DNA of 64,000 nt from positions 98,009-162,008 of the forward strand of contig PBEM01000006.1 in NCBI GenBank assembly GCA_002718415.1, read 5' to 3'. This document shows, piece by piece, positions 1 through 64,000 of this stretch; positions within the stretch are counted from its first letter, which is position 1, and every line of letters starts with the position of its first letter. The DNA comes from Chloroflexota bacterium. GTDB lineage: Bacteria > Chloroflexota > Dehalococcoidia > Lucifugimonadales > Lucifugimonadaceae. Both the position numbers and the translations under genes were made by a program. Below the pieces are notes generated by a model, which was given only the letters and a program-made list of their open reading frames with translations, did not search any database and was not told where the DNA came from.

Positions 1-1461
1 AACCAATTTAAAATCGAAATTTTAGAGTCAATCCCAAAAAATGAAAAAATCACTTTATGTAGTCACTCTAATGGAAATTTTGAAGATTTATGTAGAGGGG
101 GACATGTAGATAAAACTGGAGATATAAAAGCTCTTAAACTTATGTCTACATCTGGCGCTTACTGGAGAGGAGATGAGAAAAATCCTATGTTACAACGTAT
201 TTATGGAACAGCTTGGGAATCAAAAGAATCTTTAGATAATTATCTCAATAGAAGGCAAGAAGCAAAAAAAAGAGATCATAGAAAATTAGGCAGAGATTTA
301 GATTTATTTTTTTTCGATGATCTATCTCCTGCAAGTCCATATTTTTTACCGAAAGGAACAATAATACTAAATGAACTATATAAATACGTTCGTGAACTTT
401 ATGAGAAATATGATTATAAAGAAGTAGTTACACCTCAAATATTCGATACAGAATTATGGAAATTATCCGGACATTACTCAAATTATTCTGAAAATATGTA
501 TTTTGTAAAACAAGATGAAAAAGAACATGGCGTAAAGCCTATGAATTGTCCAGCAGCGGCAATGCTCTATAAGTCAAAATCTCATTCATATAGAGATTTA
601 CCATTAAGATTAGCTGATTTTGGAAGATTACATAGATATGAAAGATCAGGAGTAACTCATGGATTAACTAGAGTTAGAACTTTTACTCAAGATGATGCAC
701 ATATTTTTTGTACAGTTAATCAAATAGGGATAGAGATTAAATCTTTTCTTGACATGCTTTCAGAATCATATAAAACTTTTGGATTTAACGAATTTAGATT
801 AGCTTTATCGACTAGACCTGAAAAAAAGGTTGGTGATGATAAAATTTGGGACAATGCCGAATCTATATTAAAAGAAGTCTTAGATAAATTCTCCTCCGAT
901 TTCACAATAGAAGATGGAGAAGGAGCATTCTATGGTCCGAAAATAGATGTTTTCGTACCAGATGCTATAGGTAGAGAGTGGCAATTAGGAACCATACAAT
1001 TAGATTTTTCATTACCAGATAAATTTGATTTAGAATATACATCTCAGGATGGGACAAGAACTAATTGTGTCGTAATTCACAGGGCTATGTTAGGGTCAAT
1101 GGAAAGATTTCTAGGGGTATTAATTGAACATCTTTCAGCTGATTTTCCTTTATGGTTAACTCCAGTACAATCTATTATCATTCCGATCACAGATAAACAT
1201 AACGAATACTGTAATTTAATTAATGTAAAATTAAAAAATGCTGGAATAAGATCTGAAATAGATAAATCTAACGAAAGAATGAATGCAAAAATTCGTCAAG
1301 CTCAACTAAAAAAAATTCCTTATATGATAATAATTGGTGATAAAGAACTTGAAAATCAAACAATTTCTATAAGATCGAGGACACAAAAAAATTCAGATGT
1401 TATTTCCATTATTGATTTTATAATAAACATCAAAGAAGAAATTAAATTACGAACTTTATAG
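1..1461 (+). CDS. thrS: Threonyl-tRNA synthetase, 5' partial
   Basis: Cytoplasmic class II synthetase that charges tRNA-Thr. The reading frame is open from base 1, so the N-terminal TGS domain lies off the window. What remains (about 486 residues) begins in the tRNA-SAD editing domain (FEDLCRGGHV at bases 97-126). It continues through the catalytic core, with the three expected zinc ligands in MNCP, TQDDAHIF and VIHRAMLGSMER, and ends in the HGTP anticodon-binding domain. The Cys motif reads NCPAAAM rather than the common NCPGH. An ATG at 142 is internal and is not the start. About 75 bases without a recognisable signal separate it from citrate synthase. Confidence 0.95.
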   Translation, partial: NQFKIEILESIPKNEKITLCSHSNGNFEDLCRGGHVDKTGDIKALKLMSTSGAYWRGDEKNPMLQRIYGTAWESKESLDNYLNRRQEAKKRDHRKLGRDLDLFFFDDLSPASPYFLPKGTIILNELYKYVRELYEKYDYKEVVTPQIFDTELWKLSGHYSNYSENMYFVKQDEKEHGVKPMNCPAAAMLYKSKSHSYRDLPLRLADFGRLHRYERSGVTHGLTRVRTFTQDDAHIFCTVNQIGIEIKSFLDMLSESYKTFGFNEFRLALSTRPEKKVGDDKIWDNAESILKEVLDKFSSDFTIEDGEGAFYGPKIDVFVPDAIGREWQLGTIQLDFSLPDKFDLEYTSQDGTRTNCVVIHRAMLGSMERFLGVLIEHLSADFPLWLTPVQSIIIPITDKHNEYCNLINVKLKNAGIRSEIDKSNERMNAKIRQAQLKKIPYMIIIGDKELENQTISIRSRTQKNSDVISIIDFIINIKEEIKLRTL

Positions 1462-1536
1462 TTTTTTTTAATTTAACTTAAATTATTCAATTTTTTATTC
1501 CCTTTTCTAGACTGATAAATAATATAATCTTTGGAT

Positions 1537-2676
1537 ATGGAAAATAAAAACGTAAAATTATATAGAGGTCTTCAAGGTGTATATTTTGATAGAACTCAAA
1601 CCACTTATATAGATGGTTCAAAAGGTATTCTGGAATATCGTGGTTATAATATACATGATCTTGCTGAAAAATCTACTTTTGAAGAAGTAGCATATCTTCT
1701 AATATATGGAGATTTACCAAACAAAAAACAATTTGAAGAATTTGATTCCCAATTAAAAAATTCTCGAAATTTACCTAAAGAAGTTTTTAAAGTAATAGAA
1801 ACAATAAAAGAATCTCACCCTATGGATGTTCTTAGAACTATCGTATCTATGTTAGCTTCATATGATGAAGATAGAGAAGATAATTCTGTTGAAGCCAGCA
1901 TTAGGAAGGGAATAAGATTAACAGCACAAGTACCAACTATAGTAATGGCGCACCATAACATCCGTAATGGTAGAATCCCCGTAGAACCAAATAATAACTT
2001 AAATCACGCTGGAAATTTTCTTTATATGTTAGAAGGAAATTTACCTAGTCAGAACGCTATAGAATTAATGGATAAAGATTTTATTTTACATGCAGACCAT
2101 GGTTCAAATGCTTCTGCGTTTACCGCAAGAGTAGTTTCAGGAACTAGCGCTGATATACATGGTGCAATAACAGCAGGAATAGCAGCTTTATCAGGGCCAT
2201 CTCATGGAGGAGCTGCTGAAAATGTTATGCAAATGGCAAAAGAAATTAAATCTCCTGATAATGCCGCAACATATGTAAAAAATCTTTTGTCTAATAAAAA
2301 AAGAGTGATGGGATTTGGTCATAGAGTATATCGCGCAGAAGACCCTAGAGCAAAACACTTAAAAGAAGGAGTGAAAAAACTTAGCGAAGAATTAGGACAA
2401 TCTGAATGGTATGAGATTTTAGAATCTGTTCAAAAGGCAATGTCACCATATAGCAGAAGAGGGATACATGTTAATGTAGATTTTTTTGCAGGAGTTATAT
2501 ATTACCTTAATGGTATTCCACAAGATCTATTTGTTCCTATTTTTGCAGTTGGAAGAATCCCAGGATGGACCATACAAGTTGTTGAACAATTCCAACATAA
2601 TATCCTTATTAGACCATTGTTAAATTACACCGGTGAAAGAGAACGAGAATATATTCCTATTCAAAATAGAGAATAA
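1537..2676 (+). CDS. gltA: Citrate synthase (or 2-methylcitrate synthase)
   Basis: Condenses oxaloacetate with acetyl-CoA in the TCA cycle. The protein is about 379 residues, the length of the short type I citrate synthases. Active-site motifs are present: SHGGAAENV (His), GFGHRVYRAEDPR (His) and the NVDFFAGVIYY aspartate near residue 320. An upstream in-frame TTG at 1531 is possible, but ATG at 1537 starts the alignable MENKNVKLYRGLQGV region. A 2-methylcitrate synthase cannot be excluded by sequence reading, but no prp genes are nearby. The next gene starts 19 bases downstream, so the two may be cotranscribed. Confidence 0.93.
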   Translation: MENKNVKLYRGLQGVYFDRTQTTYIDGSKGILEYRGYNIHDLAEKSTFEEVAYLLIYGDLPNKKQFEEFDSQLKNSRNLPKEVFKVIETIKESHPMDVLRTIVSMLASYDEDREDNSVEASIRKGIRLTAQVPTIVMAHHNIRNGRIPVEPNNNLNHAGNFLYMLEGNLPSQNAIELMDKDFILHADHGSNASAFTARVVSGTSADIHGAITAGIAALSGPSHGGAAENVMQMAKEIKSPDNAATYVKNLLSNKKRVMGFGHRVYRAEDPRAKHLKEGVKKLSEELGQSEWYEILESVQKAMSPYSRRGIHVNVDFFAGVIYYLNGIPQDLFVPIFAVGRIPGWTIQVVEQFQHNILIRPLLNYTGEREREYIPIQNRE

Positions 2677-2695
2677 TTTATTTGAAAACTAATAA

Positions 2696-3919
2696 TTGCA
2701 AAATATTAGTAACTATATAAAAAAACACATCCATGATAATGGACCAATTACATTTAGCGAATACATGGATGCGGTTTTATATGACAAAAAATTTGGTTAC
2801 TATACCACTAATAAACAAAAAAAAATAAACGTTTTTTATGATTATTTTACTAGTCCACAAGTCCACCCAGCATTTAGTTTATTAATATCTGTTTTATTAC
2901 AAAATATTAATTTTTTGTTAAATAAAAAAAAAATAAGAATCTTAGAAGAAGGTGCAGGCGAAGGAATTTTAGCAAGAGATATTTCTAAATATATAAATTG
3001 TATCTATGATAAAAATTCTAAGATTTTTACTTATGATGCAAGTGATAAAATCTCTACTGATAGTTTTTGGAAAATTAAAAATACAAATAATATAATTCCT
3101 AAAAAATATGATATCTATCTATCCAACGAATTAATTGACTCATTTCCTGTTCATAGGTTTAGAATTAGATCGAATAAAATAAAAGAAATATTTGTAGGAA
3201 TTAAAAATAATCAACTAACAGAATTAGAATTGCCTTCCTCAAATAATGAAATAAATAAAAGAATTTCGCCACTTATAAGCACTCTTCCAGAAGGATACAC
3301 CGGTGAAGTTTGTAATGAATATAATAGCTGGGCTAAAAGAATAAGTATGTTGGTTCCTTCTGGTGTAATAATATCTATCGACTACGGATACGAAAAAAAT
3401 CAATTTTATAATCCTTCTAGAAAAAAAGGATTACTAAGATGTTACGATCAAAATACAGTCAATCAAAATCCTTTTCTTAAGCCCGGTAAACAAGATATTA
3501 CTTCTCATGTGGATTTTACTTCAGTTAATGAAGAACTAAATAAATTAGGAATCAATAAAATATTTGATATATCTCAATATGAATTCCTAAAAAATTTAGG
3601 CATCGAAAATTTAATAACGGATTTACAAAATAAATACAAAAACAATAAAATCAATAAAAAAGTCTATAAACAAAATTTAAATGCAATATATATGCTAACT
3701 AACCCAAATGGACTGGGAAAATTTAGAGTTCTTCTACATTCAACAAAAGATTTATACGATATATTAAATAAAAATGAAGATAAAATATTTAAAAAAAATA
3801 AAGATATACAGTGCCCGATAATCACTACAAGTAATGAATATATTAACTTCTTATCAATACCTAAAAAAGATAATAATATGATTGAAAATAAAACTTGGAA
3901 AGAAATTTTTGACTTATAA
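2696..3919 (+). CDS. SAM-dependent methyltransferase, NDUFAF7/COG1565 family
   Basis: Class I SAM methyltransferase of the family that includes mitochondrial NDUFAF7, which methylates an arginine of a complex I subunit; bacterial members are mostly uncharacterised. Visible family motifs are the N-terminal GPITFSEYMDAVLY, FTSPQVHPAFS near residue 52, the SAM-binding EEGAGEG loop near residue 84, YLSNELIDSFPVHRF near residue 140, and IISIDYGYE near residue 225. Start is TTG at 2696, the only candidate after in-frame stops. It lies 3 bases before gcvT and probably shares its transcript. The C-terminal third is Lys/Asn-rich and diverged. The substrate is unknown. Confidence 0.8.
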   Translation: MQNISNYIKKHIHDNGPITFSEYMDAVLYDKKFGYYTTNKQKKINVFYDYFTSPQVHPAFSLLISVLLQNINFLLNKKKIRILEEGAGEGILARDISKYINCIYDKNSKIFTYDASDKISTDSFWKIKNTNNIIPKKYDIYLSNELIDSFPVHRFRIRSNKIKEIFVGIKNNQLTELELPSSNNEINKRISPLISTLPEGYTGEVCNEYNSWAKRISMLVPSGVIISIDYGYEKNQFYNPSRKKGLLRCYDQNTVNQNPFLKPGKQDITSHVDFTSVNEELNKLGINKIFDISQYEFLKNLGIENLITDLQNKYKNNKINKKVYKQNLNAIYMLTNPNGLGKFRVLLHSTKDLYDILNKNEDKIFKKNKDIQCPIITTSNEYINFLSIPKKDNNMIENKTWKEIFDL

Positions 3920-3922
3920 ATT

Positions 3923-4996
3923 TTGAAAAAAACTGAACTAAATATAGCTCATATATTAGATGACGCTAAAATGGTAGATTTTGCTGGTTGGAATATGCCT
4001 TTACATTATAAAAATGGAATTATTTCAGAAGTGAAAACAGTAAGAAATTCTGTAGGAATGTTTGATGTATCTCATATGGGAAGAATCAAATTTCATAAAG
4101 ATAAATCTATAGATATTTTGGATAAGTTAATAAGTATTAATATTGATAAACTCCAAGACGGTAAATGTAAATACAATCTAATATGTAACGAATCAGGAGG
4201 AATTATTGACGATGCTATAATTTCAAATCTTAATGATGAAATTTATTTAGTAGTTAATGCAATTAATTCTAAAAAGGTAATCAATTGGTTTTATAAATAT
4301 GGAGCAAATAATACTAATATGAAAGTAATAACAAACGAATCTTCAATGATTGCTTTACAAGGACCTGACACCTTTAAAATACTAAATATTATTTCTGACA
4401 AGGAAATTATACTCCCTAAATTTGGAATTTTAAAGATCCAACTAAAAGATATAAATTGTCTCATAAGTGCGACTGGTTACACAGGCGAAAATGGAGTAGA
4501 GATAATAACTAATAATAAGGATATTAATAAATTATGGAATCTCCTCATAAAAAATAATGTTAATCCATGCGGACTTGCATCTAGAGATATTTTAAGAATA
4601 GAAGCTGGATTACCTTTATATGGCAATGAATTAAATGAGAAAATTACACCTTTAGAAGCTGGGCTTCAAAAATTTGCTAATACCAATTCAAAAAATTATA
4701 TAGTAGATCAAAAATTTAGAAATTATTCACCGATAAAAAGGCTTGTAGGTATTAAATTAATTGAAAAAGGAATCCCAAGAAAAAATCAAACTTTATTAGA
4801 TATTAATTCTAATAAAGTTATTGGTGAAGTTAGCTCTGGAACTTTTTCACCGACATTAAACTGTGGAATAGGATTAGCTTATATTAAAATTAAACAACTC
4901 CCTGAAAACAATGCCTTATTTGTAGATATCCGAGGTAAAAAAACCAAAGCTATGCTAGTTGATCTTCCTTTTACTAATTCTAAGGCATTAGAATAA
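3923..4996 (+). CDS. gcvT: Glycine cleavage system T protein (aminomethyltransferase)
   Basis: Transfers the methylene carbon from aminomethyl-lipoyl H protein to tetrahydrofolate, releasing ammonia. It is 357 residues, normal for GcvT. Motifs include FAGWNMPLHY near residue 20, MFDVSHMGRI near residue 46, the ALQGPDT loop near residue 145, and the C-terminal barrel with GEVSSGTFSPTL. Start is TTG at 3923, three bases after the methyltransferase stop. It is first of the compact gcvT-gcvH-gcvPA-gcvPB run, so the full P, H and T machinery is present. The L protein (Lpd) is not in the window. I found no glycine riboswitch upstream. Confidence 0.95.
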   Translation: MKKTELNIAHILDDAKMVDFAGWNMPLHYKNGIISEVKTVRNSVGMFDVSHMGRIKFHKDKSIDILDKLISINIDKLQDGKCKYNLICNESGGIIDDAIISNLNDEIYLVVNAINSKKVINWFYKYGANNTNMKVITNESSMIALQGPDTFKILNIISDKEIILPKFGILKIQLKDINCLISATGYTGENGVEIITNNKDINKLWNLLIKNNVNPCGLASRDILRIEAGLPLYGNELNEKITPLEAGLQKFANTNSKNYIVDQKFRNYSPIKRLVGIKLIEKGIPRKNQTLLDINSNKVIGEVSSGTFSPTLNCGIGLAYIKIKQLPENNALFVDIRGKKTKAMLVDLPFTNSKALE

Positions 4997-5018
4997 TCAT
5001 TAAAAAAAAGTGACCATT

Positions 5019-5390
5019 ATGTATTCTTCCGAAATGAAATACTCTAAAGAACATGAGTGGATATCTGTTAATAAAAACATTATTACTATTGGGATTACAG
5101 ATTTTGCTCAAGAATCTCTAGGAGATGTAGTGTTTATTGATTTACCAAAAATTGGAACGTCTATTTCACAATTTAAAAAATTTGGAGAGATAGAATCGGT
5201 TAAAGCAGTTAGTGAGTTATTTGCACCTATTTCCGGTAAGGTAATCGAGATTAATTCTGAAATCGAAAATTCTCCTGAAATAATAAACCAATCTCCACAT
5301 GAAAAAGGTTGGATGATCAAAGTTGAATCATCTAATTTAGATGAAGTTAATAAATTACTTACAAAAGAAGAATATATGAAAATTATATAA
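5019..5390 (+). CDS. gcvH: Glycine cleavage system H protein
   Basis: Lipoyl carrier that shuttles the aminomethyl group between P and T proteins. About 123 residues, a typical length. The lipoylated lysine lies in GEIESVKAVSELFAP, preceded by YSKEHEWISV near the N-terminus. A GTG at 5010 is in frame, but ATG at 5019 leaves a protein that aligns from its first residues. It sits between gcvT and gcvPA with gaps of about 20 bases, consistent with one operon. Confidence 0.95.
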   Translation: MYSSEMKYSKEHEWISVNKNIITIGITDFAQESLGDVVFIDLPKIGTSISQFKKFGEIESVKAVSELFAPISGKVIEINSEIENSPEIINQSPHEKGWMIKVESSNLDEVNKLLTKEEYMKII

Positions 5391-5406
5391 GGGATGATAT
5401 ATTCCA

Positions 5407-6729
5407 TTGAGTAATCATCCATATATACCAAATACAGATAAAGATATAAATCAGATGCTTTCAGTTATAGGTGTTGAATCTTTTGAGAAACTGATAAGTG
5501 ATTTACCTAAACATCTTTTATTCCCGAAATTAAATATTGGTAATGGATTAACCGAACCAGAGCTTTATAATCACTTAAATATAATTTCAAAAGAAAATTT
5601 TAATTTAGATGAATATTCCTTATTCTTAGGAGCTGGTTCCTATAAACATTATATTCCTGCAACGGTTAACTCAATTTTACAAAGAGGTGATTTTGCCACT
5701 GCATACACTCCATACCAACCGGAAGCCGCCCAAGGAACACTACAGTCAGGATTTGAATTCCAAAGTTTAGTTTCACGCCTTATGGGTATGGAAGTTACAA
5801 ATGCTGGAATGTATGACGGCCCTACCGCTTTTGCTGAAGCATGTCTCATGGCCTGTAGAATAACAAAAAAAAATAAAATTGGTTTAGTAAATTTTTTTAA
5901 TCCTACAATTATAGAAGTTTTAAAATCATATATTGCATATAAAGAAATAGAAATAATAGAAATAAAAGAACCAAAAGAAAAAATACCAGAAGATTTAGCA
6001 TGCTTATGTATCCAATATCCAAATTTTTTTGGCTCAATTCCTAATCTAGATGAATTTGTAAATATTTCAAAATCTTCTGATTGTTTATCTATTGTTCATA
6101 CAAATCCTATAAGCTTAGGATTCCTTAAATCTCCTGGAGAATACGGAGTCGATATAGTCACTGCAGAAGGACAACCTTTAGGCGTCCCTATATCCTATGG
6201 AGGTCCTTATATAGGCTTATTTAGTTGTAATCAAACACATATAAGACAAATGCCAGGTAGGATCATTGGTCAAACTACAGATATAGATGGGAAAATAGCA
6301 TATACATTAACATTACAAACTCGTGAACAACATATTAGGAGAGAAAGAGCAACATCAAATATTTGCACTAGTACCCAATTAATTGGCTTAATGGTAACTA
6401 TATATTTAGCAACATTAGGTCCAGATGGGATTAAAGATGTTGGGAATCTTTGTTATCAAAAATCTCATTATTTAGCAAATTCATTAAGAAATATTAAAGG
6501 TGTAATAATAGAAAATAAAAATGAATTTTTCAATGAATTTGTATTTAGCACCCCTTTGAGACCTTCATTTTTAAATGAAAAATTACTTCAAAAAAAAATT
6601 ATTGGTGGATTAGATATTAGTAATATCATCAATAACGGAATATTAATTTGTTGTACCGAAATGAATACAAAACAACAAATTGACAGTCTAGTTTCTTCAA
6701 TTCAAGAGATATTAAACGATAATGAATAA
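5407..6729 (+). CDS. gcvPA: Glycine dehydrogenase (decarboxylating) subunit 1
   Basis: First half of the split P protein, which decarboxylates glycine using PLP on the partner subunit. 440 residues, as usual for GcvPA. Characteristic stretches are SLFLGAGSYKHYIPA near residue 72, TAYTPYQPEAAQGTLQ near residue 98 and MYDGPTAFAEA near residue 138. The lysine that binds PLP is on the other subunit, as expected for this split form. Start is TTG at 5407. The gene overlaps gcvPB by 8 bases, so translation is probably coupled and gives equal subunits. Confidence 0.95.
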   Translation: MSNHPYIPNTDKDINQMLSVIGVESFEKLISDLPKHLLFPKLNIGNGLTEPELYNHLNIISKENFNLDEYSLFLGAGSYKHYIPATVNSILQRGDFATAYTPYQPEAAQGTLQSGFEFQSLVSRLMGMEVTNAGMYDGPTAFAEACLMACRITKKNKIGLVNFFNPTIIEVLKSYIAYKEIEIIEIKEPKEKIPEDLACLCIQYPNFFGSIPNLDEFVNISKSSDCLSIVHTNPISLGFLKSPGEYGVDIVTAEGQPLGVPISYGGPYIGLFSCNQTHIRQMPGRIIGQTTDIDGKIAYTLTLQTREQHIRRERATSNICTSTQLIGLMVTIYLATLGPDGIKDVGNLCYQKSHYLANSLRNIKGVIIENKNEFFNEFVFSTPLRPSFLNEKLLQKKIIGGLDISNIINNGILICCTEMNTKQQIDSLVSSIQEILNDNE

Positions 6730-8158
6730 CAGAGATAGAATTTTATTAATGGATAGATCCATACCTACTCGTAAAGCATTTAATTTTCCATCCTCAGATG
6801 TTCCTAAACAAAAATTACCAAATAAAAATATTCTTAGAAAAAAAATTTCATTACCTGAAATTTCTCAATTAGAAATTATAAGATATTTCACAAATTTAAG
6901 TAGATTAAATTTTTCTATAGATTCAAATTTTTATCCATTAGGTTCCTGTACTATGAAGTATAATCCTAAAATCAATGAAGAAATTGCTTCATTCTCAGGG
7001 TTTCAAAATATTCATCCATTACAAGATTCAAAATCTACACAAGGAGCTATTAAATTAATTAAATTATTACAAGAATTTTTAGGAGAAATTACAGGACTTA
7101 AAGGTGTCTCTTTAGCTCCTCTTGCCGGAGCTCAAGGAGAATATTCAGGATTACTAATAGCAAGAAAATTTCACTCTTCTAATAATAATAACAAAAAAAA
7201 TATAGCTATAATTCCAGATTCAGCTCACGGCACTAACCCCGCATCAGCTGCTATGGCTGGATTTGATGTTATGACTGTTAAATCTGATAATAGTGGAAAT
7301 GTAGATATTGAAGATTTAAAAAAAATAATAAATGAAAAAATAGCAGTCTTTATGATAACTATACCCAGTACTTTAGGTTTATTTGAACCAAATATCTTAA
7401 AAATTACAAGTATGGTACATAAATATGGTGGTTTAGTTTATGCTGATGGTGCGAACCTAAATGCTTTATTAGGTTTAATTAAATTAAATGACCTTGGTGT
7501 AGATATATGTCATTCAAATTTACATAAAACTTTTTCTACTCCACATGGAGGAGGAGGTCCGGGTTCTGGACCTGTTATGGTTACAGAAGATCTGTCTGAT
7601 TTTTTACCTTCACCAATTGCTAAAGTTAATAAAGCATCTTATGAATTATTTACACCAAATAATTCAATAGGAAAAATTAACGGTTTTCATGGATCTTTTG
7701 GAATACTTGTAAGAGCCTATTCATACATAAAATCTCTTGGATCTGAAGGATTAAAACAAGTATCTAAAAATGCAATAATTAATGCAAATTATATTCAATC
7801 TCAACTTAAAAATGAATATTCATTATATTCTGATAGATATTGTATGCACGAAACAGTTTTAAGTGCATCAAAACAAAAAAATAAAGCAATAAAAGGTTTG
7901 GATATAGCTAAAAGACTTTTAGATTATGGAATACATGCACCTACTATGTATTTTCCACAAATTGTCGATGAAGCCTTAATGATTGAACCAACTGAATCTG
8001 AGTCTAAAGAAACTATAGATAATTTTATTGAAACTATGAAAAATATAAACGATGAAATTTCTAATTCACCTGAAATAGTAAAATCAAGTCCCCATAACTT
8101 ACCTGTAAAGCGTTTAGATGAAGCAAAAGCAGCAAGGAATCCTATTTTAAAAAGATGA
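6722..8158 (+). CDS. gcvPB: Glycine dehydrogenase (decarboxylating) subunit 2
   Basis: PLP-bearing half of the split glycine decarboxylase, 478 residues. The PLP lysine is in CHSNLHKTFSTPHGGGGPG, near residue 265. Other family stretches are FYPLGSCTMKYNPK near residue 75 and PDSAHGTNPASAAMAGF near residue 170. The gene ends with UGA, which overlaps the ATG of the RDD gene. This UGA is read as an ordinary stop: continued reading meets a second UGA and then UAA within ten codons and adds nothing conserved. That matters for the UGA-containing genes elsewhere in the window. Confidence 0.95.
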   Translation: MNNRDRILLMDRSIPTRKAFNFPSSDVPKQKLPNKNILRKKISLPEISQLEIIRYFTNLSRLNFSIDSNFYPLGSCTMKYNPKINEEIASFSGFQNIHPLQDSKSTQGAIKLIKLLQEFLGEITGLKGVSLAPLAGAQGEYSGLLIARKFHSSNNNNKKNIAIIPDSAHGTNPASAAMAGFDVMTVKSDNSGNVDIEDLKKIINEKIAVFMITIPSTLGLFEPNILKITSMVHKYGGLVYADGANLNALLGLIKLNDLGVDICHSNLHKTFSTPHGGGGPGSGPVMVTEDLSDFLPSPIAKVNKASYELFTPNNSIGKINGFHGSFGILVRAYSYIKSLGSEGLKQVSKNAIINANYIQSQLKNEYSLYSDRYCMHETVLSASKQKNKAIKGLDIAKRLLDYGIHAPTMYFPQIVDEALMIEPTESESKETIDNFIETMKNINDEISNSPEIVKSSPHNLPVKRLDEAKAARNPILKR

Positions 8159-8691
8159 ATAAAATTATGAAAGAATTAAATGAAGAAGAACAAGTTTTTA
8201 TTTTAGGAGGTAAAGTAGAGAGGTTAGCTGCTTATATTATAGATAGTTTAATAGCCTTCTTATCAATGATACCTTTAGGTTCTCAATTTTTTAATGCAAT
8301 AAACGATTTTTCAGCGGGATCTGTAGACTCAATCAATTCTCTAACCATAGAAAATAGTAATAATTTCACTTTAGGAATATTTCTCATAATTTTACTATTT
8401 ATCATTCAAGGCTATCTTATTACAACCAGAGGTCAATCTATAGGAAAAATAATAATGTCGTTACGTATCGTTAATTCTATAGATGGAACAAATCCAGGTT
8501 TTATTAAAGCATTTTTAGTAAGATTTATTCTAACTCAAATTATTGGTTCTATCCCTTATATAGGTTTCATTTTCGTTTTTACTGATCCATTATTTATATT
8601 TCGAAACGATAGAAGGTGTATTCATGATTTAATGGCAAGCACTATTGTTGTAGAATCAAAAAAACATCCAGTTTTAAATAAGGAAAAATAA
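8155..8691 (+). CDS. RDD-domain membrane protein
   Basis: Small inner-membrane protein (178 residues) of the RDD family, whose members are of unclear function, some being proposed ion antiporters. The RDD elements are VERLAAYIIDSLIAF near the N-terminus, the central TRGQSIGKIIMSLRIV and the C-terminal RNDRRCIHDLMASTIVV. Three hydrophobic segments lie near residues 22-42, 72-90 and 122-145. Its ATG overlaps the gcvPB stop, so it is probably cotranscribed with the gcv genes. It stops directly before the ATG of the peroxiredoxin gene. Confidence 0.8.
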   Translation: MNKIMKELNEEEQVFILGGKVERLAAYIIDSLIAFLSMIPLGSQFFNAINDFSAGSVDSINSLTIENSNNFTLGIFLIILLFIIQGYLITTRGQSIGKIIMSLRIVNSIDGTNPGFIKAFLVRFILTQIIGSIPYIGFIFVFTDPLFIFRNDRRCIHDLMASTIVVESKKHPVLNKEK

Positions 8692-9153
8692 ATGGTTATT
8701 ACATCTGGAAATAAATGTCCTGAATTTGAGATCGCCCATCATCTCGATAGTGTAGCAAAATTAAGTGATTACAAAAATAAAGTATTAATTATTGCTTTTC
8801 ATCCTTTTAGTTTTACAGGAGGTTGAACTGTGCAAGTTGACGGGTTCCGTCATCATTGGGAATATTTACAGGAAAATAATATAGATCTCATCGAAATAAG
8901 CTGTGATCCGATACCATCTCAAAAAGCATTCTCAAATATGCTAGCTGGCATACCATTTCCAATGGGTTCAGATTTTCATCCACGTGGATTAATTTCTCGC
9001 CAATTCGGTGTATATAATGAAGAAAAAGGTAACTCAAAAAGATCTGTATTTATAATAGATAAAAAAGGTATAATAAATTTTTCAAAAGAATATGAACCGG
9101 GATCGTTACCAAAGATTGAAGATTTGAAGGAAATATTAGATAAATTAATTTAA
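8692..9153 (+). CDS. Peroxiredoxin with UGA at the peroxidatic position (predicted selenoprotein)
   Basis: AhpC/TSA (Prx) family peroxidase that reduces hydroperoxides. The ATG follows the RDD stop directly and the frame runs to 9153, interrupted once by TGA at 8824-8826. Read through, it gives 153 residues with Sec at position 45 inside the Prx active site PxxxTxxC, here P38-FSF-T42-GG-U45. Upstream residues (SGNKCPEF, LSDYKNKVLIIAFHPFSFTGG) and downstream ones (TVQVDGF, EISCDPIPS, R103QFGV, FIIDKKG) are both family-like, so the two parts form one protein. A GC-rich hairpin follows at 8838-8852. Cys9 and Cys71 are candidate resolving residues. Sec-containing Prx are known in marine bacteria. 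The thiol reductant partner is not evident. Confidence 0.88.
8838..8852 (+). promoter_or_regulatory. Candidate bacterial SECIS hairpin of the peroxiredoxin gene
   Basis: TGACGG pairs with CCGTCA (6 bp) around a GTT loop that begins 17 bases after the UGA. Bacterial SECIS elements are coding-region hairpins just downstream of UGA, often with a G at the first or second loop position, which this one has. It is much more GC-rich than its surroundings. Confidence 0.65.
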
Positions 9154-9163
9154 AAGGAATATT

Positions 9164-9838
9164 ATGTCTAAATCAACTAGAAGTGAAGTTATAAATAAAG
9201 TTAATGAAATTGGAGTTATACCCATTTTTTATAATTCAGACCTAGAAACATGTATCAATATATCTAAATCTTGCATTTCTGGAGGACTTAAGATTCTTGA
9301 ATTTACTAATAGAGGTTCACATGCTATAGAAACTTTTTCTGAACTAGAAAAAATTATATTATCAGAATCTTCTGATGCTATATTAGGAGCAGGATCAATA
9401 ATAGATCCTTCTACTGCTGCAATTTTTATTAATTTAGGTGCTAAATTTATTGTAGGTCCTTCAACAAACCCTGAAGTAGCTAAATTATGTAATAGACATA
9501 AAATCTCTTATATTCCTGGATGTACATCAGCAACAGAAATTTCAAATGCTCAAGAATTAGGAGTAGAATTCGTTAAATTTTTTCCAGGAGGTGCAGCGGG
9601 AGGTCCAAATTTCGTTAAAGATATTTTAGGACCAATGCCACAAACTTCAATTATTCCAACTGGAGGAGTGGATATAACTGAAGATTCATTAAAATCATGG
9701 TTTGATGCTGGAGTTTCAGCGGTAGGAATAGGTTCTAAATTAATTTCCAAAGAAATAGTTAAAGAAAAAAATTGGAACCTCCTAGAAAAAAACTCTAAAA
9801 ACGTAATAAAACTAGTCAATCAGATTCGAAATAAATAA
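9164..9838 (+). CDS. eda: KDPG / 4-hydroxy-2-oxoglutarate aldolase
   Basis: Class I aldolase that cleaves 2-keto-3-deoxy-6-phosphogluconate to pyruvate and glyceraldehyde-3-phosphate. 224 residues, as in the family. The Schiff-base lysine is K138 in EFVKFFPGGAAGG and the catalytic Glu is E46 in ILEFTNRG, matching the E. coli Eda pair. It is preceded by an AAAGGA ribosome-binding site. It forms an operon with the KDG kinase and an SDR dehydrogenase, which together convert sugar acids to pyruvate and triose phosphate (kinase first, aldolase second). Enolase-superfamily dehydratases nearby could supply the 2-keto-3-deoxy acid. Confidence 0.9.
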   Translation: MSKSTRSEVINKVNEIGVIPIFYNSDLETCINISKSCISGGLKILEFTNRGSHAIETFSELEKIILSESSDAILGAGSIIDPSTAAIFINLGAKFIVGPSTNPEVAKLCNRHKISYIPGCTSATEISNAQELGVEFVKFFPGGAAGGPNFVKDILGPMPQTSIIPTGGVDITEDSLKSWFDAGVSAVGIGSKLISKEIVKEKNWNLLEKNSKNVIKLVNQIRNK

Positions 9839-9855
9839 AAATGGAGAAAATATAA

Positions 9856-10881
9856 ATGAGTAGTGTAGTAACTTTTGGTGAGATAATGATGAGGTTAGCA
9901 ACACAACGTAGAGAAAGATTTACACAATCAAGAGAATTTGAGGTTACCTACGGTGGAGGAGAATGTAATGTTGCTGTTTCACTATCACTTTTTGGAATAG
10001 ATACGACTTTTATTTCTGCAATTCCAAAAAATGATATCGGTCAGGCTTGCATTAACTATATTAGACAATTTGGAGTTAATACAAACTCAATACTCAGAAG
10101 TGGTAACAGATTAGGAATTTACTTTTTAGAATCAGGTGCTTCAATGAGAGCCTCAAAAGTGATTTATGATAGATCAGGTTCTTCTATTTCCGAAATAAAA
10201 CCAGACGATATCGATTGGAAAAAAATTTTTTCCGGAAAGGATTGGTTTCATTTCACAGGTATCACTCCTGCAATATCTTCACAAGCCTCAGAAGCATGTA
10301 AAGAAGCAGCTAAAATAGCATCTGAGATGGGATTAATTGTATCCGCAGATATGAATTACAGAAAAAACCTTTGGAGCCCTGAAGAAGCTCAAAAAACTAT
10401 GAAACCATTGATGGATTTTGTAGATATAGTAATCGGAAATGAAGAAGATGCAGAAAAATGTCTAGGAGTTTCAGCTGAAAATGTTGATGTAACATCTGGA
10501 AATATCGATCCAAATGCATATAAACCGGTTATAGAAAAATTACAAACACAATATGATTTTAAAAAAATTGCTATAACTTTAAGAGAGAGTCTTTCAGCTG
10601 ATGATAATAATTGGAGTGCGATTTATTTTGATGGTAAAGAAATATATATAGGTAAAAAATATCCAGTGAGAATAGTAGATAGGGTCGGCGGGGGTGACGC
10701 ATTTGCATCAGGAATAATATATGGAAATTTACAAAAAAACTGGTCATCTCAACAAATTTTAGATTTCGCTGTAGCTTCATCTGCAATGTCTCATACTTTC
10801 CATGGAGACTTTAACTTAGTATCAATAGAAGAAGTTAATTCAATAGCAAAGGGAGATACTTCAGGCAGAGTTCAAAGATAA
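9856..10881 (+). CDS. kdgK: 2-keto-3-deoxygluconate kinase (PfkB family)
   Basis: Ribokinase-family sugar kinase of 341 residues, most likely phosphorylating 2-keto-3-deoxygluconate. The N-terminal VTFGEIMMRL and YGGGECNVAVSLSLFG and the C-terminal DRVGGGDAFASGIIYG signature (catalytic Asp in GGGDAF) define the family. A GGAG ribosome-binding site precedes the ATG. The KDPG aldolase gene ends 17 bases upstream, which supports the substrate assignment; fructokinase or another sugar acid kinase is the alternative. Confidence 0.85.
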   Translation: MSSVVTFGEIMMRLATQRRERFTQSREFEVTYGGGECNVAVSLSLFGIDTTFISAIPKNDIGQACINYIRQFGVNTNSILRSGNRLGIYFLESGASMRASKVIYDRSGSSISEIKPDDIDWKKIFSGKDWFHFTGITPAISSQASEACKEAAKIASEMGLIVSADMNYRKNLWSPEEAQKTMKPLMDFVDIVIGNEEDAEKCLGVSAENVDVTSGNIDPNAYKPVIEKLQTQYDFKKIAITLRESLSADDNNWSAIYFDGKEIYIGKKYPVRIVDRVGGGDAFASGIIYGNLQKNWSSQQILDFAVASSAMSHTFHGDFNLVSIEEVNSIAKGDTSGRVQR

Positions 10882-10887
10882 TATTTT

Positions 10888-11628
10888 ATGTACAATTTTT
10901 CCAAAAAGACAGTACTAATAACAGGTGCAAGTAAAGGTATTGGAAGAGCAATAGCATTAGCTTATGGTCTAAATGGTGCAAATGTAGTTGCAACATCTAG
11001 AACAGAAGAATTAATTTCTTCACTGATAAATGAAATTAAATCCAATGGAGGTAATGGAATTTATATTACAGGTGATTTACAAAATACAGTTGATATAAAA
11101 AAAATTGTTAGAAAAAGTATCAACATTTTTGGTTCTATCGACATACTAATCAATAATGCTGCTAGGATTCATCCAAAGATTGATACCGTGAAATTTGATG
11201 ATGATTTATGGAGATCTGTAATAAATACTAATCTCTCGGGAACATTTTTTATAACAAAAGAAATATTACCTACTATGATAAAACAATCCTCAGGAAAAAT
11301 AATAAATATATCATCGATAGGGGGGCGTAGCGGTTCTAAAGGAAGATCTGCTTACAGAGTCACTAAAGTAGGATTAATTAGCCTTACAGAAACCTGGGCA
11401 GCGGAATTACATGAGCATGGTATAAATGTAAATGCTATCTGTCCTGGGGGGACAGATACAGAAGGATATAGGGAAGCTTTTAATTCTTCCGGAATAAATG
11501 AAAATCCAAAATTAATTCGCCCAGAAGAAATAGCGGAAATTGCTCTTTTTCTAGGTTCAGATAAAAGTTCTGCTATTACTGGAACAGCTATAGACTCTTT
11601 TGGAAGAGGAAACCCTTTATTTAATTGA
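10888..11628 (+). CDS. Short-chain dehydrogenase/reductase, KduD/gluconate 5-dehydrogenase-like
   Basis: Classical SDR of 246 residues. The NAD(P)-binding TGASKGIGRAIA is at the N-terminus, NNAA near residue 89, the catalytic Ser in NISSIGG near residue 143, and the YxxxK pair in AYRVTKVG near residue 156. As third gene of the eda-kdgK run it probably oxidises a sugar acid such as gluconate or 2-keto-3-deoxygluconate. The gene ends with UGA, a genuine stop since the SDR fold is complete. It overlaps the convergent TIM-barrel gene by 12 bases. Confidence 0.85.
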   Translation: MYNFSKKTVLITGASKGIGRAIALAYGLNGANVVATSRTEELISSLINEIKSNGGNGIYITGDLQNTVDIKKIVRKSINIFGSIDILINNAARIHPKIDTVKFDDDLWRSVINTNLSGTFFITKEILPTMIKQSSGKIINISSIGGRSGSKGRSAYRVTKVGLISLTETWAAELHEHGINVNAICPGGTDTEGYREAFNSSGINENPKLIRPEEIAEIALFLGSDKSSAITGTAIDSFGRGNPLFN

Positions 11629-12435
11629 GTTTATATAACTTTTAGATAAGTTTACTCGAGAAGTGATTTTTTGATTATTATCACCATAAGCCATTGAATA
11701 ATGACCAGTATAGCCCCTAGATTCAATGGATTTAAATACTGAATTAAAATTAATATTACCTTCCCCTGGAATTAAGTGAACTTCATAATCTCCATTGTTA
11801 TCAGCTAATCTCACTTCACCTATATCATTGACTCCAAAAGTATCGATAAAACCATCTATACCTTCAGGCACTAAATTAGCATGGTTCACTGTAAAAGCCC
11901 AACCCAGATTTTCAGATGAAATCTTTTCAAAAAAATATTTACATTCTTCAATATTATAAGTTAGATACTTAACTTCTGAATGTTTAGGTTCAAAATTTAA
12001 ATTTTCCAATAATATTCTTTGCCCTGATTTACTTGCATAATCACAAACTCTAATTAATCTATTCACGGCAGCCTGAATTCTATCTTCATAATCACTTGTA
12101 AAATGATAGCCACCATGAACAACTATCCAAGAACAATTAAGTAAATCAGCTAAATCTATTGAAGCTTTAATATAATCATCTACACCCTTTGATACCCTAG
12201 GAGAATATTCTGCAATATTTACAGCTGATAAAGTATGTAAACCGATAGATATTCCATTTTTATCACAAAGATCCCTAATTTTTGAAATTCTGTCTTTGTC
12301 CCAAGAATCAAGATGATTTAATCCTTTATCTGCATTGAAATCTATAAAGTAAAAGTTATTACTAACAGCATAGTCAATCATACTTTCTAATTCATTTGTT
12401 CCCGCATCAAAACCTATACGATCTTTTAATTCCAT
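11617..12435 (-). CDS. Sugar phosphate isomerase/epimerase-like TIM barrel (AP endonuclease 2 family)
   Basis: 272-residue xylose-isomerase-like TIM barrel. The family pattern is visible in IGFDAGTNELESMIDYAVSN, ISIGLHTLSAVNI, WIVVHGGYHF, RILLENLNF and WAFTVNHANLVPEGID, with His and Glu metal ligands distributed as in endonuclease IV-like epimerases. It is the last gene of a minus-strand operon after an SPFH protein and an amidohydrolase, with an 11-base gap to the latter. The substrate cannot be read from sequence; sugar or polyol isomerisation is typical of the family. Confidence 0.75.
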   Translation of the reverse strand: MELKDRIGFDAGTNELESMIDYAVSNNFYFIDFNADKGLNHLDSWDKDRISKIRDLCDKNGISIGLHTLSAVNIAEYSPRVSKGVDDYIKASIDLADLLNCSWIVVHGGYHFTSDYEDRIQAAVNRLIRVCDYASKSGQRILLENLNFEPKHSEVKYLTYNIEECKYFFEKISSENLGWAFTVNHANLVPEGIDGFIDTFGVNDIGEVRLADNNGDYEVHLIPGEGNINFNSVFKSIESRGYTGHYSMAYGDNNQKITSRVNLSKSYINSIK

Positions 12436-12446
12436 TTATTTCTCCT

Positions 12447-13868
12447 TCACAAATATAATTTACTTTTAGATAAATCTAAAATTTCATAAGGTAGACCACT
12501 TTTTTCTGCTAATTCCTTACCTTCGGAAAGAATCAACCAATTTCCACCATTCATTAGGGATTTACCATCTTTCATTATCATTTTCCCTTTAACAAATGAC
12601 ATTACAGCTTTTCCAATATTCTGATCGACAATTGTAATATCAGCCTCTGCTCCTTCAGTAAAATGACCTCTATTCTCTAAACCTAACATACGAGAAGGAT
12701 TATAAGATAATTTCATAACAGCTTCATCTAGTGAAAGTGCTCCAAAATTTACCAAAGACATTGTCTTTTCTATAGCAACATTTCTCGGTAAAGCTCCTCC
12801 ATCTGTTGATATTGCATCAATTATAAATTCTCCTTCAGGGTATTTTGAAGTAGTAAGCATAAATGCAGAAACAGGTGAATTCACAGGAAAACATAAAGCC
12901 TGATTCGTAAGATTCGATTCCCATATTTCTACTGCATCTTCACCGTAAACAAGAATCATTCTTCCTTTTTTCATTACTAAAGCTGACCCATAACCATCCA
13001 GTAAAGCATTTCTTATACCATTTTCATTAGGTTCATATCCTCTAGTAGTCATACAGTTAATTGCCACATTAAATACCAGATCTCCATCTTCATTACATAA
13101 ACCATTAGTTCCGTTTATTTCAGCTAAATACGCTTCTGTAACCCACTGATTTCTCATTTTATTAATTAAATTTAAAGCTTCATTTGATTCTTCTTCAACA
13201 GTATTGATTAATCCTCTAGCATAAGAATTAATATGAGCTACATGTAATCTACCTTTATCGGTAATTTCAGGAACATCTCTAAGTCCTAATATATTTGATC
13301 CAGCATCTTTGGTACCTACATGTAGGGCGATCCAAGCTTGTTGATTATTAGCTTGAAAAATAATATCTGATGTAATCTCCGACGAAAAAGGATGATACCC
13401 TCCAACAATTTTTAGTCCTATAGCTCCATTTTTCTTCTCTTTATATACTACATCCCTAATTTCATTTATTTTTGGCTCTTCAGATGGAATAGTTGTGCCA
13501 GGTTGTAGCCCGGTTATGCATGCTACATTTAATCCTGCTCCTCTTTTTTTCATACCTTCAATCATTAACAAAGGATTCCCAGCCAAATCTAGTACAGTGG
13601 TTGTACCAGATTCTGCAATCATTTTATGACCAAAAGATCTGTCTTCTCCCCAAGTATCACCACCAATACTAGATAAATGAGCATGTGTATCAATATGCCC
13701 AGGCATCACTATCTTTCCATTTAGATTAATTACCTCTGAACTTGAACTAGGGTCAATATTTTCTTTAATTGAATCTATTTTTCCTTTATAAATACCTAAA
13801 TCATGTATACCTAAAACATTATTAATAGGATCGACAACAAAACCATTTTTAAGTATTAGGTTCTCCAA
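12447..13868 (-). CDS. Amidohydrolase (dihydroorotase/hydantoinase-like)
   Basis: Metal-dependent amidohydrolase of 473 residues. Visible binuclear-site elements are MPGHIDTHAHLSS (HxH, near residue 60), the carboxylated Lys in GLKIVGGYHPF near residue 153, WIALHVGTKD and LHVAHINSYARG (His ligands), and DAISTDGGALP (Asp). A C-terminal beta-sandwich segment (ADITIVDQ...VKGKMIMKDGK) completes the family architecture. Start is TTG at 13868, the only option after in-frame stops; the gene ends with UGA. It lies between an SPFH protein and a TIM-barrel gene with 3 and 11 base gaps. The substrate is unknown, probably a cyclic or N-acyl amide. Confidence 0.82.
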   Translation of the reverse strand: MENLILKNGFVVDPINNVLGIHDLGIYKGKIDSIKENIDPSSSSEVINLNGKIVMPGHIDTHAHLSSIGGDTWGEDRSFGHKMIAESGTTTVLDLAGNPLLMIEGMKKRGAGLNVACITGLQPGTTIPSEEPKINEIRDVVYKEKKNGAIGLKIVGGYHPFSSEITSDIIFQANNQQAWIALHVGTKDAGSNILGLRDVPEITDKGRLHVAHINSYARGLINTVEEESNEALNLINKMRNQWVTEAYLAEINGTNGLCNEDGDLVFNVAINCMTTRGYEPNENGIRNALLDGYGSALVMKKGRMILVYGEDAVEIWESNLTNQALCFPVNSPVSAFMLTTSKYPEGEFIIDAISTDGGALPRNVAIEKTMSLVNFGALSLDEAVMKLSYNPSRMLGLENRGHFTEGAEADITIVDQNIGKAVMSFVKGKMIMKDGKSLMNGGNWLILSEGKELAEKSGLPYEILDLSKSKLYL

Positions 13869-13871
13869 AAT

Positions 13872-14771
13872 TTATTTGCCTTTGACTTGTTCTGATGCCA
13901 ACATAGCCTGTGTCATTTGTTGCAAAATTTCATTTGATCCACCTGCTCCGTAAGGAATTAATACAGCATTATTTTCACCTGTAGTACCAATATCTCTCAA
14001 AGCGTCAAAATATTGAACCATCATTACCATATTCATAACATCTTGTGTTTTAACATCACTGCCAGTTACTTCTTTTAAATCCCCTATTGAAGCTTTAAAT
14101 CCTTCAATAATAGCAGCCCTTTGCTCTGCTACTCCTTTGCCTTGTAATTTCTTGGCCTCTGCCTCAGCTTCAGCACTCTTAACCTGTCTAATTTTTTCAG
14201 CTTCAGCTTCGTTTTCTGCTGCTACCCGCAATCTTGCAGTGGCATTAATTCTATTCATAGCATCTTTAACATTCTGGTCAGGGTCTATGTCTGTAATAAG
14301 AGATTTAACAATTGAATACCCAAAATCATCCATCGAATCAGATAATTCTTCCTTTATTGTTTGAGCTAACTCATCTTTAGTTTCAAAGACTTTATCTAAG
14401 GTCTTTTTTGGGACTTCAGCTCTTACTACATCATATACATATGATGTGATTTGACTATTTACATCAGTTAATTTATAAAAAGCATCAAATATTTTGTCAG
14501 ATATTGCTAAAAATTGAACAGACACTCCTAAATTAACGAAAACATTATCTTGAGTTTTTGTTTCCACCGGAACGTCCAACTGTCGAATACGAATTGATTC
14601 CTTACCAGCTACTCTTTCTACTATAGGTATACGAAAATGTAACCCCGGACCAAGTATCCTATTATATTTTCCAAGTCTTTCGACTATTCCCATTCTTTGT
14701 TGAGGAATAATTACAATACTTGAAGCAAGTAATATAATTATTATTATCGGAAGAAAAATTAAAGTATCCAT
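13872..14771 (-). CDS. SPFH/Band 7 membrane protein (slipin/stomatin-like)
   Basis: 299-residue membrane-anchored scaffold of the stomatin/prohibitin superfamily. One N-terminal transmembrane helix (residues 4-24) is followed by the SPFH domain (QQRMGIVERLGKYNRILGPG, then DVPVETKTQDNVFVNLGVSVQF) and an Ala/Glu-rich coiled coil near residues 190-235. These proteins form oligomeric membrane rings that organise proteases or lipid domains. Bacterial slipins usually pair with an NfeD protein; none is adjacent here. First gene of the operon with the amidohydrolase and TIM-barrel genes. Confidence 0.88.
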   Translation of the reverse strand: MDTLIFLPIIIIILLASSIVIIPQQRMGIVERLGKYNRILGPGLHFRIPIVERVAGKESIRIRQLDVPVETKTQDNVFVNLGVSVQFLAISDKIFDAFYKLTDVNSQITSYVYDVVRAEVPKKTLDKVFETKDELAQTIKEELSDSMDDFGYSIVKSLITDIDPDQNVKDAMNRINATARLRVAAENEAEAEKIRQVKSAEAEAEAKKLQGKGVAEQRAAIIEGFKASIGDLKEVTGSDVKTQDVMNMVMMVQYFDALRDIGTTGENNAVLIPYGAGGSNEILQQMTQAMLASEQVKGK

Positions 14772-14875
14772 AATATTTTCCTTATAAAATTAATTTTTAT
14801 CTTTTATATATGTAGTTTCTCATATTAAAATATTAGAAACGTTAAAATAAGTGTACTAAACATAATTCGTTATAT

Positions 14876-15439
14876 ATGTTTTCTAAAAATTTAAATATCA
14901 CTATAAAAAAGATTGTTTTTCTTCTTATAATATTTTGTTTAATTTTAGTTAACTTTAATTCTGTAAAAGCTGAAGAACCTGCACCAGATGGTTTTAAGAA
15001 TATCTTTTCAGAAAATTCAGGTAAATTTAAAGCTCTATTACAAATGAGCCCTCCCGAACCAATTTCTGGACCAGTAAAATTTGCATTAATTCTAGAAGAT
15101 AATAATACAAAATTACCAATTAATGATGCTAAAGTAAATTTTTTCGCAGAAACTCAAGATACACCAAAACAATACACAATCGGTTTAAATTCTCCTAAAT
15201 TTAAAAATATATATATTGGTATGTTAGAATTAGAAAAACCTGGAAATTGGATAATTGAAGCAACTATTAAAACTAATAATTTTGAAACTAATATTATTGC
15301 TCCTATAATTGTAAAAAAACGTTCACGTTCAGATAACTATTTTACTGGTAACATTCTTTTTATTGCAGTTACCTTAGCTTTTATTGCTATACCTTTATGG
15401 CTTAGAAGAGAATCAAAAAAAGCTTTATCAAAAAGATAA
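14876..15439 (+). CDS. Secreted/membrane hypothetical protein, possibly FixH/YtkA-like
   Basis: 187 residues of no certain family. An N-terminal signal peptide (KKIVFLLIIFCLILVNF, ending near VKAEEP) precedes an extracytoplasmic beta-rich region of about 115 residues, a transmembrane helix (NILFIAVTLAFIAIPLWL, near residues 157-175) and a short basic tail. The domain pattern (SGPVKFALILEDNN...PINDAKVNFFAE...PGNWIIEATI) resembles the Ig-like FixH/YtkA domains of metal or cytochrome oxidase assembly genes, but no such genes are adjacent. Its stop overlaps the end of the convergent deaminase gene. Confidence 0.55.
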   Translation: MFSKNLNITIKKIVFLLIIFCLILVNFNSVKAEEPAPDGFKNIFSENSGKFKALLQMSPPEPISGPVKFALILEDNNTKLPINDAKVNFFAETQDTPKQYTIGLNSPKFKNIYIGMLELEKPGNWIIEATIKTNNFETNIIAPIIVKKRSRSDNYFTGNILFIAVTLAFIAIPLWLRRESKKALSKR

Positions 15440-16453
15440 ATCAGATAGCTCTTCAGAAAAAGTAAATAGTGCAGGTAAACCTCCGGTATGTATAAAAATT
15501 ACTGTTTCATTCTCATTAATATTATTTTTTCTAATTTGATCAATTAGAGCAGCCATCACTGTTCCTGTATAGTTTGGATCACAAATTATTGCATCTGTTT
15601 TTGCAGCTAAATGAATTGCTTCAATAACTTCTTGTGTAACAATACCATAGCCTTCGCCAACATATTGATCTAAAACATTTAAATCTTTTTCATAAAAAGT
15701 TATTGGTAAATCTAAAGCTTCTTTTATATCGTTATTATGTCTAAAAATATAATCATCTAAAGGCATATCATAATTGACAGTCACTCCTGTAAATTTCCAA
15801 TTTAAACCTAAATTTTTTGAAGCAAGTATCAATCCACATAAAGATCTTCCGGCTACTCCATAAATATGAATATTACTTAATTTTTTTTCTTCAATTTGAT
15901 TTTTTAGCTCTATCCCAGCTTCGACAAAACCAATCATTCCAACTATTCTAGGGAATAAATGATCCTGTAATAAATACACTTTCCTTCCATTTTTTTCTAG
16001 ATCATTTTTTAAATTTAATGCATATTCATTTGCTTTAATCGATTGAGACTCATTAAGTAAATGAAGTTCAGATCCTAAAATTTTATCCACTAATAAATTT
16101 CCTTGAACCTTCCGTCCCTGAGCATTTTTTAAGATTAAAATATATTTTAATTCACATTTATTAGCAGCAGCAGCAGTCATCCTAGCATTATTTGAATGAT
16201 AGTCCATTATATTTATAATTGTATCGTAACCTTGATTTTTAATTTCTGGCATCTCAAATTCATAATGCCTAGCTTTATTACCTCCGTAAGCTAAACCTGT
16301 CATATCTTCTCGTTTTATCCAGATTTTTGGTCCACCTAAATTTTTAGATAAATTAGGCATGAATTCTAAAGGTGTAGGAGTATGTGCAATTTTAATTCGA
16401 GGAAACTTTTCAATTTTAAGTTGCAATTCTTCAATTGTTATATCTTTTTTCAA
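15428..16453 (-). CDS. PLP-dependent deaminase, D-cysteine desulfhydrase/ACC deaminase family
   Basis: Fold-type II PLP enzyme of 341 residues. The PLP lysine is in YGGNKARHYEFE near residue 59 and the substrate-carboxylate region is MDYHSNNARM near residue 85; the C-terminal HTGGLPALFTF phosphate loop matches the ACC deaminase/D-cysteine desulfhydrase group. It deaminates small amino acids to a 2-oxoacid and ammonia; which one cannot be told. Start is TTG at 16453, and the gene ends with UGA. It follows an enolase-superfamily gene by 15 bases on the same strand. Confidence 0.8.
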   Translation of the reverse strand: MKKDITIEELQLKIEKFPRIKIAHTPTPLEFMPNLSKNLGGPKIWIKREDMTGLAYGGNKARHYEFEMPEIKNQGYDTIINIMDYHSNNARMTAAAANKCELKYILILKNAQGRKVQGNLLVDKILGSELHLLNESQSIKANEYALNLKNDLEKNGRKVYLLQDHLFPRIVGMIGFVEAGIELKNQIEEKKLSNIHIYGVAGRSLCGLILASKNLGLNWKFTGVTVNYDMPLDDYIFRHNNDIKEALDLPITFYEKDLNVLDQYVGEGYGIVTQEVIEAIHLAAKTDAIICDPNYTGTVMAALIDQIRKNNINENETVIFIHTGGLPALFTFSEELSDLSF

Positions 16454-16468
16454 ATTATATATTTACTC

Positions 16469-17638
16469 CTAATAATCCTTTAAACTTCCATCTTCAAATA
16501 TCATAGGTGGTCTTATGTAAGATTTAGCTGGATAATGCTTAAATGCCTCCTCATTTAGCTCTATACCTATGCCCGGTTTATCTGGAATATGTAAATATCC
16601 CCTCTCCCTCTTCAAAGGTTCTTTTACCAGATCTGCTTTAACACCTGAGTTGTCATCATAAGGATATTCTTGAACTGGAATATTGTGAAGGGCTCCGTCA
16701 ATTTGAGCACATGCAGCTGTTAATACACTACTTAAGGGATTATGAGGGACGACAGATGCATAAGAAGCTTGTGCAATAGCTCCTATTTTCATTACGTTTG
16801 TAATACCCCCAACTAACGACGGATCCGGACGCAAATAAGCTGCACCATTATGATTAAGTAAGTCCCTAAATTGATAAATTGTATATAGCCTTTCTCCCAT
16901 TGCAATTGGTATAGGTTGACGTGATGCAACTTGCTCCCATGCATCCATATTTTCAGGCTCTATAGGATCCTCAAAAAAATATAGATTATAATCTCTTAAG
17001 GCGTTTCCTATTGCTATAGCTTCCGATGGTGATAATCTGTTGACAACATCTATCATTATATCTACATCTGGACCCACTGCATCTCTTACCTTTTCTACCC
17101 TTTCAGCTGCATGTCTTTGCATGGATGTAAAACTCATTTTTTCAAGTCCAACTCCTTCAGAAAAAGACCGGTCCCCAAAATTACCAAATGGATACAATCT
17201 AACAGCAGTAAAACCTTCTTCGACCCTAGATTTAGCTTCTTCATATAATTCATCTTTATCATTTGAAGATAAATGCGTATAAAGTCGAACTTTATTTCTA
17301 ACAGGCCCTCCTAAAAGTTCATAGACTGGCTTTCCTAAAGATTTACCTTTAATATCCCAAAGAGCTATATCTATAGCGCCAAGGGCTGACATCACATCTG
17401 ATCCTCCTCTAAAAATTTGACGCCTAAATAAATGCTGCCAATTATCCTCGATTTTACAAGGGTCTTTACCAATTAAATATTCTTTATGATATTCAACTCC
17501 AGCTTTAGCAGGAAATGGAATGCTACTTGTACCCGATGCAGGATGTAATTCACCTATACCATTTATTCCTTCGTCCGTTTTTACTTTCACATAATCAAAT
17601 CTGTCAACAGATAACACTTCTATAGATGTGATTTTCAA
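16469..17638 (-). CDS. Enolase-superfamily dehydratase/racemase-like protein (variant active site)
   Basis: Mandelate racemase/muconate lactonising enzyme family member of 389 residues, similar in layout to D-galactonate dehydratase. Metal ligands are D197 (MIDVVNRL), E223 (FFEDP) and E249 (AMGERLY), and the C-terminal catalytic His is H299 (VVPHNPLSS). The residue equivalent to the DgoD D-x-H histidine is Val199, and the second-strand Lys position reads RLYPF. The usual acid/base pair is therefore altered, while the paralogue at 22439 keeps it. Start is TTG at 17638 behind GGGG. It precedes the PLP deaminase. Confidence 0.82.
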   Translation of the reverse strand: MKITSIEVLSVDRFDYVKVKTDEGINGIGELHPASGTSSIPFPAKAGVEYHKEYLIGKDPCKIEDNWQHLFRRQIFRGGSDVMSALGAIDIALWDIKGKSLGKPVYELLGGPVRNKVRLYTHLSSNDKDELYEEAKSRVEEGFTAVRLYPFGNFGDRSFSEGVGLEKMSFTSMQRHAAERVEKVRDAVGPDVDIMIDVVNRLSPSEAIAIGNALRDYNLYFFEDPIEPENMDAWEQVASRQPIPIAMGERLYTIYQFRDLLNHNGAAYLRPDPSLVGGITNVMKIGAIAQASYASVVPHNPLSSVLTAACAQIDGALHNIPVQEYPYDDNSGVKADLVKEPLKRERGYLHIPDKPGIGIELNEEAFKHYPAKSYIRPPMIFEDGSLKDY

Positions 17639-17738
17639 CTTATACCCCTTACAATATCAAAATAGTCATTATTAAATATAAACATATATTAAATAAACCC
17701 TTAATTACAAGGTAAATAAAAAAAATATAGGGGAGATT

Positions 17739-18926
17739 ATGTCCATATCGGGTGAATGGTTTATTCCAAAAAATTTAGAGTTCCAAAAAATTAAGGTTCG
17801 AGGACCTACAGAATGGGCCACTTTTTCGTTATCTGATTCAAATGGAATATCAGGACAAGCTGAAATCACTTCAACTCAAATTGGAGTCTCAGTTACATCA
17901 CTTATAGCTAAATTAGCAGATAATTTAAGAGGTAAAAAAATCTCTTCTGATTATGATGTTATAAGTTTTAATAATATTTCAGAAAAATCATTAGAAACAA
18001 ACCTTCCTTTAGCTACAGCTGTAAGTGGATTACGCAGTGCCTTATCTGATGCTCTTTCAAGACAATTAAGGATTCCATTGTTTTTATACATACGATTATT
18101 AATGAAAGATTCTGAAATAAAAAAAAGTAAAGTGAAACTTTATGCAAATATAAATCGCTCCATGCTTCCTAACGAATTTGGAAATGTTCAACGTACACCT
18201 GAAATTTTTGGAAAAATGGCGAAAAAAGCTGTTGAAAATGGTTTTAAAACCATTAAATGTGCTCCTTTTGATGAATGTAAACCGGGATATAAAAAAAAGG
18301 GAGTCCCTGCAGAAGCTGAAATAGGTTTAGATAGAGTAAGAGCTATAAAATCTGTAGTAGATCCAGAAATAAATCTATATATTGATTGCCATTCTAGATT
18401 TGATGAAAATTCTGCAAATTTTATAGCTAATGAATTAATTGATATGGGTATAGATTGGTTCGAAGAACCTGTAGATCCTATTAAAGAAAAATTAATAAGT
18501 CAAAAAATAGTTTCAAATTGTAATGTTCCAGTTGCCGGAGGAGAAATGGGGTATGGATTATCTACATTTATTGATTTAATAAATTCAAATTCATTAGATA
18601 TTGTAATGCCAGATATTAAATTTTGTGGAGGGGTAATCGAAGCCTATAGAATTGGAAAAGAATTAGAAAACATAAAAAAAGGAACTGTTTCTATACATTG
18701 CCCTTCAGGTCCTATTTCTCTTTTAGCTAGTGCGCATGCAACATTAGCTTTCGGAAATATATTACCATTAGAACATGCCGTTTATGAAAACAATTGGCGA
18801 CATAAAATTTTAGAACCATTTGAAATTATCACAGAAGGAAACTTAAAAATACCTGACGGTGAAGGACTAGGAGCAAAAATAGATCCTGCAATAATAGCTT
18901 TTTATGGAAAAAAATGGTCAGAATAA
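17739..18926 (+). CDS. Divergent enolase-superfamily protein
   Basis: 395 residues, distantly related to mandelate racemase/muconate lactonising enzymes. The capping domain is visible at the N-terminus (WATFSLSDSNGISGQAEI). Barrel residues are K173 (TIKCAPFDE), D216 and H218 (YIDCHSRF), E242 (WFEEPVDP), E269 (VAGGEMGYG) and H320 (SIHCPSGP), so a complete metal site and plausible acid/base residues remain. A GGGGAG ribosome-binding site lies 7 bases before the ATG. Its end overlaps the thioredoxin-like UGA gene by 13 bases. The substrate is unknown; it is clearly a different subgroup from the other two paralogues. Confidence 0.78.
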   Translation: MSISGEWFIPKNLEFQKIKVRGPTEWATFSLSDSNGISGQAEITSTQIGVSVTSLIAKLADNLRGKKISSDYDVISFNNISEKSLETNLPLATAVSGLRSALSDALSRQLRIPLFLYIRLLMKDSEIKKSKVKLYANINRSMLPNEFGNVQRTPEIFGKMAKKAVENGFKTIKCAPFDECKPGYKKKGVPAEAEIGLDRVRAIKSVVDPEINLYIDCHSRFDENSANFIANELIDMGIDWFEEPVDPIKEKLISQKIVSNCNVPVAGGEMGYGLSTFIDLINSNSLDIVMPDIKFCGGVIEAYRIGKELENIKKGTVSIHCPSGPISLLASAHATLAFGNILPLEHAVYENNWRHKILEPFEIITEGNLKIPDGEGLGAKIDPAIIAFYGKKWSE

Positions 18927-19366
18927 TAACACAAAAAAATAATATATCTTTAGTAACTTTTATTATCTTTTATATTTTAATTTCAGGTTGTTATACAAAT
19001 AATAATTCAGAAAAAATTAGTGATATCTCTAAAAAAATTGAATCAAATTTAGCAGAAAAGCCAACATTTATTGATTTTTATTCAGATACTTGACTTGTTT
19101 GTAAGGCATCGTTACCGGGATTAACGACATTAAAAAAACGTTTAGAAAATAATGTAAATTTTATCACCTATGATATGGATAATTCAGATTCTGTCGAAAA
19201 GTTAAAAATGTATAGATCAAATGTTGTTCCAACTTTTATAGTTTTAGATGCAAATGAAAAAATTATATGGAAACAAATTGGTGGAATATTAAATTCTTCT
19301 CAAGCTTTAGATGCGCTTTTTGATTGTTATACTGAAGAAAACTCTAAAATAATTCCTTGTGAATAA
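18914..19366 (+). CDS. Thioredoxin-like lipoprotein with UGA in the redox motif (predicted selenoprotein)
   Basis: Frame from ATG 18914 to TAA 19366 with a single internal TGA at 19091-19093; read through it gives 150 residues. A lipoprotein signal (hydrophobic residues 11-25, lipobox LISG-C26) is followed by a thioredoxin fold: FIDFYSDT-U60-LV-C63 replaces the usual WCxxC motif, and the cis-Pro loop NVVPTFIVLD and the final strand with IGG follow. Sec60 and Cys63 give a UxxC redox pair on the outer face of the membrane, probably a thiol-disulfide reductase. It overlaps the enolase-like gene by 13 bases, which suggests coupled translation. No alternative product is evident: the ORF that starts at 19175 lacks half the fold. 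Confidence 0.87.
19109..19127 (+). promoter_or_regulatory. Candidate bacterial SECIS hairpin of the thioredoxin-like gene
   Basis: TCGTTA pairs perfectly with TAACGA (6 bp) around a seven-base loop CCGGGAT; the loop begins 22 bases after the UGA, within the spacing known for bacterial SECIS elements. The loop is G-rich, though its first G is at the third position rather than the first two. Confidence 0.55.
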
Positions 19367-19437
19367 AATTTTTCCCATAACTTTTCTAAAAACATTATTG
19401 TAAACTTCATTATAGAGGTTTCAAAACTAAAATAATT

Positions 19438-20373
19438 ATGTCCAGCAATAATAAAGAAAGATTAGCTTATTTTAACGGAAAGATTGTACCCGAATCAGTT
19501 GTAAAAGTTCCTTTTCGTGACAGAGGTTTCAAATACGGAGATGCTGTTTTTGATATGACACGAACATTCAATCATAAAATTTTTAAATTAGAAGGTCATA
19601 TAAAAAGATTTTATAATTCACTTAAATATGTACAAATTGATCCAGGATTATCTGAAAATGAAATGGTAAATAAAACCAAGGAAGTCTTTGAAGCAAATGC
19701 TCATTTATTAGGAGATGATGATGATTTTTGGGTTGGACAAAGAGTTTCTAGAGGGATTGATTTAGTAGGGGGAGATATGTGGGATACAGATGGAGGCCCA
19801 ACTGTAATAATAGAATGTATGCCTCTACCTTTGAAACCAAGAGCTAGATTATATAGAGATGGAATAGACGTCATGATTCCTTCTACTAGAAGGATTCCAC
19901 CTGAATCTATAAGCCCTAGAGCCAAATCTCATAATTATCTTAACTTAATTATGGCTGATCTAGAAGTAAAGCCTCAAGATCCTGAAGCATGGGCTATTTT
20001 ACTTGATAATAGAGGTTTCTTAACAGAAGGTATTGGATCAAATATTTTTACAATTAAGAATGAAACTCTTTATACTCCTAAAGAACAGTATGTTTTGGGA
20101 GGAATTTCTAGAGAAACAGCTATAGAACTGGCTGAAGGTTTAGGATTAAAGGTTATTGAGAAAGATATAGATATTTTTGATGCATTTACAGCTGATGAAA
20201 TATTCCTTACTTCTACATCATTATGTATTTGTGGTGTTAGGTCAATTCAAGGAAGAAAACTTCTTCCAGAAAATCAGGCTGCAGGTCCAATTACTAAGGC
20301 TTTGATGAACGCTTATGTTGATTTAGTTAAATTTGATTGGATTTCACAATATCTAAGAAGATTAGAACAATAG
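19438..20373 (+). CDS. Class IV aminotransferase (branched-chain/D-amino acid type)
   Basis: PLP-dependent fold-type IV aminotransferase, 311 residues. Key elements are PFRDRGFKYGDAVFD near residue 25, the PLP lysine in SPRAKSHNYLNLIMADLEV near residue 163, LLDNRGFLTEGIGSNIF near residue 185 and the C-terminal LTSTSLCICGVRSIQGRKL. It could be IlvE (branched-chain amino acids) or a D-amino acid or R-amine aminotransferase; the sequence alone does not decide. It follows the thioredoxin-like gene by 71 bases and precedes a serine hydrolase. Confidence 0.85.
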   Translation: MSSNNKERLAYFNGKIVPESVVKVPFRDRGFKYGDAVFDMTRTFNHKIFKLEGHIKRFYNSLKYVQIDPGLSENEMVNKTKEVFEANAHLLGDDDDFWVGQRVSRGIDLVGGDMWDTDGGPTVIIECMPLPLKPRARLYRDGIDVMIPSTRRIPPESISPRAKSHNYLNLIMADLEVKPQDPEAWAILLDNRGFLTEGIGSNIFTIKNETLYTPKEQYVLGGISRETAIELAEGLGLKVIEKDIDIFDAFTADEIFLTSTSLCICGVRSIQGRKLLPENQAAGPITKALMNAYVDLVKFDWISQYLRRLEQ

Positions 20374-20397
20374 ATATAATTACAAAGGAATATTAAT

Positions 20398-21513
20398 TTG
20401 TATACGCCTATAAAAGGTAGTTGGGAACGTATAGATCCTTTAGAAGTAAAAGTACATCCTAATATAACAAAAAATGTAGAAAAATTTGCAAAAGATTTTG
20501 ACTGTGGCTTTCCAAAAAATTTAAATGAAGTTGATGTTTCAAATGATCCCCCTCAATGGGCAGGAAAAATTGGACCAATGAAAGAAAGAGGGGTACCAAG
20601 CGGTTTAATTATAAAAGATGGATATATTATTTCTGAATGGGGAGATCCAGGAAGAGTAGATATGATATTTAGTATAACTAAAAGTTTTCTCCCATTAATA
20701 GCTGGTTTAGCATACGATAAAGGATTACTTAAAAGCGTTGACGAAAAATTATATGATGTAGAAAAAAAAATTAATCTTAAAATGTCTGATGGTTCTGATA
20801 TAGATGGCTATGATTCTTCTAAAAATAAACTTATAACCTGGAAACATTTATTACAACAAACAAGTGATTGGGAAGGAACTCTTTTTACAAAATCTGATCT
20901 TGTAGACTGGAATAGAAGTGTACCTGAAATGACAGTTATAAGATCAAATAGAATGAAACCTGGTGAGCATTGGGAATATAATGATGTAAGAGTAAATAGA
21001 TTAGCTCTTTCTTTGATGAGTTTATTTAAAAATTCATTACCAAAAATTCTAAAAGACAAGATAATGGATCCTATAGGAGCTAGTAATACATGGGAATGGC
21101 ATGGATATGATGATTATTCTAAAGTACTTATAGATAATCAACTATTCACGTCTGTACCCGGAGGTGGACATTGGGGTGGAGGTTTATGGGTAAATTCTTA
21201 TGATTTAGCTAGGTTTGGATTACTTATGTTAAATCGAGGAACTTGGCAAGGAAAAACTATTATTTCATCAAATTGGATCAATAAAATTTTAAGTCCTAGC
21301 CTGATTAAACCAAATTACGGATTCTTAATAAGAATTAATACAAAGAATAGTATTTTTGGTAAATATGCTTCAGAAAAATCATTCCTTGCTGCTGGTGCAG
21401 GAGGAAATGCAGTATTTGTGGATCCTAACAAAAAAATTATCATCGTTACAAGATGGTACAAAAATCCTAAAGATTTAATTGAATTATTATTAAAACCAAT
21501 CTATGGAGAGTAA
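20398..21513 (+). CDS. Serine hydrolase, beta-lactamase class C-like family
   Basis: 371-residue SxxK hydrolase. The nucleophile motif is FS92-ITK95 and the second motif is YND in WEYNDVRVNRLAL near residue 197; the C-terminal part (GAGGNAVFVDPNKKIIIVTRW) holds the typical final strands. No signal peptide is visible, so it is probably cytoplasmic. Members are esterases, D-aminopeptidases or 6-aminohexanoate-dimer hydrolase relatives. Start is TTG at 20398 behind AAAGGA. It overlaps the following EamA transporter gene by 11 bases. Confidence 0.82.
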   Translation: MYTPIKGSWERIDPLEVKVHPNITKNVEKFAKDFDCGFPKNLNEVDVSNDPPQWAGKIGPMKERGVPSGLIIKDGYIISEWGDPGRVDMIFSITKSFLPLIAGLAYDKGLLKSVDEKLYDVEKKINLKMSDGSDIDGYDSSKNKLITWKHLLQQTSDWEGTLFTKSDLVDWNRSVPEMTVIRSNRMKPGEHWEYNDVRVNRLALSLMSLFKNSLPKILKDKIMDPIGASNTWEWHGYDDYSKVLIDNQLFTSVPGGGHWGGGLWVNSYDLARFGLLMLNRGTWQGKTIISSNWINKILSPSLIKPNYGFLIRINTKNSIFGKYASEKSFLAAGAGGNAVFVDPNKKIIIVTRWYKNPKDLIELLLKPIYGE

Positions 21514-22408
21514 ACAACGTAAACCTCTCTCTCTTAAATCTGGTTCATTTGCTCTTTTCTTATCAACACTTTGGTCAGCTAATCCAGTAGCAACAAAAGC
21601 AGGATTATTGGATTGTGGTCCTTTAACGTATGGGTTTTTGAGATTTATATTAGGTGGAATAGTAAATCTTATATGGGCTATATCAACCAAAAAATCTTTT
21701 AAAATTAAAAGAAAAGAGTATATCCCTTTATTATTATTAGGTTTACTTTTTAGTATCCAATTAGCGTTCTTAAATTTTGGTCAAGACCTTACTTCCGCTG
21801 GTCATGGTGTAATTATGATTTCCACTTTTCCATTATGGACATCTATATTTGCTCACATTTTTGTGCAAAATGACAAACTCACAAAAATTAGATTCTCTGG
21901 AATTTTAATCGCTTATCTTGGTGTAATAATAGTTTTTTCAAAAGCTATCTTAGAGGAATCAAATTCAAATAATATTTTTATTGGTGATATTTTAATGATT
22001 ACTTCTGCAATTTTATTAGGCTTTAGACAAGTTTATATTTCTCAACTTGGCCAAACTATTTCACTACATAAACTACTATTAGCTCAAAGTCTTTTTGGAA
22101 TAATTTCTTTTGGATTTGGAGCTATTATTTTCCATAATTCAGAAATTTTTGTTCTTTCTAAACAGTTATTGGTTTCACTTGTATATACTGGAATTATAAT
22201 TGCAGGTTTAGGATTTATAGGAAATTCATGGTTACTAAAAAATTATTTACCCTCTAGGGTAACTATTCTTTCATTATCACAACCTATTTTCGGTGTTTTT
22301 TTTAGTTGGATTATTTTAGGCGAGAGTATAGGATTTGAATTATATTTTGGATCAATACTAGTATTTATTGGTTCATATTTAGCTCAAAATAATGGTAAAA
22401 CAAAATAA
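21503..22408 (+). CDS. EamA/DMT-family transporter
   Basis: Inner-membrane protein of 301 residues with about ten hydrophobic helices in two EamA repeats (first near residues 10-145, second near 160-295). Repeat hallmarks are LSTLWSANPVATKAGL at the N-terminus and LSQPIFGVFFSWIILGE near the C-terminus. Members export amino acids or metabolites; the substrate is unknown. It overlaps the serine hydrolase gene by 11 bases, suggesting a role in moving its substrate or product. Confidence 0.87.
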   Translation: MESKQRKPLSLKSGSFALFLSTLWSANPVATKAGLLDCGPLTYGFLRFILGGIVNLIWAISTKKSFKIKRKEYIPLLLLGLLFSIQLAFLNFGQDLTSAGHGVIMISTFPLWTSIFAHIFVQNDKLTKIRFSGILIAYLGVIIVFSKAILEESNSNNIFIGDILMITSAILLGFRQVYISQLGQTISLHKLLLAQSLFGIISFGFGAIIFHNSEIFVLSKQLLVSLVYTGIIIAGLGFIGNSWLLKNYLPSRVTILSLSQPIFGVFFSWIILGESIGFELYFGSILVFIGSYLAQNNGKTK

Positions 22409-22438
22409 CGTATTTTTATAATTTAATTTGAGGAAAAA

Positions 22439-23566
22439 ATGAAAATTACTGAAATAAAAACTTTCATTATGCAAGGAGGTAGAAGAAATTGGGTATTCTG
22501 TAAAGTTGAAACTGATGAGGGAATACATGGATGGGGAGAAGGAACTCTTGAAAGACATGAAGAGGCAGTTGTCTCAGGAATAAAAACCCTCGCAACTCGT
22601 TTAATTGATAGAGACCCTACCGAAATAGAAAAAAATTGGCAAATTATGTATCGACATGGTTTTTGGAGAGGGGGTGTCGTTATGGGTTCTGCGATGTCAG
22701 CTATAGATATAGCACTTTGGGATTTGACAGGAAAGGTATACAATCAACCCATATATAAACTACTTGGTGGAAGCGTTAGAGATCGAGTCAGAACTTATAC
22801 ACATGCCGCTGACCTTAGAGGAGGGCAAGACGCAGTAGATCAAGGATTTACAGCATTTAAAACCGGGGGGTGGAATACTGAAAAATTACATTTCTTTGAA
22901 AAAGATATTGTTAACGATTTATATGAAAAAATTAAAAATCTTAGAAAAAATCTAGGTCCTGACATTGATATAATGATAGATAATCATGGAAGAGCTAGAC
23001 CTTCACTTGCAAATAGACAAATAAAATCTTTAGAAGAATTTAATTTATTATTTTTTGAAGAACCAGTACCACCTGAAAATATAGAAGCATTACAACAAAT
23101 TAGAGATGCATCACATAATACAGATATTGCTACTGGCGAAAGATTATTTTTTAGATGGGGATATCGTGAATTATTAAACAGAAGACTAGCTGATATCATA
23201 CAACCGGATATAGCTCATACCGGAGGAATTTCAGAAATACGAAGAATTGCATCTATGGCTGAAATAGAATACATAAAATTTGCTCCACATAACCCAAATG
23301 GACCTATTGCAACTGCAGCATCTTTACATGTATGTGCAAATGTTCCAAATTTTCTAATTTTGGAAACCGCAAGAGATATGCCCTGGCATGATAAAGTACA
23401 AACAAACCCTTTAGAAATTAAAAACGGGTATTTCGAATTACCTAACTCTCCAGGTTTAGGTACAGATTTAGACGAAAATATTATTAAAGAAAGACCCTTT
23501 GATGTTACACAGGACAGATATGTAGGTTCTTGGAATGCAGAAGATAATTCACCTAATGACGTTTAA
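22439..23566 (+). CDS. Galactonate dehydratase-like enolase-superfamily enzyme
   Basis: 375-residue member of the mandelate racemase/DgoD group. All expected residues are present: D181 and H183 in MIDNHGR, E207 in FFEEPV, E233 in ATGERLFF and H284 in FAPHNPNGP, a spacing that matches D-galactonate dehydratase. Such enzymes dehydrate aldonic acids to 2-keto-3-deoxy acids, which the kdgK/eda genes near 9-11 kb could process. A TTGAGGAAA ribosome-binding site precedes the ATG. It shares a TAATG stop/start with the amidohydrolase downstream. Confidence 0.85.
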   Translation: MKITEIKTFIMQGGRRNWVFCKVETDEGIHGWGEGTLERHEEAVVSGIKTLATRLIDRDPTEIEKNWQIMYRHGFWRGGVVMGSAMSAIDIALWDLTGKVYNQPIYKLLGGSVRDRVRTYTHAADLRGGQDAVDQGFTAFKTGGWNTEKLHFFEKDIVNDLYEKIKNLRKNLGPDIDIMIDNHGRARPSLANRQIKSLEEFNLLFFEEPVPPENIEALQQIRDASHNTDIATGERLFFRWGYRELLNRRLADIIQPDIAHTGGISEIRRIASMAEIEYIKFAPHNPNGPIATAASLHVCANVPNFLILETARDMPWHDKVQTNPLEIKNGYFELPNSPGLGTDLDENIIKERPFDVTQDRYVGSWNAEDNSPNDV

Positions 23567-24819
23567 TGACTGATTCAAAACCATTCTTAATTAAAACAGA
23601 CAGTATTATTACGGGCCTCAAGAACGAAAAGTCTGGTAAGCATTATATTTTGATTGAAAAAGGAAAAATTAAGGAAATTGGAATTCTATCTGAATTAAGA
23701 AAAAGTCTTTCTAATATAAATTCATTTGAATATAAAAATTCTACAGCACTTCCTGGATTGGTTGACGGGCATACTCATATGATTGCTCCAGGTACTGGGC
23801 AAAGAGGAGATGATATAGCAAAAGAACAAGATGAATTTCTTTTGATTCGAGCGGTAAAAAACGCAAAATTAGCACTTGAATCTGGAGTAACAACTGCAAG
23901 AGAAAATGGAGCAAAAAATAATATAGGTTTTATACTCAAGGAAGCAATCAAAAATAAATTAACAGATGGACCAGAAATGATTGTATGCGGAAGACCATTA
24001 ACTATAACCGCAGGACATATGGGATATCTTGGCTCAGAAACTGATGGTATTAATGAAATAAAAAAAGAAACAAGAAAATTAATTAAAGAAGGAGCAGATT
24101 TTTTAAAGATTGCAGCTACAGGTGGATCTACCATCACTTCGAATCCTCTACAACCTGCTTTTTCCGTAGAAGAACTCAAATCAATATCAGAAGAAGCAAA
24201 AAGATTCAATAAACTAACTGCTGCCCATTGTACATCTAATTTAGGTATTGATTTTTCACTTCAAGCAAAAATTGATATGATTATTCATTGCATCTTCGAT
24301 GATGAAAATGGAAATTATAAATATAGAGAAGATTTAGTAGAAAAAATTTTAAAAAATGAAACATGGATCAATCCTACTTTACAAATTAGCATATACGGTT
24401 TAGAAAATATTAAAGAAAATTTATCAAACAAAAAAATTCTCTCCGAACAGGAAAAATCTCTACTTGATTCCTCCAAAAAACAGTTAGACTCCCGTTTTGA
24501 AACTGTATCAAAATTAATAACATCTGGTGCAAAAATAATGGCAGGTTCAGATTCTCCATGGGGATCATACCCTCCTGGAAAATTTTATAAGGAGATTGAA
24601 GCACTAAATATAGCAGGTATGTCAAATTATGAATCAATTCTAGCAGGTACAAAATATTCAGCAGAATCTATTGGTCTAAAAAATAAATCTGGTACTATCG
24701 AAGAAGGAAAAGATGCTGATATAGTTATAGTTAAAGGGAATCCATTAAAAAATATTTCCTGTCTTTCAGAGCCTATTCAAGTTTACAAACAAGGAATAAA
24801 ACAAAAAAATGAATTATAA
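23566..24819 (+). CDS. Amidohydrolase, imidazolonepropionase-like
   Basis: 417-residue metal-dependent hydrolase. Metal-site elements are LPGLVDGHTHMIAPG (HxH near residue 68), DFLKIAATGG (Lys near residue 179), TAAHC (His), IIHCIFD (His) and MAGSDSPWGSYP (Asp near residue 326). The C-terminal GTIEEGKDADIVIVKGNP is the usual composite-domain ending. Relatives include imidazolonepropionase and Xaa-Pro dipeptidases of this fold; no histidine-degradation genes are nearby, so HutI itself is unlikely. Translation is coupled to the dehydratase before it, and it overlaps the HAD gene by 11 bases. Confidence 0.83.
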   Translation: MTDSKPFLIKTDSIITGLKNEKSGKHYILIEKGKIKEIGILSELRKSLSNINSFEYKNSTALPGLVDGHTHMIAPGTGQRGDDIAKEQDEFLLIRAVKNAKLALESGVTTARENGAKNNIGFILKEAIKNKLTDGPEMIVCGRPLTITAGHMGYLGSETDGINEIKKETRKLIKEGADFLKIAATGGSTITSNPLQPAFSVEELKSISEEAKRFNKLTAAHCTSNLGIDFSLQAKIDMIIHCIFDDENGNYKYREDLVEKILKNETWINPTLQISIYGLENIKENLSNKKILSEQEKSLLDSSKKQLDSRFETVSKLITSGAKIMAGSDSPWGSYPPGKFYKEIEALNIAGMSNYESILAGTKYSAESIGLKNKSGTIEEGKDADIVIVKGNPLKNISCLSEPIQVYKQGIKQKNEL

Positions 24820-25483
24820 AGGTTTTTTATTTGATCTCGACGATACTTTAATTGATAGAAAAAATGCTTATGAATACATGTACAAGATCTTTTATGATTC
24901 TCATAAAGAGATTAGCGACTCAATGAGTTGGAAAATTGCTAAAGAATTTTTTTGGAGTTTATCTCCGAATGGTGCTGCAGATCAAAAAAAATCTATAGAA
25001 GCGATTAATAAAAAATGGCCTTCAATTCCAAATGATCCAATTGGATTTAAAAAATTTTATTTTGAAACAATGATTGAAGGATTAAACCCTTTACCAAATT
25101 CATTTAAATTTATAAAAAAATTAAATACATTAGGTATTAAGTGGGGAATAGTTACTAATGGAGACCATTATCAGTTTAAAAAAGTCGAAAAAGTTGGATG
25201 GGGAAAAATAATTCCATTTTTATTAGCTTCAGATATTTATGGTGCAAAAAAACCAGATCCAATGATTTATCATGAGGCAGTTAGATTACTAGATATTGGA
25301 AAAACTAAAAAAGATTATTCAGAAATTCTATTCATAGGAGATAATCCATACACCGATATCTTAGGTGCACATAATGTAGGAATGAAAACTGCTTGGATTA
25401 AAATGGGTAAAAATTATCCCAATGATGCTCCATACCCTGATCTTATAATTAATAGTGTTGAGGAATTATTTGATCTATTATAG
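24809..25483 (+). CDS. HAD-superfamily hydrolase
   Basis: 224-residue haloacid dehalogenase-type phosphatase. Motif I is D9-L-D11-DT near the N-terminus, motif II is GIVTNGD near residue 113, motif III Lys is in GAKKPDPMIYHEA near residue 148, and motif IV is FIGDNPYTDILGAHNVGM near residue 176. A helical cap of about 80 residues sits between motifs I and II. It probably dephosphorylates a small metabolite; the substrate is unknown. Last gene of the serine hydrolase to HAD run. Confidence 0.85.
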   Translation: MNYKGFLFDLDDTLIDRKNAYEYMYKIFYDSHKEISDSMSWKIAKEFFWSLSPNGAADQKKSIEAINKKWPSIPNDPIGFKKFYFETMIEGLNPLPNSFKFIKKLNTLGIKWGIVTNGDHYQFKKVEKVGWGKIIPFLLASDIYGAKKPDPMIYHEAVRLLDIGKTKKDYSEILFIGDNPYTDILGAHNVGMKTAWIKMGKNYPNDAPYPDLIINSVEELFDLL

Positions 25484-25492
25484 ATTTACAAA

Positions 25493-26221
25493 TTACGATA
25501 ATTTATACCTTCTAAAACCTTCGGCATAATCACATCCAATAGAATCTCCTAAATCTACTCTTCTTTTTGTCATCCATTTCGCTGCTTCATTAGGATCTTG
25601 TATTTGGCTTACATGACTTTGCAAAGCTTTTATAGCTTTATTAAGATCTTCTTTTATAATAGGATTAATATAGTTTGAATTTTCTCCAAACATAATCACC
25701 CAAACTTCCTTAACTTTATGCGTATCATAACCTTCCGAGAGTAATTCCGGAAAAGTTAAATGATCTCTTGCTGAAGGAAAAACCGCAGATAATGCCGCTT
25801 CTCCAGCTGCAAAATGATCGGGATGTCCTAAATAATCTGACATGAGTAAATCTCGCTTAGGATTTGTAGTAATTAAAAGATCTGGTTTCCATCTTCTTAT
25901 CTCTCTTGAAATATCTCTTCTTAAGTCTAGGTTAGGCTCTAAATATCCATCAGGATGATTAAGAAAAATCACATCCTTTAACCCAAGAGCTTTTCCGGCA
26001 TTAATCTGTTCTTTTCGCCTAATTTCAGACAATTTATATCCATTAATCGATCTATCTTCAGTACCTTTCGAACCATCAGTACATACCACATATACAACCT
26101 CTGCACCTTCTCTAACTAGACGAGCAACCGATGCTGAACAGCCCCACTCAGCATCATCAGGATGTGCAAAAACTACCATTGCCTTTTTTATATTTTCTTG
26201 CTTAGCCATTATATATTCCAT
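25493..26221 (-). CDS. PIG-L family deacetylase
   Basis: 242-residue LmbE/PIG-L zinc deacetylase. The zinc motif AHPDDAEWGC is at residues 19-28 and further family residues include NHPDGYLEP and GHPDHFAAGEA. These enzymes de-N-acetylate GlcNAc-type substrates, for example in low-molecular-weight thiol synthesis. The first ATG is at 26221; ATG at 26209 has a GGA 8 bases ahead and may be the true start. Its 3' end faces the HAD gene with a 9-base gap. An alpha/beta hydrolase gene lies 26 bases upstream on the same strand. Confidence 0.85.
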   Translation of the reverse strand: MEYIMAKQENIKKAMVVFAHPDDAEWGCSASVARLVREGAEVVYVVCTDGSKGTEDRSINGYKLSEIRRKEQINAGKALGLKDVIFLNHPDGYLEPNLDLRRDISREIRRWKPDLLITTNPKRDLLMSDYLGHPDHFAAGEAALSAVFPSARDHLTFPELLSEGYDTHKVKEVWVIMFGENSNYINPIIKEDLNKAIKALQSHVSQIQDPNEAAKWMTKRRVDLGDSIGCDYAEGFRRYKLS

Positions 26222-26247
26222 TATAGAAATTAAATCTTGATTAAATT

Positions 26248-26997
26248 TTAAGACGATTTTGATTTAAAGAAACCCGATAAGATATCTTTTACATATTGAT
26301 TACGATGAAAAATACCACCATGAGTTTCATTCATTATTGGTAAAAAAGTTGATGATTTAACTAAACCAGAAAATTGTTCTGTAGTTTTAAATAAAGAATC
26401 CTTAATTCCACATAATATTATAGTTGGAATTGGATTATTAATAAGATCTTTTTCTGCACCTTTCCAATTAAACAAAGCTTCAGTACTATTTGATAAAGCT
26501 TTTATATTATTGCTAGGTCTTTCTGGATTATAAAAACCTAATGCCCGTTCAAGAGTTTGTATCTTATTGGAATGAATAAATTTTAATCTTTTAAGAAATT
26601 GCTCTCTATATCTAATGGGAGGATATCCGTGCATGGATATTATCCCTATTTTTTCTAATTTGTCTTTATGCTTTGACAATAATTCATATCCTATTCTTCC
26701 TCCCATAGAAAAACCTAAAAATGAAAACTTTTCCCATCCAAAATTTTTTGATAATTCAATAACAAGATTTGTTCGTGATTCTACAGTATATGAATCAATT
26801 GAATAAGGTTTAGATGAATTACCATGACCTATTGCATCAAAAATTAAGCACGTAAAATCTTTGGATAAATTCTTTATCCAACCAGATTTTACCCAATCTT
26901 TTCCCCACATAGAAAATCCATGATGTAAAATTATTACAGGACCTTTACCTGTGATTTCATAATAAATTTTTTTATTATCAAACTTAAAAAAGGGCAT
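26248..26997 (-). CDS. Alpha/beta hydrolase
   Basis: 249-residue alpha/beta hydrolase fold enzyme. The oxyanion region ILHHGFSMWG is near residue 25, the nucleophile is S97 in FLGFSMGGRIGYE, the acid is in LCGIKDSLF and the His is in MNETHGGIF. Substrate unknown; esterases and C-C bond hydrolases have this layout. It is divergent from purE across 57 bases of very AT-rich sequence. Confidence 0.83.
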   Translation of the reverse strand: MPFFKFDNKKIYYEITGKGPVIILHHGFSMWGKDWVKSGWIKNLSKDFTCLIFDAIGHGNSSKPYSIDSYTVESRTNLVIELSKNFGWEKFSFLGFSMGGRIGYELLSKHKDKLEKIGIISMHGYPPIRYREQFLKRLKFIHSNKIQTLERALGFYNPERPSNNIKALSNSTEALFNWKGAEKDLINNPIPTIILCGIKDSLFKTTEQFSGLVKSSTFLPIMNETHGGIFHRNQYVKDILSGFFKSKSS

Positions 26998-27054
26998 TTT
27001 TAAAAAATATATTAACTATACTATTAGTTATTAAATATACAGAAAAGAAAAGAT

Positions 27055-27546
27055 ATGAGTAAGCCTATAGTCTCAATAATAATGGGAAGTAAGTCTGATC
27101 TAGATACAATGCAACATGCAGCAGATATTTTAGAAGAATTAAATATTCCTTATGAAATGAAAATTATTTCTGCACATAGAACCCCGAACCTTATGTTTAA
27201 ATATGCAGAAAAAGCAAATCAAAGAGGAATTAAAGTTATTATTGCAGGAGCTGGAGGTGCTGCACACCTTCCAGGAATGACAGCTTCAAAAACGATATTA
27301 CCTGTAATAGGTGTTCCAGTTAAAAGTTCTTCATTAAATGGAATTGACTCTCTTTTATCAATTGTTCAAATGCCTAAAGGGGTACCTGTAGCTACAGTAG
27401 CAATTGGAGCCAGTGGCAGTGCAAATGCGGGGTTACTTTCTGCACAAATATTGGCATTAAATGACAATAAATTACAAAAAAGTTTATCCAAGAAAAGAGA
27501 GGAAATAGCTAAAATTATTGAAACAGAAAATAGTCTAAATGATTAA
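27055..27546 (+). CDS. purE: N5-carboxyaminoimidazole ribonucleotide mutase
   Basis: Converts N5-CAIR to CAIR in purine synthesis. 163 residues, normal for class I PurE. The active-site stretches [12 protein letters not shown] and [10 protein letters not shown] are near residues 8 and 40, and [12 protein letters not shown] near residue 64. An AGAAAAG tract 3-9 bases before the ATG may aid initiation. It overlaps purK by 8 bases. Confidence 0.96.
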
Positions 27547-28696
27547 TACTTCCAAGAAACTTCCTACTGGATCAGTAATAGGAATAATTGGTGGAGGACA
27601 ACTTGGAAGAATGTTGTCTCAATCAGCAAAAATATTAGGATATAAAACAGTTATATTAGATCCTGTTCCTCTATGTCCAGCAGGTCAGGTATCTGACCAT
27701 CAAATTGTAGGAAATTATAATTCACTTTCTGCAGCAAATTCTTTATCAAACATGTGTGATGTAGTAACTTACGAGTTTGAAAATGTAGACTTAAATTGTT
27801 TATTGAAAATTTCTGAAAATATTGATGTCTTTCCAAGCCCAGAAATATTAAAAATCTCCAGTAATAGAATTTTAGAAAAAGAAAAACTAAGAAAAATAGG
27901 TGCACCTACAGTTGAATTTTTTCCAATTAACTCCATTGACGATTTTAATCAAGCCCAAAAAATAATTGGTTTTCCTATGATTATTAAAACAGCTTCCTCT
28001 GGTTATGATGGTAAAGGTCAAAAGTTATTAAAATCTGAGCATGATATAGATGATTACTTAATAAATTCAATCAAAATAAAAAAAGCTTTTATAGCAGAAG
28101 ATTTTTTAGATTTTAATTGTGAAATATCTGTAATTTGTGCTAGAAATATTGAAGGTGAAATTATAACCTTCTTTCCATCAGAAAATATACATGAAAATCA
28201 TATCCTTGATATATCAATTGTTCCTCCAAGAGTTTCAAAAAAAATTATTTCTTCAGCTAGAAATCTCGCTAAAAATATTGCTGAATCATTAGACTTAGTG
28301 GGACTGTTAGCAGTAGAAATGTTTCTTACAAAAAACAATGAATTACTTATAAATGAATTAGCTCCAAGACCACATAATTCAGGGCATTATACAATGAATG
28401 GATGTGAAACTTCGCAGTTTACTCAACTAATCAAAATATTAACTAAACAACCATTAGGGAATTCCAACCTTTCCTGTGCATCTGTAATGATCAATCTCTT
28501 AGGAGATTTATGGATTAATAATTCTTCAAAACCAAATTTAGAGAAATTAAATAAATCTAAAAATATTTTTGTTCATTTATACGGAAAAGATGAACCAAGA
28601 ATTGGAAGAAAAATGGGACATATAAATATAACATCAAATAATATATCTGATGCTTATATAAAAGCTATGGAAATTAAAAGTAAATTATCAAACTAG
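27539..28696 (+). CDS. purK: N5-carboxyaminoimidazole ribonucleotide synthase
   Basis: ATP-grasp enzyme that carboxylates AIR using bicarbonate and ATP. 385 residues. The N-terminal [23 protein letters not shown]-grasp loop [12 protein letters not shown] near residue 147 and the metal-binding [14 protein letters not shown] near residue 272 are diagnostic. Coupled to purE, which uses its unstable product. Its 3' end overlaps the convergent ABC ATPase gene by 9 bases. Confidence 0.95.
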
Positions 28697-29377
28697 TTTA
28701 CCGTCAGAAATTTCTATAACTCTGTCAGAAAGATTTAATAAAGTTCTATCATGAGTAGTAGCTAAAATTGTAATACCTTTATCTTTAACCATTTTTTTAA
28801 AGGAACTAAATATTTTTTCAGCATTAACTGAATCAAGTTCACCGGTTGGTTCATCAGCAAGAATTAGATTAGGCTCATTTACTATAGCTCTAGCAATGGC
28901 AATTCTTTGCTGTTCTCCTCCTGAAAGCTCATATGGTCTATGTCTAGATCTATGGGATAAACCAACTGTTTCAATAGCTTTATTAGTCATTTTTTTTCTT
29001 GTTGTAGATTTAATTCCCGAAATTCGTAAAGGTAATTCAACATTTTCATATGCACTAAGTAAAGGTAATAAAGAGAAAGATTGAAATATTATTCCAATTT
29101 TTTTTCGTCTTATCGAAATTATTTCTTTTTGATTTAATTTATCTAGATTATCTCCATCAAAAAGAATTTGACCTTCAGTAGGATAATCAAGACCAGAGAT
29201 TAAATTTAATAATGTTGTTTTCCCTGAACCAGAACGACCAACAAAAGTTATAAATTCCCCAGATTTTACTTCTAAATTTACATTATTTACTGCTCTAACA
29301 GTTTGAGATTCAGTTTGATAATCTTTAGTTAGATTAATTGCTCTAATTATAATTTTATTTTGTAATGTTTCATTCAT
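28688..29377 (-). CDS. ABC transporter ATP-binding protein, MacB/LolD type
   Basis: 229-residue ATPase with Walker A GRSGSGKTT near residue 43, the Q-loop FQSFSLLPLLSAYENV, signature LSGGEQQR near residue 142, Walker B LILADEPTGELDS near residue 162 and the H-loop THD. It belongs to the group that energises FtsX/MacB permeases. It overlaps a second ATPase gene by 8 bases, which in turn overlaps the large permease gene by 8, so all three are one translationally coupled operon. Confidence 0.9.
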   Translation of the reverse strand: MNETLQNKIIIRAINLTKDYQTESQTVRAVNNVNLEVKSGEFITFVGRSGSGKTTLLNLISGLDYPTEGQILFDGDNLDKLNQKEIISIRRKKIGIIFQSFSLLPLLSAYENVELPLRISGIKSTTRKKMTNKAIETVGLSHRSRHRPYELSGGEQQRIAIARAIVNEPNLILADEPTGELDSVNAEKIFSSFKKMVKDKGITILATTHDRTLLNLSDRVIEISDGKLV

Positions 29378-30206
29378 CAGATTCTAATATTACTTTACCA
29401 TCTTTATAATTAGAAAATTTAACCTTTCGTCCAAGTCTTTCTATAATTTGATTTGGAATTTGCATATGCCCACTAGAGTCAACTAAATGAAACTCGTTAT
29501 TATTTTTAATTACTTCTGAACTAGTTTTTCCATCTCTTATTGTTATTGCCCTATCAACAGAAGATGAAATTAATGGATCATGAGTAACTATTACAATAGT
29601 TGTATTTAGTTCTTTGTTTACTGAATTGAATAATTCTAAAATCTCTTTAGAAGTATTATCATCAAGTTCTCCAGTTGGCTCATCTGCAAGTAATAATTTA
29701 GGAGAATTACTTAAAGCAACAGCAATAGCTACCCTTTGTTGCTCGCCTCCAGATAATTGAAAAGGTTTAAAATCTCTTCTATTTTTAAGTCCAACCATTT
29801 CTAATAAATTTTGAGAACGTATTTTTCTTTCGTTTTTTGAAAACTTTGAAACTATCAAAGGTAATTCAATGTTTTCTATAACAGATAAATAAGGAAAAAG
29901 ATTTTGGGTATTATCTTGCCATATAAAACCTATTTCTTTTCTTCTATAAAAAACAGATTGGTTTTCATTCATATTTAGTAAATCATAATCTCCTACATTT
30001 ACAATACCTGCGGAAGGAGTGTCATATCCAGCTAAAATATTCAAAAGGGTTGATTTACCACTTCCAGAAGCACCTACTATAGCAATAATTTCACCTAAAT
30101 TAACAGATAATTCAAGACCTCTCAATGCAACTACTTCAACATCTAAGGTTTTGTAAATCTTAAATAATCCTTGACATAAAATATAAGTGTTGTCTTTATT
30201 ACTCAT
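29370..30206 (-). CDS. ABC transporter ATP-binding protein with AbrB-like C-terminal tail
   Basis: 278-residue MacB/LolD-type ATPase: Walker A GASGSGKST near residue 42, signature LSGGEQQR near residue 146, Walker B LLLADEPTGELDD near residue 166. About 50 residues follow the ATPase core and read like a swapped-hairpin AbrB-type segment (VDSSGHMQIPNQIIERLG, then VKFSNYKDGKVIL). Similar tails occur on ABC ATPases of other Chloroflexota, as far as I recall; their role is unknown and might be dimerisation or regulation. The partner ATPase downstream lacks this tail, so the transporter may use an ATPase heterodimer. Confidence 0.85.
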   Translation of the reverse strand: MSNKDNTYILCQGLFKIYKTLDVEVVALRGLELSVNLGEIIAIVGASGSGKSTLLNILAGYDTPSAGIVNVGDYDLLNMNENQSVFYRRKEIGFIWQDNTQNLFPYLSVIENIELPLIVSKFSKNERKIRSQNLLEMVGLKNRRDFKPFQLSGGEQQRVAIAVALSNSPKLLLADEPTGELDDNTSKEILELFNSVNKELNTTIVIVTHDPLISSSVDRAITIRDGKTSSEVIKNNNEFHLVDSSGHMQIPNQIIERLGRKVKFSNYKDGKVILESDE

Positions 30207-33200
30207 TACCCATTCTCATAACTAAATTGATTGATTTTTTATAAACAGAAATAAGTGTATTTATTATTATAAATAAAAATACAAAAAATAAAGTTCCAAA
30301 TATTAACAAAAATATAGACCAATCTATCACAATTTGCATAGGTAGATTGACACTTGTTTCAGAAGTAGAATTCGCTAAATATGGCATAATGGTAGTTCCT
30401 AACTGAACGCCCATAAAAATACCAACCAATAAAGCAATAATTATTACAATAAACTGCTCTATAAAAACAAAAAATATTAGTTGTCTACCCGATAAACCCA
30501 TTGTTCGTAATAAAGCATTTTCAGATTCTCTTTTACGAAATGAAATTCTAGAGTGAACAATAAATCCTGCCGAAGTTACAGTAAGAACTGTAAAAAATGA
30601 AATGCCTAATAATGCTTTCCAACCTGAAACTAAAAGTGGATTAATTGTTATTTCATCAAGTTGTTGATCATTACTAATTATTTTTCCATATTTAATACCA
30701 GCAGAATTTAAATTGTTTCTAATTTCATTTAATGTTTCATTAATATCAAACATTAAATTATCTTTTCTATCTAATTTAATCCAAATTTCATCAGGGTTTT
30801 TTTCTCCCCAAGGAATTTCCCGATTAAGTATATTATGTAATATATCTTCATCCATTATTATGAATGATTCATCTTCAGATTCAATAGAAGGAAAAAAATC
30901 AATTTGATTTTCAACTAAAACATTAACAGGAATCTCATTAATTAATATTTGGAGAGGTATATCATTATTTATCCCAAATATTTCTACGAAAGTTTTATTG
31001 GAAATTACAGGTATATTTTTTAATGTTGTATTATATGTGATTCCTCGATAATCTCTAACTCTACCTGATGTCCATCTAAATCTTGATATATCAGAATTAA
31101 AAGATGTTAGACTATCACCAACAGAATTTTTTGCTGTTTGGATTAATCGCCAATTATTTAAGTCATTAAATTCCTCTAAGATTTCAATTTGTTTATCCTC
31201 GGTATAAACAAAAATTGAATCTAAATCCAAATATCCAGTCGAAAGATCTCTTCTGGGTGATATAACTCCAAATGAGTGAAATCTATATGGTGATTCAAAG
31301 TTTATATTAAATAATTTTTTTTCTAAAAAAATAAATTCATTTTTCTCTAAATCATTAGTTTTTTCTTCATAAGATTTAATTATATTATTTGATGCGCGAT
31401 CTCTTGTTAATTGTAAATCAAAAAAAACACTAAAATAACGATCATTTTTATCTGATAACCTAACAGATACTAAAGTATCTAAAGGAACAAATCCTGGCCT
31501 TAATTTAATGCCTAAGTATTCACTGTTTTCAGGCAGTAAGATACCTTGTTCAAAAAACTCTGGTTTCAGAGTAGAAATTGAATTTTTACTTATATTTAGA
31601 TCATTTCTATTCCATCCAACATTTAAGAATTTTTCGCTATCAATTCCTAAAATTCTTACTAATTGAGTACCATAAGTTTCAGTTGTAAGGCCTCTTTTTC
31701 TATAAAGTGTCATAGTATTATCTGGATTAATAGTTTTAGGAATAACATTATCTAATGAATAACTTTTATCGCCCCAATTACCAATAGATTTAACTCTAAT
31801 ATCAGTTCCTGTTTCATAATTAACTTTATCTTCAAAAGATCTAATTAGAGACGCACTAAAAGTTGATGCAAAAACACCCACTCCTGCAGTTAATACAATT
31901 AAGAATGATAATTTAGAATAATGTGAAGGATTACGAGCCATTTGCCATAAGGAAATAATTAAAAATGATGGAACTAAATCAGATATAAATTTCCATGACA
32001 AAATATTTACAATAAAACTTATAAAAAGTGGAAAAATCCTCAATAGTATTATCCCAATTGAGACCATAAAAAATGCAGGAAAAAAAAGTAATAAATTACT
32101 AACATTTTGTTCGCCAAAAAGATCAACTGCCAAAAAAGACCCTTCTTTAGATAATATCCAAAAAATAAAAATCACTAAAATCAATAAACCAACATCTAAA
32201 TAATACTTACTTATAAAACTTTTAGTTATTGGCCTTGATTTATTAAATCTAGATAAAATAACTGCATTTTTAGTAGCAATATACGAAGGAATTATCATAG
32301 GAACAAAACTGAGAAAACCTCCAATTAATCCCATTATAAATACCGTATAATTAAGATTTACAGGTAAAATCATCCCACTATTTAAATCAGAATAAATTAA
32401 CCCGGTTAGAGAGACTATTGCTAAAGATAAAAAAGGACCAACGATAACAGAAATAAAAATAAAAAAAATAGCTTCCAATATAAAAACCGACAGAATTTGA
32501 ATCGATGTAGAGCCTCTTATTCGTAGTAACATAATTTCGGGTTTTTGAGAATCTACTAATAAACCACTTAAAACCATTGTGTAATAAAAAACAACCAAAA
32601 CAATTAACGAAATAACAATTATCATAGGTAACCGACTGAAATATAAATCTTCATCAAATTTTTCTAAAACTTCCTGTAGATCAGTCCTTAAAATAAAACC
32701 ATCAACAAATGTTTTCATCTCAATCTTCATGCTCTCGATCTGATTTTGTACTAATTCGGAATCGTTCGCATTGATTTTTTTTGGATCAATATCCAGTAGC
32801 CAAGCATACTCTGTTCCAATTTCAGGATAAAGACTAGAAATCCCATTCAAAATAGTCTCTTCTGGAACTAAAAAATTAGCAAAAATTAAATTAGGGGACT
32901 TATTTGCAAAAGCAGTATCAAAAATGTACCAAACATTATCACTATTTGAAGATCTATTATATATTCCGGAAATTCTAATATTTAATTTATCTTCAGTATT
33001 TAACCAATGAGGCTTTAAAAAGTAATTATCTCCGACATTTAAATTTAATTTGTCAGATGTTAATTTATCAATTAGAACTTCTATGGCTGAATTTTCGTTA
33101 TAGAAATTTTTATAAATTTTCGGGATTGAACCATCGATAATTTCTATAGAATTTATCGAATCAGGAATTAAAATAAAATTAGCTCTTAAACAACTATAAT

Positions 33201-33579
33201 CGTTTCGTAAATTATTACTACAAACATTTTTAGAGGTAATATTTCTATCGTCTACAAAAAATGTCCATGTCTTAATTCCTATATAACTTCCCGTAATAAA
33301 TCCTTCAAATTTTTTTTGTGTATTATCAACTATTTCTAGTATAGAATCGAAAGTTTGATAATCTGTTTTTTTAACTTTGACTTCCATTAGTAAATCTACC
33401 TTCGGTTGATCTAAATTTCCTAATTGATTTTGTAAAGATAAATTTCTTAATGTATCAAAAAATACAATTGATGTTGAAGTGATTGTAGAAGATAACAAGA
33501 CACCAAGTATTACTGCAAAAAGCATAGATTTATGAGCAAATATTCTAATTGTTATTAATTTAAAAGCATCTATGATCAT
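30199..33579 (-). CDS. Large FtsX-like ABC permease
   Basis: 1126-residue membrane protein. An N-terminal helix (residues 15-40) is followed by an extracytoplasmic region of about 270 residues, three or four helices near 315-450 forming one FtsX domain, further helices near 465-580, a second extracytoplasmic region of about 400 residues, and a final FtsX domain near 985-1120 (LRTMGLSGRQLIFFVFIEQ). Two FtsX domains in one chain mean the protein can form the whole transmembrane unit alone. With the two coupled ATPases it probably exports or extracts lipids, lipoproteins or peptides; the substrate is unknown. Confidence 0.85.
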   Translation of the reverse strand: MIIDAFKLITIRIFAHKSMLFAVILGVLLSSTITSTSIVFFDTLRNLSLQNQLGNLDQPKVDLLMEVKVKKTDYQTFDSILEIVDNTQKKFEGFITGSYIGIKTWTFFVDDRNITSKNVCSNNLRNDYSCLRANFILIPDSINSIEIIDGSIPKIYKNFYNENSAIEVLIDKLTSDKLNLNVGDNYFLKPHWLNTEDKLNIRISGIYNRSSNSDNVWYIFDTAFANKSPNLIFANFLVPEETILNGISSLYPEIGTEYAWLLDIDPKKINANDSELVQNQIESMKIEMKTFVDGFILRTDLQEVLEKFDEDLYFSRLPMIIVISLIVLVVFYYTMVLSGLLVDSQKPEIMLLRIRGSTSIQILSVFILEAIFFIFISVIVGPFLSLAIVSLTGLIYSDLNSGMILPVNLNYTVFIMGLIGGFLSFVPMIIPSYIATKNAVILSRFNKSRPITKSFISKYYLDVGLLILVIFIFWILSKEGSFLAVDLFGEQNVSNLLLFFPAFFMVSIGIILLRIFPLFISFIVNILSWKFISDLVPSFLIISLWQMARNPSHYSKLSFLIVLTAGVGVFASTFSASLIRSFEDKVNYETGTDIRVKSIGNWGDKSYSLDNVIPKTINPDNTMTLYRKRGLTTETYGTQLVRILGIDSEKFLNVGWNRNDLNISKNSISTLKPEFFEQGILLPENSEYLGIKLRPGFVPLDTLVSVRLSDKNDRYFSVFFDLQLTRDRASNNIIKSYEEKTNDLEKNEFIFLEKKLFNINFESPYRFHSFGVISPRRDLSTGYLDLDSIFVYTEDKQIEILEEFNDLNNWRLIQTAKNSVGDSLTSFNSDISRFRWTSGRVRDYRGITYNTTLKNIPVISNKTFVEIFGINNDIPLQILINEIPVNVLVENQIDFFPSIESEDESFIIMDEDILHNILNREIPWGEKNPDEIWIKLDRKDNLMFDINETLNEIRNNLNSAGIKYGKIISNDQQLDEITINPLLVSGWKALLGISFFTVLTVTSAGFIVHSRISFRKRESENALLRTMGLSGRQLIFFVFIEQFIVIIIALLVGIFMGVQLGTTIMPYLANSTSETSVNLPMQIVIDWSIFLLIFGTLFFVFLFIIINTLISVYKKSINLVMRMGNE

Positions 33580-33624
33580 AAAATTGTAAAATTGGTTTTA
33601 AAAATTCTTTAAGAAAATAATCTT

Positions 33625-34665
33625 GTGACTATTAGTAATCCAATTATATTTATAACTTTGTTGTTCGTAATCTTTTCAATTGTTTCATGTTCAGAAGAAA
33701 ATGCAAATAACAATAATCCGAAGTTGCAAATTATAGAAGAAAATAATCCTATAACGAAGAGGATAACAATACCAGAAATCGTAGACTTAATTGCTCCTTC
33801 AGTAGTAGAAATCGCAACATATGGAAAATCAGAAACGGGTGTAGCAACCGGTCTTATTCTTGATTCAGAGGGGCACATTTTAACCAATAAGCATGTAATA
33901 AAATATGCTGAAGCAATTACTGTCGCATTCAATAATGGAAAAACATTAAAAGGCAGTAAATACAGAGAAGATCCTATATTAGATTTAGCAATAATTAAAG
34001 TTGATAATAATAATATAAAATTAATCCCTGCTAAATTTGGCAATTCCAATAATTTAAGAGTTGGAGAAGATGTCATTGCTATTGGACATGCATTAGGTTT
34101 AGAAGGAGGCCCATCGGTAAGTAAAGGTATAATCAGTGCTTTAAATAGAACTATTAGCGATGGAGTAGAAAATGATATGACAGGTTTAATTCAAACAGAT
34201 GCGGCTATAAATAGTGGTAATTCTGGAGGTCCATTAGTTAATAATGAAGGAGAAGTGATAGGGATAAATACAATTAGAACGGGAAGCGATGGAATTGGTT
34301 TTGCTATTAATATTAATAATTCTTTAGATTCTGCAAAAAAATTAATAGCACTAGGTGATCCTCCTCCTCCAGGCTATCTTGGTATTAGTTTTGACGAAAT
34401 AACCCCAGCATTAGCATTTTTATTTGATCTCCCAACTAATCATTTATGGATAACATATATTAATCCAGGATCACCAGCCGAAGTTTCTGGTCTTAAAATT
34501 GACGACATTATAATAAGTATGAATGATTCTAAAATACAAAATGGAGCAAATTTAACAGAATTTCTAAGAACTCATCAGGCAGGAAATAAAATTAATATTA
34601 CTTTGCTTAGAGATAGAAGTTATCTTTTAGAAACTGAAGTTATATTAGGTGAAAGACCAAACTAA
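33625..34665 (+). CDS. HtrA/Deg-like serine protease, lipoprotein
   Basis: 346-residue trypsin-like protease with a C-terminal PDZ domain. The lipobox FSIVS-C22 predicts a membrane-anchored extracytoplasmic enzyme. The catalytic triad is H90 (LTNKHV), D120 (ILDLAIIKV) and S200 (NSGNSGGP). The PDZ domain spans about 238-340 (GYLGISFDEI ... GSPAEVSGLKIDDIIISMND). It should degrade or refold misfolded envelope proteins. Start is GTG at 33625, 45 bases from the divergent ABC permease gene. Confidence 0.9.
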   Translation: MTISNPIIFITLLFVIFSIVSCSEENANNNNPKLQIIEENNPITKRITIPEIVDLIAPSVVEIATYGKSETGVATGLILDSEGHILTNKHVIKYAEAITVAFNNGKTLKGSKYREDPILDLAIIKVDNNNIKLIPAKFGNSNNLRVGEDVIAIGHALGLEGGPSVSKGIISALNRTISDGVENDMTGLIQTDAAINSGNSGGPLVNNEGEVIGINTIRTGSDGIGFAININNSLDSAKKLIALGDPPPPGYLGISFDEITPALAFLFDLPTNHLWITYINPGSPAEVSGLKIDDIIISMNDSKIQNGANLTEFLRTHQAGNKINITLLRDRSYLLETEVILGERPN

Positions 34666-34669
34666 AAAA

Positions 34670-36793
34670 TTATTTCTTTTGTAAAATTAAATTTCCATAA
34701 AGATCTACTTCTACCTGCCAATTTGGCGGAATAATACTTGTAGAATCAGGCTCTTCAACTATTGCAGGCCCACTAAATAATAAACCACTTGAAAATTTAG
34801 ATCGATCATAGACAGGTGTATTGATTTTTTTATGTTCCTCACTAAAATAAACTGACCTCTGACCTTTGATCGCAATAGATTTATTTTTATAGTTACTTTT
34901 TAATTCTTGATTTTTTGGAATGGAAATTTTTCTAACTGCAGTTAATCGTAAATTTACTATTTCTACTGGATCATTATCTACTCTAAAGCCATAAGAGCTC
35001 TCATGAGCTAAATGAAACGATTCAAGTAATTCTGTTAACCAATTTTGGTCAATTTTTTTGTCTGGAGCTTGAATATTTAATTCAAAACTCTGTCCCCAAT
35101 ATCTCATTTCTAAAAATTTTTCAAATAATATATTGGGTTTTTGGTCAACATTAACATTATAAGAATGCAAACCCCTTCCTTCGACTTCAAGCGAATCAAA
35201 TCCTTCTTTTACTTCAGATAAATCCATTGTATCTGTGCGAACTATTAAGGTTTTTGATACATCCATCCTAATATCTGTAACTAAAAGGCCTAAAGCAGAA
35301 GCAGTTCCTGGGCCTTTAGGTATAAGTACCTTCTGTATACCCACCTCTTCTGCTAAATTAGCTACATGAGCTGGCCCAGCTCCACCAAAACCCACCATAA
35401 TAAATTCTCGAGGATCATGTCCTTTTTGAACAGAAACCAGTCTAAGTGCATTTACCATTGCATTATTTGCTATTTCAATTATTGCATTAGCTACTTCCAG
35501 AACAGAAAGACCTAATTGTTTAGCACAATTATCAAAGATTGATTTTTCTGCTAAATCAATATCTAAAATTATTTCTTCATTTGCAAAATAATTTGGATCA
35601 AGTTTTCCAAGAATTAAATTTGCATCTGTAATTGTAGGTTGTGTACCTCCTAATCCATAACAAGCGGGACCAGGATCTGCACCAGAGGATTGTGGTCCAA
35701 CACGTAAAGCTCCTCCGGAATCAACCCATGCAATAGAACCACCACCAGCACCTATTTCAACTAAATCTATTACAGGAGTCCTTATAGGATATCCTGAAGA
35801 ACCTCCAAATGCTCCTGCTCCAGTTTGTGCAAAATTTCCAACACTGTAATCTTTTGTTACTGTAGGTTTACCGTCTCTAATTAATGCGGCTTTAGCAGTT
35901 GTTCCTCCCATATCAAAAGAAATAATATTTTTATATCCTAAAGATTTTCCTAAAACTGAAGAAGCTACTACCCCTGCGGCAGGTCCAGATTCTACCATAT
36001 GAACAGGTGATGTAATTGCAGCGTCTGCTGTGTAAACTCCTCCATTCGATTGCATAACTAAAAGTTCAGCATTAATTTTATATTTAAATAATTTTTTACT
36101 AATTGAAGTAATATATTTATTGATTATTGGAGAAATTGATGAATTAATTACTGTAGTTGAAGCTCTTAGGTATTCCCTAAATTCTGGTACAACTTCAGAA
36201 GAAGTAGAAATCATTAACTTTGGTAATCGTATTTGTATAGCTTTCTTTAATTGAATTTCATGCTCCGGATTTCTATATGAATGAAGCAAACAAATAGCTA
36301 CAGCATCTACTTTATTCTTGATAAGTAACTCAATGATTTTATCTATTGATTTTTTATCTATAGGTTTAATTATTTCACCTTTTGAATTCATCCTTTCTAT
36401 AACTTCGAAACATAATTGTCTAGGAATTAAAGGTTTAGGTTTTTTAAATTGTAAATCATAAAGAGATGGCCTTATTTGTCGGGCGATTTCAAGCATATCT
36501 CTGAAGCCTTCTGTAGTAATGAAGGCTGTTTTAGCTGTTTTTCCTTCAATTATTGCATTTGTAGCAACTGTGGTAGCATGAACAACATATTCCATAGATT
36601 CGGGTTGGATTTTTTTAAATTTCAAAATCTTTTCAACTGCACTTATAAATCCAATAGATGGATCTAATGGTGTAGTCAAAACTTTTGAAGTGAAAATTTC
36701 TCCAGTGTTAGAATTAATTAAAGTAGCATCAGTAAATGTTCCACCAATATCTACTCCAATTCTATAGTTGTTAATTTTTTTTGATGATTTCAA
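34670..36793 (-). CDS. hyuA: Hydantoinase/oxoprolinase subunit A
   Basis: 707-residue ATP-dependent hydantoinase/5-oxoprolinase alpha subunit. The N-terminal [17 protein letters not shown] and central [16 protein letters not shown] are the actin-like ATP-binding motifs; [15 protein letters not shown] near residue 68 and [16 protein letters not shown] near residue 465 are family signatures. It acts with HyuB, encoded directly upstream with a 2-base gap, to hydrolyse a cyclic amide such as N-methylhydantoin, hydantoin or 5-oxoproline; the exact substrate is not evident. Confidence 0.9.
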
Positions 36794-36795
36794 AT

Positions 36796-38520
36796 TTAAT
36801 TTAGCCTTAAATTTCTTAATTTGTATGTTTTTTTATAATCTACAAGTTTTTGACTTTTATCTATATGTACACCATAAATATTTCTAGCTCTTTCATATGA
36901 AATTTTTTGTTGTAAATAATCAGATAACACTTTTATAGGATCTCTTTTAAATGGACTACCAAAACCTCCACCTCCTGAAGTTCGATAACTTATTACATCT
37001 CCAGAATATAATTGGATGGTCTTTTTAGAAGATAGAGTGATTTCTTGTTTATTCTTTCTTTTTAAAGCATAGACTGAAACGCTTCCTTTTTTTCCTCCAA
37101 ATAAACCATGAGGTCCATCTTTATCTCTATCAGCTAAAATAGTAAAAGTAGTTTCGTCAGTAAACATATAATCTCTTCGAAGACCCAATCCACCTCTAAA
37201 CTTTCCTGGTCCTTCAGAATTTGGAATTAGTTCATATTTTGTTATTTGAACAGGATAATTACTTTCTGTTTCTTCAATTGGCGCATTTTCAGTATTTTGA
37301 CCGTGAGCTTGTACAGCATCTGGACCATCAGACGTAGATCTAGCCCCATAACCACCTGCCAACGTTTCAAGAAAACAATAATAATCACCAGTGTATTCAT
37401 TTATTCCTCCAAAACCTGAATGACATTGCATAGATTTAGTGCCTGCACAAATTAAATCTGGCATAGATTTAGATAATGCCAAGAATATTAAATCATTAAG
37501 CCTTACATGGGTTTCCCATCCTCCCACTACAGGTGCAGGATGAACACAATTAGTAACAGTGCCTTCAGGAGCAATAACATTTACGTATTTATAAAATCCA
37601 TGATTAACAGGCAAATCTTTATCCATTAAACATCTAAGAGCATAAGCACAAGCAGAAAAAGTTTGGGCAAAAGTAGAATTTACAGGAGCTTGCCTTTGTA
37701 AATCTGATCCTGATGTATTAAAAGTTATTTTGTTTTTATCTATTATAATTTCAACCTTTAAAATAACTTTCTTATCTGTAAATCCATCGTTATCAACAAA
37801 TCCTTCAGCAAAATATTTTCCTATAGGTAGTTTAGATAATTCATTTTTAGTTCTACGTTCTGTGTATTTAATAATTTCCTCTATATATAAATTAAATTCA
37901 TCTAATCCATATTTATGTAATATTTCAAGAATTCTTTTTTCTCCGGTCAAATTAGATCCGATTTGAGCTCTAATATCTCCAGAAGTTTCATGCTTTGATC
38001 TTATTTGCTCTAAAATAAGATCAAAAATATCTTTGTCTATTTTGCCTTTTTTTACTAATTTCACACGTGGAATAATCACACCCTCTTGAAAAATTTCCTT
38101 AAAAGCACCAACAGAAGCAGGTGCCCCCCCTCCTACATCTACATGATGCGCTAAACAAGCAACATATCCAACTAAATATTCTTTAAAATACACAGGTGAG
38201 ATTAAAGAAATATCATTTAAATGTACCCCACCACCATAAGGGTCATTCGAGAGTATCATATCTCCTTCTAAAATATTTTCTACTCCATATTGATTAACAA
38301 TTTCAGGGATATGTTTAATAAAAGACCCTAAATGAACCGGCTGGGTAAATGCCTGAGAAATACATCTCAATTCACTATCAAAAAATGCACAAGAAAAATC
38401 TTGCCGTGTCTTCACATTTGTTGAGTATGCACTTCTGCGTAATGTAATAGCCATTTCTTCAGTTGCCTGAATAAGTGCATTTCTAATAACTTCAAATTTG
38501 ATTGCATTTATTGTTTGCAT
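36796..38520 (-). CDS. hyuB: Hydantoinase/oxoprolinase subunit B
   Basis: 574-residue beta subunit. Family stretches include FEVIRNALIQATEEMAITLRRSAYS at the N-terminus, DMILSNDPYGGGVHLNDISL near residue 85, ACLAHHVDVGGGAPAS near residue 120 and the C-terminal GGLGLRRDYMF and GGGGFGSPFKRDP. It lies between the CocE/NonD hydrolase gene (2-base gap upstream) and hyuA, so the three form one operon. The gene order suggests sequential hydrolysis of an amide or ester compound. Confidence 0.9.
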   Translation of the reverse strand: MQTINAIKFEVIRNALIQATEEMAITLRRSAYSTNVKTRQDFSCAFFDSELRCISQAFTQPVHLGSFIKHIPEIVNQYGVENILEGDMILSNDPYGGGVHLNDISLISPVYFKEYLVGYVACLAHHVDVGGGAPASVGAFKEIFQEGVIIPRVKLVKKGKIDKDIFDLILEQIRSKHETSGDIRAQIGSNLTGEKRILEILHKYGLDEFNLYIEEIIKYTERRTKNELSKLPIGKYFAEGFVDNDGFTDKKVILKVEIIIDKNKITFNTSGSDLQRQAPVNSTFAQTFSACAYALRCLMDKDLPVNHGFYKYVNVIAPEGTVTNCVHPAPVVGGWETHVRLNDLIFLALSKSMPDLICAGTKSMQCHSGFGGINEYTGDYYCFLETLAGGYGARSTSDGPDAVQAHGQNTENAPIEETESNYPVQITKYELIPNSEGPGKFRGGLGLRRDYMFTDETTFTILADRDKDGPHGLFGGKKGSVSVYALKRKNKQEITLSSKKTIQLYSGDVISYRTSGGGGFGSPFKRDPIKVLSDYLQQKISYERARNIYGVHIDKSQKLVDYKKTYKLRNLRLN

Positions 38521-38522
38521 AT

Positions 38523-40460
38523 TTAATTATTTAAAATTGGAATTTTAATACTAGAGGGATAAATATTAGACATAAAAATTGTATTTTTTGTGGATAACAT
38601 TTTAGTATGCCTTCCCAATGGCTCTCCAGTATTTGGATTTATATCAAATCTAGGAAAATTTGAACTAGATATATCAATTCTAAGTTTATGGCCTTCTTTA
38701 AATAAATTAGCTATAGGCCATAAATCTATACTAATTTTATAAATCTCATTTTTTTTCATCATTATTTCTTTGTCATATCCATATCTATACCTCATACGAA
38801 AAATAGTATCTGTTAAATTCAAATGATACCCTTCTGAATAATTTTCAAAAGGAGGATAGACATCAATAAGCTTAAATGTAAAATCTGTATCTAATGCCTC
38901 TGAAGCAACATATAATTCAATTTTGATTACACCAATAATTTCTATTTTTTCTCTTAAGGGTTTAGTTTCAAATGACACAACATCTTTTCTATCCTTAAGT
39001 AATTTATCTGATTTTGAAGACATAAATGATTGATTTGATTCTTTTTGATGAAATCCACCTGCAGGAAGCACTTCACGTATATAATTTTTCATAAAAGACC
39101 ATTGATCTAAGTGCTCAGGAACAAAGTCTAAGCTAGGGCCTCCTTCATTTGGTTTTAATATTTCAAACATACCTACAATAGGTCCGCCAATAGTAGGAAC
39201 AGGATCGTTAGGGTTATATATATAACTTAATTTATCTATAGAGTTTTTATTAATTTCTTCATTAAAAATTCCATCAGAATTAAAATACAATATTTTTTCA
39301 GTAATTTGACCAATAGGCCAATTATTAGCATATCTCCACTTACCACCATGATTTAAATTGCCAGTAGAAGTTAAACCTCCTTTGCCTGCCCCCATTACAA
39401 AAACACTCACCGGTTCAATTTCATCTAATCTAGGTTGTTTTTTTAGCCATCTATCAAAAAAGGCCAATCTGGCAGGGTTATAAAACTCATTTGACCAAAC
39501 ACCTTCTTTTCCGGTATCACAATCTCCTTGTAGCGCCGACGACGCTCTCATTCCACCATGTCACCAGGGACCTAAAATTAAATTTACTGGAGATTTATTT
39601 TTTTTCTTAATTTTTAAATAATAATCTAATGTAGCCCCTATAAAATTATCATAAAATCCACAAGCCAAAGTAATTGGAACATCAGCATGATGGTCAATTC
39701 TAGAATCTTGGTTAGCTGCCTCCTGATCCCACCATTCATCATATATCCCTCGATAGTAATAATCAAAGGCTGTTTTTTCGAGGTAAGGAGTAACTCTCAG
39801 AGCTGTTTCTCCTGGATTTAAAGGAAATTTTTTTATCCATGATCTCATATCTCGCATTGCATCAATTATAATTTTGGCTTTTCCTATATCATCTTTTATT
39901 TCGTGTGAATCTAATGCATGTAAATGTAGAGCTGAAAACATTTGAAAACTCATAGCTCCACCTTCACGCGCTTCATGTAAAAAAATATTTGTGGGGCCTG
40001 CTTCAATCCACATTGCAGATAAATGAGGAGGTTTTTCTAATGCAAGCTGAGTTTGTGTAATTGCACGATGAGATGATCCCATAGTACCTACTTTTCCATT
40101 ACACCAATCTTGTTTAGCTAACCATTCGACTGTATCAAATCCATCTTTTCCTTCCCAAGGATTAATTGTATGGTAATATTCTCCATTTCCTTCAGACCTA
40201 AATCTGCTACGAAGATCTTGAATAATTACTGCATACCCTCGCCTAGTATAGAAAGGCCAAACATCATCCCATTCATTAGATGTTTTATCATATGAAGTTC
40301 TAACTAAAATAGCTGGAACTTTAAAATCAACAGGAGCGCCTTTTCCATTTGAAGGACGATAAATATCCGTAGCAAGTTTAACTCCATCCCTCATCGGAAT
40401 CATAACATCTTGATCTTTATAAATACCGTGTATAGGAAAAGAGTTCTTTAATAGAGACAT
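38523..40460 (-). CDS. CocE/NonD-family hydrolase with in-frame UGA beside the catalytic His (candidate new selenoprotein)
   Basis: ATG at 40460 to 38523, with one in-frame UGA at 39563-39561; readthrough gives 645 residues. The first part (1-299) is an alpha/beta hydrolase: VRTSY57DK (oxyanion Tyr), nucleophile S130 in GTMGSSHRA, acid D271 in GFYDNF. It ends at LILGPW, then UGA, then HGGMR. CocE-type enzymes have GPW-x-H-G with the catalytic His: S117, D259 and H287 in cocaine esterase against S130, D271 and H301 here. Without readthrough the product lacks its catalytic His and the whole jelly-roll domain (about 345 residues, present and intact). A GC-rich hairpin follows at 39532-39546. First gene of the operon with hyuB and hyuA. 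A sequencing error or recent nonsense mutation is the main alternative. Confidence 0.75.
39532..39546 (-). promoter_or_regulatory. Candidate bacterial SECIS hairpin of the CocE/NonD gene
   Basis: Read on the minus strand, AGCGT pairs with GCGCT (5 bp, one G-U) around a CGTCG loop that begins 20 bases after the UGA and has G at its second position. The stretch encodes Ala-Ser-Ser-Ala with GCG TCG TCG GCG, codons that are rare in this AT-rich window, so RNA structure rather than codon preference seems to hold these bases. Confidence 0.6.
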
Positions 40461-40513
40461 GATTTCTTATTTCTTTTTATAAGTTTTTGTAAATTATAAA
40501 CAACAATTTGATC

Positions 40514-40519
40514 TATAAT
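40514..40519 (+). promoter_or_regulatory. Possible -10 element for the SDR gene
   Basis: A perfect TATAAT 36 bases before the ATG at 40555, in the 94-base divergent gap with the CocE/NonD gene. The best upstream -35 match is weak (TTGTAA at 40488, spacing 20), so this rests mainly on the -10 hexamer in an AT-rich setting. Confidence 0.25.
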
Positions 40520-40554
40520 ACAATCAAATTAACATAAATTTATCAGGTTTAAAA

Positions 40555-41373
40555 ATGAAAAAATTAGAATTAGAAGGAAAGGTTGCTATAGTCACAGGCG
40601 CAGGCAGAATGAGGGGAATTGGTAGGGCTAGTGCAAATACTCTCGCAAAAATGGGTGCAGATGTCGTAATCACAGGAACAGGAAGGAACCCAAAATCTTT
40701 TCCAGAAGATGAGAAAAAAGTTAACTGGAATGATATTTATTCTACTGCCTCAGAAGTCGAAAGTTACGGAAGAATTTCTTTACCTATAATTACAAATGTA
40801 ACTGAAATTAATTCTGTAAATAATTTAATTTCAAAAACAATGGAAAAATTTGGCAGGGTAGATATTTTAGTAAATAATGCAGCTGCTCCTTTTGGTGCAG
40901 ACAGAGTTCCGGTAATAGAACTAGATCAAAAAGTTTTTGAAAAAGTTCTAATGGTAAAAGTAATAGGAACTTTTCTTTGTAGTAAAGCTGCATCTATAGA
41001 AATGATCAAACAAGGAGAAGGTGGGAGAATTATAAATTTATCCTCTAGTGCAGGAAAAACAGGTTCTCCCAACATGGCTGCATATAATGCTTCAAATTTT
41101 GCTATTGATGGATTTACTCAAGCATTATCAAAAGAACTAGCTTCAAAAAAAATTACCGTCAATTCCGTTTGTCCTGGTCTTACTGAAACGGCTCGTATGG
41201 ACCCAATGGGCAGAAAAGAAAAATGGGCAAAAAGAATTGAGCAAATACCTCTCGGAAGAGTTGCAGAAGATAATGAAATAGCTGAATTAATAGGATTTTT
41301 GAGTACTGACCGTGCATCATATATAACTGGACAATCAATTAATATAAATGGCGGAACAGTTACAGAAAGATAG
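40555..41373 (+). CDS. SDR-family oxidoreductase-like protein lacking the catalytic Lys
   Basis: 272-residue short-chain dehydrogenase fold. The cofactor loop TGAGRMRGIGRASA, NNAA near residue 107, the Ser motif LSSSAGKTGS and the C-terminal ASYITGQSININGG are all typical. The active-site YxxxK is Y177-NAS-N181 (AAT at 41095-41097), so the lysine that lowers the Tyr pKa is replaced by Asn. All else is conserved, so the protein is probably stable but altered in catalysis, or the base is an error. It is alone on its strand, between the CocE/NonD and JAMM genes. Confidence 0.8.
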   Translation: MKKLELEGKVAIVTGAGRMRGIGRASANTLAKMGADVVITGTGRNPKSFPEDEKKVNWNDIYSTASEVESYGRISLPIITNVTEINSVNNLISKTMEKFGRVDILVNNAAAPFGADRVPVIELDQKVFEKVLMVKVIGTFLCSKAASIEMIKQGEGGRIINLSSSAGKTGSPNMAAYNASNFAIDGFTQALSKELASKKITVNSVCPGLTETARMDPMGRKEKWAKRIEQIPLGRVAEDNEIAELIGFLSTDRASYITGQSININGGTVTER

Positions 41374-41376
41374 ATC

Positions 41377-41856
41377 CTATATTTCAGCACCTTTATATTT
41401 ATATATTTCAATATAATCTTTTTGTTTACTACTCCAAGAGAAAAGCCTAGATTCTACAATTTTTTCTTTGCTAACACCTATAACAAGTTGTTGAACTGGA
41501 TAATTTGGACCTTCTCCCCAAGGATCTGTAGCTACAACACGATCTGTTTCAGAAAAATATGCCTTTCCGTTAGGATGTGAATGATAAATAACTAACGGAG
41601 GAAAAGGTTCGTCAAGTTCACTATTAAGTTCTAAAACATCTTCAGATGAAATTACATATGCTGTTTCTGCAGTTCGATCACTAACAACAGGATGGTTTTT
41701 ATTGTCGTAAACATTAATTGCAGGCCTAATACTGGTAATATTACCATTATTTGGATCTCCCCTTAACCATCCACATACTTCACTAGGAAAACCATTTCTT
41801 GCTAAACTATATATTTCATTCAATATCTCGTTGTTTATAATCACAGGCTTATGCAT
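41377..41856 (-). CDS. JAMM/M67-family metallopeptidase
   Basis: 159-residue JAB1/MPN+ zinc peptidase. The catalytic Glu is E26 in PSEVCGWLRG and the zinc motif is H92-S-H94-PNGKAYFS102-ETD105. Bacterial M67 enzymes often release ThiS/MoaD-like sulfur carrier proteins or cleave isopeptides; no such carrier gene is adjacent. Its start abuts the CaiB/BaiF stop (shared base at 41856), so the two are cotranscribed. Confidence 0.85.
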   Translation of the reverse strand: MHKPVIINNEILNEIYSLARNGFPSEVCGWLRGDPNNGNITSIRPAINVYDNKNHPVVSDRTAETAYVISSEDVLELNSELDEPFPPLVIYHSHPNGKAYFSETDRVVATDPWGEGPNYPVQQLVIGVSKEKIVESRLFSWSSKQKDYIEIYKYKGAEI

Positions 41857-43136
41857 TACTTAATTATTCCTAAATTCCTAAATTTATCGATATTTCCTTT
41901 GGTAAAACCTAATTCAAATAAAATATCATCAGTGTGCTCTCCTAGAGAAGGAGATGATATAAAAGATGAATTATCATCATCTGTAAATTGCAATATTGGC
42001 CCCGCAGATTTATATCTAAAACCATTAGAATGTTTTAAATCAATAATATAATCATTATCTAAAGCTTGTTGATCATCAAGTAACTCTTTTATAAATTTTA
42101 TTGGTTCACAAGGAATATCTCTTTCTCTAAGATTTTTGATTATATCTTTTGTAGTTTTACTTTTGAAAAACGTTTCAAATTTTTCTATCAAAATTTTAGA
42201 TGTTTTTTTTGCTTCATCAGATTCAAAATTATAATCCTTATCTCTAATCCTAGGGTCACTTATTCCCATATAGTCTACTAATCTTTCTTTTGCATGATCT
42301 GCGAGGGTTCCTAAATTTATTCCTCCGTCTTTAGTCATATATGCCCTATAATAACAATGATATAAAGGGTGCCTAGTTTTTTCTTTATAACTTCTCATTA
42401 TTTCTTCAAAAGAAGCACCTGAAGATTCAAGAACGGGCTTTTCTTCATGCGTCCACTTAAATTGTGGTGTTGGATATTCTTCAACTTCTACTAAATGTAA
42501 AGATTGCATAGCCAATGCATTAGATAATAGGCTAGTAGAAATTTTACCGCCTTTTCCAGTTTTATATCTTCGTATAATTCCAGCCATTACACCAGAAGCA
42601 GCAGCATATGCTGTAGCAAAATCTATGTATGATGATGATGTAATTACTTCTGGTTGGCCATTAAATAATTTTCCTTCGGTTGCCACAGCCCCAGTATAAC
42701 CTTGCATAACTAAATCAAATCCAGGATCTTTTGAACGAGGCCCTTTAGGTCCATATCCTGTTATTTCTACATAAATAATGGTAGGATTTTGTTTAGAAAT
42801 ACTTTCATAATCAATAGAAAGTTTTTTGGATGTGTCAGGTCTATTATTTGACACTACTGCATCAGACTTTTTTATTAATTTACTTAAAATTTCCCTTGAA
42901 TTTGAATTTTTTAAATCTATAGATAAACTTCTGGTTCCTCTATTTAATGTGATAAATCCTCTACCTTCATTTTCCATTATTCTGCTTGAATTTCTCCATG
43001 GGTCTCCAGATGGTGGTTCAATTTTAACAACATCAGCACCCATATCTGCAAGTATTTGTCCAGCAAAAGGACCTGCTATAAAACTCCCAAATTCTAGAAT
43101 TTTTATACCATTTAAAGGACCGATTTTTTCTTGCAT
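41856..43136 (-). CDS. CaiB/BaiF CoA-transferase family protein
   Basis: 426-residue class III CoA transferase. The N-terminal GIKILEFGSFIAGPFAGQILADMGADVVKIE and the catalytic Asp in DPGFD141LVMQGYTG fit the family; the interlocked-ring C-terminal part (GEHTDDILFELGF) is present. It moves CoA between carboxylic acids, or acts as a lyase or racemase in some branches. The substrate acid is unknown. It lies between trpB and the JAMM peptidase gene. Confidence 0.88.
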   Translation of the reverse strand: MQEKIGPLNGIKILEFGSFIAGPFAGQILADMGADVVKIEPPSGDPWRNSSRIMENEGRGFITLNRGTRSLSIDLKNSNSREILSKLIKKSDAVVSNNRPDTSKKLSIDYESISKQNPTIIYVEITGYGPKGPRSKDPGFDLVMQGYTGAVATEGKLFNGQPEVITSSSYIDFATAYAAASGVMAGIIRRYKTGKGGKISTSLLSNALAMQSLHLVEVEEYPTPQFKWTHEEKPVLESSGASFEEIMRSYKEKTRHPLYHCYYRAYMTKDGGINLGTLADHAKERLVDYMGISDPRIRDKDYNFESDEAKKTSKILIEKFETFFKSKTTKDIIKNLRERDIPCEPIKFIKELLDDQQALDNDYIIDLKHSNGFRYKSAGPILQFTDDDNSSFISSPSLGEHTDDILFELGFTKGNIDKFRNLGIIK

Positions 43137-43146
43137 TTATTCACAC

Positions 43147-44349
43147 CTAAATCTTCTCTTCAAATGCGTTTGCTACTGTTTCAAGATCTTTATCACCTCT
43201 ACCACTAAGTAATAAAAGCACTACATCATTCTTGGATAATGTAGGGACCCATGATTCCATATAACCTATTGCATGGGCAGGTTCTAATGCAGGAATAATT
43301 CCTTCTAACCTAGATAAAAGTTTAAAACCCGACAAAGCTTCAATATCTGAAGCAGAAACATATTGTGCCTTTTCAATATCTTTAAGATAGCTATGCTCTG
43401 GACCTACTCCGGGATAATCGAGACCTGCAGAGATGGAATGAGCTTCCTCAATTTGACCATTTTCATCCTGTAGTAAATAACTCATAGAACCATGTAATAC
43501 CCCAGGCTTACCTTTGGACATTGTTGCTGCATGTTTTTTCTCTAAACCTTCACCTGCTGCTTCCACACCAATAAGATTTACATTTTCATCTCTCAAAAAA
43601 CCAGAAAAAATTCCTATGGCATTTGATCCTCCTCCCACACAAGCTATTACATAATTTGGCAAATGACCTATTCTATCAAACATTTGCTGTCTAGATTCTT
43701 TTCCAATTACAGATTGAAATTCTCTAACAATTTTAGGATAAGGATGAGGTCCAACTGCACTACCAATTAAATAATGGGTATTTTGAACGTTTGTCACCCA
43801 ATCTCTTATTGCTTCATTAATTGCGTCTTTTAATGTAGATGTTCCCGACGTTACAGATATTATTTCAGATCCAAGTTCACGCATTCTATAAACATTTGGA
43901 GATTGACGTTTAATGTCTTCTTCACCCATATAAACTATGCATTCTAATCCCATTTGTGCACACACTGTGGCAGTAGCAACTCCGTGTTGTCCTGCACCAG
44001 TCTCTGCTATTATTCTATTTTTACCTAATTTTTTTGCTAGTAATGCCTGACCCAAAGCATTATTAATTTTATGAGCTCCTGTATGGTTTAAATCTTCTCT
44101 TTTTATGTATATTTGAGCACCTAATTTATTGGATAAATTTTTTGCATAATAAATAGGTGAAGGCCTACCTACATAATCGTGAAGAAGAGAATTAAATTCT
44201 TTATAAAAGGTTTGGTCATTAATAATACTTTCAAAAGCTTCGGAGAGCTCAGTTAATGCAGCCATCAAAGTTTCAGGAACAAATTGTCCTCCATAATCTC
44301 CGTATCTACCTTTTTCGTCTGGTAATTCATTAATTTGAGAATATTCCAT
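43147..44349 (-). CDS. trpB: Tryptophan synthase beta chain
   Basis: Condenses indole with serine using PLP. 400 residues, TrpB1 type. N-terminal [19 protein letters not shown] lysine K94 in [14 protein letters not shown], Glu in AETGAGQHG near residue 116, and the phosphate loop GGGSNAIG near residue 239 are all present. No trpA or other trp genes are adjacent, so the operon is broken up or trpA lies elsewhere. CaiB and JAMM genes follow on the same strand. Confidence 0.96.
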
Positions 44350-44470
44350 TTTAATTAAGTAATTATTGTGTTGATAATATTAAAAAATTTAACTGTAACT
44401 ATTAAGATAACAATAAGATTAGCTCGAAAACTCGAATATCTTCTTTTTATTTAGTGAAATTTAGGGAATT

Positions 44471-44938
44471 ATGCGTCCAAACATAGATGAATATATGATG
44501 ACAATTGCAATTACAGTAAGATCCAGGGCAAACTGTAAAGGCAATAAAGTTGGTGCTGTAATTTCAAAAGAAGGGCATATTATTTCAACCGGGTATAATG
44601 GCACACCTCATAATATTAAAAATTGTGATGAAGGAGGTTGTAATAGGTGTTCAAACAGAAAAAAATTTCCATCAGGAACCTCTTATGATTTATGTATATG
44701 CGTACATGCAGAACAAAATGCTGTTTTATCCGCTGCTAGATTTGGAATAAGTACAGAAGATGCTATTTTATATACAACTATTATGCCTTGCTTTGGGTGT
44801 GCAAAAGAAATGTTGCAAGCAGGAATTATAGAAGTTAAATTCTTGAATAGATGGGTTCCTCCGGATCAAGAATTAAATGATGAACATAATAAATTATTGA
44901 GTTATTTTCCTAAAGGAGTTAATCTTTTAAAAATTTAA
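44471..44938 (+). CDS. dCMP/cytidine deaminase family protein (ComEB-like)
   Basis: 155-residue zinc deaminase. The zinc site is H79-A-E81 in CVHAEQNAVLSAARFG and PC107FGC110 in IMPCFGCAKEM. An additional Cys-rich stretch (NCDEGGCNRCSNRK near residues 51-64) matches the second zinc-binding region of ComEB-type dCMP deaminases, which feed dUMP to thymidylate synthesis. It starts a plus-strand run 121 bases from trpB and is followed by ggt after 18 bases. Confidence 0.88.
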   Translation: MRPNIDEYMMTIAITVRSRANCKGNKVGAVISKEGHIISTGYNGTPHNIKNCDEGGCNRCSNRKKFPSGTSYDLCICVHAEQNAVLSAARFGISTEDAILYTTIMPCFGCAKEMLQAGIIEVKFLNRWVPPDQELNDEHNKLLSYFPKGVNLLKI

Positions 44939-44956
44939 TACTAATAAGGAACTTTT

Positions 44957-46672
44957 ATGAATTACACCGATAGCCCTCATGGTAATAACGGAATAACCTA
45001 TAGACCCCCACATATAGGTTCAAAGGGGGCAGTTGTTGCTAACCATCCTTTAGCAGCACAGGCTGGAATGAAAACTTTAAGTAGAGGTGGAAATGCAGTA
45101 GATGCTATGGTTTCTGTCGCTTTTTCTCTCGGGGTAGCAGAACCATCAGGATCAAGTATAGGAGGTGACGGATTCATAATGATACATATGAACAAAATAA
45201 ATTCTATTGAAATAGCAAATGGAACTGGCGCGGCACCATATGCAGCTACGTCATCAAAATATTCAGATGGGATTCCTTCTTTTGGAATGAAAAGTACATC
45301 AACACCAGGAATTTTAGATGCAATATTAAGATCACATGAAAAATATGGAACATTATCACTAAAAGAATGTATAGATCCTGCTATCGAACTTTGTGAAGAA
45401 GGAGTTCCTACAACATATTTTCAAGCAGAAGACATGAAAAAAATTAAAGCTTTAATTGAATTTCCTTCTTCCTCTGAAGTATTCGCACCAAATGGTAAAT
45501 GGCTTAAACCTGGAGAAAAAAGAAGAAATTTAAATCTTTCAAAAACATATCAAAGAATAATTGAAGGAGGAAGAGATGAATTTTACTTAGGTGAAACAGC
45601 ACAAAAAATGGTTAAATTCAGTGAAGATACTGGCGGTTTACTATCACTTAATGATTTATCAAAACATACTATGATATGGCAAAAACCCATATCAACAAAT
45701 TACAGAGGAAAAGAAGTTTATGAAGCGCCTCCAAATTCTAGTGGACATGTCTTATTACAGGAATTAAATATTTTAGAAAATTTCGATCTTCAGTCTCACA
45801 ATTATCTATCGCCTGAAAGTTTACATCTAATGGTAGAAGCAAAAAAACTTTCTTTTGCAGACAGAGAAGCTTTTTTAGCTGATCCTGAATTTATTGATGT
45901 TCCAATAGAAGGATTATTGTCAAAAGAATATTCAAAAGAAAGATCATATTTAATTTCATTGGAAAAAGCTATAGAAAAGCCTGAAGAGGGAGACCCATGG
46001 AATTATATGAAAAGACATCCAGAAAAAAATAAAAAATATAGATTTAACAAAAGATTACATTTACCTGGAGGAGATACTACACATTATTGTATTGTAGATC
46101 AGTGGGGAAATTCATTAAGTGGACTTCAAAGTATTCAAACTGCATATGGTTCAGGAATAATAGCAGGAGATACAGGAATTTTAATGAATAACCGGATGAC
46201 TTATTGGCACTTGGATCCAGAGCATATAGATTTTTTGAATCCTGGACAGAGAGTTAGACATACAATGAACCCCGTTATGGTTTTTTCAAATCAAATCGAA
46301 AAGGGAGGTAAAGTTGAATTAGTTTGTGGTACCCCTGGTGCAGATACACAAGTACAAACTAATTTACAAATCATCACTTCAATTTATGATTATGAGCTCA
46401 ACGTAGCTGAAGCAATAGAAGGTCCTAGATGGACACATTATCAAGGAAAAACAAATTCAGCTTACCCTCATAAAGAAGAAAATTTTTTGGAGATAGAAAG
46501 TAGAATCTCTAAAGAGACATTTGAGAATATGAGAAATAAAGGACATAAAACCATTTCTTCTGGTGCATTTGGAGGAGCAGGATGTGCTGGGGCCATACAA
46601 ATTTACGGAAAAGAAAAAACTCTTTTTGCGAGTTCTGATCTACGCAAAGATGGCTATTCATCTGTATGGTAA
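44957..46672 (+). CDS. ggt: Gamma-glutamyltransferase family protein
   Basis: 571-residue Ntn hydrolase of the gamma-glutamyltranspeptidase family, made as a proenzyme that self-cleaves before the nucleophile T374 in PGGDTTHYCIVD. Other family stretches are GGNAVDAMVSVAFSLGV near residue 44, GSSIGGDGFIMIH near residue 65 and the C-terminal GTPGADTQVQTNLQI. No signal peptide is visible, so it is probably cytoplasmic, unlike E. coli Ggt. An AAGGAA ribosome-binding site precedes the ATG. Cephalosporin acylase-like activity is an alternative. Confidence 0.9.
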   Translation: MNYTDSPHGNNGITYRPPHIGSKGAVVANHPLAAQAGMKTLSRGGNAVDAMVSVAFSLGVAEPSGSSIGGDGFIMIHMNKINSIEIANGTGAAPYAATSSKYSDGIPSFGMKSTSTPGILDAILRSHEKYGTLSLKECIDPAIELCEEGVPTTYFQAEDMKKIKALIEFPSSSEVFAPNGKWLKPGEKRRNLNLSKTYQRIIEGGRDEFYLGETAQKMVKFSEDTGGLLSLNDLSKHTMIWQKPISTNYRGKEVYEAPPNSSGHVLLQELNILENFDLQSHNYLSPESLHLMVEAKKLSFADREAFLADPEFIDVPIEGLLSKEYSKERSYLISLEKAIEKPEEGDPWNYMKRHPEKNKKYRFNKRLHLPGGDTTHYCIVDQWGNSLSGLQSIQTAYGSGIIAGDTGILMNNRMTYWHLDPEHIDFLNPGQRVRHTMNPVMVFSNQIEKGGKVELVCGTPGADTQVQTNLQIITSIYDYELNVAEAIEGPRWTHYQGKTNSAYPHKEENFLEIESRISKETFENMRNKGHKTISSGAFGGAGCAGAIQIYGKEKTLFASSDLRKDGYSSVW

Positions 46673-46674
46673 AT

Positions 46675-47214
46675 TTAATAAAAAATATCAACTAACATAT
46701 TCATAAACTCAAAAAACCCCCATTGATCAAAAAATTTAATACCGTGTAAAATCCATTCATGGAAAATTTTCAATACTCCAGATACAAACAGAGAAATGAA
46801 AATTATTTTAGGTTTTAAAATTGTTTTTTCTTTTAGAAAAAGCTTCAATCCACTTATTAAAATAAACCAAAACTCAAAAATGTTAGGAAAAAGTAATAAA
46901 AATATTCTTTCCTGAGTAATTTCAAATATTAAAAGTCCGACGAGCCTAAATAAAAAAAGAAAAATAGCTATCTTGGAAAAATTATTTCTCCATTTAATAG
47001 CTATAAATAAAAAAATTGACATATAAAATAAATCAAGAATTTTATCGAACACTTGATAATTTCTTATTCCACCCATGTCCAAGTAGTCTTGCCAAAAAAG
47101 ATCAGACAAATCAATAAAAACAGCAAATACAGCACCAATAAATGCCCACTTTAAAGTAAAAAGAGAACCTGTAATTCGTATTATAGCTATTAATATTTCT
47201 TCATTTGTAAGCAT
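46675..47214 (-). CDS. Hypothetical multi-pass membrane protein
   Basis: 179 residues that I do not recognise. About five hydrophobic segments (near residues 18-36, 60-75, 82-97, 105-124 and 132-148) with aromatic-rich loops and little charge. It sits alone on the minus strand, 2 bases from the ggt stop and 34 bases from the divergent glpK start. A coding role is supported by the long hydrophobic frame without stops and by the lack of a better frame in this 570-base interval. Confidence 0.6.
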   Translation of the reverse strand: MLTNEEILIAIIRITGSLFTLKWAFIGAVFAVFIDLSDLFWQDYLDMGGIRNYQVFDKILDLFYMSIFLFIAIKWRNNFSKIAIFLFLFRLVGLLIFEITQERIFLLLFPNIFEFWFILISGLKLFLKEKTILKPKIIFISLFVSGVLKIFHEWILHGIKFFDQWGFFEFMNMLVDIFY

Positions 47215-47248
47215 AATAAAAGTATATTTTAAAAATAAAATTACTGAA

Positions 47249-48730
47249 ATGAAACATGCAATTCTCTCTATAGATCAAGGAACTACCTCAACAAGGTCTA
47301 TTATTTTCAATGAAAATGGAAATTTAGTTAAATCTTTCCAAAAAGAATCAAATTTATTCTTCCCAAAAAATGGATGGGTAGAACATAATCCCAAAGAAAT
47401 TATCCTACAAACTATCCAAACAGCAAAGTCAGCTATCTCAAATATAAAAAATAAGGTGGATGCGATAGGAATAACAAATCAAAGAGAAACTACTTTAATA
47501 TGGGAAAAAAAAACAGGTAATCCAATAGGCAACGCTATAGGCTGGGAAGACATAAGAACGTCCGAATATTGTACTTATTTAGAATCAAAAAATTTTACTT
47601 CAATAATAAAAAATTCCACAGGATTGAATATTAATCCTTATTTTAGTGCTACAAAAATTCGTTGGATTCTCGATTCTATTCCTGATGGACAAATAAAAGC
47701 CGAAAATGGAGATTTATGTTTTGGAACTATCGATTCTTGGATAGTTTATAATCTTACCAATAAAAAATTGCATGTAACAGATTTAACTAATGCTTCAAGA
47801 ACAATGTTATTAAATATCTATAATCTTGAATGGGATAAAGAGATATTAAAGATTTTCAATATTCCATTGGAAATTCTACCAACAATTTTGCCATCTTCAT
47901 ATAATTTTGGATTTACTGATCCGAAAATCTTCGGTTACGAAATACCTATTACAGGTATCGCTGGTGACCAACATTCATCAATGTTTGGTCATGCTTGTTT
48001 CGAAAAAGGAACGACAAAGTGTACATATGGAACAGGTGCTTTTGTTTTAACTAATGAAGGAAATGATCCGTCTAAATTGAAGAACACTAAATTACTTAAT
48101 ACTATTGGATTTCAATTAAAACAAAAAACTTTTTACGCTACAGAAGGTTCAGTTTTTTCTACTGGTTCTGCAGTACAGTGGATTAGAGATGGAATAGGAA
48201 TAATTAAGAATCCTTCTGATACAAACACAATTTCGGAATACACTAAAGATAATGGAGGAATATATTTTGTTCCTGCATTTAATGGGTTAGGTTCTCCTCA
48301 TTGGAAAACAGATGCTGAAGGAATTATTTCAGGAATTAAACGAAGAACAAATAAATACCACATAATTAGAGCCGCATTAGAATCAACTGCTTTTCAAGTC
48401 AAAGATGTTGTTGAAGCATCAATAACTAGTTCAAATTCAAAACTTCCTATAAAAGTTGATGGAGGACAAACAAAAAATTCTTTTCTAATGCAATTCCAAG
48501 CTGATATTTTGGATAGGCAAGTTAAAGTGGCAAAAGTTCCTGAAACAACCGCCCTTGGAGTAGCTTTCTTAGCTGGATTAAAAATAGGAATCTGGAATTC
48601 TATAAATGAAATAAAACCAATTGTAAGATCAGAAAATATTTATGATCCTAAAATGAAAAGCTCTGAAAGAGATTCATTATATTCTCAATGGTGTGAGGCA
48701 ATACAAAAAAGTTCTTTGACTGTAAAATAA
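47249..48730 (+). CDS. glpK: Glycerol kinase
   Basis: FGGY-family kinase of 493 residues that phosphorylates glycerol to sn-glycerol-3-phosphate. Diagnostic stretches are AILSIDQGTTSTRSIIFNENG at the N-terminus, GWVEHNPKEI, GITNQRETTLIWEKKTG near residue 78, GIAGDQHSSMFGHACFEKG near residue 238 and KVDGGQTKNSFLMQFQADIL near residue 408. No glpD or glpF is adjacent. A strong ribosome-binding site for the next gene follows its stop. Confidence 0.94.
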   Translation: MKHAILSIDQGTTSTRSIIFNENGNLVKSFQKESNLFFPKNGWVEHNPKEIILQTIQTAKSAISNIKNKVDAIGITNQRETTLIWEKKTGNPIGNAIGWEDIRTSEYCTYLESKNFTSIIKNSTGLNINPYFSATKIRWILDSIPDGQIKAENGDLCFGTIDSWIVYNLTNKKLHVTDLTNASRTMLLNIYNLEWDKEILKIFNIPLEILPTILPSSYNFGFTDPKIFGYEIPITGIAGDQHSSMFGHACFEKGTTKCTYGTGAFVLTNEGNDPSKLKNTKLLNTIGFQLKQKTFYATEGSVFSTGSAVQWIRDGIGIIKNPSDTNTISEYTKDNGGIYFVPAFNGLGSPHWKTDAEGIISGIKRRTNKYHIIRAALESTAFQVKDVVEASITSSNSKLPIKVDGGQTKNSFLMQFQADILDRQVKVAKVPETTALGVAFLAGLKIGIWNSINEIKPIVRSENIYDPKMKSSERDSLYSQWCEAIQKSSLTVK

Positions 48731-48749
48731 ATTTTGAATAAGAATAAAT

Positions 48750-48762
48750 AAAGGAGGTGATC
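48750..48762 (+). promoter_or_regulatory. Exceptionally long Shine-Dalgarno sequence
   Basis: Thirteen bases, AAAGGAGGTGATC, are fully complementary to the conserved 16S rRNA 3' tail (GATCACCTCCTTT). The GGAGG core ends 6 bases before the ATG at 48764, an ideal spacing. Most genes in this window have only short GGA or AGGA sites, so this one decides the start and predicts strong initiation. Confidence 0.85.
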
Positions 48763-48763
48763 A

Positions 48764-49762
48764 ATGTATCTTGGAACACAAGTGGCAGCAAGAAATAATA
48801 CAGACTTAAAACAATGGTCACAATTAGGCGTGATGAATATTTGTGCTGACCCTGACGGAAATCCACATGATTGGACGAAGGAAAAACTTATAAATCATCG
48901 TGAAAAAATTAATTCTTATGGAATTACTCTAGATATGGTGCAGCTACCATTATCTTCTACTCCTATAGAAAATTCGCAATCTCCAAATATTATGCTAGGT
49001 AAATCCCCTGAAAGAGATAAAGAAATTGAATCTATTCAGAATTTAATTAAGAATGTATCAGAAGCAGGAATTCCCTCAGTTAAATACAACCTAAACATAA
49101 TCGGAATACCAAGATCAGAAAAAGAAAAAGGAAGGGGCGGATCATTTAACTCAACATTAAGATTCAATAAAATAAAAAATATGTCTGATCCCGGAATAGC
49201 TGGTCTAGTCGATGAAGATACTTTTTGGGAAAGAATAGACTATTTTCTAGAAAAAATAGTTCCTGTTGCAGAAGAATATAAAGTACGATTAGCGTGTCAC
49301 CCTCATGACCCATACACTCCACCAAACTTCAGAGGTGTAACTCGAGTATTAGGAACAATAGAAGGATTGAAAAAATTTGTTCAATTACATGAAAGTCCAT
49401 ATCATGGTTTAAATTTCTGTCAGGGTACTATAACTGAAATGTTAGATAATCCTGGAGAAGAAATATTTGATATTATCAGATGGTTTGGAAAAAAAGAAAA
49501 AATATTTAATGTGCATTTTCGAAACATTAAAGGAAAAAAATTAGACTTTATGGAAGTTTTTCCTGATGAAGGGAGTATTAATATGTGGAAAGCATTACAA
49601 ACATATAAAGAAATTAATTATAAATATATGTTAATGCCAGATCATGTTCCGGAAATTTCTGGTACAGACCCTAAAGCAACTGCTTTTGCATTCTGTTATG
49701 GTTATATTACTGCATTACTACAAGTTATTGGCGAACCAAGAGTTCAGCCATGGATAAATTAA
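48764..49762 (+). CDS. Mannonate dehydratase-like (UxuA family) TIM barrel
   Basis: 332-residue UxuA-family protein, which in characterised members dehydrates D-mannonate to 2-keto-3-deoxygluconate. Family stretches are LGVMNICADPDG near residue 25, RLACHPHDPYTPP near residue 185 (His ligands), the VHFRNIKG region near residue 252 and LMPDHVPEISG near residue 291. Its product would feed the kdgK/eda genes near 9-11 kb. It has the strongest ribosome-binding site in the window and lies 1 base before the OsmC gene, so the two are cotranslated. Confidence 0.82.
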   Translation: MYLGTQVAARNNTDLKQWSQLGVMNICADPDGNPHDWTKEKLINHREKINSYGITLDMVQLPLSSTPIENSQSPNIMLGKSPERDKEIESIQNLIKNVSEAGIPSVKYNLNIIGIPRSEKEKGRGGSFNSTLRFNKIKNMSDPGIAGLVDEDTFWERIDYFLEKIVPVAEEYKVRLACHPHDPYTPPNFRGVTRVLGTIEGLKKFVQLHESPYHGLNFCQGTITEMLDNPGEEIFDIIRWFGKKEKIFNVHFRNIKGKKLDFMEVFPDEGSINMWKALQTYKEINYKYMLMPDHVPEISGTDPKATAFAFCYGYITALLQVIGEPRVQPWIN

Positions 49763-49763
49763 T

Positions 49764-50261
49764 ATGAACGAAACTAAACCTGTATATATATCGAATATAA
49801 AAATCAAACCTGAAAAAGGTGCTGTTAGGCATGCTTTTTTGCCTCCAAATAATAGTGAGGTAATTTTTGGTGTACACAGTGAAATAGCCGAACATTATGG
49901 AGCTGATCCTTCAAACATAACAGATCCTATGCCAACTACACTGGATTATATAATTGCTGCAACAGGCGGCTGAATGCTTGGAACATTTAGACGGGCACTT
50001 GCTGTTCGTGAAATTCCCACTGGAAGGGGTTATCTTATTGCAGACGTAAAAGGTGAAGTTTTCAATGAAAAAAATAATGTTTTAAAAATCAAAAACATTA
50101 AAATTTTATATAATCTTACTATTGAAAAAGATTTGTATGATGAAAAAAAGGAAGCTATAGATCGTGCTCTTAATCATCACTCATCTCAATGTCCAGTACA
50201 TCTTTCTATAGGTGATTCTATTAACATCACAACAGATATAAAATATAAATTCCTAGATTAG
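49764..50261 (+). CDS. OsmC-like protein with UGA at the first catalytic Cys (predicted selenoprotein)
   Basis: Frame from ATG 49764 to TAG 50261 with one internal TGA at 49971-49973; readthrough gives 165 residues. OsmC/Ohr proteins reduce organic hydroperoxides with two cysteines on separate helices. Here the first is Sec70 in IIAATGG-U-MLGTF and the second is C143 in HHSSQCPVHLSIG, both in the right context. Each half alone lacks one catalytic residue. The ATG directly after the UGA (49974) is an internal Met, not a separate start. Sec-containing OsmC-like proteins have been described from marine metagenomes. It follows the UxuA-like gene by 1 base and precedes a TPP enzyme by 7. Confidence 0.87.
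49991..50009 (+). promoter_or_regulatory. Candidate bacterial SECIS hairpin of the OsmC gene
   Basis: ACGGGCA pairs with TGTTCGT (7 bp, two G-U) around a CTTGC loop that begins 25 bases after the UGA. Position and size fit a bacterial SECIS; the loop lacks G at its first two positions and other pairings are possible, so this is the weakest of the four. Confidence 0.45.
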
Positions 50262-50268
50262 ATTATCA

Positions 50269-51888
50269 ATGAAGTTTTCCGATCTATTACTTTTTGACGC
50301 TAAAGAAAGAGGAATTGAACATTTTTTTGGCATTCCAGGTAGCGGGTTCCCAATGGATGCAATGGAATCAGGGAAAAAAGTAGATGTTAATTTTATACAT
50401 GTTGCCCATGAATCTACCGCTGCAATAGCAGCAGCATATTACGGAGATGAAAAAAATTCTCCTGGTTTAGCTCTTACTGTAAAAGGTGTTGGGGCAGGTA
50501 ATTTAGCTGGAGGTGTAGCTAATACTTATTTTGAAAGAAAACCATTATTATGTGTCTGTGAGGCAGGTCCGGAAAAACAAAAAATTGATTTAGTTCAAGT
50601 GATGGATCATTTTAAATTATTTGAATCAATTTCCTCTTTTCAAGCTAATATAAATCATTCAAAAGCTAGAGAACAACTAAAATCTGCAATTCTTTCATCT
50701 ATTGATGGTAGACCAAGCGCTTCAGTAATTAATATTACTAGTGATTACCAAGATAATGATTGTGGCGAAATACCAGATTACAAAAAAAATAACCTCAAAA
50801 ATACTTTTATCGACAAATTGACAATTTCGAAGGTATCTAATCGTATTTCATTAAGTAAACGTCCTTTAATTTTGCTAGGCGCTGATGTAGAAAGAGATAA
50901 AGCTACTCAAGAATTAATTCTTTTTGTAGAAAAGATTGGTGGATCGGTACTTGTAAATATGGATGCGCGAGGAATTATTCCTGAAAATCATCCTCGTTGG
51001 GCGGGTGTTTTTACAGGAAACTATAATTTAGAAACTATTGAAGGTGAGATTGAAGAAAGATCTGATTTAATTATTCTAATTGGAGCAGATTCTATGATGA
51101 CCCATATACCTTGGTCATTTAATAAACCTACTATAGAAATAGTTGCGAGAGAAGAATATAATTCAACATCAATAAATCCAGAAATTCGGATCAATGGAAA
51201 TTTAAAAACAATATTAAAAATTCTTAATGATCAAGTCAAACAATCTAATGGCTTTTCTCTAAATGAAATTAATGAAATTAAGACAAAGGTCCTAAGACAT
51301 TTTGTGCGAGATGAACAAGCAATTTTTACTGTTCAAGATATTATTGAAAGCATTAAAAATATAAAAAATGAAGACACCACAATAATTACTGAAACAGGTG
51401 CATTTATAAGATTTTTTGAACATCTTTTACCTGTTAATAAATATGGTTCTTATCTGGGATCTTCAGGTGGCAGAACAATGGGATTAACCATACCGGCTTC
51501 AATTGGTTATGGATTAGCCAAACCTGATACACCAAAAATTGCTATTGGTGCTGACGGAAGTACATTAATGAGATTAGGGGAATTAGAAGTTTTTTCAAGG
51601 AATAATATAGTTATGCCTATAGTAATCATAAATGATATGGCTTTAGGCACCATGAAAGCTAGACAGAATTCAAGAGGTTTTGATTCACATGGATTAAATT
51701 TTGTACCTGTAGATTTTTCAAAAATAGCAGAGGCTGTTGGTTTATATGGAGTAAAAGTAAATACTCCAGAATCATTTTATGATGCATTAAAAAAATCAAT
51801 GACAGCCGATAAAACAACTATCATTGATGCAAGAGTAGATCAAGAATCATATTGGAGTGGTTTTGCCCCGTCCATAGGTGATATATAG
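50269..51888 (+). CDS. Thiamine pyrophosphate-dependent enzyme (decarboxylase/acetolactate synthase-like)
   Basis: 539-residue three-domain TPP enzyme. The catalytic Glu is E48 in HVAHESTAAIAAAYYG; the central domain holds PLILLGADVERDKA; the C-terminal TPP site is GADGSTLMRLGELEVF followed by IINDMALGTM. It could be a benzoylformate- or 2-oxoacid decarboxylase, or an acetolactate synthase-like enzyme; no IlvN-type small subunit is present, which argues against classical acetolactate synthase. It is in one run with the UxuA-like protein, OsmC and XylB. Confidence 0.83.
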   Translation: MKFSDLLLFDAKERGIEHFFGIPGSGFPMDAMESGKKVDVNFIHVAHESTAAIAAAYYGDEKNSPGLALTVKGVGAGNLAGGVANTYFERKPLLCVCEAGPEKQKIDLVQVMDHFKLFESISSFQANINHSKAREQLKSAILSSIDGRPSASVINITSDYQDNDCGEIPDYKKNNLKNTFIDKLTISKVSNRISLSKRPLILLGADVERDKATQELILFVEKIGGSVLVNMDARGIIPENHPRWAGVFTGNYNLETIEGEIEERSDLIILIGADSMMTHIPWSFNKPTIEIVAREEYNSTSINPEIRINGNLKTILKILNDQVKQSNGFSLNEINEIKTKVLRHFVRDEQAIFTVQDIIESIKNIKNEDTTIITETGAFIRFFEHLLPVNKYGSYLGSSGGRTMGLTIPASIGYGLAKPDTPKIAIGADGSTLMRLGELEVFSRNNIVMPIVIINDMALGTMKARQNSRGFDSHGLNFVPVDFSKIAEAVGLYGVKVNTPESFYDALKKSMTADKTTIIDARVDQESYWSGFAPSIGDI

Positions 51889-51893
51889 ACTCT

Positions 51894-53372
51894 ATGACAA
51901 AACTAGCTTTCATAGGAATAGATGTTGGAACTTCAGGCATTAAAGCTCTGGCAGTTGATTTAGAAGGCAATATTTTAGCATCCCATAATGAACATTTAAA
52001 TATCATTATCCAAAAACCAGGATGGACAGAACAGAATCCTTTAGAGTGGTGGTCAGCGACAGTAAAAAGCTTAAAAGCTATCTCTCAAAGTCTCAAATCA
52101 CAAAAAGTTAACTTTTTATCTATTGGTCTATCAGGCCAAATGCATTCTTTAGTTATTTTAGATAAAAATGATAACCCGCTTGATAACGCAATTTTATGGA
52201 ATGATGGAAGAACTACGGAGGAATGTAACTTTATAAAAGAAAGAAGTGGAGAAAATCTTGGAAAAATCACAGGTAATCCAGCTTTAGAAGGTTTCACAGC
52301 ACCAAAAATAATCTGGCTAAAAAACAATAAGCCCAAATTGTTTTCAAAAATCAAACATATGATGATGCCTAAAGACTATATTAGATTTAAGCTTACAGGA
52401 GAAAAATTTTCTGAACCTACTGATGCATCGGGTACACTTCTATACGATATTCATAAAAATAAATGGTCATCTACAATGAGTTCCATTCTTGACATAGATG
52501 TCTCTTTATTCCCAAAAATTATTACATCAAATGATATTTCTGGATATTTAAAAAAAGATATTGCAGAACAAACTGGTCTAAAAAATACGATACCTATTGT
52601 TGCAGGAAGCGCTGATAATGCATGTGCTTCTCTTGGTGCTGGTGTACTAAATGAAGGGTCCTTAATGTTAACTGTTGGAACTTCTGGGGCAGTCGTAGCT
52701 CCATCTACAAAACCTGAATTTGATCCATTATTAAGAGTACATCTAATGAGACATGTTTCTCCGAAAACATGGTATAAAATGGGTGTAATTTTATCAGCTG
52801 GAGGAGCATTAGATTGGTGGAGTAAAATTTCTGACGTGAAAAATATTCAAGATTTAATTAATGAAATTCCAGACAATCCAAAAAAGAAAGAGGATATTTT
52901 ATTTCTACCTTATATCACTGGAGAAAGAACCCCTTATGCAAATCCAAAAGCTAGAGGGGTGTTTTTTGGATTAAATGCAAAAACATCTCGTGCCGATTTA
53001 ACTTATTCTGTACTACAAGGAATAGCATTAGCTTTAAGAGATTCATTAAATCTAATATCTACTAAAAATAAAATAAATAATGCTGTTTTAGTTGGTGGGG
53101 GTGCTAAATCAAAGAAATGGCAGAAAATTATAGCTGATACCTTACAATTAAATATAATGCTTATAGGACAATCCGAAGGAGCATCATTAGGGGCTGCAAT
53201 GTTGGCCTCTTGTTATTCAAAAGAATATTTCAACTCTATTAATGAAGTGGCCTCAAACTGGATATCAGTTAAAGATAAAATAGAACCAAACCATAATGAA
53301 TCAGATTATTATTCTGAATTACATTCTCGTTATAGTAATTTATATAACTCAATTAAATCAGAATACGAATAA
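51894..53372 (+). CDS. xylB: Xylulokinase (FGGY family)
   Basis: 492-residue sugar kinase. FIGIDVGTSGIKALAVDLEGN at the N-terminus, PGWTEQNPLEWW, SIGLSGQMHSLVILDK near residue 77, IVAGSADNACASLGAGV near residue 237 and the C-terminal VGGGAKSKKWQKIIADTL fit xylulokinase better than glycerol or gluconate kinase. It phosphorylates D-xylulose or a related ketose; no xylose isomerase is adjacent. The gene ends 1 base before the stop of the convergent VOC gene. Confidence 0.85.
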   Translation: MTKLAFIGIDVGTSGIKALAVDLEGNILASHNEHLNIIIQKPGWTEQNPLEWWSATVKSLKAISQSLKSQKVNFLSIGLSGQMHSLVILDKNDNPLDNAILWNDGRTTEECNFIKERSGENLGKITGNPALEGFTAPKIIWLKNNKPKLFSKIKHMMMPKDYIRFKLTGEKFSEPTDASGTLLYDIHKNKWSSTMSSILDIDVSLFPKIITSNDISGYLKKDIAEQTGLKNTIPIVAGSADNACASLGAGVLNEGSLMLTVGTSGAVVAPSTKPEFDPLLRVHLMRHVSPKTWYKMGVILSAGGALDWWSKISDVKNIQDLINEIPDNPKKKEDILFLPYITGERTPYANPKARGVFFGLNAKTSRADLTYSVLQGIALALRDSLNLISTKNKINNAVLVGGGAKSKKWQKIIADTLQLNIMLIGQSEGASLGAAMLASCYSKEYFNSINEVASNWISVKDKIEPNHNESDYYSELHSRYSNLYNSIKSEYE

Positions 53373-53373
53373 C

Positions 53374-53769
53374 TTATGCTGTAGATTGAATTAGCTCTAT
53401 CCTTATATCTCCTGGAGCAGAAATAAAAGCTATAATATTTTTCACTTCAGGATTTTCTTTTGGACCTTCTTTAAGTTCAGCTCCAAGTTCTACTAATCTT
53501 TTAATATCAGCATTAATATCATTACTATCAAAACCAAAATGTTCTAAACCGTAATGAGCATTAGAGTCAGCAGGACCTAATATTTCATTTGTTCTTTCAC
53601 TTGAAATATTAATTTTCATTCCGCCTTCTGCAGTTGTTGTGATAAATCTATCACCAACAGGTCGAACAGTATCTGAAACTATTTTTACATTAAATGCATC
53701 AACAAACCATTTAGCTGTTTTTTCAGGATCTTTAGATTTAATATGAATATGATTAACTATATATGGCAT
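53374..53769 (-). CDS. VOC/glyoxalase-family protein
   Basis: 131-residue vicinal-oxygen-chelate domain with two beta-alpha-beta-beta-beta modules. Metal-ligand candidates are the His in VNHIHIKSKDPEKTAKWF, the His in HYGLEHFGFD near residue 77 and the Glu in IRIELIQ near the C-terminus. Such proteins include glyoxalases, epimerases and dioxygenases; no activity can be assigned. It is the last gene of the dehydrogenase operon and lies 10 bases after the phosphatase-like gene. Confidence 0.8.
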   Translation of the reverse strand: MPYIVNHIHIKSKDPEKTAKWFVDAFNVKIVSDTVRPVGDRFITTTAEGGMKINISSERTNEILGPADSNAHYGLEHFGFDSNDINADIKRLVELGAELKEGPKENPEVKNIIAFISAPGDIRIELIQSTA

Positions 53770-53779
53770 TTATTTCTCC

Positions 53780-54574
53780 TTAGTTAGCTATTTTATCTAA
53801 TAATTGTTCGTGAATATTTGGCCAGGCAATTATAACTATATGTTTTTCAAGATTATTATTCCAATCAATTGGATTATTTTTTTCATCAGAAACCTTCATG
53901 CCTGATTCTTCAGATATTATAGCTCCTGCTGCAATATGCACTGATTCTATTCCATAAAAAACTGCACCTCCTAACCTTCCAAGACAAAGTTGAGCTATCG
54001 GATAGGATACAGATGAAAAACTATTTACTTGCCCAACAGATGAAATCCATTGTAATTCTGATTTAATTAATTTTTTCCATGCATCTCCACCATCTATTTC
54101 CAAAGCTATAGTAGCTCTAGATAATTCTTTATAAGGAGAAAAACTATTTAATATATTTCCATTTAATTCGACCCCATATCCCTTAGCAGCAAATATGTAC
54201 TCATTTGACAACGGTAAAGTTACCAACCCCATTAGTAATTCATTTTTACCATGTAAAGCTATATTTGTTCCCCAATGAGACATTCCTAAAGAAAAAGGAA
54301 CAGTTCCACATAAAGGATCAATAAGCCAGGTTAAATCAGAATTTTTTTCTTTATGTAAACTTTCCTCAGATAATATATTATTATTCGTCTTCGATAATAT
54401 AGAAATAATGGCATCGTCACTCTCTATATCTGCTTCCGTCACCAAAGCATTTTGGCTTTTCTCCCACTTATTAATTGTCGAAACTTCTGAAAATCTTTTT
54501 AATAATATCTCAGAAGAATTCTTACTTGCTTGTATTGCTATGTTTTTGTAATTTAAAATTTCTTGAAAATTCAT
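53780..54574 (-). CDS. Inositol monophosphatase-family protein with altered metal site
   Basis: 264-residue FIG-fold protein. The first metal Glu pair is present (LSE70-E71) and the central motif reads WLID86-PL-C89-GTVPF, where the family has DPLDGT. The C-terminal motif, normally WDxAAG, reads ESV-H213-IAAG. The two Asp residues equivalent to D93 and D220 of human IMPase are thus Cys and His. The rest of the fold is intact, so it may bind a different metal or have lost phosphatase activity. It lies directly after the AcoX-like kinase in the operon. Confidence 0.8.
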   Translation of the reverse strand: MNFQEILNYKNIAIQASKNSSEILLKRFSEVSTINKWEKSQNALVTEADIESDDAIISILSKTNNNILSEESLHKEKNSDLTWLIDPLCGTVPFSLGMSHWGTNIALHGKNELLMGLVTLPLSNEYIFAAKGYGVELNGNILNSFSPYKELSRATIALEIDGGDAWKKLIKSELQWISSVGQVNSFSSVSYPIAQLCLGRLGGAVFYGIESVHIAAGAIISEESGMKVSDEKNNPIDWNNNLEKHIVIIAWPNIHEQLLDKIAN

Positions 54575-55552
54575 TTAAATTTCACCTTGCAAAAATTTTC
54601 TATGTACAGATTCAACATCAACTACATTTGGGCCATCTAAATCTAAGGATACTGCAACTTTATTTTTTGGTAAAAGTTCAACTTCTCTTTCTCCATCTAA
54701 AGCTATAGTGCCTGAATTTAAATCTATTGGATATTTTTTCCCTGATTTCATTTCCTCATATGAAGAAATTTTAATTTCGTGAACTTTTCCAGGAGCTAAA
54801 GGAGCAGAAACTCTAAATTTTTCCTTACCATTTAATTTTATATAAAGACCTAAAGGTTCATCAATTGAAATCATTTTTATTCTTGCTCCAATAGAAGCTA
54901 AACCAATACATAGTGGCTCTGAACGTGTAAGAAAAATACTATCTATTACTTCTGGATCCCAAACAGCTCTTGATCCTAAAAACATTTGATTAGTTATTGC
55001 AACATCTACGAGAGCTATATCAACTAGTTCATCGTTAACAAATATATTGATTTTCTTACTTTTTCTAAAGGATTTAGAAGTAATTTTACGAGTAGCTATT
55101 CTGCCTGCAGCTATACCTGCAATAGTTCCTTCAGTCATTTGCGGAAACACATTATTTGTCCCTGTAGAAATTGGTAGAATAGGTGTTTGACCACAGCCTT
55201 TTGCAACTACTCGATTTGTTCCATCTCCACCTAAAGTTACAATACATCCAACATTTAGATCATTCATGATACTTGCTGCTTTGGTTGTACCGGTTTGATG
55301 AGAAACATTTGGAAGGTCTAAATATTTTATATCTATTTTATTTTTAACATCATTTACTCCAGGAAAAGATAATCCTGAAGCATCTGGCATAATATATAAA
55401 GTTCTAGCCCCTGTAGATACAATTCCCGCAAACACACGCCTTAGTATATTAGCTTTCTCTTGATTCGAAACAACTCTTCCATGAGAAACAAGTCTTCTAA
55501 TATCCTTACCAGCAGAAGGATTAGCGATTATACCTACCGAAGAATTATTCAT
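54575..55552 (-). CDS. ATP-NAD/AcoX-family kinase-like protein
   Basis: About 325 residues from the ATG at 55552, which overlaps the E2 stop (ATGGATGAATAA). The N-terminal SVGIIANPSAGKDIRRLVSHG and the GCIVTLGGDGTNRVVAKG motif place it in the NAD kinase superfamily, in the branch that includes AcoX of acetoin dehydrogenase operons. Its place after E1-alpha, E1-beta and E2 supports AcoX. Its role in acetoin catabolism is not well defined; cofactor phosphorylation is a guess. Confidence 0.82.
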   Translation of the reverse strand: MNNSSVGIIANPSAGKDIRRLVSHGRVVSNQEKANILRRVFAGIVSTGARTLYIMPDASGLSFPGVNDVKNKIDIKYLDLPNVSHQTGTTKAASIMNDLNVGCIVTLGGDGTNRVVAKGCGQTPILPISTGTNNVFPQMTEGTIAGIAAGRIATRKITSKSFRKSKKINIFVNDELVDIALVDVAITNQMFLGSRAVWDPEVIDSIFLTRSEPLCIGLASIGARIKMISIDEPLGLYIKLNGKEKFRVSAPLAPGKVHEIKISSYEEMKSGKKYPIDLNSGTIALDGEREVELLPKNKVAVSLDLDGPNVVDVESVHRKFLQGEI

Positions 55553-56735
55553 CCATCCAACTAGGATCAATTAAATATTTAGATACCACATTAAGAAAAT
55601 TCGCAGATGGAGCCCCATCCCAGGCCCTGTGATCAAAAGTTAGATTTAAGGTTCCAAAAGATCTTGGAATTAGTTCATCATTTACGTAAGTTGGGGCTAT
55701 TTTTACTGCACCAACACCTAAAATACCAATCTCAGGTGGATTTAGTAAAGGATTAAAAGTTTCAATTTCGTATGACTCAAGTGTAGTAACAGAAAAAGAA
55801 CTTCCAGACATTTTTTCTATAGGAATAGAATTAGTTCTAGATAATTTTGCTATATCTCTAATTTCTAAAGCTATTTCTAATAATGATTTTTTGTCTGCAT
55901 TTTTTATAACAGGTACAATTAATCCATCATTAACAGCAACAGCAAAACCAATATTAATATCTTCTAAATATCTAATCTCATCACCTACTAAATGAGCATT
56001 TGCTTCTCTTTGTTCCGATAGAGCTTTAGCAACGGCTTTTATGACTAAATCTTGATACTGAGGTCGTAATTTTTTTGATCTCCATTCAGAAACTAATTTT
56101 TTTTGAAACTTAACTGTTTCAGTAACATCAACGTTTCTAGTAAGTGTAACGGTAGGAATTTTAGAACTTTCTGTCATTCTTTTAGCGATTACTGATCTAA
56201 GGCTGACTAGTTTTTTAACTTCTCTTACAGGAACATTGCTTACGGGCAAAACTTCCTCATCTGTAGATTCATTAGAATAATTTGATATATCTTCTTCTGT
56301 AATTCTTCCGCCTGGCCCTGTTCCGTTCACAAGATTAATATCAACATCAAGTTTTTTAGCCAACCTTCTAGCTCTAGGTGTTACAACTTTGCCAGTCTTA
56401 TTATCCTGTTTTTTGGTTGTAGGTGATTCTTCTGTCGTTGATTCTTTTGTTTCCGTATTATCTAACTTGTTTTCCGGAAGATCACTCTCCGATTCTCCTT
56501 CTAGTAAAATATAACCTAATATAGTACCTACATTAACTACTTTACCTTCTTCAACATCAATTCTTCCTAGTTTTCCATCTGTCGTAGCTTCAACTTCAGA
56601 ATTAACCTTAGAAGATTCTATTTCTACTAATTTATCACTCTTTGAAATCGGATCCCCAATTGATTTTAACCATTTCATTACTTGTCCATCGTTCATTCCC
56701 ATTCCCCATTGTGGCAAAATTATTGGTGTAGGCAT
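55545..56735 (-). CDS. Dihydrolipoamide acyltransferase (E2) of acetoin/2-oxoacid dehydrogenase complex
   Basis: 396 residues in three domains: an N-terminal lipoyl domain with lipoyl lysine K43 in EIESSKVNSEV, a Thr/Glu/Lys-rich linker near residues 80-115, an E3/E1-binding domain (VVTPRARRLAKKLDVD, then GTGPGGRI), and a catalytic domain ending in FDHRAWDGAPSA with the HxxxDG motif. It transfers the acyl group from E1 to CoA. It is 39 bases downstream of E1-beta. Pyruvate dehydrogenase E2 is the alternative; the AcoX-like neighbour favours acetoin. Confidence 0.9.
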   Translation of the reverse strand: MPTPIILPQWGMGMNDGQVMKWLKSIGDPISKSDKLVEIESSKVNSEVEATTDGKLGRIDVEEGKVVNVGTILGYILLEGESESDLPENKLDNTETKESTTEESPTTKKQDNKTGKVVTPRARRLAKKLDVDINLVNGTGPGGRITEEDISNYSNESTDEEVLPVSNVPVREVKKLVSLRSVIAKRMTESSKIPTVTLTRNVDVTETVKFQKKLVSEWRSKKLRPQYQDLVIKAVAKALSEQREANAHLVGDEIRYLEDINIGFAVAVNDGLIVPVIKNADKKSLLEIALEIRDIAKLSRTNSIPIEKMSGSSFSVTTLESYEIETFNPLLNPPEIGILGVGAVKIAPTYVNDELIPRSFGTLNLTFDHRAWDGAPSANFLNVVSKYLIDPSWMDE

Positions 56736-56774
56736 TTTTTCTCCTAATTTATTTACAAAGTGAGATTAATAAAA

Positions 56775-57743
56775 TCAATCTTCAAGTGTTTTCTTAACTG
56801 CATTAGATATTTTAATTGCATCAGGGTAAACTAATTTCTCAAGTGCAGGTGTAAAAGGTATATGAACTTGTTCCGATGCAACCTTCTGAATAGGTGCCTG
56901 TAAAGACCAAAAACCTTCTTCAGCGACAATTGATGCTATTTCCGAAGCCGCACTACAAACTTTATGTGCAGGATCAACAAGTACCAATCTACCTGTTTTT
57001 TCTACTGAATCTAATATTGAAGATTTATCTAATGGTACTAAAGTTCTAGGATCTATAACTTCTACTGAAATTCCTTCTTTAGTTAAACTTTCTGCTGCAG
57101 AAATTGCATGGTTTACAGCACCTCCTATAGCTACAATTGTACAATCATTACCTTCTTTTACTATATTAGCTTCACCAAAAGGGGTAAGATATTCTTCATC
57201 AGGAACTTCGCCGCGCATCCCACTTATAGTTCCGTCTTCAAAGAAAATAACTGGATCATCATCTCTTATAGAAGTTTTCAATAATCCCTTTGCATCAGCA
57301 GGATTTGAAGGAACAGCAATTTTTATTCCAGGCATATTCATAAACATAGGATAAGATCTATCAGAGTGGTGAGCTGCAGCACCACCTCCATACATCATCA
57401 AAGCTCTATATACAACCGGCAATGTAGCTTGTCCACCGAACATATATCTCATTTTTGCAGCCTGACTAATCAATTGATCCATTCCTACCCACATAAAACT
57501 GGTAAGAGTCTCGACTATTGGTCTAGATCCAACTAACGAAGCCCCTATAGCAGCTCCAAAAAAACCATTTTCTGAAAGAGGAGTATCTAAAACTCTCTCC
57601 TCACCAAATTCTGAAAGTAGATTAGCAGTGGCACCGTAAACAGCTCTTCGAATATCCTCCCCCATTATAAAAACACTCTCATCTCTTCTCATTTCTTCGA
57701 CATGCGCTTGATTTAGTGCTTCAGCAAATACTGTTTGAGTCAT
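56775..57743 (-). CDS. Acetoin/2-oxoacid dehydrogenase E1 component, beta subunit
   Basis: 322-residue transketolase-like beta subunit. ESVFIMGEDIRRAVYGATANL at the N-terminus, DTPLSENGFFGAAIGASL near residue 54, and VDPRTLVPLD-type stretches in the C-terminal domain identify the family. It pairs with the alpha subunit encoded 19 bases upstream to decarboxylate its substrate on TPP. It is the second gene of the four-gene E1-alpha, E1-beta, E2, AcoX-like run. Confidence 0.92.
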   Translation of the reverse strand: MTQTVFAEALNQAHVEEMRRDESVFIMGEDIRRAVYGATANLLSEFGEERVLDTPLSENGFFGAAIGASLVGSRPIVETLTSFMWVGMDQLISQAAKMRYMFGGQATLPVVYRALMMYGGGAAAHHSDRSYPMFMNMPGIKIAVPSNPADAKGLLKTSIRDDDPVIFFEDGTISGMRGEVPDEEYLTPFGEANIVKEGNDCTIVAIGGAVNHAISAAESLTKEGISVEVIDPRTLVPLDKSSILDSVEKTGRLVLVDPAHKVCSAASEIASIVAEEGFWSLQAPIQKVASEQVHIPFTPALEKLVYPDAIKISNAVKKTLED

Positions 57744-57762
57744 TTTATCTCCTAACTACTTT

Positions 57763-58752
57763 TTATGGTTGTTGAATGGGGTTTGCCCACATATCTTCAA
57801 ATAATTCTTCAGGTTCTGGAAAAGGACTATTTCTGGCAAAATCAACTGCTTCTTCAACCATTTTTTCTGTTTCTGATGAGATTGCATCACATTCTTGTCG
57901 AGAAGCTATTTCATGACTTATTAAATATTCTTCATGAATTACTATAGGATCTCTTTTTCTCCATTCATCTATCTGTTCTTCTGATCTATATTCACCTCTT
58001 CTTACTCTACCTAATCCTAAAGAGTGTTCTTCAAATCTATATGTTAATCCTTCTATAAGGGTAGGGCCTTCACCTGACCTAGCCCTATCTACAGCTGCTT
58101 TTGTTGCTTCATACATTGCTATTGCATCTTGACCATCAACCAATACTCCGGGCATATTATAAGCAGATGCCCTGTCTGAAATATGGTCAACCGCAACAGT
58201 TTCCTCATAAGAAGTAGTAACTGCAAATTGATTATTTTCACATAAAAATATTACTGGTAAATTCCAAACAGAAGCTAAGTTCATTGATTCATGACATGCA
58301 CCTTGATTGGATGCTCCATCACCAAAAAATACTAAAGAAACAAAATCTTTTCCTTGAATTTTCGATGCTAAAGCTGCGCCTGTAGCAACCGGCACAGAAG
58401 AACCAACAATTCCAGATTCACCCAAGATACCTATAGAGAAATCAGCCAAATGCATAGACCCACCTTTTCCTTTACAATACCCATCAACTCTCCCATAAAG
58501 TTCTGCCATGGCTTTATTAACTGACCCACCTTTAGCAAGAGGATGCCCATGTGATCTATGATTGCCTGCAATATAATCAGTGTCTCTAAGTGCAGCACAA
58601 GCACCAACCGCTACAGCCTCCTCTCCTATGTAAGGGTGAGCTGCACCCGCAAATTCACCTGCTGAATGCACCTCCATAACTTTTACTTCAAAATGTCTTA
58701 CTATCCACATTCTGCGCAAGATCAACTTCAATGTATCCTGATCGATATTCAT
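57763..58752 (-). CDS. Acetoin/2-oxoacid dehydrogenase E1 component, alpha subunit
   Basis: 329-residue TPP-binding subunit. The TPP motif GDGASNQGACHESMNLASVWNLP runs from about residue 142 to 164 and ends near ENN; GNHRSHGHPLAKGG near residue 58 and RFEEHSLGLGRVR near residue 232 are also typical. First gene of the operon; the promoter should lie in the 241-base divergent gap with gyrB. A minus-strand TATAAT occurs at 58809-58804 in that gap. No E3 gene is present, so the complex must use a lipoamide dehydrogenase made elsewhere. Confidence 0.92.
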   Translation of the reverse strand: MNIDQDTLKLILRRMWIVRHFEVKVMEVHSAGEFAGAAHPYIGEEAVAVGACAALRDTDYIAGNHRSHGHPLAKGGSVNKAMAELYGRVDGYCKGKGGSMHLADFSIGILGESGIVGSSVPVATGAALASKIQGKDFVSLVFFGDGASNQGACHESMNLASVWNLPVIFLCENNQFAVTTSYEETVAVDHISDRASAYNMPGVLVDGQDAIAMYEATKAAVDRARSGEGPTLIEGLTYRFEEHSLGLGRVRRGEYRSEEQIDEWRKRDPIVIHEEYLISHEIASRQECDAISSETEKMVEEAVDFARNSPFPEPEELFEDMWANPIQQP

Positions 58753-61459
<2,707 letters not shown>

Positions 61460-61463
61460 AAGA

Positions 61464-62024
61464 CTATAAAATCTTTATTTCACCGTTCATTGATGCTTCC
61501 CACAACTTAAATAAAGGTATGTTTTTATCGTTTAATTTTTCTTTTGCACCTTGTTGTCTATCTAGAATTGTTAAAGCTAAAACAACCTTACATCCATAAT
61601 CTTCTACTGCTTCAATAGAATTTAGTAAACTATCGCCAGTAGATAATGTATCATCAAATACTGCTACATTCATTCCGGGCTTAATAAGACCTTCAATTTG
61701 TTGATTTGTTCCGTGTTTTTTTTGCTCTGATCTAACAAAAAATCCAGATAAATCGATATTTTCAAAATGACACTTCAAGGTCAAAGCTCCTATTATTGGA
61801 ACTGCTGCTACAGAAGGTCCTCCAAACGCATCTGCATTAAATTCAATAATTTTTTTTATAAAAATTTCTGTAATTAAATTAGAAGAAAAAGGATCCATAG
61901 ATAAAAGTCTGCCATCAAAATAGTAAGAGCTTTTTTGTCCTGATGATAATGTAAATTCACCAAACTTTATGGCATTTAGAATTATCGCACGTTCATATAA
62001 TTTTTTACTATTTTCTTCAATCAT
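61464..62024 (-). CDS. pyrE: Orotate phosphoribosyltransferase
   Basis: Joins orotate to PRPP to make OMP in pyrimidine synthesis. 186 residues. The PRPP-binding motif is VAVFDDTLSTGDSLLN near residue 120, and the N-terminal SGQKSSYYFDGRLLSMDP and RSEQKKHGTN match PyrE. Its ATG overlaps the nadD UGA stop. It converges on gyrB with a 4-base gap; the sequence between (AAAGACTATAAAATCTTT) could form only a weak hairpin. Confidence 0.92.
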   Translation of the reverse strand: MIEENSKKLYERAIILNAIKFGEFTLSSGQKSSYYFDGRLLSMDPFSSNLITEIFIKKIIEFNADAFGGPSVAAVPIIGALTLKCHFENIDLSGFFVRSEQKKHGTNQQIEGLIKPGMNVAVFDDTLSTGDSLLNSIEAVEDYGCKVVLALTILDRQQGAKEKLNDKNIPLFKLWEASMNGEIKIL

Positions 62025-62613
62025 TAGAATTATACAATCCTTTTTTTTTAATTATGTTAATAACTTTTGGATTAACAAATTCACTTATCTTTTTTCCTAA
62101 AGAAATATTTCTTCTTATCATCGTAGAAGAAATTTCTATAGAAGGTCCTTTTATTTCAAGAATCTTTATTGAATTCTGTTTTCCTATCAAATTTTTTTCC
62201 TCATTTCTTCTATACATAGCTATCCTGCAAATTTTTTTTATTTCTTCTGATTTATGCCAACTTCCAAAAGTAATAAGTGAATCTTCTCCCATAATAAGAA
62301 AAATTTCACTAATTGAAGAATTCTCAGCTATAACTTCCTTTAACGTATCGATAGTATAAGTCCTTTTATTTCTTTTTATATCCAAATCACTAACAAGTAA
62401 ATTACTATATTTTTCAGTCGCTACTTCAAGCATTTCCATTCGATCTTTTGGTTTTGCATATGGACCAGATTTTTTCATCCACTGATCAAATACTGGTACA
62501 TATAATAATATGTCGAGATCTAACTGTTCTATTGCTAAAAGCCCAATTTCTATATGCCCATTATGTACAGGATCAAAACTTCCTCCAAAAATACCTATTT
62601 TTTTCAATCCCAC
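62017..62613 (-). CDS. nadD: Nicotinate-nucleotide adenylyltransferase
   Basis: Adenylates nicotinate mononucleotide in NAD synthesis. 198 residues. The nucleotidyltransferase motif is GIFGGSFDPVHNGHIEIG at the N-terminus; the C-terminal GPSIEISSTMIRRNISLGK carries the ISSTxIR signature. It ends with UGA overlapping the pyrE ATG and begins within the obgE end (10-base overlap). Order obgE-nadD is a common bacterial arrangement. Confidence 0.94.
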   Translation of the reverse strand: MGLKKIGIFGGSFDPVHNGHIEIGLLAIEQLDLDILLYVPVFDQWMKKSGPYAKPKDRMEMLEVATEKYSNLLVSDLDIKRNKRTYTIDTLKEVIAENSSISEIFLIMGEDSLITFGSWHKSEEIKKICRIAMYRRNEEKNLIGKQNSIKILEIKGPSIEISSTMIRRNISLGKKISEFVNPKVINIIKKKGLYNSND

Positions 62614-63884
62614 TGAAAATCCCGGTCATTTATTAAAACTGTATCACCTTGCTTAATACCTTTTTCGCGAAGGGAATTATTTACTCCCATTCTCTCTAAT
62701 CTAGCTTGAAATTGTATAAGAGTAGCCCAATCATCTAGATTGCTAGCTTTGGCTATTCTTATCGCTCTAGGGTGAATTATTCTATAACTCGAATCATTTT
62801 CTTGTATCACAGATTGATAATGCATTTTCATTTGAGGAACAATAATATTAGTTCCTTCTATTTTTTTTATTTTAGTAGATTCTATTTTTCTTATTCTATT
62901 TATTTCTTCTGTAATCAAGTCAACTAAATTATTTATACCCTCAGATGTAATAGCAGAAATAAATATAGGTTTATGGTTTATATTTGATTCTTCTATCTCA
63001 TTTATTATTTCCTGTTTTAATATAGAAACTTCTTCTAAATCAATTTTATTTATAACTAATACTTGAGGTGTTTTTTTTAAATTAATATCAAATTTTTCCA
63101 TCTCATTATTTATACTTATTATTCTTTCAGAGATATTGTTTTCGGATCCATCTACTAAATGAATTAACATTTTGGTTCGTTGTATATGTTTCAGAAAGTC
63201 ATGTCCTAGCCCAACCCCTTTATGAGCATCTTTTATCAATCCTGGAATATCTACTACAATAAATTCTTCTAGATAATTGTTTATTGTGCCTAATTTCGGT
63301 TCCAATGTAGTAAATGGATAATTAGCTGTTTTAGATTTTGCAGAACTTATTACATTTAATAGACTAGATTTACCAGCATTTGGCATCCCTATAATTCCGA
63401 CATCTGCCAATAATTTAAGTTCCATTTTTATGTAAAATTGTTTTCCTAATTCACCTGATTCAGCTAATAGAGGTTCTTGATTGGTAGCCGATACAAATTT
63501 TGAATTCCCTAATCCTCCCTTTCCTCCTCTAATTAATACAATTTGTTTATTTGGAGAATCGAGATCATGAGCTATATGTTTTCCTTCATCGTCAATATAA
63601 TCAATTACTGTACCTACAGGTACAAGAATAGTTATATCTTTTCCTTTTGACCCTTTTTTCTTGGTTGTTCCACCGTCACCTCCGTCTTCTGCAAAAAAAT
63701 GTCTTTTATATTTAAATTTTGATAATGTTTTAATTGTTGTACTACTAATAAAAATTACATCTCCTCCATCTCCACCCTTACCTCCTGAAGGACCTCCCAT
63801 AGGATTATTTGATTCTCTGGTAAAAGAAACAATTCCATTTCCACCATTTCCTGATTTAATTGTTATTTTCACAAAATCTATCAT
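62604..63884 (-). CDS. obgE: GTPase ObgE/CgtA
   Basis: Ribosome-associated GTPase of 426 residues. An N-terminal glycine-rich Obg domain (residues 1-158, MIDFVKITIKSGNGGNGIVSF and GPSGGKGGDGGDV), a G domain with P-loop GMPNAGKSSLLN near residue 165, switch region DIPGLIKDAHKGVGLG and NKID near residue 278, and a C-terminal OCT domain of about 75 residues. It binds the 50S subunit and links growth to nucleotide status. rpmA, often upstream, is not visible in the 116 bases that remain. Confidence 0.95.
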   Translation of the reverse strand: MIDFVKITIKSGNGGNGIVSFTRESNNPMGGPSGGKGGDGGDVIFISSTTIKTLSKFKYKRHFFAEDGGDGGTTKKKGSKGKDITILVPVGTVIDYIDDEGKHIAHDLDSPNKQIVLIRGGKGGLGNSKFVSATNQEPLLAESGELGKQFYIKMELKLLADVGIIGMPNAGKSSLLNVISSAKSKTANYPFTTLEPKLGTINNYLEEFIVVDIPGLIKDAHKGVGLGHDFLKHIQRTKMLIHLVDGSENNISERIISINNEMEKFDINLKKTPQVLVINKIDLEEVSILKQEIINEIEESNINHKPIFISAITSEGINNLVDLITEEINRIRKIESTKIKKIEGTNIIVPQMKMHYQSVIQENDSSYRIIHPRAIRIAKASNLDDWATLIQFQARLERMGVNNSLREKGIKQGDTVLINDRDFQWD

Positions 63885-64000
63885 TATATTTAATATTTAA
63901 TATCTAATTAATATTTAAAGTTAATATTTTTAATAATATATATAATCTTCTGAATTACTTGAATAAATTAGATCAGATCTCATATAAAAATATTGTGAAA
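63885..64000. other. AT-rich upstream region of obgE
   Basis: 116 bases, nearly all A and T, with several imperfect copies of TAATATTT between 63891 and 63933. No coding frame is evident on the minus strand. It probably contains the obgE promoter, but no hexamer pair stands out from the composition. Confidence 0.4.

Follow-up and report, generated by a model that had tools for sequence, protein, structure and literature searches.

A thioredoxin-like lipoprotein gene with an in-frame UGA codon encodes a probable surface-anchored selenoprotein in an uncultured Chloroflexota lineage

Introduction

An in-frame UGA codon is located at position 19091 of the window, by which we mean the whole stretch of 64,000 nucleotides (nts) of a Chloroflexota genome analyzed here. 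The question raised by this locus is whether the codon is read as selenocysteine (Sec) and, if so, whether the product is a thioredoxin-like protein that carries Sec outside the cytoplasmic membrane. An initial annotation of the window proposed both, as the UGA appeared to replace the first Cys of a thioredoxin motif in a protein with a lipobox, and regarded surface selenoenzymes of this kind as uncommon. Here we compare the gene with its relatives in the same bacterial family, and consider the decoding of the UGA, the fold of the product, its anchoring and its relation to known selenoproteins.

Results

The gene and its in-frame UGA codon

17739 to 18926, plus strand: enolase-superfamily (MR_MLE_C) gene, the upstream neighbor (Pfam).
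18914 to 19366, plus strand: thioredoxin-like lipoprotein gene, putative selenoprotein of 150 amino acids with Sec at residue 60 (translation and Pfam).
19091 to 19093, plus strand: UGA, putative Sec codon at the nucleophilic Cys position of CxxC (translation and comparison of homologs).
19100 to 19102, plus strand: Cys63, the second Cys of the motif, invariant in the three members of the genus.

The frame begins with ATG at 18914 and ends with TAA at 19364-19366, and the single TGA within it falls in a T-U-L-V-C motif (U60 and C63). TGA is an ordinary stop codon in the window, where it terminates 9 of the 47 long ORFs, and therefore the code used here is not one in which UGA specifies Trp.

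Homologs were sought in 76 genomes belonging to the same bacterial family, and 56 of these contained some match to the thioredoxin query. Close homologs were found in two other genomes of the same genus, G023 and G024 (62% and 44% identity, respectively), and both orthologs keep the UGA site, the N-terminal signal with its Cys and a C-terminal Pro-Cys. Residue 60 was compared among 34 homologous loci, consisting of 30 fetched from the family search and four further TGA-flagged matches (L145, L146, L147 and L075). It was UGA in 9 and Cys in 24, and one locus (L038) was unreadable; because the four added loci are all UGA forms and weaker matches beyond the 30 were left out, this ratio of Sec to Cys is biased toward Sec. 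The pattern used initially to find homologs demanded Cys or UGA and was blind to other residues, and the loci that it missed were then aligned without this demand, by which L035, L036 and L043 were found to have Cys, with L038 unread. The site was never Trp among the homologs read.

The reading of UGA as Sec in place of Cys is supported by this alternation of UGA and Cys, the position of the only in-frame TGA being occupied by Cys in relatives. Two findings would have spoken for a different reading, namely homologs that start after the UGA and a site lacking both Cys and UGA; instead, the homologs start far ahead of the UGA, and one or the other is present in 33 of the 34 loci. A nonsense mutation, or a sequencing error, in a pseudogene would agree with the lack of selA, selB and tRNA-Sec in the assembly that contains the window (see below), but the same UGA occurs in the two genus genomes and in six further homologs of the family, the frame is intact, and the protein is homologous to those of G023 and G024 on either side of the UGA. 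Conservation already contradicts a pseudogene, which we consider extremely improbable. Judging from these sequence comparisons, the UGA-read thioredoxin gene at 18914-19366 is real and correctly read.

Thioredoxin domain

19229 to 19231, plus strand: Pro106 of V-P-T-F, which we take to be the cis-Pro position of the thioredoxin fold.
19358 to 19360, plus strand: Cys149, C-terminal, part of a Pro-Cys present in all three members of the genus.

Two Pfam models, PF00085 (Thioredoxin; 35.3 bits, cut-off 23.5) and PF13098 (Thioredoxin_2; 34.2 bits, cut-off 27), match the product, and both matches run across residue 60. The structure predicted for residues 36-150 from an input of 14 sequences had a mean pLDDT of 83.5, and a prediction with three sequences only, for which the mean was 44, was not used. 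Comparison of the model with the PDB gave 493 matches with E ≤ 0.001; thioredoxins ranked highest, and the C-terminal domain of DsbD and StoA were also among the matches. The assignment as thioredoxin-like is thus borne out by the Pfam matches and by the predicted structure, which together support a thioredoxin fold. In an NCBIfam scan of five proteins, general thioredoxin models were matched only far below their cut-offs, and the viral contigs scanned gave nothing beyond distant thioredoxins. Cys149 is a possible third redox Cys.

The initial annotation also drew attention to Thr in the place of the Trp that usually precedes the motif. The Thr is present, but it is not specific to Sec, as this residue is Thr or Ser in the Cys and Sec forms alike (29 aligned rows). 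The absence of Trp is therefore a trait of the family rather than a mark of Sec.

Selenocysteine machinery

A selB gene was found above the cut-off in 55 of the 76 family genomes, G023 and G024 among them, and in all seven of the other genomes with a UGA homolog, and selA was above the cut-off in three of the eight genomes searched (G024, G066 and G068). Neither selA (NCBIfam model) nor selB was found above the cut-off in the assembly that contains the window, G000, which is 74% complete. A SelA-like PLP enzyme in this assembly passes the broad cut-off of the Pfam SelA model but fails that of NCBIfam selA, and the SelB candidates, all below the cut-off, are other translation GTPases; these were rejected. 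The same genome has selD (L014, C6:43348-47283) with an in-frame UGA at locus position 1531, within S-A-G-U-A-G-K, at a site presumed to be that of the catalytic Cys or Sec. With a standard ORF caller, this selD gene is given a start downstream of the UGA.

tRNA-Sec was above the Rfam cut-off in 58 of the 76 family genomes, although some of the weaker matches are probably tRNA-Ser, and in none of the three genus assemblies (G000, G023 and G024), where the top candidates checked with ARAGORN were tRNA-Ser or tRNA-Leu. The completeness of G023 and G024 is 86% and 71%, and by our own arithmetic three independent misses at 74, 86 and 71% would be an event of about 1%. It must therefore be assumed that the region is absent from all three assemblies or that the tRNA has diverged. 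In two relatives, a tRNA-Sec is located about 100 nts after a match to the thioredoxin query (G066:C76 10633-11019 and G068:C8 377369-377760).

The absence of tRNA-Sec from the genus assemblies, together with the missing Trp before the motif, would be in accordance with an alternative code, in which UGA stands for Trp or some other amino acid, or with read-through that does not involve Sec. Nevertheless, UGA serves as a stop codon in the window, the site is Cys in the 24 relatives mentioned above and never Trp in those read, the selD gene of the same genome has UGA at what we presume to be its catalytic site, and both selB and selA are present in the genus. We regard reassignment or read-through as very improbable, only marginally less so than a pseudogene.

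Other UGA-containing genes in the window

8692 to 9153, plus strand: peroxiredoxin (AhpC/TSA) gene with UGA at 8824 (AhpC-TSA, 94.6 bits).
49764 to 50261, plus strand: OsmC-like gene with UGA at 49971 (35.8 bits).

Four stretches of at least 200 nts in the window have no ordinary ORF of at least 110 amino acids, and three of the four hold genes that are open when UGA is read through, namely the lipoprotein gene and the two listed here. The UGA of the peroxiredoxin gene lies within T-G-G-U and is followed by a GACGG-GTT-CCGTC hairpin. On the evidence of sequence, the peroxiredoxin and OsmC-like genes are taken as the second and third selenoprotein genes of the window, and they support Sec decoding.

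In the three genes, CGGG starts 17-25 nts from the U of the UGA (8824, 19091 and 49971). This tetranucleotide is rare in the window (31% GC), and it is found at +15 to +32 of 21 of the 2379 TGA triplets in the window, the pattern having been noticed after seeing the data. It is missing in the selD gene of the same genome and in the second UGA gene of G023. A role for CGGG as a genus-specific core for recognition by SelB is possible.

The hairpin downstream of the UGA

19109 to 19127, plus strand: presumed SECIS hairpin with a 6-bp stem and a 7-nt loop, the loop being 21 nts after the UGA.

The hairpin (TCGTTA / CCGGGAT / TAACGA) is 19 nts long and starts 15 nts after the UGA. Its six Watson-Crick pairs are kept in all three genus genes, with one double change from U-A to C-G, and it is the only stem of at least five Watson-Crick pairs common to these genes within 264 nts from the UGA. 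The codons that form it are rare in the window (TCG 4.5%, CCG 6.7% and ACG 4.1%), with G024 having GCG (5.1%) for ACG. When synonymous codons were shuffled with the proteins kept, a six-pair stem common to the three genes and at this distance from the UGA was obtained in 0 of 5000 shuffles with each of two null models, and with the gene of the window alone a stem was obtained in 165 and 57 of 5000, respectively. Covariation in the hairpin, which the initial annotation had suggested as a check, consisted of the one U-A to C-G change, and the corresponding shuffle was not significant (164 of 500, with three sequences). The folding stability of the region was ordinary in comparison with shuffled sequences (z = 0.53), and the codons of the hairpin did not clearly exceed other codons in synonymous identity.

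According to the available part of the published description, bacterial SECIS (bSECIS) elements are defined by four constraints, namely a loop of 3-9 nts together with an upper stem of 4-16 bp, a distance of 16-37 nts between UGA and loop, an early G at loop position 1 or 2, and an MFE of at most -7.5 kcal/mol (PMC13188914). The present hairpin falls within these ranges in loop (7 nts), stem (6 bp) and distance (21 nts) and outside them in the first G of the loop, which is at position 3, and in energy, which is -5.5, -6.9 and -5.8 kcal/mol in the three genus genes. A subset of bacterial SECIS elements fails the published model, as far as the same part of the source describes (PMC13188914). An Rfam search of 18700-19600 gave no match, and no one common hairpin was seen in the five Sec forms of the other genera (G040, G043, G052, G053 and G059).

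The low stability and the two departures from the bSECIS model would be explained if the hairpin were a product of chance and Sec were inserted through a different downstream element. We consider this improbable, as the codon shuffle gave no such stem with either null model, the stem is unique among those shared, and the CGGG core also follows the peroxiredoxin and OsmC UGAs, in comparison with the low frequency among TGA triplets given above, although this last comparison is post hoc. The hairpin is kept as the presumed SECIS element.

N-terminal signal and anchor

18914 to 18991, plus strand: predicted signal peptide with lipobox LISG-C26, Cys26 being invariant in all three members of the genus.

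The first 25 residues resemble a signal peptide, and LISG precedes Cys26, as judged by eye against the lipobox pattern. The sequence ahead of Cys26 is variable among the three genus genes, whereas Cys26 itself is constant. The lipobox is present as had been claimed, with the N-terminal signal and the Cys kept in both genus relatives, and an extracytoplasmic, lipid-anchored Sec is supported at the level of prediction. The gene for LspA was found in G024 and in G040, and not in G000 or G023. selA and lspA are about 3 kb apart in G024 and are in a similar order in G040, and hence the lack of both from G000 and G023 would fit one missing stretch of assembly.

The protein could also be a selenoprotein as described in which the N-terminal signal stays uncleaved and itself serves as the anchor, in place of a lipid. 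Relatives at the family level look transmembrane-anchored, the -3 residue of the lipobox in G024 is Cys, an atypical residue at this place, and lspA was not found in two of the assemblies as noted. In contrast, Cys26 is invariant despite the varying sequence that precedes it, G024 does have lspA close to selA, and the single assembly gap could explain both losses. We judge the uncleaved anchor to be unlikely, if slightly less so than a chance hairpin, and the lipid anchor on Cys26 is assumed below.

Gene neighborhood

18914 to 18926, plus strand: 13-base overlap with the enolase-superfamily gene (from coordinates; the same in G023).
19438 to 20373, plus strand: class IV aminotransferase gene, the downstream neighbor (Pfam).

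The order of the enolase-superfamily gene, the lipoprotein gene and the class IV aminotransferase gene is kept in G023. The overlap, described earlier as an odd pairing, is real, and translational coupling is likely. In G024, however, an ORF of 253 amino acids (L074 5459-6220) lies between the enolase-superfamily and lipoprotein genes and overlaps both by a few bases, and the pairing therefore looks positional rather than that of a functional pair. No obvious redox partner gene was seen beside the lipoprotein gene.

Interchange of Sec and Cys among anchored thioredoxins

In G040, a genome in a single contig, the anchored thioredoxin is present with Sec in one copy and with Cys in another (L145 and L150). 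G023 has a second UGA thioredoxin (L075 2160-2641, minus strand) with a hydrophobic N-terminal anchor, in which no lipobox was seen, and so anchored Sec thioredoxins, as read from their sequences, come in two forms in this genome, one with a lipobox and one with a hydrophobic anchor. The transmembrane-anchored thioredoxins of the family (L145-L150 and L075) resemble the lipoprotein in having a homologous domain with Sec and Cys exchanged at the same site, and differ from it in having a hydrophobic N-terminal anchor in place of the lipobox and in lacking the C-terminal Pro-Cys. By this comparison, the lipoprotein is a paralog of the transmembrane-anchored thioredoxin of the family, which likewise occurs in Sec and Cys versions. 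In a tree of 30 domains, the Sec rows fell in several clusters and four changes were needed, at least two of which were forced by well-supported branches; with the long branches, the number of origins is uncertain.

Discussion

Taken together, a genuine lipid-anchored, outward-facing selenothioredoxin, with Sec inserted by SelA/SelB/SelD and the hairpin and acting on extracytoplasmic disulfides, is very probably what this gene encodes. This is carried by the UGA that relatives share or replace by Cys, the predicted fold, the Sec machinery of the genus and the conserved signal with its Cys. The insertion of Sec, the lipidation, the outward location, the direction of electron flow and the substrates are inferred. 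UGA 19091 would be read as Sec by SelA/SelB/SelD, steered by the hairpin at 19109-19127, and the precursor would be exported and lipidated on Cys26, so that the thioredoxin domain stays anchored to the cytoplasmic membrane on its outer side. There it would most likely work as a thiol-disulfide reductase. Sec60 would be the nucleophile that attacks disulfides or other oxidized sulfur of extracytoplasmic partners, Cys63 would resolve the selenenylsulfide, and Cys149 may help.

The source lineage is presumed, as a guess, to be marine and to belong to SAR202, and we take cd02950 to be TxlA. A marine survey (GOS) reported, in the part of the text available, a 'Trx-like 3' group of UxxC sequences that resemble cd02950 weakly and are commoner in marine samples, the table giving 212 Sec and 183 Cys forms, together with Trx-like 1 and 2 (PMC2398784). 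This family shares with the lipoprotein the UxxC motif in a thioredoxin fold and has about as many Cys homologs as Sec forms, and that part of the text names no lipoprotein or organism for those sequences (PMC2398784). Compared by description, the family of the lipoprotein is likely to be among Trx-like 3. Selenoproteome tables list, in the portions available, Thiol:disulfide interchange protein UxxC (PF13098) and Thioredoxin UxxC (PF00085), which have the same motif and are based on the two Pfam models that match the lipoprotein above cut-off; the words lipoprotein and Chloroflex- are absent from both texts (PMC13188914, PMC9312934). The view that a surface selenoenzyme of this kind is uncommon thus holds only in a relative sense, as thioredoxin-like UxxC selenoproteins are abundant in the marine data, according to the part of the survey available (PMC2398784). 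A literature search for a lipid-anchored selenoprotein matched only streptococcal work on 'thioredoxin-like lipoprotein', and one for a selenoprotein in SAR202 found none, with two papers matching SAR202 and selenocysteine. Thioredoxin-like UxxC selenoproteins have long been known, and the lipid-anchored form beside a transmembrane-anchored Sec paralog is a modest new variation.

In Streptococcus pneumoniae, Etrx1 and Etrx2 are surface thioredoxin lipoproteins that are reduced by CcdA and serve MsrAB2, according to the part of the report available (PMC3914529). They have a thioredoxin fold at the outer membrane face, as is predicted for the present lipoprotein, and are the likely working model; they differ in using Cys where the lipoprotein has the putative Sec (PMC3914529, same part). 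Neither CcdA nor MsrAB2 was seen beside the present gene. A DsbD_TM/CcdA partner was not found in five of the six genomes searched, and G023 had a weak match (28.6 bits, cut-off 27.1). An Etrx-like mechanism fed by CcdA is unsupported, as CcdA-type proteins were not found in those five genomes. As a speculative proposal, rather doubtful at present, the genus may have a pair of selenothioredoxins at the outer membrane face, one held by a transmembrane helix and one by a lipid, of which the lipid-anchored one would work free of CcdA/DsbD, with its C-terminal Pro-Cys as the third redox center, as a lineage-specific surface enzyme for the repair or recycling of extracellular oxidized sulfur.

The present analysis describes, from an uncultured lineage, a thioredoxin that contains Sec and is probably anchored at the surface, and it shows interchange of Sec and Cys within one bacterial family, even within one genome (G040). 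The UGA genes described here would be cut at the UGA by ordinary annotation. The results further suggest that the SECIS hairpins used in AT-rich genomes like this one may be weaker than the published model permits, which matters for the prediction of selenoproteins.

Follow-up and report, generated by a model that had tools for sequence, protein, structure and literature searches.

A CocE-type serine hydrolase gene of marine Chloroflexota with an in-frame UGA codon, predicted to encode selenocysteine, next to the catalytic histidine

Introduction

The gene described here has its closest described counterparts in two systems. By its protein it is related to cocaine esterase CocE (PDB 1JU3, 3I2F), with which it shares the fold, the order and spacing of the catalytic triad and the combination of S15 and PepX_C domains. 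By its in-frame UGA codon it resembles the genes of bacterial selenoproteins. In a review of May 2026, 119 prokaryotic selenoprotein families and subfamilies are listed, and the bacterial SECIS model is given as a hairpin with a loop of 3–9 nt (G in the first two positions), a stem of 4–16 bp, a spacing of 16–37 nt and an energy of -7.5 kcal/mol or lower (PMC13188914). Selenocysteine (Sec) has been predicted in hydrolases before: from UGA/Cys pairs in ocean metagenomes, a family of trypsin-like serine proteases and one of UshA-like proteins were proposed to contain it (PMC2398784). As read from the table of the review, none of the 119 families is a CocE, S15 or other alpha/beta hydrolase (PMC13188914), in line with an earlier note on this DNA whose author knew of no Sec-containing CocE member. 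Searches of the open-licence literature likewise yielded no prior report of selenium in the CocE class or of selenoproteins or CocE in SAR202.

Results

The window analysed here is a stretch of 64,000 nt from the draft genome of a marine, SAR202-type Chloroflexota bacterium (G000, 74% complete). On its minus strand, positions 40460-38523 hold a frame of 645 codons. Translation of the frame gave a single internal stop, the TGA at 39563-39561, which occupies residue 300 in the context LILGPW-UGA-HGGMR, just as the earlier note had described it. This UGA codon (39561..39563, minus strand), predicted to specify selenocysteine, lies directly 5' of the codon of the catalytic His301 (39558..39560, minus strand). 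In a six-frame scan of the window, this was the only TGA to connect two open frames of great length, one of 302 and one of 346 codons; the next-best TGA-joined pairs had 97+88 and 89+84 codons. TGT and TGC are in normal use in the window. TGA is the ordinary stop of 9 of its 59 genes, which speaks against a plain reassignment of the code.

By profile cut-offs and triad, the product (38523..40460, minus strand; 645 codons including UGA300) is a CocE/NonD family hydrolase of S15 and PepX_C domains. The 645-residue protein matched the Pfam models Peptidase_S15 (2.9e-48, 165 bits, cut-off 23) and PepX_C (6.2e-33, 115 bits, cut-off 22.5) and the NCBIfam model CocE_NonD TIGR00976 (330.4 bits, cut-off 66.3). 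The cut-off of the Xaa-Pro dipeptidyl-peptidase model NF003780 (642) was not reached by the window protein, which scored 17.9 bits. Alignment placed S130, D271 and H301 on S117, D259 and H287 of cocaine esterase, which bears out the parallel in triad spacing drawn in the earlier note. On the minus strand, the nucleophile Ser130 (motif GSSHRA) is encoded at 40071..40073 and Asp271 at 39648..39650. An AlphaFold model of moderate quality (pLDDT 72.6, built with ten sequences) had cocaine esterases as its nearest structures (Z 29.8). The resemblance to cocaine esterase is one of sequence and fold only, and hydrolysis of the benzoyl ester of cocaine by the window protein is putative.

Orthologues were searched in 60 related genomes at first and then in 250 genomes of the order. 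Among the 250 genomes, 17 full-length orthologues with exactly one internal stop were found; this stop was UGA every time and fell into one alignment column, residue 300. The 17 sequences come from as many species-level genomes of two genera (3 in g1, 14 in g12) and range down to 57% identity. Residue 300 is Cys (TGT or TGC) in 10 other full-length sequences of the clade and in an eleventh (G136, TGC), the frame of which is interrupted further on. UGA/Cys pairs at this position, by which the earlier note had proposed to check its reading, are thus the rule: 17 UGA, 11 Cys and no other residue in the clade. A different sense codon in close relatives, named there as a refuting case, was not encountered; Ala, Asn, Ser or Thr occupy column 300 solely in outgroup relatives, which lie outside the clade and are at most 49% identical to the window protein. 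The Ser-Asp-His triad, including Ser130, is kept in every UGA and Cys sequence.

A tree of the 27 full-length clade sequences (17 UGA, 10 Cys) and outgroups was computed without the two trait columns. The UGA/Cys clade received a support of 100. At minimum, the UGA label needs 2 changes on this tree and Cys needs 3, so Sec and Cys have replaced each other more than once. Downstream of the UGA codon, dN/dS was 0.03–0.21 where it could be computed, and pN was 0.02–0.20 against a pS of 0.41–0.84. The frame 3' of the UGA is thus, as judged from these substitution rates, under purifying selection, and with His301 retained this agrees with the observation in the earlier note that the C-terminal part is well preserved.

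Termination at UGA300 would yield a product of 299 residues that lacks His301 and the C-terminal domain. A single stop in a draft genome that is 74% complete could in principle be a nonsense mutation or a wrong base from sequencing or assembly, with a C-terminal half in decay. However, the same UGA is found in 17 genomes, none of these genes has a further internal stop, and selection persists beyond the codon. Sequencing error is excluded, because the UGA recurs and is present in the complete isolate genome of Ca. Lucifugimonas marina JH1073 (CP046147.1). The chance that the gene is a pseudogene or an artefact is regarded as negligible. Alternatively, translation could stop at the UGA and restart at an ATG four codons on (39551), so that two chains assemble; such an ATG is present in genus g1 and in two g12 genomes. 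In 12 of the 17 UGA genomes, however, the first start-like codon follows only after 32–51 codons, beyond conserved sequence. Moreover, the Cys relatives encode one unbroken chain, and the catalytic His would fall outside both chains. A split gene of this kind is considered highly improbable.

A bSECIS-like hairpin, AGCGUC-GUC-GGCGCU, was found at 39532..39546 (minus strand). Its stem starts 14 nt after the UGA, the distance given in the earlier note for a GC-rich hairpin, and its apical loop lies 20 nt after it. The best model-conforming hairpin of each of the 17 UGA sequences has its loop 20–21 nt after the UGA, with the loop sequence GUC, GGUC or CGGGUC. This hairpin with a conserved loop, for which the earlier note had suggested looking, is thus common to all UGA sequences; stem sequences differ between the g1 and g12 groups and the loop GUC is common to both. 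In the Cys relatives, loops varied and lay at 17–33 nt, and a conserved hairpin of the UGA type was absent. All 17 UGA sequences conform to the bacterial SECIS model in loop, spacing and stem length. The energy of the isolated stem reached -7.5 kcal/mol in 6 of the 17 and was -6.0 kcal/mol for the window hairpin. The stems have no exceptional stability: taken by itself, it did not distinguish the UGA sequences from the Cys sequences, nor from shuffles at synonymous sites, which often fold equally well. What tells them apart is the sequence of the loop, its position and synonymous conservation: by synonymous-site identity, codons 304-315 ranked 2nd of 633 windows along the UGA sequences and 379th of 632 along the Cys sequences. 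As a positive control, the SelD genes of UGA-bearing g12 genomes were inspected; their Sec site is a UGA codon, and their hairpins, spaced 32 nt from it, have the loop GGUCU or GGUUU. An Rfam search across the window gave no match at gathering scores.

Just 3' of the Cys300 codon, where a SECIS element would lie, two Cys-form genes (G034 and G026; loci L016 and L017) still fold a hairpin of 7 bp (UGAGAGC...GCUCUCA). Their genomes have no Sec machinery, and the hairpin may be a remnant from an ancestor with Sec.

Genes for Sec synthesis and insertion were searched with profiles. SelB was over the cut-off in every searched UGA genome except G000, and SelA reached 471–518 bits in the tested UGA genomes other than G000 and G001. 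Six UGA genomes were covered by the search for tRNA-Sec; tRNA-Sec(UCA) was found in the g12 genomes G013 and G031, which have all four of SelA, SelB, SelD and tRNA-Sec. For genus g1, SelA was detected in G002, SelB in G001 and G002, and SelD in G000, G001 and G002. tRNA-Sec was not found in these three incomplete genomes, even when the search used a model derived from their relatives. The window's own genome yielded a Sec-type SelD only; SelA, SelB and tRNA-Sec were not found in it. In four g6 genomes, which have the Cys form of the hydrolase, SelA, SelB, SelD and tRNA-Sec were all absent in the searches.

Three kinds of candidate match were rejected. A SelA-like match in G000 is a DgaE-type PLP enzyme and not SelA. 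ARAGORN assigned to tRNA-Ser(GCT) both a 53-bit candidate for tRNA-Sec in G022 and the hits that the relatives-built tRNA-Sec model gave in g6.

SelD carries one TGA in the own genome and in both g1 genus mates. The G000 gene (G000:C6:44848-45783, L158) is located on the same contig, outside the window, and its UGA lies in frame within the canonical UxxK motif; by this position, SelD is predicted to be a second selenoprotein of the window's organism. That tRNA-Sec escaped detection in g1, a genus with UGA genes, SelD and, in G002, both SelA and SelB, may be due to incomplete assemblies or a divergent tRNA. In a further genome, a SelB frame (G035:C57:3808-5550) has an internal TAA, probably an assembly error or decay; the same genome contains tRNA-Sec, and its SelD gene has a UGA in frame.

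Near-cognate readthrough, in which UGA300 is decoded as cysteine or another standard residue and not as Sec, would account for the missing tRNA-Sec in the three g1 genomes, and Cys is indeed the residue of the sister sequences. Against this stand the normal use of TGT/TGC, the role of TGA as a normal stop in the window and the UGA in SelD of the same genomes, which in G000 is at the Sec site. In addition, SelA and SelB exist within g1 (G002), and tRNA-Sec(UCA) is present in g12 (G013, G031). Readthrough is accordingly given little credence and rated very unlikely.

Insertion of Sec at UGA300 of a CocE-type hydrolase, as put forward in the earlier note, is very likely in our judgement; it is supported by UGA/Cys exchange, by conserved hairpins and by SelA and SelB in nearly all searched UGA relatives. 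Sec-tRNA would be brought to UGA300 by SelB, directed by the hairpin directly 3' of the codon, and translation would yield the full CocE-type serine hydrolase of 645 residues.

In genus g1, a short-chain dehydrogenase gene on the opposite strand is followed by the Sec-CocE gene and, on the same strand as the latter, by genes for hydantoinase B- and A-type subunits. In the window, the B-type gene (36796..38520, minus strand; PF02538, 2.8e-166) is the next gene after a gap of 2 bases, and the A-type gene (34670..36793, minus strand; PF01968, 5.2e-101) is the third gene of the probable operon. The B-type neighbour is present in all three g1 genomes, and the three genes probably form an operon in this genus. 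The nearest NCBIfam models of both subunits are caprolactamase subunits, far under cut-off (caprolactamase beta for the B type, 283 bits, cut-off 1000). This neighbourhood hints at a part in the metabolism of amides or lactams in g1. The hydantoinase and dehydrogenase neighbours were absent from the g12, g11 and g6 relatives examined; since the neighbourhood is conserved only within g1, it gives no family-wide hint of a substrate. One g1 genome (G002, L156) has two consecutive copies of the B-type gene. A second, ordinary CocE/NonD paralogue precedes the Sec gene on the same strand in relatives of the g12 type, Ca. Lucifugimonas among them (for example G013, L157: paralogue at 6878-8608, Sec gene from 9985 onward).

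A cysteine at residue 267 (codon 39660..39662, minus strand), four residues before the catalytic Asp271, is a candidate resolving partner of Sec300. It occurs together with Sec or Cys at residue 300 in 25 of the 27 clade sequences (17/17 UGA, 8/10 Cys) and in 0/20 outgroup sequences. No other Cys column is both invariant in the UGA sequences and missing from the outgroups. The two remaining Cys300 sequences (G030 and G127) have Gly267 and form the first branches of the clade; Cys267 arises on the next branch. It was gained once on the tree, and its association with Sec counts as one event. In the AlphaFold model, Cys267 is at the end of strand 263-268, which leads to Asp271, and Sec300 follows strand 292-297, which leads to His301. 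The strands that lead to Asp and His are neighbours in the alpha/beta-hydrolase fold.

Discussion

Since the Ser130-Asp271-His301 triad is kept in UGA and Cys sequences, the enzyme probably works by conventional triad hydrolysis; the bonds cleaved would be esters or amides. Sec300 and Cys267 would pair reversibly in a selenenylsulfide by which the loops of Asp and His are held in place or released, and the Se-S bond would switch the CocE-type triad on or off. A selenium-dependent, redox-gated serine hydrolase of this kind is suggested tentatively, from covariation and the model. Among the roles that the earlier note had offered for Sec, a redox switch is the one favoured by the covarying Cys267; an alternative nucleophile is disfavoured, because Ser130 is retained and Sec does not replace it.

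Sec may instead be inserted for another purpose, as a metal ligand, as an acyl acceptor with Ser130, for tuning of His301 or as a guard against irreversible over-oxidation. Residue 300 adjoins the catalytic His301, two Cys300 sequences do without Cys267, and metal or other ligand contacts are predicted for about one fifth of selenoprotein families (PMC13188914). The unique distribution of Cys267 and the retained nucleophile speak against such roles, which taken together come close to an even prospect. As a whole, a selenoprotein of the CocE-type hydrolase class, with a redox role assigned conditionally, is quite likely the best explanation of the locus as read from its sequence.

If this explanation is true, Sec is used outside classical oxidoreductase chemistry, and an ordinary hydrolase is possibly under selenium or redox control. 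A serine hydrolase with Sec adjoining its catalytic His raises the question of what use selenium is to a hydrolytic triad, in a residue that is kept as Sec or swapped for Cys throughout a species-rich marine lineage. Sec-CocE genes risk being annotated as pseudogenes or as two fragments. Ca. Lucifugimonas marina, which belongs to the cultivated SAR202 bacteria, is a cultured relative in which the question is testable (PMC10444878).

Compared with cocaine esterase, the AlphaFold model superimposes on 3I2F with a Z of 29.8 and an rmsd of 4.0 over 539 residues at 31% identity. CocE contains no selenium and, as read from the alignment, has Ser286 at the equivalent of Sec300 and Ala255 at that of Cys267. 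The alpha-amino acid ester hydrolases and the archaeal S15/CocE aminopeptidase 4PF1 share the fold and domain order (Z 25.7-27.2); they are 24-25% identical to the window protein and lack Sec. The trypsin-like and UshA-like families provide the precedent for Sec in hydrolases, in folds unrelated to CocE; in the trypsin-like family Sec corresponds to a conserved domain Cys, and adjacency to the triad is not reported (PMC2398784). Sec next to an S15-type triad has, as far as we found, no precedent; Sec in hydrolase families has this one. The known bacterial selenoproteins (SelD, FdhA, Prx and others) show the same UGA/Cys exchange, the same Sec machinery in relatives and likewise a hairpin just past the UGA that has a G within the first two positions of its loop, and, unlike the CocE-type hydrolase, they are mostly redox or thioredoxin-fold proteins (PMC13188914). 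By this comparison, the predicted insertion system appears ordinary and its host protein unexpected.
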